Of a stretch of DNA of 64,000 nucleotides, positions 1-64,000 are shown in pieces (position 1 is the stretch's first letter; each line of letters opens with the position of its first letter). Source of the DNA: Halopseudomonas salina. GTDB lineage: Bacteria; Pseudomonadota; Gammaproteobacteria; Pseudomonadales; Pseudomonadaceae. The stretch spans positions 110,069 through 174,068 of the forward strand of contig NZ_VTTI01000005.1 of the NCBI RefSeq assembly GCF_008641105.1, written 5' to 3'. The translations under genes were made by a program, and so were the position numbers. The notes beneath the pieces were generated by a model, which saw only the letters and a list, made by a program, of their open reading frames with translations, was not told the DNA's origin and did not search any database.

Positions 1-1
1 G

Positions 2-94
2 CGGGGTGGAGAAAGTGTCTTAAACAGGGACGTTTCTGACAAGCCTCCATGGATGGATTCACGGCGGCTTTCGGAACCCTGCCAGGCTGGGAGC
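2..94. repeat. Dispersed intergenic repeat, copy A (short form)
   Basis: The segment opens with a block (about 2-28, GGTGGAGAAAGTGTCT then AAACAGG) and closes with a block of about 54 bp (41-94) that begins AAGCCTCCATGGATGG. Both blocks recur in the same order in copy B, where the long block differs at only 3 positions. In this copy the spacer between the blocks is about 12 bp, against about 60 bp in copy B. No transposase or open frame of note lies inside. It is probably a non-coding dispersed element; its family cannot be named from this window. Confidence 0.7.
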
Positions 95-187
95 TCGCAG
101 ACGCCGAGGCTGTCGACATATCGACTCTGGAAAAGCCGGCCCGGCCAGCGATCACAGATCGCTGTCGTTCGCTGCGCGAAGATCAAA

Positions 188-217
188 ATGGATTCCCGTC
201 TTCGCGAGAATGACCGG
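188..217. repeat. Short palindromic repeat, REP-like
   Basis: The core ATTCCCGTCTTCGCGAGAAT reads as an imperfect palindrome (TTC-x-CG against CG-x-GAA) and resembles the common extragenic repeat of type ATTCCCGCCTGCGCGGGAAT found in many Gram-negative genomes. It sits between the two larger repeat copies in a gene-free stretch. The assignment rests on resemblance only. Confidence 0.45.
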
Positions 218-249
218 GGTGAGAATTGCCGGTTGAGCGCACAGCCTGT

Positions 250-390
250 CGGGGTGGAGAAAGTGTCTGAAACAGGTCGATAATTGCTCCTGCATAATCG
301 ACACTTCCGCCATCCCTGGCGGTCGGGACTGCCGCCAAGCCTCCATGGACGGATTCACGGCGTCTTTCGGAACCCCGCCAGGCTGGGAGC
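250..390. repeat. Dispersed intergenic repeat, copy B (long form)
   Basis: This is the second copy of the repeat seen at the start of the window. The first block is near 250-276 and the second near 337-390, with a spacer of about 60 bp that contains a small inverted repeat (GCCATCCCTGGC). Apart from copies A and B and the small palindrome, the roughly 426 bp before the first gene hold nothing I can support as coding. Confidence 0.7.
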
Positions 391-426
391 GATGAACTTC
401 GACTCAGCTGAACAAACCGATTTTCA

Positions 427-1083
427 TCAGCCCCGCAAACTCAACACCGGCCACCCATGCTTTTGCGCATGCTCACGCAAGGTATCGTCAGGATCGACCG
501 CCACAGGGTGATCCACCATGCTCAGCAGCGGCAGGTCATTATGTGAATCACTGTAGAAATAACTGCCGTCCAGACTCTCCTCGTTCTCCACCAGCCAGCG
601 CTCGAGCCGGGTTACCTTGCCCTCACGGAAACAAGGGATATCCGTAGTTCGTCCGGTATAGCGACCCTCGGCAGTTTCGCATTCGGTAGCCAAAAGAATA
701 TCGATACCCAGGCGCGCAGCGATTGGGCCGGTAATGAAACGGTTGGTCGCCGTGATGATCATCAGCGTATCGCCCGCCTGACGGTGCTTGTCGATCAGCG
801 TTAGAGCCTGAGGCAGAATGATCGGCTCGATCATCTCCGCCATAAAGCGGCCATGCCATTCATCGAGCTGGGCTTGAGGATGCTCGGCAAGCAGCTGCAG
901 ACAGAAATTGAGATAGATCTCGATATCCAGCCGGCCGGCTAGATAATCATTGAAGAATCTGTCGTTTTGCGCCTGATAGGCCTGCGCATCAACAATATTG
1001 TTCTGGACGATGAACTCGCCCCAGCTGTGGTCGCTGTCGCCGCCCAGCAGCGTATTGTCGAGATCAAAAATAGCCAGTGGCAC
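427..1083 (-). CDS. HAD-superfamily hydrolase, SerB-like subfamily IB
   Basis: Haloacid dehalogenase-fold phosphatase of 218 residues, probably cytoplasmic; the substrate is unknown. Motif I is FDLDNT near residues 6-11, with nucleophile Asp7 and acid/base Asp9. Motif II is TATN near 111, a lysine of motif III lies near 156, and motif IV is SDSHNDLP near 178-185. The helical cap between motifs I and II fits subfamily IB, which includes phosphoserine phosphatase. I chose the GTG start because GGGAG sits 6 bp upstream; an in-frame ATG 12 codons further up would add residues not usual in relatives. The gene is divergent from rppH, as in other Pseudomonas. Confidence 0.8.
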
Positions 1084-1240
1084 GGTGTACTCCCGGGTGA
1101 TTGGAATGGCAGCCTGCAAGGATAATCCAGACTGTAGACAAAAGCTTGGGCTGTGGAGTCAAGTTGTTTCAACTATGCAATTGCTGCGCCGCGCGTCTTT
1201 GTGGAACAATGCAGTGGATCATCAAACAAGGAACAAGGCA

Positions 1241-1729
1241 GTGATTGACCCTGATGGCTTCCGTCCCAATGTAGGCATCATCCTGACCAACGGGTCAGGG
1301 CAGGTGCTGTGGGCACGCCGTATCGGTCAGGATGCCTGGCAGTTTCCCCAGGGCGGGATACAGCGCAATGAAACACCTGAACAGGCCCTGTATCGAGAAC
1401 TCCATGAAGAAGTCGGGCTCATGCCCGAAGATGTCGAGATTCTCGCCTGTACGCGTGGCTGGTTGCGTTACCGCTTGCCGCAGCGGCTGATCCGCAGTCA
1501 CTCGCAACCCATTTGTGTAGGACAGAAGCAGAAGTGGTTTTTGCTACGCCTGACGGCTGACGAGCAACGCGTTTGCATGACCAAGACACCCAAGCCCGAG
1601 TTCGATGGCTGGCGCTGGGTCAGTTACTGGTACCCCCTCGGTCAGGTGGTTGCGTTCAAGCGTGACGTCTATCGCCGTGCGATGAAGGAATTGGCACCTA
1701 GGTTGCCTCTGGAACTGGTGCAGTTTTGA
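1241..1729 (+). CDS. rppH: RNA pyrophosphohydrolase RppH (Nudix)
   Basis: RppH removes pyrophosphate from 5'-triphosphate RNAs, giving monophosphate ends that RNase E can attack. The 162-residue product has a complete Nudix box near residues 38-60, with the catalytic RELHEE core at 52-57, and the early DGFRPNVGI segment typical of RppH. The GTG start follows AAGGAACAAGG and gives the usual family length; an upstream in-frame ATG would add about 80 residues of unrelated sequence. The stop lies 2 bp before the ATG of ptsP, so the two genes are probably co-transcribed, as in other pseudomonads. Confidence 0.93.
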
Positions 1730-1731
1730 GC

Positions 1732-3999
1732 ATGCTCAATACCCTGCGCCGCATAGTGCAGGAGGTCAACGCGGCGCGGGACCTGACGACGGCCCTGGAT
1801 ATTATTGTCCAGCGCGTGCGCGAGGCCATGGGCACGGAAGTCTGTTCGGTCTACCTGCTTGATCCGGTCACCTCCCGCTATGTCCTTATGGCCACCGAAG
1901 GTCTCAACAAGGATGCCGTAGGCGCCGTCAGTCTGGCCAATAACGAAGGTCTTATCGGTTTTGTCGGTGCCCGCGAAGAGCCGGTCAACCTTGAGGATGC
2001 CGCGTCCCACCCCAAATTCCGCTACTTCGCCGAAACCGGCGAAGAGCGCTTCGCCTCCTTTCTTGGAGCGCCAATCATTCACCACCGGCGGGTAATGGGT
2101 GTACTGGTGGTGCAGCAGAAAGAGCGGCGCCAGTTTGACGAGTCGGAGGAGTCTTTCCTCGTTACCATGAGCGCTCAGCTCGCTGGAGTCATTGCCCATG
2201 CCGAAGCGACCGGCTCCATCCGCGGCCTGGGTTGGGGCGGCGAGCCGGTGCAGGACACCCGCTTCGATGCAGTGCCCGGGGCGCCCGGCGTTGCCATAGG
2301 CCAGGCCGTGGTGATTCTGCCCCCGGCTGATCTAAAAGCCGTACCAGACAAGACCGTCAAGGATATAGACGCCGAGATCGAGCTGTTTCGTAGCGCTGTG
2401 GCGACAGTACGCCAGGACATGCAGGACCTGTCCGCCCGGCTTTCGACCCAGTTGCGCCCGGAAGAGCTGGCACTGTTCGATGTCTATCAGATGATGCTTG
2501 AAGACGCCGCGCTGGGTAACGAAGTAGTCAACGTCATCCGCACGGGTCAATGGGCCCAGGGGGCGCTGCGCGAGGTCGTCAGCTCCCATGTCGGGCGTTT
2601 CGAGATGATGGATGATCCGTACCTGCGTGAACGTGCCTCGGACGTCAAAGACCTGGGTCGACGCATTCTTGCCTACCTTCAGGAGGCGGGAAAGCAGGAA
2701 CTGGTATTCCCGGAGCACACGATTCTCGTCAGCGAAGAACTGTCGCCTGTCATGCTGGGCGAGGTGCCGAAGGATAAACTGGTAGGCCTGGTGTCGGTTT
2801 TGGGTTCGGGCAGCTCCCACGTGGCTATCCTGGCTCGGGCCATGGGCATCCCTACGGTAATGGGCGCAATTGATCTGCCCTACACCCGCATGGACGGTCT
2901 GGAACTGATCATCGACGGTAATCACGGTGAGGTGTACGCCAGTCCGTCGGCAGAGTTGCGCCGGCATTACCTGGAACTGGTGCGTGAAGAGCTCGAACTG
3001 ACCCAGGGCCTGGAAAAACTCAAGGAAGTGCCCTGTGTGACCACCGATGGTCATCGCATGCCACTGTGGGTCAATACCGGTTTGCTGGCCGATGTGGCGC
3101 GATCGCTTGATCGCGGCGCAGAGGGTGTGGGTCTGTATCGTACCGAAGTGCCGTTCATGATTCAGGACCGCTTTCCTAGTGAAAAGGAACAGCAGGCTAC
3201 CTATCGGGAGCAGCTCGAGGCTTTTCATCCTCTACCGGTCACCATGCGCAGCCTGGATATCGGCGGCGACAAAGCGCTTACCTATTTTCCAATCAAGGAA
3301 GACAACCCGTTTCTTGGTTGGCGGGGCATCCGGGTCACCTTGGACCATCCCGAAATCTTTCTGTTGCAGACCAGAGCCATGCTCAAGGCCAGTCGTGGTC
3401 TGAACAACCTGCGCATCATGCTGCCCATGATCAGCAGTGTGTATGAAGTCGAGGAAGCATTGCACCTGATACACCGGGCGCACAGTGAAGTCTGCGACGA
3501 AGGTGTTGCGGTGCCCATGCCGCCAGTAGGTGTGATGATCGAAGTGCCAGCTGCCGTGTACCAGGCCCGAGAGCTGATTCAGATGGTGGATTTTCTCTCG
3601 GTGGGTACCAACGATCTCACGCAATATCTGCTCGCGGTCGATCGTAACAACCCTCGTGTGGCGGATCTGTATCACTCATTGCATCCAGCAGTGTTGCAAG
3701 CGCTTCTCAAGGTGGCAGCAGCCTGCCGTGACGCGGGCAAACCCATGAGCGTGTGTGGCGAGATGGCCGGCGACCCGGCTTCTGCTGTGTTATTGATGGC
3801 CATGGGCTGTGATGTGCTGTCCATGAACGCGACCAATCTGCCCAAGGTGAAATGGCTGCTACGCCAGATCAGTCTGTCCGACGCCAAGGCTTTGCTCGAC
3901 GAAGTGATTGAGCTGGATAACCCCTATCTGGTGCAAAGCACGCTGCACCTGGCCCTGCGCAACATGGGCCTGGAGCGGGTACTACGGCAGGGCCGCTAA
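1732..3999 (+). CDS. ptsP: Phosphoenolpyruvate-protein phosphotransferase PtsP (EI-Ntr)
   Basis: First enzyme of the nitrogen-related phosphotransferase system. It autophosphorylates from PEP and passes phosphate to NPr and on to EIIA-Ntr. The 755-residue protein has an N-terminal GAF domain (about 1-160), then the enzyme I phosphohistidine domain with active His near 363 in GSGSSHVAILARAMG, then the PEP-binding barrel (RTEVPFM, GTNDLTQY, CGEMAGDP). An in-frame TTG two codons upstream overlaps the rppH stop, but the ATG matches the usual MLNTLR start. The gene ends tail-to-tail with the NRDE gene with a few bases of overlap. Confidence 0.95.
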   Translation: MLNTLRRIVQEVNAARDLTTALDIIVQRVREAMGTEVCSVYLLDPVTSRYVLMATEGLNKDAVGAVSLANNEGLIGFVGAREEPVNLEDAASHPKFRYFAETGEERFASFLGAPIIHHRRVMGVLVVQQKERRQFDESEESFLVTMSAQLAGVIAHAEATGSIRGLGWGGEPVQDTRFDAVPGAPGVAIGQAVVILPPADLKAVPDKTVKDIDAEIELFRSAVATVRQDMQDLSARLSTQLRPEELALFDVYQMMLEDAALGNEVVNVIRTGQWAQGALREVVSSHVGRFEMMDDPYLRERASDVKDLGRRILAYLQEAGKQELVFPEHTILVSEELSPVMLGEVPKDKLVGLVSVLGSGSSHVAILARAMGIPTVMGAIDLPYTRMDGLELIIDGNHGEVYASPSAELRRHYLELVREELELTQGLEKLKEVPCVTTDGHRMPLWVNTGLLADVARSLDRGAEGVGLYRTEVPFMIQDRFPSEKEQQATYREQLEAFHPLPVTMRSLDIGGDKALTYFPIKEDNPFLGWRGIRVTLDHPEIFLLQTRAMLKASRGLNNLRIMLPMISSVYEVEEALHLIHRAHSEVCDEGVAVPMPPVGVMIEVPAAVYQARELIQMVDFLSVGTNDLTQYLLAVDRNNPRVADLYHSLHPAVLQALLKVAAACRDAGKPMSVCGEMAGDPASAVLLMAMGCDVLSMNATNLPKVKWLLRQISLSDAKALLDEVIELDNPYLVQSTLHLALRNMGLERVLRQGR

Positions 4000-4745
4000 T
4001 CCAGCTGCCATGATGACTCGCCGAGCATCACTCCCATCGAGCCGTAGCGTCTCTCCAAAAATTCAATCTCGCCCTCTCTGCCCAGTCGCACAAAGGTGCT
4101 GGCCCGTGTGCCGTATTCCTTGCCGATAATAAAAGCAGCGGAAAGGGCGCGCTCGAGCTCCAGGCGGATGCCGGTGTCAGGCAGTTCGGCGTCAGGATAA
4201 ATACGGTTGTTGGCCAGTAGCTCGAGCAACTCCACCGGCTTACCATCAGGGTCTGCTGCAAGGCCGTCGCGCAGGCATCTCTGCTTCGGCCAGTCACTGT
4301 CCAGATTGCCGTTGGACAACCCATATATCCCCGGACTGACCAGGATCGCCTGTTTATCGTGGCTATTGAAATACCAGAGCTGCTGCGCATCGCCAATGAT
4401 CAGGTTGAAGCCGCCATACTCATCTGCTTCGGCGACCAACTGCTCCAGATACTCACCTGGTGCAATATCCGATGCCAGGTAGTTCAACGCCAGCCCGCCA
4501 CGCGAGCGCGGTGCAGCCTTTGCAATCGGTGCACGGATATTGGTCAGAGCGGCAAATCGCTGGCTCCGGGTTACTCCCAGCCAGGTGCCGCCGGCGTCGA
4601 GATCCTTGCCGGCGAGCAGATCCGGCAGTTTTTCCTCAACCCAGAAGCCCGCCTCATGGGTGGGGCGGGCATGAAACTCGTCTCGATTGCCCAGTAACGT
4701 CAGCGGGTATTCACCCACCTGCCAGGCAAAAGCCATCAGACACAT
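3996..4745 (-). CDS. NRDE-family protein (TANGO2-like)
   Basis: Member of the NRDE/TANGO2 family, 249 residues. The family hallmark Asn-Arg-Asp-Glu is present in LLGNRDEFHARP near residues 18-29, and the protein starts Met-Cys, as family members typically do. The molecular function of bacterial members is not settled; eukaryotic TANGO2 has been linked to heme and lipid handling. The gene stands alone on the minus strand and ends inside the last codons of ptsP. Confidence 0.85.
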   Translation of the reverse strand: MCLMAFAWQVGEYPLTLLGNRDEFHARPTHEAGFWVEEKLPDLLAGKDLDAGGTWLGVTRSQRFAALTNIRAPIAKAAPRSRGGLALNYLASDIAPGEYLEQLVAEADEYGGFNLIIGDAQQLWYFNSHDKQAILVSPGIYGLSNGNLDSDWPKQRCLRDGLAADPDGKPVELLELLANNRIYPDAELPDTGIRLELERALSAAFIIGKEYGTRASTFVRLGREGEIEFLERRYGSMGVMLGESSWQLD

Positions 4746-4849
4746 TGGCGTCTCCTTGTGTGGATGCCAAGTCTAGCGGCTTTTTGTCTGGTGGCGGAAA
4801 TCGGAATTTCCGATCTGTAGGTATTTCCTGATTTCCATACGCATGGAAA

Positions 4850-4877
4850 AAAGGCCGATCTTTTCAGATCGGCCTTT
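4850..4877 (-). terminator. Rho-independent terminator of the DUF4397 gene
   Basis: A perfect 12-bp stem (AAAGGCCGATCT paired with AGATCGGCCTTT) with a 4-base loop. On the minus strand the stem runs into a T tract, so it terminates leftward transcription from the DUF4397 gene, whose stop lies about 35 bp upstream. Confidence 0.85.
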
Positions 4878-4911
4878 CATCGCACTGCCGCAGGGATATT
4901 ACCGGCAGGCG

Positions 4912-5298
4912 TCAGTCAACAATCGGCACCGGTGTGAGTGGTGCAGGGAGTACATCGGTAGCGATGACGGTATAGATGCTGCCAGCGTTCAATGCCGTTG
5001 CCGGGAGATCGATCACCGTGGTGGGTGTCGCAGTAATATTCACCTTAAGGTCATAGCTTCCCGCTGGCACGGTCAGATAGCTCGAGGCGGTGAAGTAGGG
5101 GACGTTCTCCAGCGGTTGAAGGACTGTGTCGTTGGCGAGAACGTCCACATTGGGCGCATCGGGGGCGGCGTGGATGACCCGAATCTTGGCGTTGTCGCCA
5201 GTTGCTGGAGTCAGGTCGTCCTCAAGGCTCCCGACCCGGGAGCAGGATTTAGGCAAAGGCCACAACCGAATAAAGATCAATACCCATACAAAAACCAT
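4912..5298 (-). CDS. Short DUF4397-domain protein, possibly truncated at the N terminus
   Basis: The 128-residue product contains one DUF4397 domain from about residue 38 (KIRVIHAAPDAPNVDVL) to the end. Family members are usually secreted or lipoproteins of 200 residues or more with a signal peptide and often two domain copies. Here the first 20 residues are hydrophobic (MVFVWVLIFIRLW), but the following Cys context (LPKSC) is a poor lipobox. The gene ends just before a strong terminator, so the 3' end is intact. It may be a minimal exported protein or the remnant of a longer gene that lost its 5' part. The start is uncertain. Confidence 0.55.
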   Translation of the reverse strand: MVFVWVLIFIRLWPLPKSCSRVGSLEDDLTPATGDNAKIRVIHAAPDAPNVDVLANDTVLQPLENVPYFTASSYLTVPAGSYDLKVNITATPTTVIDLPATALNAGSIYTVIATDVLPAPLTPVPIVD

Positions 5299-5478
5299 CT
5301 ACAAGTTATACAAAAGGCGTGTTCGTGTTTTTCTGTGTATAGGTGTGCGGCTTCTCGGCCTACTCCCTGATCTTGTAGCCGCCGTCTACTGCGGTCGGGG
5401 CAGGCTTGAAACACATATTTCAGCTACACTAGCGGGCCCGCAACGCGGGGCTACAAATTCAAAACAGCCGGGGGTGTT

Positions 5479-6261
5479 GTGGAGTTTCTGGTCTATCTCG
5501 TTCTGGGCGGTTTTGCCGGTGTGCTCGCCGGGCTGTTTGGTGTGGGTGGCGGTATGATTATCGTGCCGGTACTGGTTTACAGCTTTGCAGTTCAGGGGTT
5601 TTCTCCGGATGTTCTGACGCATATGGCGGTGGGTACGTCGCTCGCTACTATCGCATTCACATCGATCAATGCCATACGCGCGCACCACCTCAAAGGTGCG
5701 GTTCGTTGGCATTTATTCGTTTGGATGACCCTGGGTATTGTTTTCGGCACCGCCCTTGGCGCGCTGACAGCGGCGACGCTGGCTGGTCCCTTGCTACAGA
5801 AAATCATCGGTGTGTTTGCTATTTGTGTGGCTGCGCAGATGGCCTTTGAGCTCAGACCAAAGGCTGCCCTGGATGTTCCGGGTAAGCCCGGTCTGACTCT
5901 GGCCGGTGGTTTTATTGGCTGGGCATCGGCTATTTTCGGTATTGGCGGCGGCAGTCTTACGGTACCCTTTCTGGTCTGGCGTAGCGTACCCATGCAACAG
6001 GCGGTCGCCACATCCTCTGCCTGCGGGTTAACGATTGCGATTGCCGGTGCTATCAGTTTTATCGTCACTGGCTGGGCCATCGAGCCGCGCCCGGAGTGGA
6101 GCTTGGGTTACGTGTATCTGCCGGCCGTGATAGGTATCGCTGCCACCAGTATGCTGTCTGCTGGCTTCGGCGCGCGGTTGGCCCATCGCCTGTCACAGCG
6201 ACTGCTCAAGCGACTTTTTGCGCTTTTATTGTTGTGCGTGGGTATCAATTTCTTGATGTAG
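5479..6261 (+). CDS. TSUP family permease (TauE/SafE type)
   Basis: Inner-membrane protein of 260 residues with about eight hydrophobic segments and the two family repeats, each marked by a glycine-rich motif (GLFGVGGGMIIVP near residue 19 and IFGIGGGSLTVPF near 155). TSUP proteins export or take up organosulfur compounds such as sulfite or sulfoacetate; no neighbour indicates the substrate. The GTG start is preceded by GGGGG. lgt begins 9 bp after the stop, so the gene probably leads the lgt-thyA-folA group. Confidence 0.88.
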   Translation: MEFLVYLVLGGFAGVLAGLFGVGGGMIIVPVLVYSFAVQGFSPDVLTHMAVGTSLATIAFTSINAIRAHHLKGAVRWHLFVWMTLGIVFGTALGALTAATLAGPLLQKIIGVFAICVAAQMAFELRPKAALDVPGKPGLTLAGGFIGWASAIFGIGGGSLTVPFLVWRSVPMQQAVATSSACGLTIAIAGAISFIVTGWAIEPRPEWSLGYVYLPAVIGIAATSMLSAGFGARLAHRLSQRLLKRLFALLLLCVGINFLM

Positions 6262-6270
6262 GGAACCGTC

Positions 6271-7077
6271 ATGCTGGCTTATCCGCAGATCGATCCGGTA
6301 GCAATTTCGCTGGGTCCGTTACAGATTCACTGGTACGGTCTGATGTACCTGGTAGGCATTGGGGGGGCCTGGTGGCTAGCCAGCCGCCGACTGAAGTCCT
6401 TCGACTCCACGTGGACCAAAGAGACTCTGTCTGACCTGGTGTTCTGGGTCGCGCTAGGGGTGATGGCCGGCGGGCGACTGGGCTACATTCTGTTCTACGA
6501 CTTGCAGTCCTATCTGGAAAACCCCTTGCTGGTGTTACAGGTCTGGAAGGGCGGAATGTCCTTTCACGGCGGGCTGTTAGGCGTTTTGCTGGCGGTCTGG
6601 TGGTTTGCACGCCGCACCGATAAGCGTTTTTTCGAACTGATGGACTTCGTCGCCCCGCTGGTGCCGATAGGGCTGGGAGCTGGACGCATTGGTAACTTTA
6701 TAAATGCGGAGCTCTGGGGTAAGGCCACCGATGTTCCCTGGGCGATGATCTTCCCGACCGACCCGCTGCAACTGGCCAGGCATCCGTCGCAGCTGTATCA
6801 GTTCGCGCTGGAAGGCGTGGCGCTGTTTATCATTCTCTGGTTGTACTCGAGCAAGCCGCGACCAACGATGGCTGTGAGCGGGCTGTTTGGTGTCTGCTAT
6901 GGCGCCTTCCGGTTCTTCGTCGAATTTTTCCGTGAGCCGGACGCACATATCGGTTATCTGGCTTTTGGCTGGCTGACCATGGGGCAGCTATTGTCGCTGC
7001 CGATGATTCTGATTGGGGCTGCGCTGATGGTGTGGGCCTACCGTAATGAGGGTGCCAAGCGTGAAACAGTATCTTGA
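6271..7077 (+). CDS. lgt: Prolipoprotein diacylglyceryl transferase
   Basis: Lgt transfers diacylglycerol from phosphatidylglycerol to the lipobox cysteine of prelipoproteins in the inner membrane. The 268-residue protein has seven or so membrane spans, the HGGLLG motif near residue 97 and the Lgt signature [15 protein letters not shown] near 135-149. The 3' end overlaps thyA by 17 bp, and such lgt-thyA linkage is common in gammaproteobacteria. Confidence 0.96.
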
Positions 7078-7855
7078 TCTGATGCGCCACGTGCGCGAGA
7101 AAGGAACCTTCAAGAGTGATCGTACCGGTACCGGCACCTACAGCGTGTTCGGCCACCAGATGCGCTTTGATCTGGCTGAGGGCTTCCCTCTGGTGACCAC
7201 CAAGAAGTGCCACCTCAAGTCGATTATTCATGAACTGTTGTGGTTTCTGCAGGGCGACACCAATATCGCCTATCTCAAGCGCAATGGCGTCTCCATCTGG
7301 GACGACTGGGCAGACGAGAATGGGGACCTGGGGCCGGTGTACGGCTACCAGTGGCGCTCTTGGCCGGCGCCCAGTGGTGAGTCTATCGACCAGATCAGCA
7401 AGTTGCTGGAGATGATCCGCAGCAATCCGGATTCCCGTCGCCTGATCGTTTCTGCCTGGAACCCGGCACTGGTCGATGAAATGGCGCTGCCGCCTTGTCA
7501 TGCCTTGTTCCAGTTCTACGTGGCAGACGGCAAGCTGAGTTGCCAGTTGTATCAGCGTTCGGCCGATATCTTTCTGGGCGTGCCATTCAATATTGCCAGC
7601 TACGCACTGCTTACCCTGATGGTTGCTCAGGTTTGCGGCCTGCAGCCGGGCGATTTCGTCTGGACTGGCGGCGACTGTCACCTGTATGCCAATCATCTGG
7701 AGCAGGCAGATCTGCAGCTCAGTCGCGAGCCTTTTCCGCTGGCGACCATGCGTCTGAATACCGGAGTGACGGATCTGTTTGCTTTCACCGCAGAGGATTT
7801 TGCTTTGGAAAACTACCAGGCACATCCCCATATCAAGGCGCCGGTGGCTGTATGA
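7061..7855 (+). CDS. thyA: Thymidylate synthase
   Basis: ThyA methylates dUMP to dTMP using methylene-tetrahydrofolate and releases dihydrofolate. From the GTG start the protein is 264 residues, the E. coli length, and its catalytic cysteine in LPPCHALFQ falls at residue 146, also as in E. coli. An upstream in-frame ATG would add five residues. GAGGG eight bases upstream of the GTG supports the chosen start. The gene begins inside the end of lgt and its stop overlaps the folA start (ATGA). Confidence 0.96.
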
Positions 7856-8376
7856 GCGATGCCTCCAGCCCGCGTATTGCCATGATTGCGGCCATGGGTC
7901 TGAATCGGGTCATCGGCCGTGACAACAAGTTGCCCTGGCATCTGCCGGAAGATCTCAAATACTTTCGCAGCGTGACCTGGGGCAAGCCCATTGTGATGGG
8001 GCGCAAGACCTTTGATTCTCTTGGGCGGCCGCTGCCGGGTCGCACCAATATCGTGATCAGCAACAGGCAGGGGTTACAGATCCCGGGTGCTTCGGTCCAG
8101 ACAACCATTGATGCGGCCATGCAGCAGGCCTCTCGACAGGCGGTGCTGGATGGCGTTGAAGAGGTAATGGTGATCGGCGGTGAGACCCTGTATCGGCAAA
8201 TGCTGGAGCGCGCTGACAGGTTGTATCTGACTCTGGTTGAAGCCGAGCCGGAAGGGGATGCCTGGTTCCCTCCGATTGACGCGGATGACTGGGAGTTGCT
8301 GGAGAAGCGGGATGTACTAGGTTCGGATAGTTATCCCGCGCATTCCTATCAGGTTCTGGACAGGCTCAGGGGCTGA
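7852..8376 (+). CDS. folA: Dihydrofolate reductase
   Basis: FolA regenerates tetrahydrofolate from the dihydrofolate made by ThyA, so the overlap with thyA joins two consecutive steps. The 174-residue protein has the usual [20 protein letters not shown] start, the catalytic acidic residue just after it (PEDLKYF), the NADPH-binding [15 protein letters not shown] segment and MVIGG. The last 28 bp overlap the convergent GGDEF/EAL gene. Confidence 0.95.
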
Positions 8377-10022
8377 CCAATCACGTCCTCAAGGGGGCGC
8401 GGTCGACCGATCCAGAAGCCCTGGAGAAAATCGCCTCCCCAGTTGGATAGCTGATCGGCACTGTGCGCGTTCTCAACGTAATTGGCGACTGTCTGCTTAC
8501 CCATCCCGCGCGACAGGGTTACCAGGTTCTTCAGGTAGTTGGCGCGATCGTCAGAATCCCTCGACAGCTGACGGGCGTCCAGCTTGATACCCTTGATCGG
8601 CAGTCGAGCCAGATAGCCCAGGGCACCGTACTCCTCACCAAAATGGTCCAGCCAGATGTCCACTCCGAGCGCTGCCAGGTTCCGGCATAAGGTTTCAGCC
8701 TGTCCGGCATGCTTCAATAGGGCGTCTTCGCGGAGCTCCAGCTGGACCACGCCAGGGCTTATACGATGTTTGCTGAGAAGCTGTCTGAGCTGATCGGTGA
8801 AGCGCGGTTGTTTCAGCTCGCGGTCGCTGAGATTGATCGACAATCGACAATCAATCCCTGCATCGCGCCATTGTTTGACGGCCCCCAGGGCCTGGCTGAT
8901 GACCCAGTGCCCCATGGGTAATATAAGGCCGCTGTGCTCTGCCAGGCGCAGAAATCCATCCGGCGTCAACATGCCCAGTTGCGGGTGTTGCCAGCGCAAC
9001 AGTGCTTCCCAGGCTACGGTATGCCCGTTTCGGGTATCCACGATGGGTTGGTAGTGCAGCCGGAACTGGCCCTCCAGCAAACCGTGGCGCAGGCCCTGTT
9101 CTATGTCCAGGTTGTGCTGGGTTTCAGCGTCTTCCTCGGGGCTGTAGAAGCGATAGCCGTTACGTCCGCCTGCCTTGGCCCGGTACAGCGCCTGATCGGC
9201 GTGGGAGAGGAGCTCCTGCGCGGTTGCCCCGTGTTGCGGATGTGTGGCAATACCGACACTGGCAGAAATGAGCAGATGATGGCCGTTCAGGGTGATGGGC
9301 TCACTCAGCGCATGAATGATCTTGCTCGCAATCAGCGCGGCATCATTGGCGTCGTGTAAATCGTTAAGCAAGGCTACGAACTCGTCCCCGCCAATCCGGG
9401 TAATCAGATCGACATCACGCATACTGCGACGCAAGCGGTTGGCAATGACGGCAAGCAACAGGTCGCCAAGGCCATGACCGAAGCTGTCGTTGATCTGTTT
9501 GAAATAATCCAGATCGATATACAGCAGCGCGAAACTGGTATGGCTGCGCTTGCTGCGCAGTAGCAGGCGGTCCAACTCCTCTTCGAGCATGGCCCGATTG
9601 CCCAGCCCGGTCAGCGGGTCCTGTTTGGCCTGCTGCGCAAGCTTGCCACCGCTCTGGCGGCGCCAACCAGCGTGGCGGAGTGCCCGCTGCAAACCCGTTG
9701 TTGTAATGCTCCGCCGCAACAAGACCTCATCGGCGCCGTCCCTGATAGCCTGACTGTCGGTTTCCGGGGAGTCATCATCACGGATCATCAGGGTCAGGGT
9801 GGGCTGGGAAACACGACGAACTTCTTGCAGTAAAGCAAGGTCTTCGGGGATCAGGCAATAGCGAAAGTCACCGTTGGCCAGTCGATGGGAGGCTTCTTTG
9901 GGGCGGTTGCAGACTTCAATTTCCAGCACAAGTTCGTCAAGGCTCCGTAGAAGTGCAAGCAAATGCTCACGCTTGTCCGGGTCCGCTTCTACCAGCAGTG
10001 CCCTGTGTTCGACTGTGTCCAT
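8349..10022 (-). CDS. GGDEF-EAL protein: intact cyclase, degenerate phosphodiesterase and receiver
   Basis: 557 residues with three domains. Residues 1-115 resemble a response-regulator receiver, but the phosphoacceptor Asp is missing (CLIPEDL near 56-62). The GGDEF domain (about 130-295) has an intact GGDEF at 211-215 and an RxxD inhibitory site (RDVD, 202-205), so diguanylate cyclase activity is plausible. The EAL domain (about 310-550) keeps Glu339, Lys480 and Gln534. However, the usual DDFG is DHFG (His460) and the usual AEGVE Glu is Asn514, which would remove metal ligands. Best guess: a cyclase with a non-catalytic EAL module. It ends inside folA on the opposite strand. Confidence 0.88.
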   Translation of the reverse strand: MDTVEHRALLVEADPDKREHLLALLRSLDELVLEIEVCNRPKEASHRLANGDFRYCLIPEDLALLQEVRRVSQPTLTLMIRDDDSPETDSQAIRDGADEVLLRRSITTTGLQRALRHAGWRRQSGGKLAQQAKQDPLTGLGNRAMLEEELDRLLLRSKRSHTSFALLYIDLDYFKQINDSFGHGLGDLLLAVIANRLRRSMRDVDLITRIGGDEFVALLNDLHDANDAALIASKIIHALSEPITLNGHHLLISASVGIATHPQHGATAQELLSHADQALYRAKAGGRNGYRFYSPEEDAETQHNLDIEQGLRHGLLEGQFRLHYQPIVDTRNGHTVAWEALLRWQHPQLGMLTPDGFLRLAEHSGLILPMGHWVISQALGAVKQWRDAGIDCRLSINLSDRELKQPRFTDQLRQLLSKHRISPGVVQLELREDALLKHAGQAETLCRNLAALGVDIWLDHFGEEYGALGYLARLPIKGIKLDARQLSRDSDDRANYLKNLVTLSRGMGKQTVANYVENAHSADQLSNWGGDFLQGFWIGRPRPLEDVIGQPLSLSRT

Positions 10023-10227
10023 CTGTCTGCGCCCGGTCTCTTTTTGCTTATATCATTTAGCCATTAGTCGAATGATTTTACCGCCGCAGTCCTTCCCTGG
10101 CTCAATGTTGAGTTGCGAAAGGACGCTCTGTCCGACAGATGGTAAGACAATCTCGCTGACCGTCCGGTTCATTGACGCTTTCAGATGCTGCCTGTGCGTC
10201 ATGTCGTATCGCTGGCGCTACTAATGC

Positions 10228-12066
10228 TCACCCGTCCAGCATTGCCTTGTCGCGCACGGCACCTTTGTCCGCACTTGTTGCCAGCAGTGCATAGGCTTTA
10301 AGTGCAGTAGTTATTTTGCGCGGACGCTTCTCAACCGGTTTCCAGCCTTTTTTGTCCTGCTCAATGCGGCGATGGGAAAGCTCTTCATCACTGACCAGCA
10401 GATTGATGCTGCGGTTGGGAATATCGATGAGCACCTTGTCGCCATCGCGTACCAGACCAATCGCGCCGCCAGCGGCAGCCTCGGGGGAGGCATGGCCGAT
10501 TGACAGGCCGGAGGTGCCGCCTGAAAAACGACCGTCAGTCAGCAAGGCGCAGTCCTTGCCAAGCCCCTTGGATTTAAGGTAGCTGGTGGGGTAGAGCATT
10601 TCCTGCATGCCGGGTCCGCCTTTGGGACCTTCGTACCGAATGATCACGATATCGCCGGGCTTTACTTCGTCAGCGAGAATGCCTTTTACAGCGCTGTCCT
10701 GACTTTCGAAGATTTTTGCGTTGCCTTCGAACACATGGATGGACTCATCTACCCCGGCTGTCTTCACCACGCAGCCATCCAGGGCGATGTTGCCGTATAG
10801 CACAGCGAGGCCGCCTTCCTGGGAGTAGGCATGTTCTACGCTGCGGATACAGCCGCCTTCGCGGTCCAGGTCAAGGGTGTCCCAGCGGGTGGACTGGCTG
10901 AATGCAGTCTGGGTCGGGATGCCGGCCGGGCCGGCGCGAAAGAAGGTATGCACTGCTTCGTCGTCGGTAACCGTGATATCCCATTTCGCAATGGCTTCCT
11001 CCATGCTGGCGCTGTGCACAGTAGGTACCTGGGTATGCAGCAGACCACCGCGTGCCAGGGAGCCGAGGATGCTGAAAATGCCTCCGGCGCGGTGCACGTC
11101 TTCCATGTGGTACTTCTGAATGTTCGGGGCTACCTTGCATAACTGTGGCACCTTGCGTGACAGCCGGTCGATGTCACGCAGGTCAAACTCGATCTCACCC
11201 TCCTGAGCAATCGCCAGCAGGTGCAAAATAGTGTTGGTCGATCCGCCCATGGCGATGTCCAGGGTCATCGCGTTTTCAAACGCATCAAAACTGGCGATAT
11301 TGCGGGGCAGCACGCTTTCGTCGCCATCGCCGTAGTATCGCTGGCACAGATCAACAATGGTGCGGCCTGCCTGTAGAAACAGCTGCTCACGGTCGCTGTG
11401 TGTCGCGAGCGTGGAGCCGTTGCCTGGCAGGGCCAGGCCCAGCGCTTCGGCCAGGCAGTTCATCGAGTTGGCGGTGAACATGCCAGAGCAGGAGCCGCAG
11501 GTGGGACAGGCGCTGCGCTCATACTCGGCGACCTTTTCGTCGCTGGCAGTTTCATCGGCGGCGATAACCATAGCATCGACCAGATCCAGGCCATGGCTGG
11601 CCAGTTTGGTCTTGCCGGCTTCCATCGGCCCGCCGGAAACGAATACGACTGGTACGTTGAGGCGCAGGGCGGCCATCAGCATACCGGGGGTGATCTTGTC
11701 GCAGTTGGAAATGCAGACAATGGCATCGGCGCAGTGGGCGTTGACCATATACTCCACTGAGTCGGCGATGATCTCACGCGATGGCAGGGAATAGAGCATG
11801 CCGTCATGGCCCATCGCGATGCCGTCATCAACGGCAATGGTATTGAATTCCTTGGCAACGCCGCCGGCTTTTTCGATCTCGCGCGCGACCAGTTGGCCCA
11901 TGTCTTTCAAGTGGACGTGGCCAGGTACGAACTGCGTAAAGGAGTTGGCTACCGCGATAATCGGTTTCTTGAAGTCTTCATCCTTCATGCCGGTTGCACG
12001 CCACAGGGCGCGTGCACCAGCCATGTTGCGACCGAAGGTAGAGGTTTTCGAGCGGTAATCGGGCAT
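10228..12066 (-). CDS. ilvD: Dihydroxy-acid dehydratase
   Basis: IlvD dehydrates dihydroxy-isovalerate and dihydroxy-methylvalerate in valine and isoleucine synthesis, using an Fe-S cluster. The 612-residue protein has the cluster and metal motifs [11 protein letters not shown] (near 122) and [11 protein letters not shown] (near 195). The start at [17 protein letters not shown] matches the family; an ATG 14 codons upstream is open but would add atypical residues. It lies downstream of argA on the same strand with a gap of about 95 bp. Confidence 0.96.
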
Positions 12067-12161
12067 GACGGCAATCTCGTTGGCTTGGCAATCACGCAAG
12101 CATACCAAGTTGCCGACCGCCGTGCAGCAGGACGGGCATCCAGACGGTTGGTCGGCCTGGT

Positions 12162-13457
12162 TTAGAGGGCCTTCTCGAACACCTTGGAGTTACGCTGGAA
12201 GTTGTACAGCGACGCGCGCTTGGCAGGCAGGCGCTCGACCGAACTGGGCACGAAGCCACGTTCGCGAAACCAGTGAGCAGTACGTGTTGTCAGCACGAAT
12301 AGGGTGTCGAGTCTCAGAGCCCGGGCCTGGGCCTCAATGTGGTCGAGCAACTGATCGCCGCGACCGCCATGGCGGTAGTTTGGGTCGATCGCGACGCAGG
12401 CCAGTTCTGCTGCACTGGAGTCTTCCAAGGGGTAAAGCGCCGCGCAGCCGATGATCATTCCATCACGCTCGACCAGGGTGAACTGGCCGATCTCGGTTTC
12501 CAGGATTTCCCGCGAGCGCCGGACCAGAATGCCGGCCTCTTCCAGTGGACGCAATAGTTCGAGCAAACCGCCCACATCGTCTATCGTTGCAGTGCGGATT
12601 ACTTCGAAAGCTTCCTGGGTAACCAACGTACCGCCGCCATCGCGGGTGAAAAGCTCGGTCAGAAGTGCGCCATCATCGCTGTAACTGACAATGTGCGCGC
12701 GTCTTACGCCCTTGCTGCAGGCTTTGCAGGCAGCGGCGAGCAATGAACCCGGCAGGCTGTTGCCCAGGGTATTCAGAAATGGCTGTGCGCGGGTGGGTTT
12801 GAGTTCGCGAAGCAGTTCGCCCTCGGCGCTGATTATGCCCTGATCAGGGCCGAACAGAATCAACTTGTCGGCTTCAAGTGCGCTGGCTGCACTGGTGGCC
12901 ACGTCTTCGCAGGCCAGGTTGAATACTTCACCGGTGGGCGAGTAGCCGATCGAGGACAGCAGCACGATGGCGCTTTCGTCCAGATGCCGGCTAATGGCCT
13001 TGCGGTCGATGCGCCGCACTTCACCGGTATGATGGAAGTCCACGCCATCAACTACACCAATGGGTTTTGCGGTAACGAAATTGCCACTCACTACCCGCAG
13101 TCTCGACCCCTGTCCGGAGGCTGAGGGAGCAGAACAAAGCTGCGCCTCGATGGCTATGCGCAGACTGCCCACAGCGTCCATGACGCAAGCAAGGGTGTCG
13201 TTATCGGTAATGCGCAGGTCGTTATGGTATCGGGAGGAGATGCCTCGGACGCTCTGCCGCTCCTCAATCTGTGGGCGAGAACCATGGACCAGAACGAGCC
13301 TGACACCGAGGCTGTTGAGCAGGATAATATCGTGCACGATATTGCCAAAATTGGGATGTGCGAGAGCCTCGCCCGGCAACAACACGACAAAGGTGCAGTC
13401 ACGGTGGGTGTTGATGTAAGGCGTCGAGCGGCGGAACCAATTGACGTAATCGAGCAT
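12162..13457 (-). CDS. argA: N-acetylglutamate synthase ArgA
   Basis: First enzyme of arginine synthesis, acetylating glutamate from acetyl-CoA. The 431-residue length is that of the Pseudomonas enzyme. An amino-acid-kinase-like domain that binds feedback arginine (about 1-290, with [15 protein letters not shown] and [10 protein letters not shown]) is followed by a GNAT acetyltransferase domain (about 295-431, with [14 protein letters not shown] and the C-terminal [12 protein letters not shown]). It is divergent from amn across about 150 bp. argE, which acts later in the same pathway, lies 1.6 kb away beyond amn. Confidence 0.96.
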
Positions 13458-13605
13458 GTTTGGACGGTCCGGGCAAAACAGCAGTTTAGGGACATTGATG
13501 GATTTGCTTCAAGCGCTGTTTGCGCGCAACTGGGGCAGGGGCCATGACCGCGGAGCCTATTGAGGGCAAGATAGCCATTAAACCTGCAGCAAAAGAGAGT
13601 GAGAT

Positions 13606-15075
13606 GTGAGCGCAAAAGACCAGGACTTCACGATTGTAGATACGCCGGATGCGGCTGTTGATCGACTGGCTCAGCTATTTGAGCAGGCTACCGGTGCGTT
13701 GCGGGTAGCGCTTGATGACTATCTGCGCGACCGCAGCCGGCCCAGTGAGGAGCAGTTGCGGCAGTTTCGTTATCCGGAGCTGCGCCTGACCTACGAATCC
13801 CAGGGCGAGGCTGCCGCGACGGTCCGCGCCTACGCCAAGGTACAGGTGCCGGGTGTCTACAGCGTCACCGTCACTCACCCTGAGGATTTTCGCCGCTATC
13901 TTCTCGAACAGTTGGGCCCTTTGATGCGTGATTTCACCCTGCAGGTCGAGGTTGGCGTCAGCGATCAGGCGATTCCTTATCCCTACGTGCTTGAATACGC
14001 TGACCTTGCTGCATCGGGCGTAACGCCCAACGAGCTCGCACGGATTTTTCCCAGTACTGACCTCTCGGCGGTCACTGACAGCACGGCAGATGGACTGTAT
14101 GACTGGGAGAGTGCTTCGCGGCTGCCCTTGGCTCTTTTCGATGCGGCGCGGGTGGACTTCTCGCTTCGGCGCCTGGTGCATTACACCGGTAGTGACTGGC
14201 GGCATGTACAGCCATGGATATTGCTGACCAACTACCACCGCTATGTGGATCAGTTCATCCGCCATGGCCTGGATATGCTGGCGCAGGACTCGCGCTTTGA
14301 GCGTATGGTGCTGCCCGGCAATGTGGTAATCGAGCGGGGTATGTCCGAGGAGCACGCGCAGACATTGGTAGCGGGCGTACTCTGGCACCGCTATCAGATG
14401 CCGGCCTATCACCTGCAAGCATCCGAGGGTGATGGCATAACGTTGGTCAATATCGGAGTAGGCCCTTCCAATGCGAAGAACATCACCGATCACCTTGCGG
14501 TACTGCGACCGCACTGCTGGCTGATGATCGGGCACTGTGGAGGCTTACGTCAGTCCCAGACCATTGGCGATTACGTGCTGGCCCATGCCTACATGCGTCG
14601 TGATGGTATTCTGGATCGGGTACTGCCACCGAACATTCCCCTGCCGGCGCTGGCAGAGGTGCAACTGGCGCTGCAGGAAGCGGCGGCGCAGGTCACCGGC
14701 GAGCGGGGCGATGATCTGAAGCGGCGTCTGCGTACCGGCACAGTATTGACCTATGACGATCGCAACTGGGAGTTGCGTTGGGCTCAGGAACGTCCGCTGA
14801 TCAATCAGGCCCGCGCTATAGCCGTCGATATGGAAAGCGGTACCATTGCTGCCCAGGGTTATCGCCTGCGGGTGCCCTACGGAACGCTGTTGTGCGTGTC
14901 GGACAAGCCACTACACAGTGAGCTCAAGCTTCCCGGCGCTGCGGGTGCCTTTTACGAGCGCGCCGTGACGCAGCATTTGCATATCGGTATTGCAGCTGTG
15001 GATTTGCTACGCAACCAGCTGAATGCGTTGCACTCGCGCAAGCTGCGCAGTTTTGACGAGCCACCGTTTCGTTAG
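13606..15075 (+). CDS. amn: AMP nucleosidase
   Basis: Amn hydrolyses AMP to adenine and ribose 5-phosphate, helping set the adenylate pool. The 489-residue protein has the N-terminal AMN domain and a C-terminal nucleoside-phosphorylase-like domain (GVGPSNAKNITDHLAVLRP, MIGHCGGLR, AVDMESGTIAAQGYR). The GTG start is preceded by AAAGAGAGTGAGAT. It lies between argA and argE but on the opposite strand, converging with argE 12 bp after its stop. Confidence 0.94.
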   Translation: MSAKDQDFTIVDTPDAAVDRLAQLFEQATGALRVALDDYLRDRSRPSEEQLRQFRYPELRLTYESQGEAAATVRAYAKVQVPGVYSVTVTHPEDFRRYLLEQLGPLMRDFTLQVEVGVSDQAIPYPYVLEYADLAASGVTPNELARIFPSTDLSAVTDSTADGLYDWESASRLPLALFDAARVDFSLRRLVHYTGSDWRHVQPWILLTNYHRYVDQFIRHGLDMLAQDSRFERMVLPGNVVIERGMSEEHAQTLVAGVLWHRYQMPAYHLQASEGDGITLVNIGVGPSNAKNITDHLAVLRPHCWLMIGHCGGLRQSQTIGDYVLAHAYMRRDGILDRVLPPNIPLPALAEVQLALQEAAAQVTGERGDDLKRRLRTGTVLTYDDRNWELRWAQERPLINQARAIAVDMESGTIAAQGYRLRVPYGTLLCVSDKPLHSELKLPGAAGAFYERAVTQHLHIGIAAVDLLRNQLNALHSRKLRSFDEPPFR

Positions 15076-15087
15076 ACCGGACGCTGC

Positions 15088-16236
15088 TCAGGTCAGGCAG
15101 AATTGCTTGATCAGGCCGCGCAAAACCTTCACGGCCGGATCGATGCGGTCCATCTCCAGATACTCATCAGGCTGGTGGGCCTGATCGATGTCGCCGGGGC
15201 CAAGTATCAGCGTTTGCATGCCGAGACGGTTTAGGTAGGGGCCTTCTGTAGCAAAGGCCACGCTTCCGGCGGTATAGCCAGTGAGCTGCTCGCAGGCCTT
15301 GACGATCGCTGCGTCTGCTGCGGTTTCGAATGGTGGCACGCCGGGAAAGAGCGGGTTATAACTGATATCCACCTGCTGCTCTGCAGCGATTATCTTCAGT
15401 TGCTGGCGAATATCCGCGCGCAGTGCGTCCGGGTCCATGCCCGGCAATGGGCGGATATCGAATTCCAGAGCACATTTGCCACAGATGCGGTTGGGGTTGT
15501 CGCCACCATGAATGCAGCCCAGATTCATGGTCGGAACCGGCACGCCGAACAAAGGGTCGTTCCAGCGCTTTTGCCATTGCTTGCGCATGCTCAGCAAATC
15601 GCCGATGACCCGGTGCATGGCTTCCAACGCGTTACTGCCCAGGGAGGGGTCCGACGAGTGGCCGGACTGGCCCGCGATGTCGATGCGCTCCATCATGATG
15701 CCCTTGTGGACCCTTACTGGCTTGAGCCCTGTTGGTTCGCCGATGACTGCGTGACGCGCGTTGGACAGGTCACTTGCGGCCAGCGCCTGGGCGCCACTCA
15801 TGGAACTCTCCTCGTCGGCGGTGGCGAGAATGATCAGTGGATGCTTGAACTGGTGGTCGGTGTATTCCTTGAGCGCCTCTATGACCAGCGCAAAGAAGCT
15901 TTTCATGTCGCAACTGCCCAATCCATACCAGCGACCATCCGCTTCGGTCAGTTTGAAAGGGTCGTGCTTCCAGAGTTCGGGGTCGCAGGGCACTGTGTCC
16001 GTATGGCCAGCCAGCACCAGCCCGCCAGGACCTGATCCCAGTGTGGCTATGAGATTGGCCTTGCCAGGCTCATCGGGTATTGGCTGAATTCGACAGCTGA
16101 ATCCCAAGTCCTCAAACCAGGCGGCGAGCAGGTTAACCACGTCGAGGTTGGACTGATCGAGCTCCGGTTGGCTGCAGCTGATCGATTGGGTCTGGAGCAG
16201 GGCATCGAACTGTGCCCTGAGAGAGGGAAGAGCCAT
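15088..16236 (-). CDS. argE: Acetylornithine deacetylase ArgE
   Basis: ArgE hydrolyses N-acetylornithine to ornithine in the linear arginine pathway. M20-family metallopeptidase fold, 382 residues, with metal-site motifs GHTDTVPCDP (near 78) and TADEESSMSG (near 140) and the GLGSCDMKSFFA segment between them. AGGAG lies just ahead of the ATG. It follows the pit gene on the same strand after 62 bp and could be partly co-transcribed with it, though the functions differ. Confidence 0.94.
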   Translation of the reverse strand: MALPSLRAQFDALLQTQSISCSQPELDQSNLDVVNLLAAWFEDLGFSCRIQPIPDEPGKANLIATLGSGPGGLVLAGHTDTVPCDPELWKHDPFKLTEADGRWYGLGSCDMKSFFALVIEALKEYTDHQFKHPLIILATADEESSMSGAQALAASDLSNARHAVIGEPTGLKPVRVHKGIMMERIDIAGQSGHSSDPSLGSNALEAMHRVIGDLLSMRKQWQKRWNDPLFGVPVPTMNLGCIHGGDNPNRICGKCALEFDIRPLPGMDPDALRADIRQQLKIIAAEQQVDISYNPLFPGVPPFETAADAAIVKACEQLTGYTAGSVAFATEGPYLNRLGMQTLILGPGDIDQAHQPDEYLEMDRIDPAVKVLRGLIKQFCLT

Positions 16237-16298
16237 AGAAACTCCTGGCGGTCTGAGCTGACTGATTCAGGTCAGCTTAGCCCGCCAGGCTTTCAGCG

Positions 16299-17558
16299 TC
16301 AGCCGAAAATGCTGCTGAGGATAAAGAAAAACACAATTGAGAGTGCGGCACCGGCGGGCAGGGTAATGACCCAGGAACTGAAGATGGTGCCAATCACGCG
16401 CAGATTCAGAGCGCCGATCCCGCGCGCCATGCCTACCCCCAGCACCGCCCCGACCAGGGTGTGGGTGGTTGAAATAGGTAGGCCAATGCCCGAGGCAGAA
16501 ACCACTGTGGTGGCGGTTGCCAGCTCCGCGGCGAACCCGCGGCTGGGCGTCAGCTCGGTGATGTGCCGCCCGATAGTGGCAATGACCCGGTAGCCATAGG
16601 TAGCCAGACCGATAACGATACCCACCCCGCCCAGCAACAGGACCCAGGCCGGCACGACTGAGCGCGCAGCAACTTCGCCACCGGTCTGCAACACGCCGAC
16701 GATTGCCGCCAACGGGCCTACCGCATTGGCGACATCGTTGGAACCATGGGCAAAAGCCATGGCGCAGGCGGTGAAAATCATCAGGACCGCAAAGACCTTC
16801 TCCACACTGGCGAAGTGGAAATCCTTGTCCGCTGCTGGGTCGGCCTTGATCCGCGTCAGCAGAATCATGCCCAGCGCCATCACCAGAACCCCGACGCCGA
16901 TGGCAAGAAGAAAGCCCTGGAAGTTGCTGATATCCAGGCCGACATGTTTGAGTCCCTTGGTCAGCGTCATAAGGGTGACTACAAAGCCCACTGCAAACAT
17001 GTAGATGGGGACGTAGCGTTTGGCGTTGGTGAACGGATCATCGGTGTTGAGGATCAGCTTGTGCACGCTCATGAAAATCATGAAAGCGACAATGCCCGAC
17101 AGCAGCGGAGAGATAACCCAGCTGGCGACGATGGGCACCACTCCGCCCCAGTTCACCGCGTCCATCGAAACACCCACAGCGCCAAAACCGATGACAGCGC
17201 CGATAATCGAATGCGTAGTGGATACCGGCCAGCCCTTCAGCGAGGCGATGAGCAGCCAGGTCCCGGCGGCCAGCAGTGAGGCCATCATGCCGAAGATCAT
17301 CTGTTCGCCGCTGATCAGGTCCGAATCGAGAATGCCGCTACGGATTGTCTGGGTAACCGAGCCGCCAGCCAGATAGGCACCGAGAAACTCGAAGACGATG
17401 GCAATCATGATTGCCTGTTTTATGGTCAGCGCGCGGGAGCCCACGGAGGTCCCCATGGCGTTGGCGACATCATTGGCGCCAATGCCCCAGGCCATGAAAA
17501 ATCCGAACAGGCAGGCAAGTATCAGCAGGATGGTGCCGTATTCTGCAATAAGGGTCAT
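16299..17558 (-). CDS. Low-affinity inorganic phosphate transporter, PiT family
   Basis: Inner-membrane permease of 419 residues that takes up phosphate (as metal-phosphate) by cation symport. Two homologous halves carry the family signatures GANDVANAMGTSVGSRAL near residue 28 and HGSNDVANAVGPLAA near 267, with about ten membrane spans. It starts about 40 bp after the DUF47 gene, the usual partner of Pit transporters, and the pair probably forms one transcript from the promoter upstream of DUF47. It could be called pit or pitA; I leave the symbol open. Confidence 0.93.
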   Translation of the reverse strand: MTLIAEYGTILLILACLFGFFMAWGIGANDVANAMGTSVGSRALTIKQAIMIAIVFEFLGAYLAGGSVTQTIRSGILDSDLISGEQMIFGMMASLLAAGTWLLIASLKGWPVSTTHSIIGAVIGFGAVGVSMDAVNWGGVVPIVASWVISPLLSGIVAFMIFMSVHKLILNTDDPFTNAKRYVPIYMFAVGFVVTLMTLTKGLKHVGLDISNFQGFLLAIGVGVLVMALGMILLTRIKADPAADKDFHFASVEKVFAVLMIFTACAMAFAHGSNDVANAVGPLAAIVGVLQTGGEVAARSVVPAWVLLLGGVGIVIGLATYGYRVIATIGRHITELTPSRGFAAELATATTVVSASGIGLPISTTHTLVGAVLGVGMARGIGALNLRVIGTIFSSWVITLPAGAALSIVFFFILSSIFG

Positions 17559-17598
17559 GTCGGAGTTACTCTGTTTGGGTGCATGAAGAGACTGACCA

Positions 17599-18276
17599 CT
17601 AGCGGGCCATCAGTTGTTCCAGGCGGTTGCCGACGCGCTGAGCGCGGTCTGCAACATCGCCGATCCATTCGATGATCTGGTAGAGAAACATCACGTTGAC
17701 TGGGGGGAGTTCGCTTTCCAGTTTGAACAGGTCTGCACGTAACTTGATCTGTAGCGTGTCGGTGTCGTGTTCGATGGCGTCGAGCTCTTCGATCAGGCTT
17801 TCCACCAGGGCCACTTCGCGGCCGGAAAATCCGGTTTCCAGCAGCTCGTCCAGCTCGTTCATGGCCTTTAGCGCCTGTGCTACGGCATCCACCGAACGCT
17901 GGACGAAGGTCTGGAATACAGGCCGAATCGGCGCGGGTATTTCCATCTGACGGCCGAGCATCAAGCCGGCTATATCCTTGGCGCGATTGGCCACTTTGTC
18001 CTGTACACTGAGTAGCTCCAGCAGGTCTGAGCGTGGCACCGGCAAAAACAGACTTTTGGGCAGGTGTACCCGGACATCTTTCTTCAATTTGTCGGCATCG
18101 CGCTCCAGCTGGGAAATGTGCTGCTGCAGGCGTTCGGCTTCGGTCCAGTCATTAGCCGCTACGGCGTCCATGAAAGGCACCAGTTGGGCTGCACACTCAT
18201 GAGCCTTGACCATATGGTGCTGCATCGGGCCAATCGGCGAGCGGCCAAACAGGCTGAGAAAGGGGTTGCTGGGCAT
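17599..18276 (-). CDS. DUF47 / TIGR00153 PhoU-like protein, Pit accessory
   Basis: All-helical PhoU-like protein of 225 residues, starting MPSNPFLSLFGRSPIGPMQHH. DUF47 proteins are commonly encoded with Pit permeases and are thought to modulate them. GGAGG sits eight bases before the chosen ATG; an in-frame start 19 codons upstream lacks such a site and would put atypical residues in front. The pit gene follows immediately. The promoter region carries Pho-box-like repeats, described separately. Confidence 0.9.
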   Translation of the reverse strand: MPSNPFLSLFGRSPIGPMQHHMVKAHECAAQLVPFMDAVAANDWTEAERLQQHISQLERDADKLKKDVRVHLPKSLFLPVPRSDLLELLSVQDKVANRAKDIAGLMLGRQMEIPAPIRPVFQTFVQRSVDAVAQALKAMNELDELLETGFSGREVALVESLIEELDAIEHDTDTLQIKLRADLFKLESELPPVNVMFLYQIIEWIGDVADRAQRVGNRLEQLMAR

Positions 18277-18304
18277 GAGGCCTCCGGGATGTATTTGCCG
18301 CGAG

Positions 18305-18333
18305 ATTATAGGCGCTGAGCGGTCAATCGTCAC
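18305..18333 (-). promoter_or_regulatory. Predicted sigma-70 promoter of DUF47-pit
   Basis: On the minus strand the -10 is a perfect TATAAT (18310 to 18305) and the -35 is GTGACG (18333 to 18328), with a 17-bp spacer. The -35 overlaps the first unit of the 11-bp periodic repeat array. The start of transcription would fall near 18298, about 22 bases before the DUF47 start codon. Confidence 0.6.
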
Positions 18334-18366
18334 CAGAGCGTCATGTTAACGTCATTTAAAAGTCAT
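18327..18366 (+). promoter_or_regulatory. Tandem Pho-box-like array (GTCAT every 11 bp)
   Basis: GTCAC at 18329 and GTCAT at 18340, 18351 and 18362 recur with an exact 11-bp period. PhoB binds 7-bp direct repeats (consensus CTGTCAT) separated by 4 bp, which is also an 11-bp period. Each unit matches the last five bases of that consensus. The array overlaps the -35 of the DUF47-pit promoter and lies 140 bp upstream of the CYTH/CHAD gene. Seen: the period and sequence. Inferred: PhoB binding. Confidence 0.55.
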
Positions 18367-18505
18367 AAATGACCCTGGCAGCACATCACTTCTGTTGCCT
18401 GTCTCACGCGTTGCGTCCTGCGCCTGAGCCGTAAAGAATTCCGACATTGGACCCTCTCCCTGTCCAGTGTGCTTGTTGAATACAATCGAGATCATGGAAC
18501 ACCCG

Positions 18506-19921
18506 ATGGCCAAAGAAACCGAAATCAAGTTGCGCACTACGCCCGAAACCCTTGAAGCCTTGCGCGCGCATCCATTGCTGGAGGCCCGCCGCCAGGGCGA
18601 GTGGCAATCAGGGCCCTTGCTCAACCAGTACTACGATACCCCCGAGCGGGATCTCTCCGGGGCGAAGGTTGCATTGCGGATGCGTCGCGACGGTGATCGT
18701 GCGATTCAGACTCTCAAAAGCAGAGGGCAGAGCGTGTCGGGTCTGTCCGAGCGTAACGAATTCGACTGGTACCCCGACAAGCCGGAGCTTGACGTATCCC
18801 TGCTGGATGACAGCTGTTGGCCCCAGGCGCTGGCCGATCTGGACAAGAGTCTGTTGCAGCCGATATTCACCACGGATTTTCAGCGTACCAAGGTACTGCT
18901 GCGCTGGGAGCGTGAATCGGCAGACGGAATGGAAGTCGTCGAGGTAGAAGCCGCGCTGGACCTGGGTAAGGTAGTAGCTCAGGAGCGCGAAGAGATCATT
19001 TGCGAGCTGGAGCTGGAAGTTCGTCAGGGCCCAGCAGTTGCGGTTCTTGAACTGGCCCTGGAGTTGGCCGGAGATCTGCCGCTGATGCCTTGTGACATCA
19101 GCAAGGCCGAGCGGGGTTACCGGCTCTTCGATCAGGCCAGTTACGATCTGCGACTTCAATCCCCGCAATGGACGGCTGAGTCGACAGTCGATGAGGTCAT
19201 CGCCGGCTCGACCCGGCAGCTGCTGGGGCAAAGCCAGCGCCTGGCAGAGCAGTACCGCTATTCCCAACAGTGGCGCCTGTTTCGCGACATGACTACGCAT
19301 CTGGCAGCGTTACGTGCGTCTTTTGGCGTTTTCGATCTGGCCTTGCCCAAATCGAGCGCGCAACAGTTCACCCGGCCGCTCGACTCTCTGCTTGAGCGTT
19401 TCAGGCCATTGGTGCTGGCAGGCTGGGCTGATGATGATAGTGGGCGCAGTGCCCGTGATCAGGCGCCGGATGTATATGCTGGTGCCGTGAATGAGCTCGC
19501 CTGGGGTCAGTTGTTTATCGGTCTGGCATTATGGCTGGAGCAGGCAGCTTGGCAGCATAACCGGCCGCCCAAGGGCGATCGCATTGGAGCGCTGCCACTA
19601 CCGCACTGGTTGCTCGCAGCCGTGGCCAAGGAAATCCAGGAGCTGAGAGTACCGCACCATAACGATCCGGACGGCGCCGTCAGCCAATGGCAGGATCAGC
19701 AGCCGCGGCTGGGCCGGTTGTACTATCTTCTATCCCAGTTTCGCCAGTTCCTGCCGGTTCCGGAGCCTGACCGTCTGTTTGGCGAACTGAACAAGCTGCA
19801 GGCATTGCTTGAGCAATATCCGTCCATCGACGACGAGCAGAGGCCCTTGTTGCTGGATGCATTACGTAAACAGGGTCAGCGTTTGCGCAAGCTCAACGCC
19901 TGGCGCGAGCTGAATGCCTGA
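18506..19921 (+). CDS. CYTH domain protein with divergent CHAD domain
   Basis: 471 residues. The N-terminal CYTH domain (about 1-205) starts MAKETEIKLR, which carries the ExExK metal- and triphosphate-binding signature, and continues with basic strands (KVALRMRRDGDR) and acidic residues typical of inorganic triphosphatases. The C-terminal half (about 230-471) aligns in position with a CHAD domain, a polyphosphate-binding helical fold. However, the usual His/Arg motif is not evident where expected (LFRDMTTHLAALRASF), so it is divergent. The start is placed at the ExExK-proximal ATG; another ATG lies four codons upstream. Its position beside Pit and DUF47 suggests a role in phosphate or polyphosphate metabolism. 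Confidence 0.85.
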   Translation: MAKETEIKLRTTPETLEALRAHPLLEARRQGEWQSGPLLNQYYDTPERDLSGAKVALRMRRDGDRAIQTLKSRGQSVSGLSERNEFDWYPDKPELDVSLLDDSCWPQALADLDKSLLQPIFTTDFQRTKVLLRWERESADGMEVVEVEAALDLGKVVAQEREEIICELELEVRQGPAVAVLELALELAGDLPLMPCDISKAERGYRLFDQASYDLRLQSPQWTAESTVDEVIAGSTRQLLGQSQRLAEQYRYSQQWRLFRDMTTHLAALRASFGVFDLALPKSSAQQFTRPLDSLLERFRPLVLAGWADDDSGRSARDQAPDVYAGAVNELAWGQLFIGLALWLEQAAWQHNRPPKGDRIGALPLPHWLLAAVAKEIQELRVPHHNDPDGAVSQWQDQQPRLGRLYYLLSQFRQFLPVPEPDRLFGELNKLQALLEQYPSIDDEQRPLLLDALRKQGQRLRKLNAWRELNA

Positions 19922-19952
19922 GCACAATGCCATCTGGTGATACGGGGGATGC

Positions 19953-21752
19953 GTGGAGAAACTGAATCAACTGGCGATACCCGGAAGTGACCGCCCGCTG
20001 GATCTGGGCGATTTTCTCAATGTGCTGGCGTCCCAGGGACGCCTGAGTATGGACACCGCGGAGCAGCTGAGCATGTTGCGCCGCGCTGCTACCGGGGAGA
20101 CTGCCAAGCTGCACCCGCTGGAGTTCATTGCCGCGCAGGCGCCAGAGGATTTGTCCCGCCCTGGCAAGATACTCGACCTGGAGACTCTCTCGCGCTGGCT
20201 TGCTGATGAGGCGGAGCAGCCGTTCTATCGTATCGATCCGCTGAAGATCAACGTGGCAGCGGTTACTCCATTGATGTCCTTCGCCTTCGCCCAGCGCCAT
20301 CGCATTCTTGCGCTTGAGGTCAACGAGCGCGAGGTGGTGATCGCCAGTGCGCAGCCCTTCGTCAGCAGCTGGGAAACCAACCTGGTGCACGTGCTCAAGC
20401 GTGAGATTCGGCGGGTGGTGGCCAGTCCGGCGGATATTCAACGTTATTCGGTGGAGTTCTTCAGACTCGCACGGTCGGTAACCGGGGCCAACGCCACGGA
20501 TCAGAAAAGCAGCGCGATAGGCAACTTCGAACAGTTGCTCAATCTCGGCAGCATGGGCCAAGAGCCTGATGCCAATGATGCTCACGTGGTCAATATCGTC
20601 GACTGGCTGTTCCAGTACGCCTTCGAGCAGCGCGCCAGCGATATTCATATCGAGCCGCGGCGCGAGGCGGGCAGTGTACGCCTGAGGATCGACGGTGTGC
20701 TGCACACGGTTTATCAATTCCCGCTGCAGGTGTCGGTTGCGGTCGTCAGTCGGCTGAAAACCCTGGGGCGCATGAATGTGGCGGAAAAGCGCAAGCCACA
20801 GGATGGCCGGATAAAGACCAAGTCGCCCCAGGGCAATGAAATAGAACTGCGCCTGTCGACCCTGCCCACCGCCTTCGGTGAGAAAATGGTCATGCGGATC
20901 TTTGATCCCGACGTGCTGTTGCGCAGCTTCGATCAGTTGGGATTTTCCTCCGAGGATCAGCGACGCTGGCAGGCAATGGTCGGGCAGCCCAACGGAATTG
21001 TATTGGTTACCGGGCCAACCGGGTCAGGCAAAACGACCACCCTGTACACCACCCTCAAGCAGTTGGCCACGCCCGAGGTGAACGTATGCACCATCGAAGA
21101 CCCGATCGAAATGGTCGAGGACAGCTTCAATCAGATGCAGGTGCAGCACAATATTGATCTGGATTTTGCGGGTGGCGTACGCGCCCTGATGCGCCAGGAT
21201 CCGGACATCATCATGGTGGGTGAAATTCGCGACCTTGAGACTGCGGAAATGGCCATTCAGGCTGCGCTCACCGGTCACCTGGTGCTTTCGACCCTGCACA
21301 CCAATGACGCACCCAGTTCGATCAGCCGGCTTATCGAGCTGGGTGTGCCGGCCTATCTGATCAAGGCTACGGTGCTTGGGGTCATGGCGCAGCGTCTGGT
21401 ACGAACCCTGTGCAACCACTGCAAGGCGCCGGCCGAAGTGGATGCTGATGCCTGGACAGAACTGACTAGGCCCTGGAATGCGCCGCTACCCACTCGCGCA
21501 CATCGTCCGGTAGGTTGTCCGCAGTGTCGAGAAACCGGTTACCGCGGACGTGCAGGGGTTTACGAGTTGATGACCCTGAGTGACGCGCTCAAACCCCTGG
21601 TGCAAGCCGATATCGACCTGAACGCTCTGCGCCGGCAGGCCTACAAGGACGGCATGCACAGCCTCAGGTTGTCGGGTGCGCAAAAGGTCGCGGCCGGCGA
21701 AACGACCATCGAGGAAGTGCTGCGAGTGACGCCCAGCAGTCAGCAGGCCTGA
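19953..21752 (+). CDS. GspE/PilB-type secretion ATPase
   Basis: 599-residue traffic ATPase of the type II secretion / type IV pilus class. An N-terminal domain (about 1-190) is followed by the ATPase core, with Walker A GPTGSGKTTT near 354-363, an Asp box, Walker B and the His box (MVGEIRDLETAEMA, STLHTND). A four-cysteine zinc site is complete (CNHC near 490 and CPQC about 36 residues on). The GTG start follows ACGGGGG. No other pilus or secretion gene is nearby, so its partner machinery is encoded elsewhere. Pseudomonas relatives have the same gene in this neighbourhood. Confidence 0.92.
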   Translation: MEKLNQLAIPGSDRPLDLGDFLNVLASQGRLSMDTAEQLSMLRRAATGETAKLHPLEFIAAQAPEDLSRPGKILDLETLSRWLADEAEQPFYRIDPLKINVAAVTPLMSFAFAQRHRILALEVNEREVVIASAQPFVSSWETNLVHVLKREIRRVVASPADIQRYSVEFFRLARSVTGANATDQKSSAIGNFEQLLNLGSMGQEPDANDAHVVNIVDWLFQYAFEQRASDIHIEPRREAGSVRLRIDGVLHTVYQFPLQVSVAVVSRLKTLGRMNVAEKRKPQDGRIKTKSPQGNEIELRLSTLPTAFGEKMVMRIFDPDVLLRSFDQLGFSSEDQRRWQAMVGQPNGIVLVTGPTGSGKTTTLYTTLKQLATPEVNVCTIEDPIEMVEDSFNQMQVQHNIDLDFAGGVRALMRQDPDIIMVGEIRDLETAEMAIQAALTGHLVLSTLHTNDAPSSISRLIELGVPAYLIKATVLGVMAQRLVRTLCNHCKAPAEVDADAWTELTRPWNAPLPTRAHRPVGCPQCRETGYRGRAGVYELMTLSDALKPLVQADIDLNALRRQAYKDGMHSLRLSGAQKVAAGETTIEEVLRVTPSSQQA

Positions 21753-21818
21753 GCACTGCTCGTCGCAGTGCTGCCGAGTGGGTAGAATGCGCGCACTGAT
21801 GTTAATGGGATCCCTTAG

Positions 21819-22661
21819 ATGAATTACCGCCATAGCTACCACGCCGGAAACCATGCCGATGTTTTCAAGCATGCGGTGCTGCTGCGCATGTCGCAGCTCA
21901 TGCAGCGTAAGGAGACGCCCTACTGTTATCTCGATAGCCACGCGGGCACTGCGCTCTATGATCTGCAGGGTGAGGCGTCCGGCAAGACCGGGGAGTATCT
22001 CGAGGGTATAGCTCGCCTGTGGGGGCGAAAGGACCTTCCGGCGTTGCTGCAGGGGTATGTGGACAGTGTGGGTGAGCAAAATCAGGACACTGATTTGCGT
22101 TACTACCCCGGCTCACCTCAGCTGATCGCTGCTGGACTGCGCGAACAGGACCGGATGATCCTGAGTGAGCTGCACCCGGAAGATGCCGCTATTTTGCGCG
22201 AGCATTTTATCGGTGATCCCCGCGTCGCAGTTCACCAGCGTGACGGTTATGAGCTGGCCAAGGCGTTCTTGCCAGTGGCCGAAAAACGCGCGCTCTGGTT
22301 GCTGGATCCGCCTTTCGAGCGAGGTGACGATTTTGATCGGTGTCTGACTGCCATGCAGGTGGCGATCCAGCGGATGCGCCAGACGGTCATAGCCCTCTGG
22401 TATCCGATCAAGGACGAGCGCCTGTTGCGTGACTTCTATCGACAGACTGCAGCTGCAGGACTGCCGAAGGTCCTGCGAGTCGAGCTGACCGTCCGCCCGG
22501 CTGATACCTCTTTGGGGCTCAATGGATCAGGCCTCATACTGGTCAATCCGCCATGGCCGCTCTGGGAGGAACTGGAAGAGGTATTGCCCTGGCTCGCCAG
22601 TCAGTTGGCACAGTCGGGCAGTGGCGCATGGCGCCTGGACTGGCTGGCAGGTGGCCCCTGA
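21819..22661 (+). CDS. rlmJ: 23S rRNA (adenine2030-N6)-methyltransferase RlmJ
   Basis: RlmJ methylates A2030 of 23S rRNA using SAM. The 280-residue protein begins MNYRHSYHAGNHADVFKHA, the diagnostic family start, and carries the catalytic DPPF motif (LLDPPFERGDDF near residue 163). It stands alone between the secretion ATPase and the DUF883 group. A -10-like TAGAAT lies about 30 bp ahead of the start. Confidence 0.95.
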   Translation: MNYRHSYHAGNHADVFKHAVLLRMSQLMQRKETPYCYLDSHAGTALYDLQGEASGKTGEYLEGIARLWGRKDLPALLQGYVDSVGEQNQDTDLRYYPGSPQLIAAGLREQDRMILSELHPEDAAILREHFIGDPRVAVHQRDGYELAKAFLPVAEKRALWLLDPPFERGDDFDRCLTAMQVAIQRMRQTVIALWYPIKDERLLRDFYRQTAAAGLPKVLRVELTVRPADTSLGLNGSGLILVNPPWPLWEELEEVLPWLASQLAQSGSGAWRLDWLAGGP

Positions 22662-22836
22662 GGTCCGGAATTCGACTCGGTCCCGGTCACCGGTGCCGCC
22701 CGAGACTGGCAAAAACGGCTCTTTTGGCTAGGCTTACCTGTGTAGACGTGGGCGCCGTCGGATATCCCCGTGAGGGCGGACACTTATAGAGAGCGAAATC
22801 TGCGCCGGAACATATCGCATCTTTTGGTGTCCATGT

Positions 22837-22863
22837 ATTGTCCGGCTCACAAGGCCGGACAAT
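22837..22863. other. Strong hairpin in the leader of the DUF883 group
   Basis: A 10-bp perfect inverted repeat (ATTGTCCGGC and GCCGGACAAT) with a 7-base loop, followed by TTCGTTCC rather than a clean T run. It lies 35 bp before the start of the DUF883 gene. It could be a weak terminator after rlmJ, an mRNA-stabilising leader structure or an operator. The roughly 240 bp between rlmJ and the next start hold nothing else I can support. Confidence 0.45.
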
Positions 22864-22898
22864 TTCGTTCCAGGATCTCAACTTTAAGGAGCTCGACC

Positions 22899-23210
22899 AT
22901 GGCTGAAGCTAAAAAGAGTACACCGGTAACCGACAATTCGACGGTTAATAGCGAAAAAGACGCAGGTAAGGAGGCAGTTATGGCAGCCTATAGCAATCTG
23001 GTAGAAGCCAAGGAACACTTCAAGCACGCAGCAGAAGCCGCGGGCCTGGATCTGAAGAACGAAGCGTCGGATCAGTTTTTGAAAGGCAAGGCGAAAGCGG
23101 GTGAACTGAGCAGTCAAGCCAACAGCTACGTTCAGGAAAAACCCCTCACCAGTCTGGGTATCGCATTTGCGGCCGGCTTCCTCATTTCGCAGCTGTATAG
23201 CAGGAAATGA
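22899..23210 (+). CDS. DUF883 (ElaB/YqjD-like) membrane-anchored protein
   Basis: 103-residue protein with a charged, helical N-terminal part and a C-terminal membrane anchor (SLGIAFAAGFLISQLYSRK), the ElaB/YqjD plan. YqjD of E. coli is a stationary-phase inner-membrane protein that binds ribosomes. AAGGAG precedes the ATG by eight bases; the reading frame is open further upstream but without a site. The stop overlaps the next start by ATGA. The order DUF883, holin-like, YqjK-like matches the E. coli yqjD-yqjE-yqjK group. Confidence 0.85.
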   Translation: MAEAKKSTPVTDNSTVNSEKDAGKEAVMAAYSNLVEAKEHFKHAAEAAGLDLKNEASDQFLKGKAKAGELSSQANSYVQEKPLTSLGIAFAAGFLISQLYSRK

Positions 23211-23650
23211 GCGAGATCCCAGGCGAAACCAATCTGCAGAGTGGCGATCCTGGGAGAGGCCCCGAGCCTGGGCAGGATGAACTTCAGGCCTGGTTAGACT
23301 GGTTCAAACATGCGGCCTCGGCCGGGGGTGATCTGGCAAAGCTGGCGAAATTGGAGCTGAGCCTTGCCCTGGGCGACACCAAAAGGATTGTGCTGCTTGC
23401 CTTGGTGGCTGTTCCTCTGGTCGTGCTTGCCTGGTTGGGGCTTTCCATCCTGGTGGCCTGGCTGGTGTTTCTGCCGGTGCAATCGGTGGGGGCCGCGATT
23501 GGGATATTTATTGCAGTACAGATCATCCCTCTGGCGATTATCCTGTGGTGCATCAAACGGTATAGTAAAAGCTGGGCCTTCGCGGCAACCCGCGAACACC
23601 TGCAGGCGTTCAAGGAGGGTGCTGAGAGTGCCGCGAAAACAACTGATTGA
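23207..23650 (+). CDS. YqjE-like / phage-holin-family membrane protein
   Basis: 147 residues with a hydrophilic, proline- and glycine-rich N terminus, an amphipathic helix (LAKLAKLELSLALGD) and two membrane spans (about 62-84 and 92-112). This matches the putative Holin-X/YqjE family, which despite its name has no demonstrated lytic role in such operons. It overlaps its neighbours at both ends: ATGA with DUF883, and 23 bp with the next gene. Confidence 0.8.
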   Translation: MSEIPGETNLQSGDPGRGPEPGQDELQAWLDWFKHAASAGGDLAKLAKLELSLALGDTKRIVLLALVAVPLVVLAWLGLSILVAWLVFLPVQSVGAAIGIFIAVQIIPLAIILWCIKRYSKSWAFAATREHLQAFKEGAESAAKTTD

Positions 23651-23942
23651 AGATATTCGCCAGCTGGATGGCAAGCTGTCACTCGAGCAAAGTCTCCTCA
23701 AGCTGAATGGGCGGGAACGTGTTGCGTATCTGCGCAGCCTCTCACCATGGCTGCTCATCGGTGCTGGTGCGGCGGGTGGAGTAGCCCTGGGCCTGCTTGG
23801 TAGCAATGGTAGGTCCAAGCTGATGTCCGCTGGCATGACTGGGGTGCATCTCTGGCGATTGAAATCGTTGGCGAGCTCTCTGGCTGGCGGCGGCGAAGCG
23901 GAAGTGGCTAATGTAGCCGTCTTTGGAGGAGACATCGCTTGA
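23628..23942 (+). CDS. YqjK-like small protein
   Basis: 104 residues: a basic, helical N terminus, then a central hydrophobic segment (WLLIGAGAAGGVALGLLG). The GTG start is supported by GGAGG nine bases upstream and gives a product starting PRKQLIEDIRQLDGKL, which fits a third member of the yqjDEK-type group. The frame is open for a further 88 codons upstream, but that stretch is a shadow of the preceding gene. The stop overlaps the next start. Confidence 0.75.
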   Translation: MPRKQLIEDIRQLDGKLSLEQSLLKLNGRERVAYLRSLSPWLLIGAGAAGGVALGLLGSNGRSKLMSAGMTGVHLWRLKSLASSLAGGGEAEVANVAVFGGDIA

Positions 23943-25132
23943 CCACCGCCGATGGCGGTGATCTACCCAGCAAAAAGCGGCAGTTTGATTCCCGGGAGGC
24001 TGGTGCTCAGGGCAAGTCGCCTATGTACAAGGTGACGCTCTGGCTCCTGGCACTTGCTCTTCTTTATACCCTCTATTTCGCCAAATCACTGTTGATGCCC
24101 CTGGTCGTGGCGTTGCTTTTTGCGCTCTTGCTCAGCCCGTTGGTGGCGGTGTTGAAACGTCTCTACGTGCCCAGAACACTGTCGGCAATCCTGATTATCT
24201 GTGCGATTGGCGGGCCCTTCACTTTGTTGGCCATCGAGCTTGCCGAGCCTGCGCAAAAGTGGGCCAAGCAACTGCCCGAGCTATCCGAGCGCCTTACCAA
24301 GCAACTCGATAATCTGACCGAGTCATCCAAACCGGTTTCGATTCAGAGTGCCGTGCAGGAAGAGGAGTCGGATGGATTCAGCTTCTTCGGACTCTTTGAA
24401 CGAGAGAAAAAACAGCCAACCCCACCCCCGGTTTCACAGTCGTCCGATGATGTAGGGGAAAGCGTCAGCAAGCATGTAAAGCAGGGTGGTATGGAGTTGA
24501 TGGTGGCTATTCTGGCAGCCACGCCCGTTATGATTGCTCAGCTCCTCACCTGCGTTATTCTGATTCTCTTTCTGCTGATATTCGGTCCGCGATTATTCAA
24601 TGCGTATATTCATATATTCGTGCCACCGGACACGCGTGAGGAAAGGGTCAATCTCGTAGGTACCATCCAGCTTGAGCTATCACGGTATATCGGCACGGTC
24701 AGTGTGATTAATGCTGGGCTCGGTATGACAACGGGGCTGGCGCTGTGGCTCTTCGGAGTGGAAGACGCTCTGCTCTGGGGAGTACTGGTCGGTTTGCTCA
24801 ACTTTGCTCCCTACGTAGGGCCTATCTTCGGCATGGCCATGCTCTGTCTTGCGGGGCTTGCCCAGTATGGTCCGGTAGCCCTGGCGGCGTTGCCGGTGTT
24901 GATCTATTTTTCCATCAATCTTCTCGAGGCGCAGTTTGTCACGCCCCTGGTGCTGGGTAAGAATATGCGCCTGAACCCCTTGATACTGATTGTCTGGCTG
25001 TTCATCTGGGGCTGGTTGTGGGGCGCGGTGGGTGTGTTGATCGCAGTACCCTTGCTGGTCTGTATCAAGCTCGCGGTCGGCAAGCTGCCAATGACTGATC
25101 GCTGGGTAAGGCTCATAGAAACCCGGGCCTGA
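23939..25132 (+). CDS. AI-2E family (DUF20) transporter
   Basis: 397-residue inner-membrane protein of the AI-2E exporter-like family, in which different members move autoinducer-2, sodium/proton or other solutes; the substrate here is unknown. Hydrophobic segments cluster at about 28-90, 180-225 and 255-385, with a charged loop between (ESDGFSFFGLFEREKK) and the family region NFAPYVGPIFGM. The TTG start overlaps the previous stop and is supported by GGAGGAG seven to eight bases upstream. A later ATG (MYKVTLW, residue 29) is the alternative. Coupling to the yqjDEK-like genes suggests co-expression. Confidence 0.85.
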   Translation: MTTADGGDLPSKKRQFDSREAGAQGKSPMYKVTLWLLALALLYTLYFAKSLLMPLVVALLFALLLSPLVAVLKRLYVPRTLSAILIICAIGGPFTLLAIELAEPAQKWAKQLPELSERLTKQLDNLTESSKPVSIQSAVQEEESDGFSFFGLFEREKKQPTPPPVSQSSDDVGESVSKHVKQGGMELMVAILAATPVMIAQLLTCVILILFLLIFGPRLFNAYIHIFVPPDTREERVNLVGTIQLELSRYIGTVSVINAGLGMTTGLALWLFGVEDALLWGVLVGLLNFAPYVGPIFGMAMLCLAGLAQYGPVALAALPVLIYFSINLLEAQFVTPLVLGKNMRLNPLILIVWLFIWGWLWGAVGVLIAVPLLVCIKLAVGKLPMTDRWVRLIETRA

Positions 25133-25176
25133 GGGCGTCGGCCTGAGGTTCGCTCGGGCGGGTTGAGGGTTGGGTT

Positions 25177-26040
25177 TCAGGCCGGTTTGGGTGGCTGCCG
25201 GACCAGGGCGAGTGCTGACACAATCAGAACCCCACCCAACAGCATGGAGAGGGTGGGCTGCTCGGCAAACAGAAACCAGGCAAACAAAATGCCGTAGACT
25301 GGTTCCAGCGCGAAGAACAGCGAAGCCACCCTGGCTTTGAGAACCTGCAAGCTGGCTACAAATAGCCCGTGGGCCAGCCCGGTGCATAGCAAGCCGAGCA
25401 GGGCGATCCACAGCCAGTCCAGAGGTGCCATCTGGCCGACGGCCATTGGCGCGAAGGGTAACAGGCACCCCAAGATCACCAGGTTTTGCCAACAGGCAAT
25501 CTGCACAGGGTGTAGGTCGCCAGCGGTATAGCGATTGCCTACCGAGGCGCCGGCAAAGCAGAGGCCCGAGAGCAGCGCCCAGAGCAGGCCGGCTGTCGCC
25601 TGGTTGCCCAGGCTGAAGTCGGGCGTAACCAACGCCAGGCCGATACAGATTAGCACGACCTTGAGCAGGTCCAGACGACTTGCCGACTCCTTCCACAGCA
25701 GCCATTCAAGCATGACAACAAAAGCCGGAAAGCTGGCAAACCCCAACGTGGCTATGCCAACACCAGCAATTTTCACCGCGTGAAAAAAGGTCATCCAGTG
25801 TACGCCCAGCAGAATGCCGCAAGCTGCCAGCTGCATGAGGCGCGTTCTGTTAATGCCGCGCAAGATGGGAGAGCTGAATATGCGCGCAAAGATCAGTAGC
25901 GCGAGCACTGCAAAGAATGCCCTGCCCAGCACTATGGCGATGGGCCCCGCCTGGGTGAGTTTGCCAAAGATGCCGGTAAGTCCGAACATGAGCGCGGCGA
26001 CGTGCATGCTGGCGATCGCCCGGCTCGTTGTCATCTGCAT
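25177..26040 (-). CDS. EamA/DMT family transporter
   Basis: Drug/metabolite transporter family protein, 287 residues, about ten membrane spans in two EamA repeats (about 1-140 and 150-285). The N terminus is MQMTTSRAIASMHVAAL; a frame open 31 codons upstream gives hydrophilic sequence with no family match. The substrate is unknown; relatives export amino acids or metabolites. It converges with the AI-2E gene. Confidence 0.85.
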   Translation of the reverse strand: MQMTTSRAIASMHVAALMFGLTGIFGKLTQAGPIAIVLGRAFFAVLALLIFARIFSSPILRGINRTRLMQLAACGILLGVHWMTFFHAVKIAGVGIATLGFASFPAFVVMLEWLLWKESASRLDLLKVVLICIGLALVTPDFSLGNQATAGLLWALLSGLCFAGASVGNRYTAGDLHPVQIACWQNLVILGCLLPFAPMAVGQMAPLDWLWIALLGLLCTGLAHGLFVASLQVLKARVASLFFALEPVYGILFAWFLFAEQPTLSMLLGGVLIVSALALVRQPPKPA

Positions 26041-26200
26041 GCTGTCATCCTGGTTCGTCAATGGTGGTCTGGCCGCGCAGTCTACCCAGCGCTGCCAACC
26101 TGGCCAAGCTACAGCTATGGCCGCACAGTTCACCGCCGCGGTGGGTAGATGTTACATTGGCATCATTTGGTAACATTCAAACAAGAGCAAGGGTCCCGAA

Positions 26201-27682
26201 TTGAGTGATCAAACCCACGGTCTGGCGCAATGGACGGCTCGCCTGAATAATGCCGAACTGCCTGCAATGGCAGTGGTAGTACATGACTTGCTGCGACTTT
26301 CCCAGTCGCAAACCGCTTCGGTCAGGCAACTGGCGGAAGTTCTTCTACGTGATGCCTCACTTACTTCCAAGGTGCTGCGGGTCAGCAATAGCGTTTACTG
26401 TAATCCGGGCCGTGAGGTTATCCGCACGATTTCCCGAGCTGTTGTGGTGATCGGCTTCGACCAGGTGCGGATGATCGGCCTGTCAGTCAGCCTGCTCGAT
26501 GGTCTGCTGAAGGACTCGCCGCGTGAACAGCTGCAGTCACTTTTGGCGCGTTCCTTTCACGGTGCAATGCAGGCGCGCAATCTTGCGGACTACAGGGCCT
26601 TGCCGGAAAAGGAAGAGATTTTCATAGCGACACTTTTGCGCCACCTCGGCGAGATGGCGTTCTGGAGTCACGGCGGCAAACAGGCTGACCTGCTTGCGGA
26701 CGCGCTCGCGGTGCCTGGGGTTGACCGGGACAAAACGGTAAAGCGTGTAGTAGGCGCCAGTTTTGATCAGTTGACCTTCGGTTTGCTCAAGACCTGGAAT
26801 ATGGGTGAGATCGGTCAGTTGGTCAAAGCCAGTCATAGCTCCTCCGGGCCTGCCGCGCGAGCAGTTACTTTGGGCTCTGCCATTGCCGAGGCTGCCCGAG
26901 AGGGTTGGGCAGGGGAAACAATGCAGGCCTTGCTGGATCCGGTTGCGGAGCTGACCGGAACCACTCGCGAAGAGGCCATGCAGCAGATTCTGGCCAGTGC
27001 TGACGAGGCGGTCCGGGTCGCTGGCACTTGCTCCAACGCCGACCTGGGAGCATGGATACCCCGTACCGATGACCTCCCTCTGGATCTCTCCGAGTTGCTA
27101 CAGATGGATGCTGTGCCCGCGCAGTCGGCACGCACAGCGGTACAGGAGCCCCTGTTGCAGCCAAATGTAGAGATGCTCAAGCTGTCGGTGCAGAACATGA
27201 TGCTGATGACCAAAAGCCCGATCAATCTCGAAAATACCCTGACCGGTGTGATCAATGGAATGCACTTGGGAGCTGGGCTGGAGCGGGTCATGCTTGCTGT
27301 TTTGGCGGATAACCAGACGCGTTTTCGGGCACGGCGAGTAGCCGGTAAGGGAACCCAGAGCTGGGCCCAGGATTTCAATTTGCCCTGTGTGGTATCCAAT
27401 CCTCATATATTCAGTTACGCGTTGCAAAACAACGAAGTGATTTGGATGGGTACGCCGACTAGCAGCGGCTTAAAGGATTTGATTACGTCCGACATTACCA
27501 GCTGGCTGGGTGAGGGCCCGTTCTTTATTGCGCCGGTAATCGCCGGCACCCGGCGAATTGGCATTCTTTATGGCGATATGCGACTGTCGGGAAGGCCCTT
27601 GACCAAGGCTCAGTTCACGGCTTTTCAGCGTCTGACCGAACTCACTGGAAGCTGCCTGAAAGCCCTGAGCGGGCGCGGCTGA
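26201..27682 (+). CDS. HDOD-domain signalling protein with C-terminal GAF-like region
   Basis: 493 residues. The HDOD domain (about 15-215) has the family features RLSQSQTASVRQLAEVLLRDASL and VVIGFDQVRMIGLS but, as usual for HDOD, lacks the full HD metal site. Residues about 325-490 look like a GAF-type sensor (NTLTGVINGMHLGAGLERVML, GTRRIGILYGDMR). HDOD proteins act in signalling and stress control in Pseudomonas and Xanthomonas, often without enzymatic activity. The TTG start follows a weak AAGGG. The stop abuts that of the convergent msrA. Confidence 0.82.
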   Translation: MSDQTHGLAQWTARLNNAELPAMAVVVHDLLRLSQSQTASVRQLAEVLLRDASLTSKVLRVSNSVYCNPGREVIRTISRAVVVIGFDQVRMIGLSVSLLDGLLKDSPREQLQSLLARSFHGAMQARNLADYRALPEKEEIFIATLLRHLGEMAFWSHGGKQADLLADALAVPGVDRDKTVKRVVGASFDQLTFGLLKTWNMGEIGQLVKASHSSSGPAARAVTLGSAIAEAAREGWAGETMQALLDPVAELTGTTREEAMQQILASADEAVRVAGTCSNADLGAWIPRTDDLPLDLSELLQMDAVPAQSARTAVQEPLLQPNVEMLKLSVQNMMLMTKSPINLENTLTGVINGMHLGAGLERVMLAVLADNQTRFRARRVAGKGTQSWAQDFNLPCVVSNPHIFSYALQNNEVIWMGTPTSSGLKDLITSDITSWLGEGPFFIAPVIAGTRRIGILYGDMRLSGRPLTKAQFTAFQRLTELTGSCLKALSGRG

Positions 27683-28330
27683 TCAACTACCCTGCATGCA
27701 TATACCTGTACCGGCAAGATTGCAGTAGCCACCCGGATTCTTGTGCAGGTATTGCTGGTGGTAGGGTTCTGCATAATAGAAGGTCGGGGCCGGAATGATC
27801 TCGGTAGTGACCGCATCCATGCCGGCTTGCAATAACAGATCGGCGTAATTGGCCTTGCTGACTTCTGCCGCCGCCTGCTGTGCCGGAGTACTCAGGTAAA
27901 TGCCCGAGCGGTACTGTGTGCCGGTATCGTTGCCCTGACGCATGCCCTGGGTAGGGTCATGATTTTCCCAGAAAGTCTTGAGCAGCTCCTCGAAGCTCAC
28001 TTCCTCCGGATCGAAGACCACCAGAACCACTTCGTTGTGACCGGTCATGCCCGAGCAGACTTCCTCGTAGGTGGGGTTGGGAGTCAGCCCTGCGCAATAG
28101 CCGACGGCGGTGGTGTGCACCCCAGGAATCTTCCAGAACAACCTTTCCACTCCCCAGAAGCAGCCCATGCCAAAGATGACCTGCTGCATCCCCGCTGGAA
28201 AAGGGGCATGCAAGGAAGTGCCGAGCACGGTGTGGATCTGGCTGGTCTGGATGGCTTCATCCCGGCCTGGCAGGGCCTCTTCAGCGGTGGGCAGGCGCAT
28301 TTTATGTTCGGGAATACGGCGGAAAAACAT
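27683..28330 (-). CDS. msrA: Peptide methionine sulfoxide reductase MsrA
   Basis: MsrA reduces the S-epimer of methionine sulfoxide in proteins. The 215-residue protein has the catalytic Cys57 in GMGCFWGVE and recycling cysteines in the C-terminal [12 protein letters not shown]. The N-terminal extension with [13 protein letters not shown] is usual in Pseudomonas. I chose the ATG preceded by GGAG six bases upstream; another ATG lies 14 codons further up. Confidence 0.94.
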
Positions 28331-28429
28331 GGGCGACTCCGGGCAGAGGGGCAGGGCGAATTTGAATTTCATGGTGCGCCTGGCAGTGACTACCTGTCCA
28401 GCCGCGGATTCATTGCTGTGTGTGTCCTG

Positions 28430-29254
28430 TCAGATGCTCAGGTCAAGCGCCTGGAGCAGGTCAGGAGGCAGCTTGCCCGTCGCGACAAAGTGCGGGTTGA
28501 GCCAGGTGTCTCGAGCCGGATAGCCGAAACGCTGTCCGTCCAGGCCGAGAACCTGCCCGCCGGCGCCTTCGAGCACCGCCTGGGCTGCGGCTGTATCCCA
28601 TTGACTGGTAGGGGCGAACCGCGGGTAGAGATCGGCGTTGCCCTCGGCCAATAGGCAGAACTTGAGTGAGCTGCCGATATTCACCAGATCGATCTGCTGT
28701 AGTGATGTCAGGCGGCTGAGCAGTGCTTCTTGTTCCGGACTGGTGTGTCTGCGACTGGCAACCACTGTCAAAGTCTCGCTCGTACTGCGGCAGCGGATAG
28801 CTTCGGCGGGCTCCCTGCCGGAGCGGCGCCATGCACCGAGCGATTGGCCTCCCCAATAGAGATTGTCACGGGCTGGCACGCCTACCACTCCAAAACGGAT
28901 CTGCCCCTGCTCTATCAGCGCTATGTTGACGGTGAACTCATCCGTGCCGGCAATAAACTCCTTGGTACCGTCTAGCGGATCGACCAGCCAGAACCGTTGC
29001 CAGTGTTGCCGCTCAGTCAGGGGCACTTGCGCGTCTTCCTCAGATAGTACCGGGATCTCGGGCGTTAGCTGGCGCAGGCCCTCCAGAATCAGGTGGTGTG
29101 CTGCAAGATCCGCTGCGGTCACCGGAGAGTCATCGGATTTGGCGGTAACCTCAGGCTTCTGACGCCACCATTTCAATGTTTCCCGTCCCGCCCGCTCGGT
29201 CAGCGCCAGTAGTGCATCGGTATTGAAGGGCAGGCTGTCGAGTGAGCGGGTCAT
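28430..29254 (-). CDS. cysQ: 3'(2'),5'-bisphosphate nucleotidase CysQ
   Basis: CysQ dephosphorylates 3'-phosphoadenosine 5'-phosphate, a by-product of sulfate assimilation. Inositol-monophosphatase fold, 274 residues, with metal motifs SEEDAQ (near 71), DPLDGTKEF (near 92-100) and WDTAAAQAVLEGAGG (near 218). The start overlaps the stop of nudE (ATGA), so the two nucleotide-hydrolase genes are translationally coupled. Confidence 0.93.
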   Translation of the reverse strand: MTRSLDSLPFNTDALLALTERAGRETLKWWRQKPEVTAKSDDSPVTAADLAAHHLILEGLRQLTPEIPVLSEEDAQVPLTERQHWQRFWLVDPLDGTKEFIAGTDEFTVNIALIEQGQIRFGVVGVPARDNLYWGGQSLGAWRRSGREPAEAIRCRSTSETLTVVASRRHTSPEQEALLSRLTSLQQIDLVNIGSSLKFCLLAEGNADLYPRFAPTSQWDTAAAQAVLEGAGGQVLGLDGQRFGYPARDTWLNPHFVATGKLPPDLLQALDLSI

Positions 29255-29817
29255 CTGTGCAGCTCTCCGCGCTGCTCGAGCAGGTCGCGCACAAGGTATA
29301 GTGCGGCGAGGGCGCGGCCTTCTGTAAAGTCCTCACGTGCAGCCAAGTCGCTGAGTGCGTAGAGGTCGACACTGTCGACCCGCATGGGTTCGGGTTCGTC
29401 ACCCGGCAAACGCTTTTCGTAGAGGTCGCGGGCCAGCACTATGGCAATCTGCTGACTCATGTAGTTGGGAGACAGGGAGAGGTGGGTCAGATATTCCAGG
29501 CGGCGGGCGCCAAAGCCGGCCTCTTCCATCAATTCACGGTTAGCGGCATCAAGTACATCTTCGCCAGGTTCCACCAGGCCCTTGGGGACGGACATCTGGT
29601 AGTTGCCCATGCCGCCACAATATTCCTCTATCAAGACCACCCGGCGCTCGTCCTGCATGGCTATCACCATCACCGCCCCATACCCCTGGCTGCGGTTGAC
29701 CAGGCGCTCGTAGGTGCGCTCGACGCCGTTGCTGAAACGCAGTTGCACCTGCTCGACGGTAAATAGTCTGCTCTTTGCGACGATCTGCGCCTCGAGGGTT
29801 TCGGGCAGTTTTGGCAT
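29251..29817 (-). CDS. nudE: ADP compounds hydrolase NudE
   Basis: Nudix enzyme of 188 residues that hydrolyses ADP-ribose, Ap3A and NADH-type compounds. The Nudix box lies near 80-102, with core RELMEEAGFG. The N-terminal region (ETLEAQIVAKSRLF) and C-terminal length fit NudE rather than the ADP-ribose pyrophosphatase NudF. It is first in an overlapping pair with cysQ and divergent from yrfG across 71 bp. Confidence 0.92.
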   Translation of the reverse strand: MPKLPETLEAQIVAKSRLFTVEQVQLRFSNGVERTYERLVNRSQGYGAVMVIAMQDERRVVLIEEYCGGMGNYQMSVPKGLVEPGEDVLDAANRELMEEAGFGARRLEYLTHLSLSPNYMSQQIAIVLARDLYEKRLPGDEPEPMRVDSVDLYALSDLAAREDFTEGRALAALYLVRDLLEQRGELHR

Positions 29818-29888
29818 TGGGTGCTCCGTGGTTAACAGCGTTTGGCTTGGGTATCATAGCGGCACATGTCACCAAAGCCCAAACGCCC

Positions 29889-30551
29889 ATGCTGAACTGG
29901 AACAACATCGATACCGTCCTGCTGGATATGGACGGGACCCTGCTGGACCTGCATTTTGACAACCACTTCTGGGTCGAGTATCTGCCGCAGCGTTACGCCG
30001 AGCATCATGGTCAGTCGGTCGAGTGGGCCAAGGCCGAGATTTATCCTCTGATGAAGGAAAAGCAGGGGCAACTGGACTGGTACTGCCTGGATTTCTGGAC
30101 CCGTGAGCTGGCCATGCCGATCGTTGAGCTCAAGCGCGAAGTAGCGCACCTGATCAGCCTCAGGCCTGACGCGGAAGTATTTCTGCGGGCGCTACAGGCC
30201 AGTGGCCGTGATGTGATATTGATCACCAATGCGCACCGTGGCTCCCTGTCATTGAAGCTGGAGCGCGTCGAGTTGCGAACCTACTTTCAGCGTCTGATCA
30301 GCTCCCATGACTTCGGTTTTCCGAAAGAGGCGCAGGCTTTCTGGGTTGCATTGCAAGCTGAAGTCCCCTTTGATCCGCAGCGCACGCTCTTCATTGATGA
30401 CAGCCTGGGAATTCTGCGAGCTGCCAGGGACTACGGTGTCAGCCACCTGCTGGCGGTCAGGCAGCCAGACAGTCGCGGAGCCTTGCGTGATACCGAGGAG
30501 TTTGATGCCGTGGAGGACTACCGCGATCTGGCGGCAGCCTGCCAGGGCTAA
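29889..30551 (+). CDS. yrfG: GMP/IMP nucleotidase YrfG (HAD family)
   Basis: HAD-type 5'-nucleotidase of 220 residues, active on GMP and IMP in E. coli. Motif I is LLDMDGTLLDL near residues 11-21, motif II ITNAHR near 109, Lys of motif III in FGFPKEAQ, and motif IV FIDDSLGIL near 165. The start at MLNWNNIDTVL is the family start although no clear ribosome binding site precedes it; upstream sequence in frame runs antisense into nudE. It is convergent with rimK with 6 bp between stops. Confidence 0.92.
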   Translation: MLNWNNIDTVLLDMDGTLLDLHFDNHFWVEYLPQRYAEHHGQSVEWAKAEIYPLMKEKQGQLDWYCLDFWTRELAMPIVELKREVAHLISLRPDAEVFLRALQASGRDVILITNAHRGSLSLKLERVELRTYFQRLISSHDFGFPKEAQAFWVALQAEVPFDPQRTLFIDDSLGILRAARDYGVSHLLAVRQPDSRGALRDTEEFDAVEDYRDLAAACQG

Positions 30552-30557
30552 TATTGT

Positions 30558-31463
30558 TCAGCCTTCGCCCTTGGTCCGGGTCTGATTGGGCTTGGCGTTC
30601 TTTTCAATGTACTCGATGATCAATCCGGCGATATTGCGGCCGGTGGTTGACTCGATACCCTCCAGCCCCGGGGAGGAGTTGACCTCCATGACCACCGGGC
30701 CATGGTTGGAGCGCAGAATATCCACACCTGCGACGTTAAGGCCCATCACCTTGGCAGCGCGTACTGCGGTCATGCGCTCTTCCGGGGTGATCTTGATCAG
30801 GCTGGCGCTGCCGCCGCGATGCAGGTTGGAGCGAAACTCGCCAGGCTTGGCCTGGCGTTTCATTGCTGCGATGACCTTGTCGCCCACGACCAGGCAGCGA
30901 ATGTCCGCTCCGCCCGCTTCCTTTATATATTCCTGCACCATGATGTTGGCCTTCAGGCCCATGAACGCCTCGAGCACTGATTCAGCAGCCTGCTCGGTTT
31001 CGCACATCACCACGCCAATGCCTTGCGTGCCTTCCAGCAGCTTGATAACCAGCGGCGCGCCGCCGACCATGCTGATCAGGTCCGGTATGTCGTCGGGTGA
31101 GTGAGCGAAACCGGTGACCGGCAGGCCAACCCCCTTGCGGGCCAGCAGCTGCAGTGAGCGCAGCTTGTCCCGGGAGCGGGTGATGGCGACTGATTCGTTC
31201 AGGGGGAAAACGCCCATCATCTCGAACTGGCGCAATACCGCCGCGCCATAAAAGGTAACCGACGCACCAATGCGCGGAATGATCGCATCGAAGCCTTCCA
31301 GCTCGGCGCCCTTGTAATGGATGGTCGGCTTGTGACTGGCGATGTTCATGTAGGCGCGCAGGGTGTCGATAACGCGCACCTCGTGGCCGCGTTCGCGTGC
31401 CGCTTCGACCAGTCGGCGGGTGGAATACAGGTTGGCGTTACGCGACAGTACCGCAATCTTCAT
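30558..31463 (-). CDS. rimK: Ribosomal protein S6 glutamate ligase RimK
   Basis: ATP-grasp ligase of 301 residues that adds glutamates to the C terminus of ribosomal protein S6. Features seen: the N-terminal pre-ATP-grasp domain, the [18 protein letters not shown] and [11 protein letters not shown]-binding strands, and C-terminal [14 protein letters not shown] with the metal-binding Glu and Asn. In Pseudomonas fluorescens RimK is reported to be modulated by c-di-GMP and to reprogram translation. It follows the zinc-protease-like gene after 10 bp, presumably as one operon. Confidence 0.94.
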
Positions 31464-31473
31464 GGTGGTTCCT

Positions 31474-31944
31474 TCAGGGGGTTACGGCGAACAGAGAGGT
31501 TTGGGGTTTTTCCTGGACAAATCGGCGGCCGGGATCAATTACCAGCTCGCCTTCCAGCATGGCGGTACAGCCCATCAACACGCGATAGCGCATGGATTTA
31601 CGGCAGGTGAGCGTGAAATACACCGACCAGCAACGGTCACCGAGTACCAGTGGCGTACGTATGACATGACGCTCCTGCAAATGACCATTGGAGCTGCGGA
31701 TGGATTTGTATTCCACCAGTTCCGCCTCGCAGCGCTGGGCCCGTTGTTTCTTCTGGCTACCAATGTGCGCATTGAAGCGCACCCAGGTTGCACCTTTGCG
31801 CTCGAACGTCTCGATATCACTGGCATGTAATGCCGAGGTTCTTGCCCCGGTATCTATTTTTGCCATGATCTGGTCGATGCCAAGCTCGGGCAGGCCAATC
31901 CACTCGCGCAACCCGATAACATTAAGGTGATCAAAAGTTTTCAA
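31474..31944 (-). CDS. rimB: RimK-associated retropepsin-like protease (ATP-dependent zinc protease family)
   Basis: 156-residue protein with the retropepsin-type motif [14 protein letters not shown] near residues 28-41, where Asp31-Thr-Gly would be the catalytic triad. Pseudomonas homologues beside rimK are called RimB and are reported to act on S6 or RimK-modified S6. Family naming as an ATP-dependent zinc protease is historical. The gene is first in the pair with rimK. A third partner described in P. fluorescens, RimA, is not seen adjacent here. Confidence 0.88.
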
Positions 31945-32040
31945 GCAGACAGCTCCTGGTGCATTTGGCGCGCATCATGGGGCAAGTCATGGGCGACGAC
32001 AAGCCTGATACACTCGGCCTGAATGAGGAGTACAGACCCT

Positions 32041-32448
32041 ATGGGCGATGATAGCAAGGTACGGTTGGATAAATGGCTCTGGGCCGCTCGATTTTTCAAG
32101 ACTCGAGGTCTGGCGAAGGCGGCCATAGAAGGCGGCAAGGTGCAATGCCGGGGTGAGCGCTGCAAGCCCAGTAGAGAGCCGAAGGTGGGTGAGCAATTGC
32201 AGATACGTCAGGGCTTCGAGCAGCGTACGGTGACTATTCTCGAGCTCAGCGGCCAGCGGCGTGGGGCTGCTGAGGCGCAGTTGCTTTACGAAGAAACGGC
32301 CGACAGTCTTCGCCAGCGCGAGGAAGCTGCAGCCAAGCGCAAGGCCATGGGGCCCGGTCTGCTGATCAGTGAGCATCGCCCGAACAAGAAGCAGCGCAGA
32401 CAGATCCATCAGTTTCGCAATGCACGCAATTCACCCGAGGATGGGTGA
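32041..32448 (+). CDS. hslR: Heat shock RNA-binding protein Hsp15 (HslR)
   Basis: 135-residue S4-domain protein that binds 50S subunits carrying stalled nascent chains. The S4 fold is at the start (VRLDKWLWAARFFKTRGLA, residues 6-24), with a basic C-terminal tail (HRPNKKQRRQIHQFR). GAGGAG lies 11 bases before the chosen ATG; an ATG six codons upstream has no such site. hslO follows, as in many gammaproteobacteria, but has its own candidate promoter. Confidence 0.93.
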   Translation: MGDDSKVRLDKWLWAARFFKTRGLAKAAIEGGKVQCRGERCKPSREPKVGEQLQIRQGFEQRTVTILELSGQRRGAAEAQLLYEETADSLRQREEAAAKRKAMGPGLLISEHRPNKKQRRQIHQFRNARNSPEDG

Positions 32449-32459
32449 AGGGGTATAAT
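32430..32459 (+). promoter_or_regulatory. Predicted promoter of hslO
   Basis: TTCACC (32430-32435) and a perfect TATAAT (32454-32459) are separated by 18 bp, overlapping the 3' end of hslR. The start of transcription would fall near 32466, only about 16 bases upstream of the hslO ATG. Confidence 0.55.
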
Positions 32460-32481
32460 CGCCATTTGCCAGGGGCTGATC

Positions 32482-33363
32482 ATGGCGTATCAAGATACCA
32501 CCCAACGTTTTCTGTTTGAAAACGCCGACGTGCGCGGCGAACTGGTCGCGCTGGAGACCAGCTACCGCGAGGTGCTGGCCAAGCACGACTATCCCGAGCC
32601 GGTTCGTGAGCTACTGGGCCAGATGCTAGCTGCGGCGGTGTTGTTGTCGACGACTATCAAGTACGACGGCCTGCTGATACTGCAGGCGACTTCTTCGGGT
32701 CCTGTTTCGACACTGATGGTCGAGTGCGCCAGTGACCAGGCCGTGCGAGGGATAGCCCGGTACGATGTGGATATGACCGATGGCAGTCTGGCCGATCTGA
32801 TGCCCGGCGGCATCCTGGCCATTACCGTAGATCCCCAGGAGGGACAGCGCTACCAGGGTATCGTCTCCCTTGATGGGGCCACCCTGGCCGAGTGCCTTAA
32901 CGGCTACTTTGAAAACTCCGAACAGTTGCCGACCAGGTTCAGGTTGCAGGCCGACGGGCGCTCTGCCAGGGGATTGTTGCTGCAGGCGCTGCCTGCCGAT
33001 CGTCAGCGGGATCCGGAGCAGCGCGCAGCAACATGGGAACACCTGAATATTCTTGCTGACACGCTCACGGCTGAAGAGCTGCTGTCCCTCGATAACCAGA
33101 CAATTCTGCGCAGGCTCTTTCACGAAGAGGACGTACGATTGTTCGATCATCAGGCGGTGCGATTCGAGTGCAGCTGTTCAATGGAGCGCTCGGGTAATGC
33201 CCTGGTGAGCCTGGGGCGAGATGACGCCATGGCATTGCTCGATGAGCAAAACGGTGAAATCGAGATCGACTGTCAATTCTGCAATACCCGCTATCTGTTT
33301 GATCAGGCCCGCCTGGAGGCGCTGTTTCACTCGGCACAGGAGCATGCCAGGCGGTTGCATTGA
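32482..33363 (+). CDS. hslO: 33 kDa chaperonin Hsp33 (HslO)
   Basis: Redox-regulated holdase activated by disulfide formation under oxidative stress. The 293-residue protein has the C-terminal zinc site made of CSC (ECSCSMERS, near 232) and CxxC (DCQFCNTRYLF, near 265). The N-terminal region (RGELVALETSYREVL) is typical. It sits between hslR and pckA. Confidence 0.95.
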   Translation: MAYQDTTQRFLFENADVRGELVALETSYREVLAKHDYPEPVRELLGQMLAAAVLLSTTIKYDGLLILQATSSGPVSTLMVECASDQAVRGIARYDVDMTDGSLADLMPGGILAITVDPQEGQRYQGIVSLDGATLAECLNGYFENSEQLPTRFRLQADGRSARGLLLQALPADRQRDPEQRAATWEHLNILADTLTAEELLSLDNQTILRRLFHEEDVRLFDHQAVRFECSCSMERSGNALVSLGRDDAMALLDEQNGEIEIDCQFCNTRYLFDQARLEALFHSAQEHARRLH

Positions 33364-33468
33364 TCAGCGAAGGCGAAATACATGCATTGCAACTCAAGTA
33401 GATAGTCAACGGCTATGGTCATGATGAATAACGAGTGCTGATCAGGTTTAGCGCGGCTGGTTTTTTTT

Positions 33469-33477
33469 TGGCATAAT
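33469..33477 (+). promoter_or_regulatory. Extended -10 element upstream of pckA
   Basis: TGGCATAAT forms an extended -10 element directly after a run of nine T residues (33461-33469). Possible -35 sequences (TTTAGC near 33447) are weak and 19 bp away. It lies 100 bp ahead of the pckA start and is followed by a very GC-rich discriminator (GGCGCGCCCGCGCG). Confidence 0.45.
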
Positions 33478-33576
33478 GGCGCGCCCGCGCGCTGACCTGG
33501 CGTACACACGAAGAGCTGAGGCCGATCTGTCGGTCCCATGGAGATTTCGGCCCACGCCGAACGAGGATGAGGTTTG

Positions 33577-35121
33577 ATGACGCACAGTAACCATACGGTT
33601 TATACCGACCTGAGTATTCCACACCTCGTTGAGCTGGCTATTCAGCGTAACGAAGGTCAGTTGGCCGATAACGGCGCGCTCGTGGTCAAGACCGGTGAGC
33701 GCACCGGCCGTTCACCCATGGACCGCTTCATTGTCGAGGAGCCATCGACGCAGGACTCCATCGCCTGGGGCCCTATCAATCGTCCGTTTCCGGCTGACAA
33801 GTTCGATGCCTTGTGGAAGCGCGTTGCAGGCTATCTGGCTGAACGCACCAGTTTTGTGTCCCACGTGCATGTTGGCGCCGATCCTGAGCATTATCTGCCT
33901 GTGGTGATGGCTACTGAAACAGCCTGGCACAACCTGTTCGGGCGCACGCTTTTCATCAACCCGGAAGAGTTCAATCCGGCTGCCAGGGACCGTTGGCATA
34001 TCATCAATGCGCCGCATTTTGTTTGTGAGCCCGAGCGCGATGGCACCAACAGTAATGGTTGCGTGATCATCAACTTTGCCGAGCGCAAGGTGCTTTTGGC
34101 TGGCATGCAGTACGCCGGTGAAATGAAGAAGGCGATGTTTTCGGTACAGAATTTCCTGCTTCCGGCCAAGGACGTTTTGCCTATGCACTGCGCCGCCAAC
34201 GTCGGCGACGAAGGTGATACCACGCTGTTCTTTGGTTTGTCCGGCACTGGTAAGACCACACTCTCTGCTGACCCTGCGCGTAATCTGATTGGTGATGACG
34301 AGCACGGCTGGGCTACCGGTAGCGTGTTCAACATCGAAGGTGGTTGCTATGCAAAGTGTATCGACCTGTCGGAAAAGAATGAGCCAGTCATCTGGAAGGC
34401 GATCAAGTTCGGATCCATTATCGAGAACGTGGTCATCGATCCTCAGAGCCGGACTGCGGACTACGCTGATGTCAGCCTGACCCAGAATACCCGGGTTGCC
34501 TACCCGCTGAAGCACGTTGAAAAGCGTGTTGAAGCAAACCGTGCCGGTGAGCCGAACGCGATTATCTTTTTGACCTGCGATCTTACCGGTGTGCTGCCCC
34601 CTGTATCGATTCTGAACAACGAGCAGGCCGCCTACCATTTCCTCTCCGGTTACACCGCTCTGGTCGGCTCGACCGAGATGGGTTCCGGCGATGGCATCAA
34701 GTCGACTTTCTCCACCTGTTTTGGTGCGCCATTCTTCCCGCGGCCTGCCGGCGAGTATGCCGAATTGCTGATCAAGCGGATCAACGCCTTCGGCAGCAAG
34801 GTGTACCTGGTTAATACCGGTTGGACCGGGGGCAGCTACGGTACCGGCAAACGCTTCAGCATTCCTACCACCCGCGCAATCATCGCGGCTGTGCAGTCCG
34901 GTGCGCTGATTGGTACCGAAACTGAACACCTGCCAGTGATCAACCTCGATGTGCCAACCTCGGTACCCGGTGTCGATACCCATTTGCTGAACCCGCGTAA
35001 TACCTGGGCAGATCCGTCCGAGTACGACGCGGCTGCACAGGCCTTGACTAAATTGTTTGTCGACAATTTCAAGAAGTTTGATGTTGCGCCCGAGATTGTT
35101 CAAGCGGGCCCGCAGCTCTAA
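33577..35121 (+). CDS. pckA: Phosphoenolpyruvate carboxykinase (ATP)
   Basis: PckA converts oxaloacetate and ATP to PEP, the entry to gluconeogenesis. The 514-residue protein has the substrate-binding [10 protein letters not shown], the P-loop [14 protein letters not shown] near residues 225-238, the metal site [10 protein letters not shown], and the adenine-loop region near [14 protein letters not shown]. The ATG follows GAGG with a 5-base gap; a TTG one codon earlier is possible. A clear terminator follows. Confidence 0.96.
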
Positions 35122-35152
35122 GCCGCCAGGCGCTGCGTTGTAAAGCAAGACC

Positions 35153-35177
35153 AAGCCCGCCATTGGCGGGCTTTTTT
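35153..35177 (+). terminator. Rho-independent terminator of pckA
   Basis: Nine-base-pair GC-rich stem (AAGCCCGCC with GGCGGGCTT), a 3-base loop and a T run to 35177. It begins 32 bp after the pckA stop. Confidence 0.9.
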
Positions 35178-35306
35178 GTAGGCGGGAGCGGGCCTCTGAG
35201 GAGGCTGGCTGCTATTTCGGCTGCTTTGGAGTGTGGGCTTTGCACGCTATTGGCTGGCCACTACCCAGGCTTTTTCAAGATAGTGTCCATAACCGCATTT
35301 TTAGGG

Positions 35307-35334
35307 TTGACAGTCTGACTGCGCCCGGTAAAAT
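35307..35334 (+). promoter_or_regulatory. Promoter of the Asn-Pro-Lys tRNA cluster
   Basis: A consensus TTGACA (35307-35312), a 16-bp spacer and TAAAAT (35329-35334) are followed by the GC-rich stretch GGCGCGCC just after the -10. Such a discriminator is typical of stable-RNA promoters under stringent control. The first tRNA begins about 64 bp downstream. The preceding stretch after the pckA terminator holds nothing else I can identify. Confidence 0.75.
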
Positions 35335-35397
35335 GGCGCGCCTTGGCAGGGGATATGTAACGACAGTTACTGCCCAAGTCAGGTTGTTTTAGGTAAT

Positions 35398-35473
35398 TCC
35401 GCGATAGCTCAGTTGGTAGAGCAAATGACTGTTAATCATTGGGTCCCAGGTTCGAGTCCTGGTCGCGGAGCCA
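35398..35473 (+). tRNA. tRNA-Asn (GTT)
   Basis: 76 nt with a perfect 7-bp acceptor stem (TCCGCGA with TCGCGGA), D-loop AGCTCAGTTGGTAGAGC, anticodon GTT in the loop CTGTTAA, T-loop GGTTCGAGTCC and an encoded CCA. It is first of three tRNAs in one cluster. Confidence 0.97.
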
Positions 35474-35486
35474 TCTAGAACCGGAT

Positions 35487-35563
35487 CGGGGTATAGCGCA
35501 GCCTGGTAGCGCGCCTGCTTTGGGAGCAGGATGTCGAGAGTTCGAATCCCTCTACCCCGACCA
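35487..35563 (+). tRNA. tRNA-Pro (TGG)
   Basis: 77 nt with acceptor stem CGGGGTA with TACCCCG, anticodon TGG in TTTGGGA between stems CCTGC and GCAGG, T-loop AGTTCGAATCC and an encoded CCA. It starts 13 nt after tRNA-Asn, so the two are in one transcript. Confidence 0.97.
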
Positions 35564-35605
35564 CTTTTTTCCCGGATGTGTCGCTTGACATGTCCTTTGA
35601 GTACC

Positions 35606-35681
35606 GGGTCGTTAGCTCAGTTGGTAGAGCAGTTGGCTTTTAACCAATTGGTCGTAGGTTCGAATCCTACACGACCCACCA
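35606..35681 (+). tRNA. tRNA-Lys (TTT)
   Basis: 76 nt with acceptor stem GGGTCGT with ACGACCC, anticodon TTT in the loop CTTTTAA, T-loop GGTTCGAATCC and an encoded CCA. A T-rich gap of 42 nt separates it from tRNA-Pro. A weak hairpin near 35724-35738 followed by CCTTTCCC could end the transcript. Confidence 0.97.
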
Positions 35682-35784
35682 CTCACTCCCTTTCGCTTCA
35701 ATCATCCACGCAAAAAATATTCATCGGCATTTGGCCGACCTTTCCCGTGTCTGACTTTGCCGCGGCCTGCGTCTGCAGGGACGC

Positions 35785-35801
35785 GCCACTATGGTAGTGG
35801 C
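35785..35801. other. Hairpin between the tRNA cluster and ndh
   Basis: Perfect 7-bp inverted repeat GCCACTA-TGG-TAGTGGC, flanked by imperfect GC-rich arms (GGGACGC on the left, CACGCCC on the right). It is 26 bp past the ndh stop on the minus strand and could terminate or stabilise the ndh transcript, but no T run follows on either strand. Confidence 0.4.
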
Positions 35802-35826
35802 CACGCCCGGCTGCAGGGCTTGTGGG

Positions 35827-37149
35827 CTAGTGTAATTTCAGCCTTGGCGCTGTGCTGCTACCGATCCTGTCGCTGAGCATCAACATCAGGGTGCGTGGCA
35901 CGCCGTACAGCGCCATCTGGTGCATTCGGTACAGGGACACATAGAACATCCGCGCCAACTTGCCTTCAAGCATCACGCTCCCTGTGAGGTTGCCCATCAG
36001 GTTGCCTACCGCGCTGAAGGTCGAGAGTGAGATAAGTGATCCATAATCCCGGTAGACGTATTCCTGTAACGGCTTGCCCTCTATTAGCCGTTTGAGATTT
36101 TTTGCCAGCAAGGTGGCCTGCTGATGAGCTGCCTGCGCCCGTGGCGGTACAAAACGTCCGTCTTCACCCGTAGGGCACGCAGCGCAATCGCCAAAGGCGA
36201 ATATTCGTGAGTCTAGTGTCGTTTGCAGGGTGGTATAGACTGCCAACTGATTGATCCTGTTGGTCTCCAAGCCAAGGTGGGCAAGAAACGCAGGTGCCTT
36301 GATGCCCGCCGCCCAGACTTTCAGGGAAGCGGCAATGTGCTCGCCATTGGCCAGGAGCAGGCCTTCGTTGGTTACCGTTTTGACCGGCGATCCGGTATGC
36401 AGATGGACACCCAGCTCCTTCAAGGTTTGGGTCACTGGCTCGCTGATACGCTCGGGTAACGCCGGAAGTACCCGTGCACTGGCTTCCACCAGATTGATGT
36501 GCAGGTCTTCGGGGCGAATGCGGTTCAACCCATAAGCCTGCAATAATCGCGCGGCGTGGTGCAGTTCGGCAGCCAGCTCGACACCGGTAGCGCCGGCACC
36601 GATGATCGCGACATTGATCTTCTCGCTGATAAGCCCCTCGCTGCTGGCCTGCGCTTTCATGTACTGATTGAGCAGCAGTCGATGAAAACGTTCAGCCTGT
36701 TCACGCGTATCCAGAAACAGACAATGATCTGCGGCGCCTTCGGTGTTGAAATCGTTGGTGTTGCTGCCTACCGAGATTACCAGATAGTCGTAGCCGATCT
36801 CCCGTCGGGGGATGAGTTCTTCACCATTCTCGTCCTGGATTGACCGAAGGCAAATGACACGACGCTCACGGTCGATGCTGTCCATGGCGCCCAGCTGAAA
36901 GTGAAAGTGGTTCCACTTGGCCTGGGCCACGTAGTTGAGTTCATCGCCACTGGAGTTGAGTGATCCGGCCGCCACTTCATGAAGCAGTGGTTTCCAGATG
37001 TGGGTCATGTTGGTATCAACCAGGGTAATTCGCGCCTTGTTGCGCTTGCCCAGGTGTCGGCCCAGGCGGGTAGCCAGCTCAAGACCGCCGGCGCCACCAC
37101 CCACGACCAGGATGCGGGGTAAAGATTCGAATGTTGTTGCTTGGGACAT
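35827..37149 (-). CDS. ndh: NADH dehydrogenase, type II
   Basis: Single-subunit, non-proton-pumping NADH:quinone oxidoreductase on the inner face of the membrane, 440 residues. FAD-binding GGGAGGLELA near residue 16 and NADH-binding IGAGATGVELAAEL near 180 are both present, as is FAFGDCAACP near 312. The amphipathic C terminus (RMFYVSLYRMHQMAL) fits peripheral membrane binding. The start MSQATTFESL is six codons inside a longer open frame and places the Rossmann motif at the usual distance. Confidence 0.93.
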   Translation of the reverse strand: MSQATTFESLPRILVVGGGAGGLELATRLGRHLGKRNKARITLVDTNMTHIWKPLLHEVAAGSLNSSGDELNYVAQAKWNHFHFQLGAMDSIDRERRVICLRSIQDENGEELIPRREIGYDYLVISVGSNTNDFNTEGAADHCLFLDTREQAERFHRLLLNQYMKAQASSEGLISEKINVAIIGAGATGVELAAELHHAARLLQAYGLNRIRPEDLHINLVEASARVLPALPERISEPVTQTLKELGVHLHTGSPVKTVTNEGLLLANGEHIAASLKVWAAGIKAPAFLAHLGLETNRINQLAVYTTLQTTLDSRIFAFGDCAACPTGEDGRFVPPRAQAAHQQATLLAKNLKRLIEGKPLQEYVYRDYGSLISLSTFSAVGNLMGNLTGSVMLEGKLARMFYVSLYRMHQMALYGVPRTLMLMLSDRIGSSTAPRLKLH

Positions 37150-37204
37150 GGCAGAGACTCGACACAAAGAATGATTCCGGGTCGGTCAAGCAGCGGTACG
37201 CCCG

Positions 37205-37381
37205 TTACACCAGTACCAAGGAGGCGAGCATACGTGCGATGAGGCCCATGCCAATGACTGAAGCGAGAATGACTCCGAGCAACAGCCAGACATTGAAAGG
37301 CTTGCGCTCGACTCGGTTGGCCGGTTGATTGAGATACGCATCAACGCGTTCCTGATCTTCTGGATAGAGGCGGCTGGGCAT
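37205..37381 (-). CDS. DUF3094 small membrane protein
   Basis: 58-residue protein with a charged N terminus (MPSRLYPEDQERVDAYLN) and one C-terminal membrane segment (VWLLLGVILASVIGMGLIA). This is the pattern of the DUF3094 family, found in Pseudomonas and relatives. The function is unknown. It lies just upstream of ndh on the same strand (55 bp) and could share its transcript. The frame is open for 31 more codons upstream without support. Confidence 0.75.
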   Translation of the reverse strand: MPSRLYPEDQERVDAYLNQPANRVERKPFNVWLLLGVILASVIGMGLIARMLASLVLV

Positions 37382-37597
37382 GCTGGGACCTTTGGCTTGG
37401 GCGCAACGCAGGGTTACGGGAGCTGGCTTGACTGATAATGGCATTATTCTAGACCCTGACGACATATATTGCATCAGGCGCTTCTGCGTGCCTGGAGCGC
37501 GCTCACTGTATTTCGGGATATGAGTGCGTTACCGTAAGCAGTGAGTGGGCCGGGCCTTGGTGCTATGCTCCTGCGGATATCCTGACGAGGTTCCCCC

Positions 37598-38275
37598 ATG
37601 CTCGCTGCCGCTCTGTTGACCCCGATACAGTTGGTGCTTGGCGCCACGCTTTTCGCTCTGGCGGCGCTCTGGGCATTGGCCCGGGTGTCATGGGTAGAGT
37701 TGCTGGCCGATGATCGTCGTCAACATCTGTTCTTCGGCAGTATCTTCGTTCTTTTTGTACTCTGGCTGGTGCGTCGCGATTTCGACAACGGACTGACCTT
37801 CCATTTTCTCGGACTGACTGCGGTTACCCTGCTGCTTGATTGGCCGCTGGCTGTGGTTGCCGGCGGCCTGGCGCAACTGGCGCTGGTGCTTCTGGGATTG
37901 GATGACGCTGAGGCTTTCGGTATCAATGGCATTCTTCGAGTGCTGGTGCCGGTGCTGATTACTGTTTTGATCAGCCGTGGTCTTGAGCGCCTTGAGCCGC
38001 GTAACCTGTTTGCCTATATATTTGTCAGCGGCTTTTTTGCGGCCGCTGTGGCTGCCGCTGCGGTGATCCTGGTAGGAATGGGGCTGCTGGCCTGGTCAGG
38101 AGAGCTGGCGCCCCCCTCCAGCTTGATGGAAGCATTTGGCTATCTGTTGCTGGTCGCGTTTCCAGAGGCGTTTATCAACGGTACGGTGATAAGCGCGTTG
38201 GTGGTTTTCTGTCCTGATTGGCTGGAAACTTTTGATACCGACCGCTATCTGCAAGAGCCGTTCGACAAACCATGA
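37598..38275 (+). CDS. Predicted ECF-type/CbiM-like membrane protein (COG3235 type)
   Basis: 225-residue integral membrane protein with about six hydrophobic segments, including LAQLALVLLG and a long C-terminal pair (ILVGMGLLAW, FGYLLLVAFPEAFINGTVISALVVF). The pattern resembles proteins annotated as energy-coupling-factor transporter permease components, but no ATPase or substrate gene is nearby. The transport substrate is unknown. Confidence 0.6.
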   Translation: MLAAALLTPIQLVLGATLFALAALWALARVSWVELLADDRRQHLFFGSIFVLFVLWLVRRDFDNGLTFHFLGLTAVTLLLDWPLAVVAGGLAQLALVLLGLDDAEAFGINGILRVLVPVLITVLISRGLERLEPRNLFAYIFVSGFFAAAVAAAAVILVGMGLLAWSGELAPPSSLMEAFGYLLLVAFPEAFINGTVISALVVFCPDWLETFDTDRYLQEPFDKP

Positions 38276-38344
38276 TCCTGAGCCAGATCAATAACCCGGT
38301 ACGCCTGATGTGCTGGAATAGTGATTTTTGAGCGGAGAATTCGA

Positions 38345-38560
38345 ATGTCTGTCTACAAGCTGGCTGAAAAAATAGTTGTCGAGGGAGTCGAGCAAGCCCA
38401 GCGGGCTGGATACAGTGAGCAGGATCTGGCCAGAGCCCTGATGGCTGAGGTGCTCAATGTATACAAGCGTGAGCGCTCACTGACGGACATAGCCCATGAA
38501 CTGAATTTCCTCGCCGAGAATCTCGACGAGGATACCGATTACGCCTTTATGCGGCCCTAG
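38345..38560 (+). CDS. Conserved small protein of unknown function
   Basis: 71 residues, mostly helical and acidic at the C terminus (FLAENLDEDTDYAFMRP), no membrane span. GGAG lies eight bases ahead of the ATG that gives MSVYKLAEKIVVEGV. I do not recognise a characterised family; its size and clean start suggest a real gene. It converges with the SIMPL gene. Confidence 0.7.
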   Translation: MSVYKLAEKIVVEGVEQAQRAGYSEQDLARALMAEVLNVYKRERSLTDIAHELNFLAENLDEDTDYAFMRP

Positions 38561-38599
38561 ACTGGGGTAATGGCATGCGTGCGGGGGGCGGGCTTCTGT

Positions 38600-39304
38600 T
38601 TACGGCATTGTGACTTCGATTGTGCCGTTGGCATTCAGTGTTACGTCGGCCTGGCCACCCTCTACCGATGGCGCGATTGACTCGCTGTCTGCCATGCTGG
38701 CCATCTTGGCACCGCGATAGGCCATAGGTTGCATGAACTGGGTATCAAGGCTGAGGTTGACAATCCGGTATCCGTTACCGCCCAGGCTCTCGGCCGCTAT
38801 GTCTGCGCGCGCCTGAAAGGCAGCAATGGCCTCTCGCATAAGCTGATTCTCGGTATCGCGACGCGCTTGCGGTGACAGGCTGAAGCGCATGTCAGCGAGG
38901 CTCAGATCATCCATGAGCTGGCCTGTCAGCGTGGATAGCGCAGCGAAGTCGGTGCTCTCGAGTACGATTTCGCCACGCTCGCGCCAGGCAACGATCTTTT
39001 CACCCTTTTCATCGTAAACCGGCTGGCTGCTGCGTGTGCCGCTGGACACCTCGATATTTTCGGTTTTACGTGCGGTGTTCAAGCTCTCGTTCAACCGCTC
39101 GGAAATACGTCGTGCCAGTTCGCTGGCATCCTTTCCCTGGTCTTGCGCGTACATTCTTACGGTCAGAATGTCATGGCTGACCGCCTGCTGTACTTCGGCC
39201 CGCAGCGACACCTGGTTGTATTGCAGTTCGTTGGCTACCGCCTGGGTAGCTCCCAGGGCGCAGGTCAGGCCAAGTAGGAGAGCGGAGAATGGCAACTTAC
39301 GCAT
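38600..39304 (-). CDS. SIMPL-domain (DUF541) periplasmic protein
   Basis: 234 residues with a signal peptide (MRKLPFSALLLGLTCALG, predicted cleavage after AVA) followed by a SIMPL/DUF541 domain. The E. coli homologue YggE is linked to oxidative-stress tolerance, but the biochemical role is unclear. AGGAAG lies before the ATG, and the frame is open 58 codons further upstream as an unsupported extension. It is divergent from roxS. Confidence 0.85.
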   Translation of the reverse strand: MRKLPFSALLLGLTCALGATQAVANELQYNQVSLRAEVQQAVSHDILTVRMYAQDQGKDASELARRISERLNESLNTARKTENIEVSSGTRSSQPVYDEKGEKIVAWRERGEIVLESTDFAALSTLTGQLMDDLSLADMRFSLSPQARRDTENQLMREAIAAFQARADIAAESLGGNGYRIVNLSLDTQFMQPMAYRGAKMASMADSESIAPSVEGGQADVTLNANGTIEVTMP

Positions 39305-39498
39305 AGATTGCTTCCTGTGCAGTGTGATAAGTGGAGAGAGAATTGTAGTCAGTATTGGGGGTATGTGCTTGAGGATCTGCTGCGTAATACATTCTCGATA
39401 GTATCGGGTATCAGGCAGTGTGGTTTTGTGCGACGCTGTGTCGCACTTCAAGGACCCTCGTCCTGGTCCGTGGGCCACCTATAATCGGAGGTTTACTC

Positions 39499-40791
39499 TT
39501 GGTGCGATGGGCAGTCATGGGCTTCAATACTCTCGCTTTATCGCCTACCAGGCAGAACCTGTGGCGGCTCATACTGATCCGTCTGCTGGTTCTGCTGGCG
39601 CAGAGCATCTCGGTGATGGGCGCTTACCTCAGTGGTTGGTTTCCACTGCCCTGGACGGCGCTACTGATTATCCTCGGCATATCGGCGCTGGTCAGTATCC
39701 TGACGCTCCTGCGCCTTTCGCGTCGCTGGCCAGTGACGGATATGGAGTACGGAATTCAACTGGCCTTCGATGTGCTCGTGCACAGTATTCTGTTGTACTT
39801 TTCCGGCGGTCCGACCAATCCGTTTGTTTCCTATTATCTGGTGCCCCTGACTATAGCAGCAGCGACCCTTCCCTGGTTCTACACGGCTTTTCTGGCAGGG
39901 CTGTCAGTTTTTGCCTACAGCCTGCTGCTGCTCTGGTACGAGCCCCTTCAGGCGTTCGAGTTCACCATGGGGCGGGGAGTCATCAACCTGCACATGATAG
40001 GCATGTGGTTGAATCTGGCAATGAGTGCCGGTTTGATCACGTTCTTTGTGGTGCGCATGGCCGCCGCCCTGCGTCAGCATGCCGAGCGGCTGGCGGATAA
40101 ACGGGAACAGGGTATTCGCGATGCGCAGCTGCTTGGTATTGCCAGTGTGGCAGCCGGAGCTGCACATGAGCTCTCCACGCCGCTGTCGACAATGAGTGTG
40201 TTGCTCAAGGATCTGCGTAGCGACTACCACGAGCCGGCATTGCAGGAAGATCTGGCTCTGCTGCAGGAGCAGGTAGGTCTATGCAAGGAGAGCCTGCAGC
40301 AAATGGTGCGTCGCGCCGAGTTGACGCCCAGCCACCCCGTACAGGTCGAGCCGGTAAATGCCTGGATGAAAGCGTTGTTGGCGCGCTGGCAGTTGATGCG
40401 CCCCGAGGCCTCATGGCAGTTGCAGCCCATGCCGCCCGGCGCGATACCGCTCGTCAAGGCGAGTCCGGAGCTGGGGCAGGCGATGCTCAATTTGCTGAAT
40501 AACGCGGTCGACGCCTGTCCTGATGATATAACCATCGCCATGGAGTGGGACCAGAAACGCCTGCGCCTGCTGATTCGTGATCATGGTCCGGGGGTTCCCT
40601 TGCATATTGCCGAACAGATTGGCACGGCTTTCGTCACTACCAAGGGCAAGAAGGGGTTTGGCCTTGGCCTGTTTCTCAGCCATGCGGCAGTCGAGCGGAT
40701 GGGTGGGAGCGTTAAATTATTCAATCAGGACACGGGGGGCACGCTGACGGAAGTCCTCCTGCCGATTGTGTGGGAGACAGAGCATGACTGA
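39499..40791 (+). CDS. roxS: Redox sensor histidine kinase RoxS (RegB/PrrB type)
   Basis: Membrane sensor kinase of the RegB/PrrB/RoxS family, which senses quinone redox state and controls respiratory genes. About six membrane spans fill residues 15-190, and the family ubiquinone-binding heptad GGPTNPF is intact at 103-109. The phosphoacceptor His223 is in AAHELSTPLSTM, and the ATPase motifs LLNNAVDAC, DHGPGV and GFGLGLFLSH follow. The start is uncertain: a TTG seven bases after GGAGG is used here, with GTG and ATG alternatives up to seven codons later. It overlaps roxR by 8 bp. Confidence 0.9.
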   Translation: MVRWAVMGFNTLALSPTRQNLWRLILIRLLVLLAQSISVMGAYLSGWFPLPWTALLIILGISALVSILTLLRLSRRWPVTDMEYGIQLAFDVLVHSILLYFSGGPTNPFVSYYLVPLTIAAATLPWFYTAFLAGLSVFAYSLLLLWYEPLQAFEFTMGRGVINLHMIGMWLNLAMSAGLITFFVVRMAAALRQHAERLADKREQGIRDAQLLGIASVAAGAAHELSTPLSTMSVLLKDLRSDYHEPALQEDLALLQEQVGLCKESLQQMVRRAELTPSHPVQVEPVNAWMKALLARWQLMRPEASWQLQPMPPGAIPLVKASPELGQAMLNLLNNAVDACPDDITIAMEWDQKRLRLLIRDHGPGVPLHIAEQIGTAFVTTKGKKGFGLGLFLSHAAVERMGGSVKLFNQDTGGTLTEVLLPIVWETEHD

Positions 40792-41338
40792 AGACATCGA
40801 ACAGGAAGAGCAGCCACTGTTATTGCTGGTGGATGATGATCCAACCTTTACCCGGGTTCTCGCCCGGGCTCTGACTCGGCGTGGACTGCGGGTCAACACG
40901 GCTGGCGATGCCGAGGAGGCAATGCAGCTGGCAAGGCAGGAACAGCCGGATTTTGCGGTTCTGGATCTCAAGATGGAGGGCGACTCGGGGCTTGTGCTCC
41001 TGCCGCGGTTGCTGGAGCTCTACCCGGATCTGCGGGTAGTCATTCTTACCGGTTATTCGAGTATTGCCACCGCGGTGGAGGCAATCAAACGGGGCGCCTG
41101 TAACTACCTGTGCAAGCCTGCAGATGCCGATGACGTATTGACTGCGCTGCTATCCGAGCAGGCTGACCCGGAATCCCTGGTTGCTGAACATCCAATGTCG
41201 GTCGATCGCCTGCAGTGGGAGCACATTCAGCGCATTCTTGCCGAGCATGAGGGCAATATTTCGGCAACCGCCAGAGCCCTGGGCATGCATAGGCGCACCC
41301 TGCAGCGCAAGTTGCAGAAGCGGCCGGTTCGGCGCTAG
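40784..41338 (+). CDS. roxR: Response regulator RoxR (RegA/PrrA type)
   Basis: 184-residue response regulator. The receiver domain (about 10-125) has the acidic pocket LLVDDDP, the phosphoacceptor Asp in FAVLDLKMEGDSGLVLLP, the TGYSS switch and KPAD. The C-terminal FIS-type helix-turn-helix (EGNISATARALGMHRRTLQRK) is the hallmark of RegA/PrrA/RoxR regulators. The overlap with roxS indicates translational coupling. Confidence 0.94.
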   Translation: MTEDIEQEEQPLLLLVDDDPTFTRVLARALTRRGLRVNTAGDAEEAMQLARQEQPDFAVLDLKMEGDSGLVLLPRLLELYPDLRVVILTGYSSIATAVEAIKRGACNYLCKPADADDVLTALLSEQADPESLVAEHPMSVDRLQWEHIQRILAEHEGNISATARALGMHRRTLQRKLQKRPVRR

Positions 41339-41409
41339 GGGTTTGCATTGGGTTTTTTCCAAATTGCGTATAGGGTGGTAACAGGCTCATCGGAAACAGG
41401 CGATACTCC

Positions 41410-42444
41410 ATGTTTGCAGCAATGCGGTCAGACAAGATGCAGGCGCTTCATCTCTTTTCTGATGAGGCGACCGGGCTGGAAGCTATCATAGCCATTCACA
41501 ATACCCGGCTGGGGCCGGCGCTGGGCGGCTGTCGCTACATGCCCTATGCAAGTATCGAAGCCGCCAGCGCTGACGCAATGCGGCTTGCTCGAGGCATGAG
41601 CTACAAGGCTGCACTGGCTGGACTGGAGCAGGGCGGTGGCAAGGCGGTTATCATTCGTCCGGCTCACGTTCCAGATCGGGCAGCTCTGTTTGAAGCCTTC
41701 GGACGCTGCATAGAATCCCTGCGCGGGGGCTACATTACGGCAGTGGACAGCGGCACCAGTAGCCAGGATATGGACTGCATCGCGCAACAGACGGGGCACG
41801 TGACCAGTACCAGGCAAGCGGGCGACCCGTCACCCCATACAGCTCTTGGCGTTCTAATGGGCATCAAGGCTGCGGCGCGGCGGCAGCTTGGGCAGGAAAG
41901 TCTCGCCGGCGTGCGCGTCATGCTGCAGGGACTTGGCAATGTGGGCTATGCCCTGGCTGAAATGCTGGTAGCTGAAGGTGCCGACCTGCTGGTTGCCGAT
42001 CTGGATGCCGGTAAGGTACGTATGGCAGAGGACGACCTGGGCGCCACGCCGATAGCCCCCGACGCCGTATTCGAAGCACCTTGTGATATCTTCGCTCCCT
42101 GTGGGTTGGGTGGGGTGCTCACACCCGCCAGCATCGCCCAGCTACGTTGTGCCGCCGTCGCAGGTGCCGCCAACAACCAATTGATCAACAGCGACGCGGC
42201 TGACCTGCTGGATGCGCGCGGTATTCTCTACGCGCCGGATTACGTGATCAATGCAGGTGGTTTGCTACATGTGGCACTGACTCACCAGGGCGTAGCAGCC
42301 GGAGAGATTGCCGCCCGGGTGCGCCTTGTTGGCGACCGGCTTGATAGTATATTCGCCCAGAGCTTAGCCGAAGGACGCTCTCCGTCGGAGATAGCCGACC
42401 ACCAGGCTGAGGCAATTATCTACGCCGACTTAGCGCTTTCCTGA
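41410..42444 (+). CDS. ldh: Leu/Phe/Val (Glu-type) dehydrogenase
   Basis: NAD-dependent oxidative deaminase of branched-chain or aromatic amino acids, 344 residues. The catalytic-lysine region GLEQGGGKAVI near residue 72 and substrate-loop GPALGGCRYMPY near 35 are present. The NAD-binding GLGNVGYALAEML (near 177) and CGLGGVL follow. Homologues in Pseudomonas are called leucine dehydrogenase (ldh); substrate preference cannot be read from sequence. Confidence 0.9.
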   Translation: MFAAMRSDKMQALHLFSDEATGLEAIIAIHNTRLGPALGGCRYMPYASIEAASADAMRLARGMSYKAALAGLEQGGGKAVIIRPAHVPDRAALFEAFGRCIESLRGGYITAVDSGTSSQDMDCIAQQTGHVTSTRQAGDPSPHTALGVLMGIKAAARRQLGQESLAGVRVMLQGLGNVGYALAEMLVAEGADLLVADLDAGKVRMAEDDLGATPIAPDAVFEAPCDIFAPCGLGGVLTPASIAQLRCAAVAGAANNQLINSDAADLLDARGILYAPDYVINAGGLLHVALTHQGVAAGEIAARVRLVGDRLDSIFAQSLAEGRSPSEIADHQAEAIIYADLALS

Positions 42445-42447
42445 ATA

Positions 42448-43272
42448 TCAATTTCTGTCCAGGCCAAAACGCTTGCGCAGTCGTGCGTCAAGTATCGAAG
42501 CGGGCAACCAGCGCTTGAGCCGCACCATGCTGCGGCTGCTGGTTCCGATCAAGGCCACTTCCGGGCGCAGCGGATTCTTTATGTAGCCCATGAGTTCCCG
42601 GGAGAAGTCTGCAGCGCTGGTGGATGTCGACTTCTGCGAGGCCTTGGCGCGGGCCTGTACCGCCTTTTCCCATGGTTTGAACCAGGAATCCTCGGCGATG
42701 GTAATGGCTGCACTGGCGTTATTGCCGAAGTCCGAGGCGATTGCTCCGGGCATGACGGTAAGCACCTTGATACCAAAAGGTGCCAGCTCCAGACGCATCG
42801 CATCCGACAGCGCATGAAGGGCAGCTTTGGACGCGCAATAAACGCCCGAGAATGGTGTGGTTGTGACGCCTGATACACTGCCTATATTGACAATCAGACC
42901 CTTACTGTCGCGGAGCAGGTCACTCACGGCGCGTACCATTGCAACCGGAGCGAATACATTGGTATCAAACTGCTTGAGCAGCGTGGCCCGGTCGGCATCC
43001 AATATCGGTCCCATGGCGCCGTAACCGGCATTGTTGACCAACAAGTCCAGGCGGCCCGCCTCAGTGCGCAAACGCTGTGCACAGGCCAGTACCTGGGCAT
43101 CGTCGTTGACATTAAGCTTCATGGCCATTGCCCCGCGTGCCACCAGAGCATCCAGGCTGTGCGGATCACGGGCGGTCGCCCAGACCTGATAGCCCTCGTC
43201 GAGGCAAACTGTGGCCAGGGCCTGGCCAATGCCGCTGGAGCAGCCGGTTATCAATGCGACGGGTTTTGTCAT
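42448..43272 (-). CDS. Short-chain dehydrogenase/reductase
   Basis: SDR-family oxidoreductase of 274 residues. The nucleotide-binding motif TGCSSGIG lies near residue 9, NNAGYGAMG near 83 and the catalytic Tyr-x3-Lys in YCASK near 145. The C-terminal extension (about 200-274) is basic (MVRLKRWLPASILDARLRKR). Its substrate is unknown; it converges with ldh 3 bp from its stop. Confidence 0.88.
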   Translation of the reverse strand: MTKPVALITGCSSGIGQALATVCLDEGYQVWATARDPHSLDALVARGAMAMKLNVNDDAQVLACAQRLRTEAGRLDLLVNNAGYGAMGPILDADRATLLKQFDTNVFAPVAMVRAVSDLLRDSKGLIVNIGSVSGVTTTPFSGVYCASKAALHALSDAMRLELAPFGIKVLTVMPGAIASDFGNNASAAITIAEDSWFKPWEKAVQARAKASQKSTSTSAADFSRELMGYIKNPLRPEVALIGTSSRSMVRLKRWLPASILDARLRKRFGLDRN

Positions 43273-43311
43273 GGTGTGTAGGCCTTTGTTGTTATCTTTT
43301 GTCTGTTTCGA

Positions 43312-43776
43312 TCAATCGTGAAAATGGGCACTCAAATCTGCTGCTCGGTAGCGAAGATCGGATGGGCGATAACCGCTGCGTAGCGGTGGAACGCGAAAGC
43401 AGCGCTCCCAATCACCGCCGGCCGCGACTGGCTCGCCAACACGATAGCCGCCACCGGTCACGCTGGAATCCAACAGGTTTCTTTGCTGGCCTGCCTGACC
43501 GGCGTGCAGTTGCCATTCAATATTGCTGGCAATCCGACCGCTCTGATTGTCGATCCGGACACGCAGAGGCTTGCCAAACTCACAGGCCTCAGGCTGATAG
43601 TCGATACTGATGTGCAGTTGGTCCAGGTGCTGACTGTTCTGCCATTGACGCACCCCGACAAATGCAGCGAGTATCAGGGCGAGAGCAACCAGCACGCCGC
43701 TTGCGGGGAGCATGATGCGGGGATAGCGTAACAGCAGAAATAGCCAGACAAGCAGCAGGACTATGCCCAGAGGCAT
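43312..43776 (-). CDS. Membrane-anchored protein of unknown function
   Basis: 154 residues with two hydrophobic segments at the N terminus (MPLGIVLLLVWLFLLL and MLPASGVLVALALILAAFVGV) followed by a beta-rich soluble part. Residues about 55-150 include EFGKPLRVRIDNQSGR and GGYRVGEPVAAGGDW, probably periplasmic. AAGGAG precedes the ATG, and 40 more open codons upstream have no support. I do not recognise a characterised family. It follows tatD on the same strand after 49 bp. Confidence 0.65.
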   Translation of the reverse strand: MPLGIVLLLVWLFLLLRYPRIMLPASGVLVALALILAAFVGVRQWQNSQHLDQLHISIDYQPEACEFGKPLRVRIDNQSGRIASNIEWQLHAGQAGQQRNLLDSSVTGGGYRVGEPVAAGGDWERCFRVPPLRSGYRPSDLRYRAADLSAHFHD

Positions 43777-43825
43777 GAGTGTCTCCTTCGCGGAACAGGG
43801 GTATGACTTTACCAGACCTGGCGCT

Positions 43826-44620
43826 TCAACACATCGCAGATGGATCCCAGCCGAATAATTCACAGCTGTTCTGCAGGCAGGCGCGAGCAAGAACATCGGC
43901 CGGTTCTTGGCGAATCATGGCGAGTATTTCACAGATACGTGGAAGATTGCCGGGGGTATTTCGTTGATGAGGATAAAACGCCGGCGCCATGTCCGGCGAG
44001 TCGGTTTCCAGCACCAGGCTGTCGATCGGCAGCTGCGCCAATACACGATGCATTCGCTTGGCCTGGGGCCAGGTAGCTGCACCGCCGAGGCCTATCTTGA
44101 AGCCGAGCCGGATGTATTCCCGAGCCTCCTCCTGGCTACCGGAGAAGGCGTGCACGATGCCTGCGCGGCGGAGTTTCACATGCTTGAGCAGGGCTATGGT
44201 GGGTGCATGGGCTCGCCGTACATGTAACAGCGCGGGCAGGTCGAAATCAGCGGCCAACGCCAGTTGGGCCTCGAGCAGATGCTGTTGGCGCTCGCGATTC
44301 AGTCCTTTCACGAAGTAGTCCAGCCCGATTTCACCTACGGCGCAGCATTTGGGGTTTCCAGCCAGCTGGCCCAGCCACTCACGCAACTCTGTCAGATGTT
44401 CATCCCGATGCGCTTCGACAAAGACCGGGTGCAACCCCAGCGCGGCATAAACGCAGGTTTCCCTCTGGCTCAGATCCCATACCTCCCGCCAATTGGTCTG
44501 GCTTACCCCCAGTACCACCAGGCGAGTCACGCCCGAACGGCGGGCCTGTTCGATAACGGCAGTTCTGTCGGCTGCAAAGACGGGGAAATCCAGATGTGTG
44601 TGGGTATCGATGTAGCGCAT
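43826..44620 (-). CDS. TatD-family metal-dependent hydrolase
   Basis: 264-residue TatD/YjjV-type protein with all metal ligands: HTHLDF (near 6-11), Glu in AVGEIGLDY (near 94-102), His in LLHVRRAH and IVHAFSG, and Asp in LETDSPDM. TatD proteins have DNase and tRNA/peptide-editing activities reported. The start lies 3 bp after the stop of the giant PilZ/EAL gene, so the two may be translationally coupled. Confidence 0.88.
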   Translation of the reverse strand: MRYIDTHTHLDFPVFAADRTAVIEQARRSGVTRLVVLGVSQTNWREVWDLSQRETCVYAALGLHPVFVEAHRDEHLTELREWLGQLAGNPKCCAVGEIGLDYFVKGLNRERQQHLLEAQLALAADFDLPALLHVRRAHAPTIALLKHVKLRRAGIVHAFSGSQEEAREYIRLGFKIGLGGAATWPQAKRMHRVLAQLPIDSLVLETDSPDMAPAFYPHQRNTPGNLPRICEILAMIRQEPADVLARACLQNSCELFGWDPSAMC

Positions 44621-44623
44621 GGT

Positions 44624-47600
44624 TCAGCGCCGGGCGGAGGAGCTTGTAAAGGTGCCCGAATTCGGAAACAGGTTTTCGAGCAATATGGGGCGCCCGATAT
44701 GGTAGCCCTGGGCGTAGTCCACACCAATGGAGCTGACCACGTCGAGAATTTCCGGACTGGAAACAAACTCGGCCACAATCTTCTTGTTCAGGAAGTGGCC
44801 CATTTCAGTGATGGAGCGCACCAGTGCGTAGTCGAAGTTGTCCGTGACGATATTGCGCACGAAAGTGCCGTCGATCTTGATGAAGTCGACCGGTAGACGT
44901 TTGAGGTAGGCATAGGATGATTGGCCCGTGCCGAAATCATCCAGGGAGAAACGGCAACCGATCTCTTTCATCTCGTTGATAAAGTCTGCAGCATCCTCGA
45001 GGTTGTCGATGGCCGCGGTTTCGGTAACCTCGAAGATCAACTTGTCGCGTGGTACATCAAAGCGCACCAGAGAAGCAAAGATAAAGTCGAGGAAGGAGTC
45101 ATCGTTGAGCGAGCACCCCGACAAGTTGATAGAGAAACCGCCAAACTCATCCAGCTCCTCCCTGTGCTCGGCCATCCAGCTGAGCACGGTTTCAATTACC
45201 CACCGATCCACCGCGCCCATTCGATTGTATTCTTCGGCGGCACGGATGAAATCGGCAGGCGGCAGGTGCTCGCCATTCTCGTCTACTACGGTGAGCAGGG
45301 TTTCGTAGTGCATGTCGACTGCCCTGTCGCTCTGGATGGGCTGGATTTTCTGACAGCGGACTTTCAGCAGGCCCTCATCCAGGGCGTGGTTGATGCGGGT
45401 GACCCAGGAAATCACCTCGTCGCGCTCGCGGAAACGGGTGTCACCCGGCTTGATCGTCTGAATATCCCGGTGGCCGGATCTTTTGCTCAGGTCTGCTGCT
45501 GATTCAACTGTTCTCAGCAGCTCCATAGGATCTACGGCATCGCCATCAACAGCCATCATGGCCACAGCGGACTGTATGGTAAAACTGTGCTCACCGCTGA
45601 CAAATCGACTGCGCTCCACAGCGTTTTTAAGCTGCTCGGCGGTCTGATGGTCCGCCTGACGGGATTGGGAGGGAAGAAGCACGCAGAACTGATCAACACC
45701 TACCCGTCCGGCAATAGCCTCCGGTTCCAGTTCAGCCATGATGGTCGCGGCGATATCCCGCAGGAACTGGTCGCCTACCTCATAGCCACAGGTATTGTTG
45801 ATCAGCTTGAACTGCATGATGTCGATGAAAATCAGGATATAGCGGTTCTTTCCTTCCCGAGCCTGGTCGACGCTCTGCGTCAACCAGCGGACAAATTCGC
45901 GGCGGGTGCGCAGGCCGGTCAGCGGGTCGTGCGCGGTTTCCAGCGCCAGCTTGTCATAAACCTTCTGGACCAGCGCGTCGAGCCCCTGTTCGAGGGCCGG
46001 CATGCTCTCGTCGTTGAGGATGCTGAGGCGGCCGTCGCGAAGTCGTTCGGCGACCTCTTCGAGCGTCAGTTCAGCGGCCTTCATACCACGATGGTTGCTG
46101 AATACATAGCGGCTGCACGCTTCGGCGACCCAGGCCAGATAGAGCAGCTGTGGCTCGGAGTCGGGCGCATTGCCTTCCAGCCATTGACCCACTTTCAGGT
46201 TGCGTGCGCGCTTGAGCCACCGTTGCAGCTGACGATCCTGTGCCCCGCCACCAGATGGCTCCTCCTGCAAGGGGCTGACAAACTGCACCTGATTGATTGA
46301 GGGATCATCCGGGTTGGCCAGTAACATTTCCAGGTTGCGCACCAGGGTCTTGTGACCCAGCCCTGAGTGGGGGATCTTTGACAGTCCCTTGGCGATCAGC
46401 CCCAGCAGCTTCTGCGAACTGAAGCGCAGACGGCTCTCGTCGTACGCCCCGGGCACGGTTCGCACCAGTAGTTGATCAATCACTACCAGGGTCATTTCCC
46501 ACGCCAGGCTGGAGACCCCTTCACGCAGGTAGCTGAGACGCATCAGCTCCTTCCAGCCATTATCCACCAGGTCGATTATCGGCTGGGCGACAGGCTGCGA
46601 TCCGAGCAGACGGTACAGCTCCCAGTCAATCAGCAGATTGGCCTGGACGATCCGCTGCTGGCCCTCACAGGCTTCGGTTACACGGGTCAGGTTGCGTTCG
46701 AAAAAGTGTTTTTCACGCCCAACCAGTTCGTCCAGACTTTCCAGAGCACGGGTAAAGCCGCTGTTATCGTCACCCTGGTCCTGCAGAAGGCTGGCAATGG
46801 TGTCGATAATGACGGGGCGGTTCTGGTTGATATTGATGCTGCGTCTGTCTGATAGCAAAGCCAGGTAGTTGACTGTCTGACGCGCCGGGTGAAAGTCTGC
46901 GGAGAACAGAGTCGGGTCCTTGAGCATGACCTTGAGGATCGGAACCTCGAGTTTGCGCAATTCATGTCGGAGGTCTTCGAGCACCCGTTCGTTCTGAACA
47001 ATATTGTCGAACAGTCCTTCGACCATGTCTGCAGAGTCACACTCATGGCTGCTGACCTTGCCATCTATCCCACCGGCTTCAAGCAGATAGCGCTTCAGGG
47101 CGCCGGGTTCATCCAGCCGTGCAGACCCTCTGAGGACGTCATTTTGCACCTGATGCAGCGCATCGAGCACTTCTATCTGGGGAGGACCCGACGGCGTAAT
47201 ATCCTCGACTGCAGGGCGGCTTGTGCCGCTGGGGGCGCCGGACAGATGGCGCTGCATCGACCAGAGACGGGATGCCGCGGTAAAGGCGGCCTTTATACGT
47301 CCGACCGGACTGCTTGCGGGTTGTACCTGGCCGCCAATGCTGGCGAAAGAACCTGTATGGCGGGTGGTGCCCGGGGCGTCCGCGTCGCCCCCGGTTCTTT
47401 GCTCTTCGACGATGGCTGTTGGGGTCAGTGTGGGTGCTGTTGGTTCCTGCGCCGTTGGCACATTGGAAACCCTGTCGGCCTGAGACGGATGCGCATTCTG
47501 GCTGGCCAGGTAGCGACTGACGTTGAGATCGGGCAGCACTCCGGCGTCGATCAGCAGCCCATTGAGTGCCGTATAGACAGCATCAAGCTCCAACAATATG

Positions 47601-48523
47601 ACTTCGTGAAAAACCTGAAAAATCAGCCTTAGTGCCTGGTTGCCCAGATGCAGATGGCGGATTGCATCTGCCAGGGCAAGCCCCAGAGCCGATGGCGAAT
47701 AGGGGTTACTGACCTCGGGAGTCTGCGGGTTCGAGAATGCGGCATCCAGGCGAAGCTGCAATTCGAGCAGTTGTGAACGCAGGTGTAGTTCCGCCTTGGA
47801 AATCGAAACGCGGACCACCAGCCAGTCTTCGAATTCGTCTTTCTCGATCAGAGCCAATGTCGACCGTGTATGTCCGGGCTGTTCGTCAGCGCCCACCTGG
47901 CCAGCCTGCGATATGCCGGTAAGGGCTAGTGCTTCGCTGGTAACCGAGTCGATAACCTGAGATCCGATGCGTGATTCCTGCACGTGCAGCAGGGCTCGGG
48001 CGTCGAGTAGTTTCTGGCGTCCATCGAGTGTTTTGCCTGCATCTGCTTCCTGGCCCAGCACATCGTCCAGGTGCTTGAAAAAGTGCGGCATATGGGTGTC
48101 GAAAAAGCGGCGTACCAACTGGTTTGTGCCGCCTATAAGGCTCGCTTGCCGTGCGTGGGTCAGCGGGCGCTGACCAGGGGTAGGATGCCAGTGCGCACTA
48201 TCGCTCGTTGCGGTTTGTTGCAACATGTCCAGCTGTGGAGGATTGTCCTGATGAAATCGCAGACCAATGCCATTTCCGGAAGCATGGACGATATGGACGG
48301 GGACCTGAGTGCGGTCAGCACCTCTGCCAAACAGAACAGCCGTATTGATAGTGCTGTTATCGACCAGTGCATGCAGCTGCCTTGTGCGACGGACGTCATT
48401 GAGCGAAAGCAGTAGTCCGCCCTGACTGAAATCCTTGATGCAGCAGCCAAAGTCCTCGATTCCATCGACGCGGAAGATGGCATCTATCGAAACACTCTGG
48501 CGCGCGTATCGCCTTTTATCCAC
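44624..48523 (-). CDS. PilZ - DUF1631 - GGDEF(degenerate) - EAL protein, paralogue 1
   Basis: 1299 residues. An N-terminal PilZ domain (about 1-110) has the RxxxR (RRYAR, 4-8) and DFSQGG c-di-GMP-binding motifs. DUF1631 occupies most of 140-850. The GGDEF domain (about 858-1020) has GVDQF at 942-946 in place of GGDEF and no inhibitory RxxD, so cyclase activity is unlikely. The EAL domain (about 1060-1290) keeps Glu1074 (in ETL), Asn1133, Glu1165, Asp1195-Asp1196, Lys1216, Glu1252 and Gln1272, so phosphodiesterase activity is plausible. The GTG start follows AGGA. A paralogue lies 7 kb away beyond prfC and glpD; tatD follows almost at once. Confidence 0.9.
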   Translation of the reverse strand: MDKRRYARQSVSIDAIFRVDGIEDFGCCIKDFSQGGLLLSLNDVRRTRQLHALVDNSTINTAVLFGRGADRTQVPVHIVHASGNGIGLRFHQDNPPQLDMLQQTATSDSAHWHPTPGQRPLTHARQASLIGGTNQLVRRFFDTHMPHFFKHLDDVLGQEADAGKTLDGRQKLLDARALLHVQESRIGSQVIDSVTSEALALTGISQAGQVGADEQPGHTRSTLALIEKDEFEDWLVVRVSISKAELHLRSQLLELQLRLDAAFSNPQTPEVSNPYSPSALGLALADAIRHLHLGNQALRLIFQVFHEVILLELDAVYTALNGLLIDAGVLPDLNVSRYLASQNAHPSQADRVSNVPTAQEPTAPTLTPTAIVEEQRTGGDADAPGTTRHTGSFASIGGQVQPASSPVGRIKAAFTAASRLWSMQRHLSGAPSGTSRPAVEDITPSGPPQIEVLDALHQVQNDVLRGSARLDEPGALKRYLLEAGGIDGKVSSHECDSADMVEGLFDNIVQNERVLEDLRHELRKLEVPILKVMLKDPTLFSADFHPARQTVNYLALLSDRRSININQNRPVIIDTIASLLQDQGDDNSGFTRALESLDELVGREKHFFERNLTRVTEACEGQQRIVQANLLIDWELYRLLGSQPVAQPIIDLVDNGWKELMRLSYLREGVSSLAWEMTLVVIDQLLVRTVPGAYDESRLRFSSQKLLGLIAKGLSKIPHSGLGHKTLVRNLEMLLANPDDPSINQVQFVSPLQEEPSGGGAQDRQLQRWLKRARNLKVGQWLEGNAPDSEPQLLYLAWVAEACSRYVFSNHRGMKAAELTLEEVAERLRDGRLSILNDESMPALEQGLDALVQKVYDKLALETAHDPLTGLRTRREFVRWLTQSVDQAREGKNRYILIFIDIMQFKLINNTCGYEVGDQFLRDIAATIMAELEPEAIAGRVGVDQFCVLLPSQSRQADHQTAEQLKNAVERSRFVSGEHSFTIQSAVAMMAVDGDAVDPMELLRTVESAADLSKRSGHRDIQTIKPGDTRFRERDEVISWVTRINHALDEGLLKVRCQKIQPIQSDRAVDMHYETLLTVVDENGEHLPPADFIRAAEEYNRMGAVDRWVIETVLSWMAEHREELDEFGGFSINLSGCSLNDDSFLDFIFASLVRFDVPRDKLIFEVTETAAIDNLEDAADFINEMKEIGCRFSLDDFGTGQSSYAYLKRLPVDFIKIDGTFVRNIVTDNFDYALVRSITEMGHFLNKKIVAEFVSSPEILDVVSSIGVDYAQGYHIGRPILLENLFPNSGTFTSSSARR

Positions 48524-48678
48524 AACTGAATCCTGATAACGACCGCTGGAAATTTCCTTGCGTTTCAGTCTAGCGCTGTTAGACCGGAAAATCAGTCAAT
48601 ATGCGAGAACGCATTAAATATTCACCTCTTCGGGTGATCTTTTGAGTGGCCTTCAGTTACAAATGGCGAGGCGCAGGA

Positions 48679-50262
48679 TCAGTGGTGCTCCCGGGTCGCG
48701 AGGAAGCGAATGTCTGGCCAGCGCTCCTCTGTCAGACCCAGGTTGACCCGGGTTGGCGCGAGGTAGGTCAGGTGTCCGCCGCCATCGATCGCCAGATTCT
48801 CCATCGCCTTGTTGCTGAACTCCTCGAGCTTTTTCTTGTTATCCGACTCGACCCAGCGCGCCGACCAGACGGTGACCGGCTCATATATGCACTCGACCTT
48901 GTACTCCTCCTTCAAGCGACTGGCGACCACATCGAACTGTAGGACGCCGACCGCGCCGAGGATAATGTCGTTGCTGCGCTCGGGGAAAAATACCTGGGTC
49001 GCACCTTCTTCGGCCAGCTCCTGCAGCCCTTGGCGTAACTGCTTGGACTTGAGCGGATCCTTCAGACGAACACGACGGAACAGCTCGGGTGCGAAATGCG
49101 GTATGCCGGTGAATCCAAGGCTTTCGCCCTGGCTGAAGGTATCGCCAATCTGGATTGTGCCGTGGTTGTGCAAACCAATGATGTCCCCAGCCCAGGCTTC
49201 TTCCAAGTGCTCGCGCTCGGCGGCAAAGAAGGTCAGGGCATCGGGTACCCGCAGCTCCTTGCCAGTACGCACGTGATGCAGTTTCATGCCCTTCTCGTAC
49301 TGGCCGGAACAGATACGCATGAAGGCGATACGGTCGCGGTGCTTGGGGTCCATGTTCGCCTGAATCTTGAACACGAAGCCGGTAAAGGCGTCTTCGGCGG
49401 GCAGTACAGTGCGTTCGTTGGCGGCGCGCGGCAAGGGTGGTGGAGCCCAGTCGACGATCGCATCAAGCACCTGGTCCACACCAAAGTTACCCAGGGCGGT
49501 ACCAAAGAATACCGGTGTCATCTTGCCGTCGAGGAAGGCCTGACGGTCGAAGTCGTGGCAGGCGCCCTGTACCAGTTCGAGCTCCTCGACGAAGCTGTCG
49601 TAAAGGTCGTCGAGATGTTCGCGGGCCTCGTCCGAATCCAGCTTGCTGATGATGCGGCTAACGGTGCGTTCATGCCCATGGCCGGTCTCGTACACGATGA
49701 TCTCGTCCCGAGTCAGATGGTAGACACCCTTGAAGTCCCGGTAGCAGCCGATGGGCCAGGTAATGGGTGCAGCCTTGATATTCAGTACCGCCTCGATTTC
49801 ATCGAGCAGTTCGATAGGGTCGCGTATATCCCGATCGAGCTTGTTCACAAAACTGACGATAGGCGTGTCGCGAAGACGACATACGTCCATCAGGGCAATG
49901 GTCCGTGGCTCCACGCCCTTGCCGCCGTCGAGCACCATCAGCGCCGAGTCGACCGCGGTCAGGGTGCGGTAGGTGTCTTCGGAGAAATCTTCGTGGCCGG
50001 GGGTGTCCAGCAAGTTGATCATGCATTCACGGTAGGGAAACTGCATGACCGAGGTACTTACCGAGATGCCACGCTGCTTCTCCATCGCCATCCAGTCGGA
50101 CGTCGCGTGGCGGTCGGACTTGCGCGCCTTTACGGTGCCCGCCACGTTGATCGCCTGGCCCATCAACAGTAGCCGCTCGGTGATGGTTGTCTTACCCGCG
50201 TCGGGGTGCGAGATAATGGCGAAAGTACGGCGTTTGGCGACTTCGGCGGCGTTGTTGCTCAT
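48679..50262 (-). CDS. prfC: Peptide chain release factor 3
   Basis: Translational GTPase RF3, which recycles RF1 and RF2 from the ribosome after termination. 527 residues with G1 [15 protein letters not shown] near residue 18, G3 [17 protein letters not shown]4 NKLD and the C-terminal domains typical of RF3. The family start [19 protein letters not shown] is kept. It follows glpD on the minus strand with a gap of about 100 bp. Confidence 0.96.
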
Positions 50263-50360
50263 TGAGACCCTTGCTGAATAGCTGGCGTATTGAATTTAGC
50301 CGGCGATTATACCCCATAAGCCGGGTTGATCTCATGCCTGTGCCGCCATCTCTGCCCGGA

Positions 50361-51893
50361 TCAGGCGGGACAGGGTGTCCTGTCCAGTCGGTTGGCACTG
50401 GCCCGCTCGATGCAGGCACTTAGCTGAGCGGTATCGGCATGCTGAAGATGCAGGCCAAGCTTGGTTCGGCGCCACAATATGTCCTCAACCGTGATTGCCC
50501 ATTCGTGGGTTACCAGATACTCCACTTCTAGGGCATACAGACCAGCACCGAAATGTTCACCCAGATCGCCCAAGCTGGTGCAGTCGCGCAGCAGGTTCTG
50601 CACAAGCGTGCCATAGGTGCGCACCCAGCGTGCTACCAGTGTGGTTGGCAGCCATGGGCGGTGACGCGCGATATCTGCAGCAAGGGAGGCATGATCAGCA
50701 AAATCCCCTCCCGGTAAGCTGGCATAGCGTGTCCAGGCTGGCCCAGCCTCAGGAAAGAATTCGCCAAGGTTGTCAACTGCCGCCTCTGCCAGTTTGCGGT
50801 AAGTGGTTATCTTGCCGCCAAATACGGAGAGCAGGGGCGCCTGGCCAGGTGCAGCGTCCAGTTCAAAGCTGTAATCGCGGGAGGCTTTTTGCGCGGAGGA
50901 CGACTCATCGTCCATCAGTGGGCGGACCCCGGAAAAAGTCCAGACTACGTCATCTTCTCTCAGCTTTTCACGAAAGTGATCGTTGACCACCCTGATCAGA
51001 TAGCTGGTTTCGTCGGGGGAAATGCTCACTACGGAAGGGTCGTCCTGGTAGTCGACATCCGTAGTACCGATCAACGAGAAATCATCCTCATAAGGGATGA
51101 CGAAAACGATTCGCCCATCCTCGTTCTGGAGGATGTAGGCTTGCTCGCCAATAGCCATCCGCGGCACTACGATATGGCTGCCCTTTACCATGCGTATCTG
51201 TTTGGGAGCGGGTTGCTGCAAGGCATCACTGAACAGACTGCTGACCCAGGGGCCGGCTGCATTGATCAGGGCGCGGCATTGATGTTGGCTGGTTTTGCCG
51301 GTTGACAGGTCCTGCAGGGTCACATGCCACATTCCGTCTACCCTCTCGGCCCGGATACAACGGCTGCGGGTGCGTATCGTAGCGCCTTGCTGACGTGCGG
51401 CCGTAGCGCAGAGCACCACCAGTCGCGCATCGTCTACCCAGCCATCGGAGTATTCGAAACCACGATCAATGCTCTCTACCAGAGGGCTGTCAGGTCCGAA
51501 TCGCAAGCCGCGGGAGGCCGGTAGCAGTTCGCGCTTGGCCAGATGATCATAAAGAAACAGACCGATACGGATCATCCATGCTGGCCGAAGATGTGGTCGG
51601 TGGGGCAGGCGAAAGCGCATGGGCCACATTATGTGCGGAGCATTGCGTAGTAGCGCCTCCCGCTCGGCCAGGGCCTCACGTACAAGGCGGAATTCGTAGA
51701 ATTCGAGGTAGCGCAAACCGCCGTGAATCAGCTTGCTGCTGCGCGAGGAGGTGGCCGAGCCAAGGTCGCCCATCTCACAAAGCAGCACCTTCAGGCCTCT
51801 CCCGGCAGCATCCATTGCAATACCGCTGCCATTGACGCCGCCACCAATGACGATGACGTCCTCAATTTGCTGCGCTGACTGAAGCTGTGACAT
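50361..51893 (-). CDS. glpD: Aerobic glycerol-3-phosphate dehydrogenase
   Basis: FAD-linked dehydrogenase that feeds electrons from glycerol 3-phosphate to quinones. 510 residues with the FAD motif IGGGVNGSGIAMDAAGRG near residue 16, then SSKLIHGGLRYLE and VFGGKITTYRKLAE. The ATG matches family length; an in-frame TTG 12 codons upstream is less likely. An 18-bp palindrome lies just upstream. No other glp gene is adjacent, so glycerol uptake genes would be elsewhere. Confidence 0.94.
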   Translation of the reverse strand: MSQLQSAQQIEDVIVIGGGVNGSGIAMDAAGRGLKVLLCEMGDLGSATSSRSSKLIHGGLRYLEFYEFRLVREALAEREALLRNAPHIMWPMRFRLPHRPHLRPAWMIRIGLFLYDHLAKRELLPASRGLRFGPDSPLVESIDRGFEYSDGWVDDARLVVLCATAARQQGATIRTRSRCIRAERVDGMWHVTLQDLSTGKTSQHQCRALINAAGPWVSSLFSDALQQPAPKQIRMVKGSHIVVPRMAIGEQAYILQNEDGRIVFVIPYEDDFSLIGTTDVDYQDDPSVVSISPDETSYLIRVVNDHFREKLREDDVVWTFSGVRPLMDDESSSAQKASRDYSFELDAAPGQAPLLSVFGGKITTYRKLAEAAVDNLGEFFPEAGPAWTRYASLPGGDFADHASLAADIARHRPWLPTTLVARWVRTYGTLVQNLLRDCTSLGDLGEHFGAGLYALEVEYLVTHEWAITVEDILWRRTKLGLHLQHADTAQLSACIERASANRLDRTPCPA

Positions 51894-51931
51894 CGAACAG
51901 ACCTGATCGCTGATAAAAGTGTCGTTCAATA

Positions 51932-51949
51932 ATACACATCAATGTGTAT
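51932..51949. promoter_or_regulatory. Palindromic operator candidate upstream of glpD
   Basis: The sequence ATACACATCAATGTGTAT is a perfect 8-bp inverted repeat with a 2-bp spacer, located 39-56 bp upstream of the glpD ATG. Its size and symmetry fit a dimeric repressor site. It does not match the E. coli GlpR consensus as far as I can judge, so the binding protein is unknown. Confidence 0.5.
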
Positions 51950-52026
51950 CAGGGTCATGCGCCTGGATGTTACGACACCCTTAGGAGTGTTGCAGCGCAC
52001 TACGGCACGTAGCTTTGTATTGTCGT

Positions 52027-55000
52027 CTATGGCTCCAGATGTGGGCCGGGGACGCCCAGATGGTCCAGGAGCACCGGCAAACCGTGGACATGGCCCTGAG
52101 CGTAGTCGACACCAATCGCCGTGACCGTCGCCAGTATTTCCTGGTTGGATACGTGTTCAGCCACCACCTGCTTTTGCAGGTAATGACCCATCTCGGTAAT
52201 GGAGCGCACCAGGGCAAAATCCACATCGCTGCTGGTGATATCCCGTATGAAAGTGCCGTCGATCTTGATGAAATCCACTGGTAGCCGCTTGAGGTAGGAA
52301 TAGGACGATTGGCCTACACCGAAATCGTCCAGGGAAAAACGACAGCCGATACTGCGCATTTCAGCGATGAAGTCCGCGGCGTCTTCAAGATTGGCGACGG
52401 CGGTACTTTCGGTTATTTCGAAGATCAGCTTGTCGCGGGGTACCTGGTAGCGCACCAGGGCGTCAAATATGAAATCCAGAAAGGTCTCGTCGTTCATCGA
52501 GTGTCCGGACAGATTGATTGAAAAACCGCCAGACAGGCGCAATTGCTCAGGGTGCTCCATCATCCAGCGCAGGACAGTCTCGATAACCCAGCGATCTACC
52601 GAGCCCATGCGGTTATAGTCTTCTGCTGCTTTGATAAAGCCAGCCGGTGGCATGTGTTCGCCCTGGTCATCGATGACGGTCAGCAGGACTTCGTAGTGGG
52701 GCAGTTTCTGGCCACCAGCGCCGGCCAGCGGGGCGATCATCTGACAGCGCAGTTTCAGATTGTCGTCGTCAAGGGCGCGGTTTATGCGCGTAACCCAGGT
52801 CATGACCTCATCCAGCTGTTCGAGTCGCCCATCGCCGGGTAGTACCACCTGGATATCCTTGGAGCCGGCTCGTTTGGACAGCTCCGAGGCCGTTTCGACC
52901 GAGCGCAGGAGCTCCATGACCTTCTTGTTGCGGTGATCAAAACCGAGCATCGCGATGGCAGCGTGGATGACAAAACTCTGGCCGTTTTCGACAAAACGGT
53001 TGGTTTCTATCGCTGACTTGATCTCCACCGCAAGGCGGTAACCCAGGCTGTCTGAGGGCACCGGCAGCAACAGGGCGAACTGGTCTGCACCTACCCGGCC
53101 AATAATGGTCTCTTTCTCTTTCTCTTTCTCTTTCTCTGTGACAAGGTTTCCCGCGGTGCCAGCAATGGATCGCAGGCGTTCGGCAAGCTCGCGAAGAAAC
53201 CGGTCCCCGGCTTCGTAGCCACAGGTATTGTTAATGACCTTGAACTGCTGGATGTCGATAAAAATCAGCGTATAGGTCTGTGTGGCTTGGCTGGCCCTCT
53301 CAACGCATTGGGCCAGGCGGCGTGAGAATTCCTTGCGGGTCTGCAGTCCGGTCAACTGGTCGTGGGAAGAGTCAAACGCCAGCTTGTCATACATTTTCTG
53401 GATCAGTGCATCCAGCCCCTGATCCACTGCGGGCAGGGCAGCCTCATGCATCGGCTCCAGACTGCCGTCACGCAGGCGCCTGGCAACGTCATCGAGGGGC
53501 AGGGCGAGACTGCGGGTACCCTGGCGGTTGGCGAACATGAACTGGTCGGTGTCCTCTGCTACCCACAACAACTGCAGCAGTTGGGTTGGAGTTGACTCTG
53601 ATGTGACCTCAAACCATTGCCCGGTTTCCAGTGCCCGCGCGCGCTTTAGCCAGCGCAGGAGATGCTCATCAGTATCTGTCTGTTCAGCCAGACGTTTTTC
53701 CAGAACCTCGCTGTCCAGCTCGGCACCGGTGTAGTGCGCCATCGGGGTTGTAGGGGTGATGCCGGTATCTAGCAGGACACGCAGTGAGTCTGTGAGCGCA
53801 TCCCTGGAATCTGTCCCCTGGGACACCCTGGACAGTCCGCAGGCCACGGGTTCGATCAGCTCGCTCGCGGAGCCTGCGGGTAGCTGATCAGGAGCACGCT
53901 CGGGTTGCAGGTACAGAAGAATCGCCTGAAGCGCCTCGATGGTATCAGCAAACTCCTTGCTGTCAGCGCCCTGGCGTAGACATGCCAGGCGCATGTATTC
54001 CCGCCAGCCCTGCTCCACAATATCTAGAATGACTATGGGTATGGCCCGGTCCAGCATGTACGTCAGCTCGCGTTCGACCCGTCGTGTGGCCTGAGTCAGG
54101 CGTTGCTGACCAGTGCATTTTTCCCTGATGCGCTGTCGGTTCCGATCGATGATGCGTTGCTCACGCAGCACCAGTTCCTCCAGTGCGGGCAATGCCTGGA
54201 CGAACCCGTCGACATCGTCTTCGCTTCCCAGAATCTGTTGAATGGACTGACGGATCGGTTGGCGATTGGCGGTCAGGTTGATGCTGTCCTGATCCACCAG
54301 CAGCGCCAGATGGTTCATGGCCTGGCGGGCAGGGTGGGCGGGTGCATTGAACAGCTCGGGATCTGTCAGCATGATCCGCAACAGGGGGATTTGCAGGCTG
54401 TGCAGATCGTCCTGCAGGTCGTCGGCTACCCTTTCGCTGCTGGCGATGCTCTGGAACAGACCCTCGATCATCTCCACTGCGTCCAGCTCGCGCTCACACA
54501 TCATATGACCCGCCGGCGCCGCATCAAGCAGTTGCTGCCTTAGTGACAGGGGTCTGTAAACCGCGGCTGTATTCAGTAGTCGCGCCTTCATGTTTCCAAG
54601 CGCCAGCATCGTCAGCACAGCGCTTTGTTCATCAAATTCAGGCATTTCTGCCGCGGCATCCGCGGGCGCGTACCACGCCGAGTTTGAATCGGAGCGGCGG
54701 TGCAGGGAATTGAGCCGGGTGACAACATTGAATGCACTGGCAGGCACTCGGGGTGACGAATCGGCGGTTCCCGGCTGGTCTGCTACCTGGGGCTTGTCTG
54801 GTGGTATCTCTGTTGGGCCCAGCTGGCGTGGTAGCTCGTTGTGCGTGGCTTCGGAGCGCGCCTGGTCGGCCAGGTAGCGGTTCACATCCAGGCGTGGCAG
54901 CACCCGGGCCTCGGTAAACAGGGTGTTCAGTTCGGTGTAAATCCCCGGCAGCTTGTCCAGAATATGGCTTTGAAACACGCGAAACACCACTTCTAGCACG

Positions 55001-55893
55001 GCATTTTTCAGGCCCAGGGGGCGGATGACCTCGGACAGGGTGTGGCACAAGGCGGCGGGAGAGAAGGGGTTGAACAGCCGATGCCCGGTTTTACTCGCAA
55101 AAGCAGCATCAATGCGCAGCTGCAGTTCGATCATCGCTTCGCGCACCTGGGAGTCTGCGCGCGAAACTGCCACTCGAACAACCAGCCAGTCCTCGAAGTC
55201 CTCTTTTTCCACCAGCTCCAGCGTGTTGCTCGCTGCCGGTTCGCGCGCCATCGGTTGCTTTGCGGCCTGATTGCCGGATGCGGCGTTCAGAACGGCTTGG
55301 TTTAGACGATTAACCACGGCAAGTAATACGCGTGGTCGTTGCCTGCGCAGTAGCGCAACAGCATCAAAAAACGGCTGCTGAGCATTCTGGTTTTTTTGAC
55401 GGTCGGTTTCGAGCACCAGTGCCCCTTCCAGCTGGTCAAAATAGCCGGGAAGCTGAAGTTCGAGAAAACGACCGAACAGGCTTTGCGCCGCTCTGGCGAG
55501 CGTTTCTTTCTCTGCCGGATCCAGCATTTTGCTGGGGCCGGATGCAGTCTGGTTGGCTGTGCTTGCCGAGTTGTCGGCCAGCCCGGCAGCGCACTGCAAG
55601 GCGTAATAATGATCACTGCCGGGGTTAAGGAGGCGCAGGCCGGCGCCCTGGTCGGTAACCCGTGCGAGCTCGACCTCAAGTACTGTGCTGCGGCCTGCGC
55701 TGGTAAGGTGCAACTGCCCTGTAAGCGGTTGCTCGAGGGCGTGCTGGCCAAGTGAGTTCAATGCCTGCCTGCTTAGGCTGGCAAGTACGCCTGTCTGGCT
55801 GAAATCGCGGACCACGCAGGGATAATGGCTATGCAACAAGCTGAGTCGGGCATTGAATCTGGCGGCCTTTCTTGGCCAACTTCTCTTTTCCAT
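52027..55893 (-). CDS. PilZ - DUF1631 - GGDEF(degenerate) - EAL protein, paralogue 2
   Basis: 1288 residues with the same order as its paralogue. PilZ (about 1-110) has RSWPR (4-8) and DFSQTG, so c-di-GMP binding is expected. DUF1631 spans about 120-830. The GGDEF domain has GADQF (935-939) and no RxxD. A Lys-Glu repeat (residues 920-928) encoded by a hexanucleotide repeat sits just before it. EAL (about 1055-1285) keeps Glu1068, Asp1189-Asp1190, Glu1246 and Gln1266. The start MEKRSWPRKAARF is chosen by alignment with the paralogue. The gene is divergent from pelA, and the two share a regulatory region with a FleQ box. A role in setting c-di-GMP for Pel is inferred. Confidence 0.9.
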   Translation of the reverse strand: MEKRSWPRKAARFNARLSLLHSHYPCVVRDFSQTGVLASLSRQALNSLGQHALEQPLTGQLHLTSAGRSTVLEVELARVTDQGAGLRLLNPGSDHYYALQCAAGLADNSASTANQTASGPSKMLDPAEKETLARAAQSLFGRFLELQLPGYFDQLEGALVLETDRQKNQNAQQPFFDAVALLRRQRPRVLLAVVNRLNQAVLNAASGNQAAKQPMAREPAASNTLELVEKEDFEDWLVVRVAVSRADSQVREAMIELQLRIDAAFASKTGHRLFNPFSPAALCHTLSEVIRPLGLKNAVLEVVFRVFQSHILDKLPGIYTELNTLFTEARVLPRLDVNRYLADQARSEATHNELPRQLGPTEIPPDKPQVADQPGTADSSPRVPASAFNVVTRLNSLHRRSDSNSAWYAPADAAAEMPEFDEQSAVLTMLALGNMKARLLNTAAVYRPLSLRQQLLDAAPAGHMMCERELDAVEMIEGLFQSIASSERVADDLQDDLHSLQIPLLRIMLTDPELFNAPAHPARQAMNHLALLVDQDSINLTANRQPIRQSIQQILGSEDDVDGFVQALPALEELVLREQRIIDRNRQRIREKCTGQQRLTQATRRVERELTYMLDRAIPIVILDIVEQGWREYMRLACLRQGADSKEFADTIEALQAILLYLQPERAPDQLPAGSASELIEPVACGLSRVSQGTDSRDALTDSLRVLLDTGITPTTPMAHYTGAELDSEVLEKRLAEQTDTDEHLLRWLKRARALETGQWFEVTSESTPTQLLQLLWVAEDTDQFMFANRQGTRSLALPLDDVARRLRDGSLEPMHEAALPAVDQGLDALIQKMYDKLAFDSSHDQLTGLQTRKEFSRRLAQCVERASQATQTYTLIFIDIQQFKVINNTCGYEAGDRFLRELAERLRSIAGTAGNLVTEKEKEKEKETIIGRVGADQFALLLPVPSDSLGYRLAVEIKSAIETNRFVENGQSFVIHAAIAMLGFDHRNKKVMELLRSVETASELSKRAGSKDIQVVLPGDGRLEQLDEVMTWVTRINRALDDDNLKLRCQMIAPLAGAGGQKLPHYEVLLTVIDDQGEHMPPAGFIKAAEDYNRMGSVDRWVIETVLRWMMEHPEQLRLSGGFSINLSGHSMNDETFLDFIFDALVRYQVPRDKLIFEITESTAVANLEDAADFIAEMRSIGCRFSLDDFGVGQSSYSYLKRLPVDFIKIDGTFIRDITSSDVDFALVRSITEMGHYLQKQVVAEHVSNQEILATVTAIGVDYAQGHVHGLPVLLDHLGVPGPHLEP
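53109..53137. repeat. Hexanucleotide microsatellite within the EAL gene
   Basis: The hexamer TCTCTT (AAGAGA on the coding strand) is repeated 4.8 times without error. It encodes Glu-Lys repeated four times plus a Glu, just before the degenerate GGDEF motif. Because the unit is 6 bp, changes in copy number keep the reading frame and add or remove Lys-Glu pairs. The paralogue has no such tract at the same point. Confidence 0.95.
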
Positions 55894-55958
55894 GACGACA
55901 CCCAAGGGGACTATAGACGAAGACGGTCTTATGCGGGTTTTGTCTCTCACGCGGGACT

Positions 55959-55976
55959 GTAATCTTGCTAGATTAC
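55959..55976. promoter_or_regulatory. 18-bp palindrome between pelA and the EAL gene
   Basis: GTAATCTTGCTAGATTAC is a 7-bp perfect inverted repeat with a 4-bp centre. It lies 66 bp upstream of the EAL gene start and about 20 bp from the FleQ box. Its form suggests an operator; the protein is unknown. Confidence 0.5.
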
Positions 55977-55995
55977 TGTGAGTACGAATTAATTT

Positions 55996-56009
55996 GTTAA
56001 TTTATTGAC
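55996..56009. promoter_or_regulatory. Probable FleQ box in the pelA promoter region
   Basis: On the minus strand this reads GTCAATAAATTAAC, which agrees with the published FleQ consensus GTCaNTAAAtTGAC at every fixed position except one (A for G). FleQ controls pel in Pseudomonas aeruginosa, repressing without and activating with c-di-GMP. The site lies 135 bp upstream of the pelA ATG and about 40 bp upstream of a candidate -10. The consensus is from memory of the FleQ literature; binding is inferred. Confidence 0.65.
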
Positions 56010-56046
56010 GCATGTGTTGTGATACTTTTCACAGGTGTTAGTATTT

Positions 56047-56055
56047 TGGCATAAT
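56047..56055 (+). promoter_or_regulatory. Extended -10 of the pelA promoter
   Basis: TGGCATAAT forms an extended -10 element with no good -35 at normal spacing, so activation by a bound regulator is plausible. Predicted transcription starts near 56062, leaving a leader of about 80 bases before the pelA ATG. The same TGGCATAAT string occurs ahead of pckA. Confidence 0.5.
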
Positions 56056-56143
56056 AGCAGTTAGCTATATTTTGTGGCGACAATGTGAACCGTTTCATAA
56101 AGTGACAGTCGGATTGTTGCCTATGCAAAATCAAGGGATTGGA

Positions 56144-58978
56144 ATGATAGATTGTAGTTTTCGCCAGTTAGCAGTCAGTATCGGTAAGCCTTTCGGGCTC
56201 CTGATTACCCTTTTCCTGTCGCTTTTCGCAATGGCTGGCCTGGTGAGAGCCGAAGCCGGTGCTTCTGCTCCTGCTAGCGTGGCTTTCTGGTACGCAGAGC
56301 AACCGCCCCTGTCGGAATTGTCCCAGTTTGATTGGGTCGTGTTCGAACCGGCACACGTGTCTGCAGCAGACGTCCTTTTCGTTACCGCGCAGGGCTCAGA
56401 GCCATTTGCCTATCTTTCCGTAGGTGAGCTTGATGAGCACCAGGCTCAACTGGATCCTGGTCTGCGCGACGAGGCAGCCAGTGAGGCGCGCAACGATAGC
56501 TGGAACAGTAGCGTGATGGATCTCACCAGCCCACGCTGGCGTAATCACCTTCTCGAGCGGGCCTCAGACTACGCTCGTCTGGGCTACAGCGGTTTGTTCC
56601 TTGATACCTTGGACAGCTTTACTCTCCTTCCCGAAGACCGACGCGCAGCCCAACGTTCCGCACTATTAAGTGTTTTGCAGGAAATAAATCGGCTTCATCC
56701 GCAACTCAAACTGTTTTTCAATCGGGGTTTTGAAGTACTTCCCGATATGCATAAGGGTGTTGCAGCCGTTGCAGTTGAATCCATTCATGCGGGCTGGAAT
56801 GCCCGCAATCGGGCTTATAGTCCGGTGCCGGAAGAAGATCGCGCCTGGTTAGTCAATGCACTGCAGCCGCTGCGTGAGCGGGGCATTCCTATCGTTGCCA
56901 TTGATTATCTGCCCACCGACCGTCGTGAAGAGGCACGGGAGCTGGCCGGTCGTCTCGTGGACGAAGGTTATGTCCCATATGTGGGGACGCCCGAGCTGGC
57001 AACGCTCGGTGTGAGCAGCATCGAAGTACAGCCCCGCCGCATTGCGCTGCTCTATGATCCCCGCGAAGGCGAGCTCACCCGAAGTGGGGGCTTCAGGTCT
57101 CTCGGCGGCTTGCTTGAGTACATGGGTTACCGCATTGATTACATGCCGGTGGATGATTCTCTTCCTGCCTCCTCGATGACCGGGCTCTATGCAGGGGCCA
57201 TTATCTGGATGACCTCTGGCGCGCCGCCTGAAAGTGGCAAATTCAACAGGTGGATACTCAACCGGATGGAGGAGGGTATTCCGCTGGCATTCTTTCAGGG
57301 CCTGCCGGTAGATGACGCTGCCATTCTCAACAAATTCGGCCTGCAGCGTAATGGTGATCAGCCGGCTTCTGGCCTGAAAATGGTCAGCCATGACCCGCTG
57401 CTTATCGGTGAGTTCGAAGCCCCCCTGATCGTGCGTTCGCGGGGAATGATTGCCATCGGCACTCAATCGGCGTCCAGTTCAGACCACGCAGCTCTGGTGC
57501 TGGTTGACGACAATGGCCGCGAGCATACCCCTGTAGTGACGGGTGACTGGGGTGGTATAGCGCTGGCGCCCTACGTATTCGAGGGTGAGGACGACACCCG
57601 TCGCTGGATTGTAGACCCCTTCGCTTTTCTGCAAAAAGCCCTGCAGCTGGCCCCGTTTCCGGCCCCTGATGCGACCACTGAAAATGGCCGTCGAATCGCC
57701 ACAGTGCACATCGACGGGGATGGCTTCCCGTCCCGTGCTGAAGTGCCCGGGACTCCCTACGCCGGCACCATTGTGCTGAACGATTTCATCAAGCCCTACC
57801 CACTGCTGACCTCGGTGTCCTTTATTGAAGGTGAGGTAGGACCCAAGGGAATGTACCCCTATCTGGCTCGCGAACTTGAGCCTATCGCCCAACGCATACT
57901 CGCCCATGGGCGCGTGGAGCCGGCTACCCACACCTACAGCCACCCCTACTTCTGGCAGGCCGAGAGAGAAATCCAGCGTGAGGGTTTTCAGGCTGACTAC
58001 GGTCTGATGATGCCAATCCCGGGCTATGACACGATCGATTTTCAACGGGAAGTCATCGGTTCGCGCGATTATGTGCAGAGTCGGCTGGCTCCGGCGGACA
58101 AACCGGTCAACATGATCTTCTGGACTGGCGACGCGATCCCCGATGCTGCAACGATCAAGCTCGCCTACGACGCCGGCATGTTGAACGTCAACGGTGGAGA
58201 GACCCGGCTGACCCGTGCGGATCCCTCGCTGACCGGGTTGTATCCGCTGCTGCGTCCGACTTCAGGTGGGCTGCAGGTTTTCGCCCCCATCATCAACGAA
58301 AACGTCTACACCAATTTGTGGCAGGGGCCCTACTACGGCTTCCGCGATGTGATAGATACCTTCGAACTGACCGACTCGCCGCGACGCATGCGCGGTCTGC
58401 ACCTTTACTACCATTTCTACTCCGGTACCAAGCCGGCGGCGATCAAGGTAATGGGTGATATCTATCGACATATGCTCGATCAGGAGCCGATATCCCTGTG
58501 GATGAGTGAGTATCTGATGCGGGCCCATGGTCTGCACACAGCTTCCCTGGCCCGCGCCTCAAATGGCAAATGGCACATCAGCGCGCTGCAGGGCTTGCGT
58601 ACGGTACGGATTGATCCGGATATGGGGTGGCCAGACATGTTGGCCTCCACAGGGGTTGCAGGTGTGATTGACCTCCCGCAGGGCCGTTACGTCCATCTCA
58701 GTGATAATCGTGCAGTGCTCGCGCTGCAAGCCGTTCGCGACTCTGCTCCGGCCCTTGAAGAGGCCAATGTCCCCTTGACTGCCTGGCGGTATCTCGACGC
58801 CCGGCGGGTTGAACTTTCATTTGCCGGTGAGTTTCCCATCGCCTTCTCTGTCCGCTCCTCGTCCGCCTGTCGCCTAAATGTCGGTGGTCGGAAGATCAGC
58901 GGTCGTGCGGCAAATGGGCTCTGGCATTTTTCCCTATCGACTAAACAGGTGAGTGATGCGCAACTCGTCTGCGAGTAA
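56144..58978 (+). CDS. pelA: Pel polysaccharide hydrolase/deacetylase PelA
   Basis: Periplasmic PelA partly deacetylates and trims the cationic Pel exopolysaccharide. The 944-residue protein has a signal peptide (FGLLITLFLSLFAMAGLVRAEA near 15-36), then a TIM-barrel glycoside hydrolase domain (about 40-300; SIHAGWNARNRAY). A Rossmann-like region follows, then the deacetylase domain with Asp524 in HIDGDGFPSR and His596/His600 in THTYSHPYFW, matching the catalytic triad of P. aeruginosa PelA. AAGGGA lies before the chosen ATG, which gives the usual length; the open frame extends 24 codons upstream. Its end overlaps pelB. Confidence 0.95.
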   Translation: MIDCSFRQLAVSIGKPFGLLITLFLSLFAMAGLVRAEAGASAPASVAFWYAEQPPLSELSQFDWVVFEPAHVSAADVLFVTAQGSEPFAYLSVGELDEHQAQLDPGLRDEAASEARNDSWNSSVMDLTSPRWRNHLLERASDYARLGYSGLFLDTLDSFTLLPEDRRAAQRSALLSVLQEINRLHPQLKLFFNRGFEVLPDMHKGVAAVAVESIHAGWNARNRAYSPVPEEDRAWLVNALQPLRERGIPIVAIDYLPTDRREEARELAGRLVDEGYVPYVGTPELATLGVSSIEVQPRRIALLYDPREGELTRSGGFRSLGGLLEYMGYRIDYMPVDDSLPASSMTGLYAGAIIWMTSGAPPESGKFNRWILNRMEEGIPLAFFQGLPVDDAAILNKFGLQRNGDQPASGLKMVSHDPLLIGEFEAPLIVRSRGMIAIGTQSASSSDHAALVLVDDNGREHTPVVTGDWGGIALAPYVFEGEDDTRRWIVDPFAFLQKALQLAPFPAPDATTENGRRIATVHIDGDGFPSRAEVPGTPYAGTIVLNDFIKPYPLLTSVSFIEGEVGPKGMYPYLARELEPIAQRILAHGRVEPATHTYSHPYFWQAEREIQREGFQADYGLMMPIPGYDTIDFQREVIGSRDYVQSRLAPADKPVNMIFWTGDAIPDAATIKLAYDAGMLNVNGGETRLTRADPSLTGLYPLLRPTSGGLQVFAPIINENVYTNLWQGPYYGFRDVIDTFELTDSPRRMRGLHLYYHFYSGTKPAAIKVMGDIYRHMLDQEPISLWMSEYLMRAHGLHTASLARASNGKWHISALQGLRTVRIDPDMGWPDMLASTGVAGVIDLPQGRYVHLSDNRAVLALQAVRDSAPALEEANVPLTAWRYLDARRVELSFAGEFPIAFSVRSSSACRLNVGGRKISGRAANGLWHFSLSTKQVSDAQLVCE

Positions 58979-61900
58979 ATCCGTTCGGCTGGTCAGCCCC
59001 TGGACGCTCGCGTTTTCCGCTGCGGCAATAGGCGGTGTCCTGGTGTTGACCTACAACAGTGAGGACGTATTCCTCCCTGACGAGCAGGAGCGAGCCGACG
59101 ATGTGTCAGCGAGCTACGCCGAGGTTCTTCTCGCTTCACGACCTGAAGATGACGAGTTGCGGCTTGATCTGGTTCAGCTGCTGGTCGACCTGGGACAGTA
59201 CAGCCGCGCGCGACGTCACCTGCTGGGCTGGGAAAATCCAGATGTCGGCCAGATGGAATACTATCGGCTGAAGATTGATGCGCTCAGTGCACTGCACGGC
59301 CAGGATCCGAGTCGCTTGGAGCCAGCCCGTGCCCAGTTGATGGCATACGACCACCGGCAGTTGTCGGTGGAGCAGGCGCGTCACTGGGCAGACCTTGCGC
59401 TGCGCATGGAAATGCCCTGGTTGGCGGCTGACGTTTACCACTCGCTCGCACTTCGAGTACCGGAAGAGCACTTGCCTTACCTCAAGCGTGCTGCTCGCTG
59501 GTATCTGGCAAGCAACCAGTCTGGCAAGGCGGCGATGGTCTATCTGGATATCCTTGCAGCCAGCGAAGAGGTAGAGGATCGCCGATATTATCTGCGCCGC
59601 GCCTATGATGCACTGCTGGCTGTTGGTGCCGGTGATCAGGCTTCCAGACTGCTGGTCAGGGAGCGCGCCGAGCTGACTGATACCGAAGCGGACGCCGCCT
59701 GGCTCAAGCAGGGCGTTCAGATGGCAGTGGGTAGCCAGCGAATGGACCTTGCAGCCATTCTTGTCGCCCGCTGGCGTGAGCTTCAGCCCTATAGTGCAGA
59801 ACCAGTCGACGCTCAGTTTCGCCTGGAGCTCGCCCAGGGCAACCTGCGTGAAGCCTGGGAAACTGGTGATCTGCTGCTGGCTCTGCGCCCCGAAGATCCG
59901 GACCTTCTGCGCCAGATGGCTCAACTTGGAGAATGGCTTGGTAATAGCCGCGCGGCCCTGGATTACTGGACTCAATACCTGAATTTGCGCGAGGATCCCC
60001 AGGCCCGCGAACACGCCTGGCGCCTGGCTTTTCAGTTATACGATTACCAGCAGGGGATAGCCCTGCTTGAGCCAACCGCGGGCGATCGCAGGCTCTCTGA
60101 AGAGAAGCTCGATGCGCTGGTATTCGGTTATGAGTCGCTGGGTCAGCCCGCACGCACCGAAGCCTGGTTGCGCCAGTATCTTCGCAGTTATCCCAGCCAT
60201 CGCATGGCCTGGGTGCGTCTTCTGCAGAATCTGGAGCACACTCAGCAGTTCGAGGCACAGACCGCCGTCTGGGATGACATGGCCAGCCGCTTTGAGCTGA
60301 GCACTACCGAACGAATTGAATGGGCCAGCGCCTACTGGCGCATTTATCAGCCCGAGCGCGCCTGGGATATTCTCGATATCGACAACCGTAATATCGATGA
60401 CCCTGAATACTGGCGGACCCTGGCTGGCCTCGCGTGGGAGCTCGAGCGTGACGACGAGTTGCGCAATGCCTACGAGCGAATGCTCGAGAAGGGCATTGCT
60501 CTGAACAGTGGTGAAGAGAGCGACCTGATCGAGCTCTATCGCCTGGAGCAGCCGCGCAAGGCGCTGGAGATGCTTCTGGCAGGCTGGCGCGAGCGGGGCG
60601 ATCCAGGTTACCTGGTGATGGCGCTGGATATGGCTATCGTCCTGGGCGATATCGATCTTCTGCGTACCCTGCTAGCCGAGGCAGATGAACAACCCTCGGT
60701 GGCGCTCCGTCCTCAGGTCATGCTGGCCAGAGGCTGGCTGGCAGAGCGCGATGGCGATCTTGATACCGCGACGCGTATCTACCGTTCTGCCCTCGCCAGG
60801 TATCCAGGCAGCCCCTTGGTGCGCGAACGTTTGATGTGGTTCTTCATCGATCACCGTCGCACTGCAGACCTGCCTTTGATGACCCATCGCTGGCGAGCCT
60901 TTGCACGTCGTAACGGGAATATGTGGCTACCTTTTGCCGCCGCCAATCAGATGCTCGGCAGGCACGAAGAGGCCCTTGCGTGGTATCGCATGCACCTGCG
61001 CGCCAACCCCTACGACTGGCTTGCCCGAGCTGCTTACGTTGATGGCCTGGAAGCGGCGGAGCGTTTCGATCTGGCCCAGCGTCTACGCCACCAGTTGGTA
61101 GAGGAGTTCGAGACGCGCCCGGGCGATGCACCCCGTATGGCATTCGAATCGCCTGAAGTGGCGCCCCAGCGTTACGCAGTGTGGCTGCGCCTGTTGGCGG
61201 CCAGTCATTCGGGTCTGCGTTCAGAGAAGCAGGCCATGCAGTGGCAGGACGGTTCGCCGGCAATGTTGCAACTCTGGTTCGACCGCATGCTGACCCAACT
61301 GGATATTATCAACCAGCCGTCGCAGAAAGACGCCTGGCAAGCCTGGGGTCGAAGTCATGGCCTGGATATCAATGCTTATCACAGCATGCAGGAAGCTCTG
61401 CGTAACTATAACCGTGACATGCTCACCAAGCTGGTTGCCACGGGCGAACTTGATCCGGCTCAGAACGTCGAGGCGCTAGACCGCCTGGGCGAGGAGAGTA
61501 CCGCCTTAGGCCTTGCACTGAGCCACTTGGGCGGCGGCAACCCGACTATTGTCGATCAGCAACTGCGTCGACAGGCCGTGGATATCCAGTCACGTATTCC
61601 CCAAGGCGCACGGATCGGCTGGCGCCGCGAAGACCTGGGGGGTGTCGAGCTCAGTGGCACCCACGCGACCATCGCCGGCAATGTCGCCGATGACTGGTAC
61701 ACCAGCGTTGATCTCGAGCGCCTGAACTACAAGGCTGACGACCTCGATAGCAGCGTACTGGGTACGGAAAAGAATGCCCGCGTCACCCTGAGCCGCAAGC
61801 TGGAAGACGGGCGTATTGCCTTGACAGTAGATAGCAGCAGCCGCGCCGATGAGGATCGTGTTGGCGTAGGCGCCTCGCGCACCTGGCAGTTGGGTGGGCG

Positions 61901-62546
61901 TGACCAGCTTGAAGTGGGTCTGGGTTGGAATCAGGAGAGCCTCGACAGCGGTTTCATGCGTGCCGTCGGTACCCAGGACTCGATCTACGTAGCCGGTATT
62001 CACGGATTTTCAGCACGAGATCAGCTTTCCTGGTCGATTGAACAGCGCGCCTACGGCACTCGTTATGGGCATAGCCTGGGTAACGGCACCGCCTTCAATA
62101 TCGAGTTCAACCAGATCCAACGTTTTGAAGGGCCGACATGGGTGGCACGGGCAGGTATCGACTATCAGCGCAACAATCTGAGCCGTCGGCAGCTTGACGA
62201 CCTTACCGTGGCAGATGGCGGACCAGTGGAGTTCGACGTGATAGAAGCGTCAGGACTCTTGCAGGAAGAGTACGGCCGGTTGTACGCCGGTACTTCATGG
62301 CGCAGGGGCTTCCCCGGCGCACTCAACCGTGGCCAGCCTGAGTACACATGGCTGGTGGACGTACAGGCGGGGTGGGACTGGGTTGATAGCCAGTTCACCT
62401 ACGGTCTGAGCACCGGGGTCGGTTCGCGGGTCCTCGGTGATGACGAGCTGGCGTTGACCTTTGGTTATCAGTCGGAGCCGCGAGGCACCGATGCGGAGGC
62501 TGGCGGCATTCTGGAACTGACTTATAGCAAGAGATTCGGACGCTGA
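58956..62546 (+). CDS. pelB: Pel export protein PelB (TPR scaffold and outer-membrane porin)
   Basis: PelB guides Pel polymer through the periplasm and out through a beta-barrel. The 1196-residue protein has a membrane anchor near 15-35 (LAFSAAAIGGVLVLTY), a long array of TPR-like helices (about 50-870) and a C-terminal beta-barrel with alternating polar and aromatic residues ending in Phe-Gly-Arg (about 880-1196). AGGTGAG lies just ahead of adjoining GTG and ATG codons; I use the ATG. It starts inside the end of pelA, indicating translational coupling. Confidence 0.95.
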   Translation: MRNSSASKSVRLVSPWTLAFSAAAIGGVLVLTYNSEDVFLPDEQERADDVSASYAEVLLASRPEDDELRLDLVQLLVDLGQYSRARRHLLGWENPDVGQMEYYRLKIDALSALHGQDPSRLEPARAQLMAYDHRQLSVEQARHWADLALRMEMPWLAADVYHSLALRVPEEHLPYLKRAARWYLASNQSGKAAMVYLDILAASEEVEDRRYYLRRAYDALLAVGAGDQASRLLVRERAELTDTEADAAWLKQGVQMAVGSQRMDLAAILVARWRELQPYSAEPVDAQFRLELAQGNLREAWETGDLLLALRPEDPDLLRQMAQLGEWLGNSRAALDYWTQYLNLREDPQAREHAWRLAFQLYDYQQGIALLEPTAGDRRLSEEKLDALVFGYESLGQPARTEAWLRQYLRSYPSHRMAWVRLLQNLEHTQQFEAQTAVWDDMASRFELSTTERIEWASAYWRIYQPERAWDILDIDNRNIDDPEYWRTLAGLAWELERDDELRNAYERMLEKGIALNSGEESDLIELYRLEQPRKALEMLLAGWRERGDPGYLVMALDMAIVLGDIDLLRTLLAEADEQPSVALRPQVMLARGWLAERDGDLDTATRIYRSALARYPGSPLVRERLMWFFIDHRRTADLPLMTHRWRAFARRNGNMWLPFAAANQMLGRHEEALAWYRMHLRANPYDWLARAAYVDGLEAAERFDLAQRLRHQLVEEFETRPGDAPRMAFESPEVAPQRYAVWLRLLAASHSGLRSEKQAMQWQDGSPAMLQLWFDRMLTQLDIINQPSQKDAWQAWGRSHGLDINAYHSMQEALRNYNRDMLTKLVATGELDPAQNVEALDRLGEESTALGLALSHLGGGNPTIVDQQLRRQAVDIQSRIPQGARIGWRREDLGGVELSGTHATIAGNVADDWYTSVDLERLNYKADDLDSSVLGTEKNARVTLSRKLEDGRIALTVDSSSRADEDRVGVGASRTWQLGGRDQLEVGLGWNQESLDSGFMRAVGTQDSIYVAGIHGFSARDQLSWSIEQRAYGTRYGHSLGNGTAFNIEFNQIQRFEGPTWVARAGIDYQRNNLSRRQLDDLTVADGGPVEFDVIEASGLLQEEYGRLYAGTSWRRGFPGALNRGQPEYTWLVDVQAGWDWVDSQFTYGLSTGVGSRVLGDDELALTFGYQSEPRGTDAEAGGILELTYSKRFGR

Positions 62547-62575
62547 TTATGTTATTCAAACAGGAGAGATTCATC

Positions 62576-63091
62576 ATGCAATCGAGAGCGGGCCTGGCCC
62601 TCATACTGGCACTCACTGTGGTGACCGGCTGTAGTACCTTCACTGGCAAAAGTGGCGAAGCGCTGCCGCGTGACGCCCGCTGGGGGCTTGTACCCCTGGT
62701 GAACTATTCACAGACACCGCAGGCGGGTGAGCGTAGCGAGCAGATATTGCTCAGCGTTCTCAGTCAGCGCGGCCTGCAGCCAATTGTCTATCCCAAGACA
62801 GAGCAGGAAACCATGCTGTTTGATGATAGCGAACGTCTGGCTGCTGGTATGGAGTGGGCGCAGCGCCAGGGTTTCGACTACGTGATCAGCGGTAGTGTCG
62901 AGGAATGGCAGTACAAGAGTGGTCTGGATGGTGAGCCTGCGGTTGGTATCAGTCTGCGCGTACTGGAGCCAGTAACTGGCCGCGTTATCTGGAGCAATAG
63001 CGGAGCCAGGGCTGGCTGGTCGCGCGAAAGCCTTTCCGGTAGCGCCCAGAAAGTACTGCGTGAGCTCACCGACGACCTGCGGCTGGAATAA
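62576..63091 (+). CDS. pelC: Pel outer-membrane lipoprotein PelC
   Basis: 171-residue lipoprotein with signal peptide MQSRAGLALILALTVVTGC and acylated Cys19. PelC forms a periplasmic dodecameric funnel that helps load Pel polymer into PelB. AGGAGA lies eight bases before the ATG; an ATG nine codons upstream has poorer support. It overlaps the pelD start by one base. Confidence 0.94.
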   Translation: MQSRAGLALILALTVVTGCSTFTGKSGEALPRDARWGLVPLVNYSQTPQAGERSEQILLSVLSQRGLQPIVYPKTEQETMLFDDSERLAAGMEWAQRQGFDYVISGSVEEWQYKSGLDGEPAVGISLRVLEPVTGRVIWSNSGARAGWSRESLSGSAQKVLRELTDDLRLE

Positions 63092-64000
63092 TGTCAACTG
63101 AATCCCCGTACAAGGACTTCACCCTCGCGGCGCGTGCCAGTGAACTCGCAGCCTGGGTTGAAACAGTCCTACTAACCGCACTGGCGATCGGTCTGGGCAT
63201 TTATTTCGTGCCGGAAGATCCATTGCAGGTGTATGAGTTTACCTGGCCGATGTTGGCACCGTTGCTGGTGGGACTGCGTTACGGGTTCGTCAAGGCGCTG
63301 GTCAGTGCCTGTCTTCTCGTTGCAGCATTGCTGTTGCTGCGCGAGTCGGGTCTGGAGGCATATCAGCGAATGCCGGGCGCCTGGATCATCGGCATGCTGG
63401 TAATCAGCATGGTGGTCGGTGAATTTCGGGATCTCTGGGATCGTCGGCTGCAGCGATTGCAGATGGCCAATGAATATCGTCAGTACCGGCTGGATGAATT
63501 TACCCGGGCGCATCAGATACTGCGTATTTCCCATGACCGGCTGGAACTGCGGGTTGCGGGCAGTGACCAGAGTCTGCGCAGCTCTTTGCTGATACTCCGT
63601 GAGCGTCTGCGTGAACTGAAGCCTCAGGGTGATCCGCTGGTAGCCATGGCGCAACCCATCATGGCCTTGCTGGGACAATATGGCTCATTGAGTATCGCCG
63701 GTCTGTACGCGATCAAGGACGGGCAGATGCAATCCCGTGCACTGGCCACCCTCGGCGATATGGACGAGCTGGATCCTGAAGATCGTATGATAAAGCTGTG
63801 TCTTGAGCAGGGCGAACTGATCAGTATTCGTGAAGAATTTCTCGAACGCGGTGATCAGGAGCAGTTTTCTTCGCTTCAGGTGTGTGTACCGCTGATCGAT
63901 ACCGAGGATAACTTGCTTGGCATCCTGGCGATCCGGCAAATGCCGTTCTTCGTCTTCAACGACCGTACTCTCAGTCTGTTGGCGCTCCTGGCTGGCCACG
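63091..64000 (+). CDS. pelD: Pel c-di-GMP receptor PelD (5' part; runs off the window)
   Basis: The first 303 codons are open, starting MSTESPYKDFTLAARASEL, and the gene continues past the window edge. Four hydrophobic segments lie near residues 20-110 (VETVLLTALAIGLGIYF, MLAPLLVGLRYGF, ACLLVAALLLL, WIIGMLVISMVV). A coiled stretch and a GAF domain (about 170-303) follow. PelD binds c-di-GMP through the inhibitory RxxD site of a degenerate GGDEF domain, but that C-terminal part is outside the window and was not seen. PelE, PelF and PelG would be expected next. Confidence 0.92.
   Translation, partial: MSTESPYKDFTLAARASELAAWVETVLLTALAIGLGIYFVPEDPLQVYEFTWPMLAPLLVGLRYGFVKALVSACLLVAALLLLRESGLEAYQRMPGAWIIGMLVISMVVGEFRDLWDRRLQRLQMANEYRQYRLDEFTRAHQILRISHDRLELRVAGSDQSLRSSLLILRERLRELKPQGDPLVAMAQPIMALLGQYGSLSIAGLYAIKDGQMQSRALATLGDMDELDPEDRMIKLCLEQGELISIREEFLERGDQEQFSSLQVCVPLIDTEDNLLGILAIRQMPFFVFNDRTLSLLALLAGH

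Follow-up and report, generated by a model that had tools for sequence, protein, structure and literature searches.

A FleQ-type box before pelA and a probably separate promoter for the divergent PilZ-DUF1631-EAL gene in Halopseudomonas

Does the DNA between pelA and the gene facing it act as one switch for both? In the window, that is, the whole 64,000-nucleotide stretch of Halopseudomonas salina DNA analysed here, pelA is divergent from a gene encoding a large protein with PilZ, DUF1631, GGDEF and EAL domains (EALa), the last in a run of minus-strand genes that extends from 43.8 to 55.9 kb and comprises, with rising coordinates, TatD, EALb, prfC, glpD and EALa. The earlier note on this DNA correctly placed 250 bp between the two start codons (55893, minus strand, and 56144, plus strand; Table 1), and proposed that this region may control both Pel synthesis and a phosphodiesterase that lowers its activating signal. 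The reading that we favour from the sequence, with a probability of about two in three, is that two independent promoters stand back to back, one with a FleQ-type box for pelA and a separate one for EALa, and that feedback would pass through the c-di-GMP pool.

Table 1 Features of the pelA–EALa locus in window coordinates
Feature	Position	Strand	Description
EALb	44624-48523	-	1299 aa; PilZ-DUF1631-GGDEF-EAL; beyond prfC
EALa	52027-55893	-	1288 aa; PilZ-DUF1631-GGDEF(degenerate)-EAL, every domain above Pfam cut-off
EALa–pelA intergenic gap	250 bp		EALa ATG ends at 55893 (-), pelA ATG begins at 56144 (+)
Putative location of EALa's own promoter	55894-55995	-	102 bp; from the G002/G015 comparison
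FleQ-type box GTTAATTTATTGAC	55996-56009	+	134 bp to pelA ATG, 102 bp to EALa ATG
Predicted sigma-70-like pelA promoter	56028-56055	+	TTCACA-16 bp-CATAAT, preceded by TGG (extended -10)
Weak second FleQ-like site GTTAGTATTTTGGC	56037-56050	+	4 mismatches, 41 bp from box
pelA	56144-58978	+	944 aa; matches solved PelA 9cgy
pelB	58953-62546	+	1197 aa; PelB C-terminal barrel and TPR
pelC	62549-63091	+	Named by gene order and likeness to L001, L002
pelD, first 303 aa	to 63999	+	Named by gene order and likeness to L001, L002; window ends within pelD

PelA of the window aligns with the solved PelA over residues 43-943 (E=0), and for PelC and PelD of the window the domain search returned no family above cut-off. 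A PelA scan of the genome contigs gave two loci, one in H. laoshanensis (L002, genome G002; 78% identity) and one in a MAG (L001, genome G001; 77% identity). In both, EALa is divergent from pelA, running off the contig in L001, and the gene pair is kept in these two relatives. PelD, which had been put forward as a c-di-GMP receptor, probably is one, as the translated PelD of both these loci contains an RGLD motif, which we equated by eye with R367 and D370 of Pseudomonas aeruginosa PelD; these two residues and R402 are described as required for c-di-GMP binding in the latter protein (PMC2170427).

The consensus GTCAAT-NN-ATTGAC is given for FleQ at the P. aeruginosa pel promoter (PMC10723142). 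The box GTTAATTTATTGAC departs from GTCAATNNATTGAC by one mismatch, so that 11 of the 12 defined positions agree; the match of 13 of 14 claimed before is indeed near-perfect, but that count includes the two free bases. A scan for the motif over both strands of the 64 kb bore out its position before pelA, returning it as the sole site with at most one mismatch (0.10 expected), and 9 of 100 whole-window shuffles contained one or more such sites. In the 300 bp upstream of pelA, none of 500 dinucleotide shuffles equalled its score. Two-mismatch sites mean little by themselves, since relaxing the limit to two mismatches yields 2 sites in the window versus 1.6 expected. The weak FleQ-like site GTTAGTATTTTGGC, with its 4 mismatches, may be a chance occurrence.

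The extended -10 noted earlier was found again as TGGCATAAT at 56047-56055, with TTCACA 16 bp upstream of CATAAT, a promoter that matches at 10 of 12 positions and is a prediction only. Given the position of these elements, the predicted pelA start would lie some 60 bp downstream of the box. The promoter scan, which covered 451 bp, listed 6 promoter-like sites versus 0.8 expected from shuffles; those on the minus strand are all on the pelA side, and one with a TG (56080-56051) overlaps the pelA -10. In the 102 bp beside EALa (55894-55995), the scan identified no EALa promoter. A sigma-54 reading of a TTGGCAT stretch was rejected by eye, the spacing being wrong. Directly 3' of the pelA -10, GCAGTTAGCTAT (56057-56068) is identical in the window, L001 and L002.

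The site matched by position to the box keeps a steady distance to the pelA ATG (134 bp in the window, 130 bp in L001 and 134 bp in L002), while its distance to the EALa ATG is 102, 107 and 242 bp, respectively. Conservation of the box in these two relatives is partial: the right half-site TTTTTTTGAC and the distance to pelA are retained, but the left half is eroded, leaving 4 mismatches, which is at chance level (p 0.55 in L001 and 0.61 in L002). Among 16 pelA upstream regions (the window and 15 genus genomes, with start codons chosen by us in the 13 other genomes), the best FleQ match within 300 bp has one mismatch in 3 regions, two in 3, three in 4 and four in 6, so that 10 of the 16 have no box with two mismatches or fewer; those that do are the window and five genus genomes where pelA has another neighbour. 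In 7 of the 16 regions, 36-37 bp separate an (A/T)TTGAC from an extended -10 downstream of it, compared with 0-3 per 1000 shuffles of each, for a pattern that allowed 36-40 bp and was devised after looking at the regions; in L002 the two elements are 35 bp apart and fall outside it. Boxes with at most two mismatches also occur in 10 of 22 further Pseudomonadaceae pelA regions, which are loci from among the 54 matching genomes out of 298; in at least 4 of the 22 (G218, G275, G269 and G169, with G275 among the 10) the DNA before pelA has, by eye, the look of coding sequence. In one of these Pseudomonadaceae genomes a pair of boxes stands 50 bp from each other upstream of pelA.

We take the box to belong to the known pelA promoter type, with a left half-site that probably turns over fast. 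The alternative, that this is no working FleQ box and that an AT-rich sequence retaining TTGAC forms part of the basal promoter or of a site for another regulator, seems unlikely to us. It would explain why TTTTTTTGAC alone is retained in L001 and L002, and it agrees with the -35-like TTGACG found 16 bp before CATACT in G035 and G010; it does not fit with a single mismatch that no shuffle of the 300 bp reached, nor with five more distant pelA regions whose sites, with 1-2 mismatches, stand 36 bp upstream of an extended -10, at too great a distance to be its -35.

Within the genus, pelA is found in 15 of 37 genomes (16 matched PelA, and G017, with E 2.4e-4 over 77 residues, was left out), and a full-length EALa/EALb-type gene in at least 21 of the 37, plus a truncated one in G010. 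The two adjoin in 2 of the 15 pelA genomes, or 3 of 16 with the window, and the other 13 have no EALa/EALb relative within the fetched flanks. The EAL gene usually keeps company with prfC and not with pel, since among the matches listed 18 of 22 genomes have prfC in the stretch that was fetched. PilZ-DUF1631-GGDEF-EAL relatives are widespread in Pseudomonadales: of 341 genomes sampled across the order, 73, G002 included, have a strong EALa relative (E <= 1e-100), and 18 have pelA (E <= 1e-60). Both are present in 5 of the 341 (G002, G332, G444, G482 and G539), side by side only in G002, the next nearest being about 72 kb apart on one G482 contig. In the class sample, 23 of 321 genomes have EALa relatives.

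The pel genes were also seen in three further chromosomal neighbourhoods of the genus (L074-L086), as if moving or often lost and regained. The neighbours of pelA (dusA-like, alpha/beta hydrolase, ABC permease) were named by reading the sequence; in G022 and G003, where the picked ORF is not the true neighbour, we relied on the similar layout in close relatives. The pelA frame has one stop codon each in L016 (G025) and L019 (G003), due to sequencing error or decay.

EALa and EALb occur without a pelA match in G014, G015 and G026, and we compared G015 with G002 at this locus. In G015, a response-regulator gene (identified by reading the sequence) is followed by 188 bp to the EALa start codon. 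The pel operon stands between these two points in G002, where the interval is 12.6 kb; the aligned flanks of the two genomes agree at 93-99%. Upstream from the EALa ATG, 128 of 130 bases are equal, and then only 27 of the next 90. This indicates that the EALa-proximal DNA, the simplest place for the promoter of this gene, is independent of pel, as it matches with and without the operon, and the position-matched site of G002 is about 110 bp outside the common 130-bp block. Upstream of EALa in the three pel-less genomes there are no boxes with three or fewer mismatches (0/3; 205 bp searched in G014 and 400 bp in the others), and for EAL genes not beside pel, three-mismatch sites appear in 5 of 25 upstream regions (G013, G003, G015b, G002b and G001b; p 0.06-0.13). 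In the G015 locus without pel (L056, 5577-9424), EALa is split into two frames, and EALb has no stop.

The pel proteins of the window are 78, 82, 91 and 90% identical to those of G002 and 77, 89, 93 and 91% identical to those of G001, and so about equally close to both, whereas TatD (63 vs 72%) and EALb (59 vs 81%) are not. The pel operon may have stood beside EALa ancestrally and been lost in G026, G014 and G015, or it may have been gained more than once. We conclude that gain or loss of pel placed the pelA promoter against an EAL gene that is able to do without pel.

These observations argue against the control of both genes by one region, the central proposal of the earlier note, given the varying distance to EALa and the steady one to pelA, the lack of boxes at EALa in the three pel-less genomes, and the EALa-proximal DNA that stays the same with or without pel. 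A single FleQ-responsive region driving pelA and EALa, through which FleQ and c-di-GMP would also induce the phosphodiesterase in a negative feedback, is thus improbable, even though the window has one box at 102 bp from EALa, the pair is retained in both closest loci, and the TG-bearing promoter-like site of the minus strand coincides in part with the pelA -10. We give still less credit to a self-limiting biofilm switch in the window's lineage, in which pel would have been captured beside EALa and FleQ, on one box, would control both Pel and a PilZ-sensing EAL enzyme that drains the signal of FleQ and PelD.

Whether EALa degrades c-di-GMP, as had been thought probable, receives a mixed answer from its residues. 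The eight catalytic or metal-binding positions of the EAL site (E, N, E, D, D, K, E and Q) are all kept in 61 of 61 sequences, EALa included. The arginine of ExLxR, in contrast, is a threonine in both EALa and EALb (it is Arg in 9 of the 61), which makes hydrolysis of c-di-GMP by EALa uncertain. The GG(D/E)EF signature is absent, reading GADQF in EALa and GVDQF in EALb, and the PilZ motifs of EALa are intact. With the EAL residues kept, other than the ExLxR arginine, and PilZ intact, feedback via c-di-GMP itself is plausible. In their tree, EALa and EALb separate as old paralogues whose branching agrees within this clade, and six genomes retain both copies side by side. A structure model of EALa residues 1-830 (pLDDT 80.0, pTM 0.48) gave no Foldseek hit at E <= 0.001, in a whole-length search that barely probes the long helical part; residues 745-816, at the end of DUF1631 just before GGDEF, are predicted to form a small SH3/Tudor-like barrel.

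The involvement of FleQ is consistent with the presence of fleQ in 37 of 37 genus genomes, a set that does not include the window's own, and the FleQ protein of G001 matches the solved FleQ over residues 28-505. In P. aeruginosa, FleQ-FleN represses pelA at low c-di-GMP and activates it at high c-di-GMP (PMC10723142). By analogy, we infer that FleQ binds the Halopseudomonas box, and that FleQ-FleN would keep the pelA promoter off while c-di-GMP is low, with activation once it is high. EALa would be transcribed from a separate promoter adjoining it, probably independent of the box, and the two genes would be neighbours because the pel operon sits in the gap ahead of EALa, whether it was gained there or retained where relatives lost pel. 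The box likely switches pelA alone, since EALa occurs without pel in relatives, probably with a promoter of its own. Of the EALa domains, PilZ likely binds c-di-GMP and EAL would hydrolyse it, and the feedback on Pel would pass through the c-di-GMP pool, which FleQ and PelD would read, without a shared switch. Several results count against this reading: the chance-level sites of L001 and L002, the 10 of 16 genus pelA regions whose best match exceeds two mismatches, the weakness of the second FleQ-like site, the lack of an EALa promoter hit in the 102 bp, the three-mismatch sites at 5 of 25 EAL genes away from pel, and the threonine in ExLxR. The part of the earlier idea most likely to be real is that EALa would lower c-di-GMP, and hence Pel output, whatever its promoter does, which is plausible.

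The FleQ-pelA promoter type is thereby extended to Halopseudomonas, where pel is found in several chromosomal neighbourhoods and the box tends to follow pelA; the pelA promoter is a further example of this already known type. The locus also illustrates how a feedback circuit suggested by two divergent genes may be argued against by relatives that lack the pair. If EALa acts on c-di-GMP near pel, the widespread PilZ-DUF1631-EAL architecture would become directly testable. In the open-licence literature we found no description of the pelA/EALa pair by title or abstract, and no paper joining DUF1631, PilZ and c-di-GMP.

The Halopseudomonas locus resembles the P. aeruginosa pel promoter, as far as the latter is described in the accessible text of PMC10723142, in having a GTCAAT-NN-ATTGAC box upstream of a sigma-70 pelA promoter and FleQ in the genus. 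It differs from that description at the start site, where P. aeruginosa has a second FleQ box and the window only the four-mismatch candidate at 56037-56050, and in the divergent EAL gene that its pelA faces. A c-di-GMP enzyme gene also adjoins pel in bifidobacteria, where a DGC/PDE gene is reported inside the pel clusters, replacing the DUF4832 gene (PMC7112168); those are Gram-positive bacteria with a dual DGC/PDE gene, whereas here the gene is a divergent PilZ-DUF1631-GGDEF-EAL one, in one Halopseudomonas lineage. Finally, a phosphodiesterase takes part in FleQ/c-di-GMP feedback in the BifA-FliA loop of Pseudomonas putida, although that loop, as presented in PMC5026340, acts via the flagellar cascade and FliA, with no promoter shared with a polysaccharide operon.
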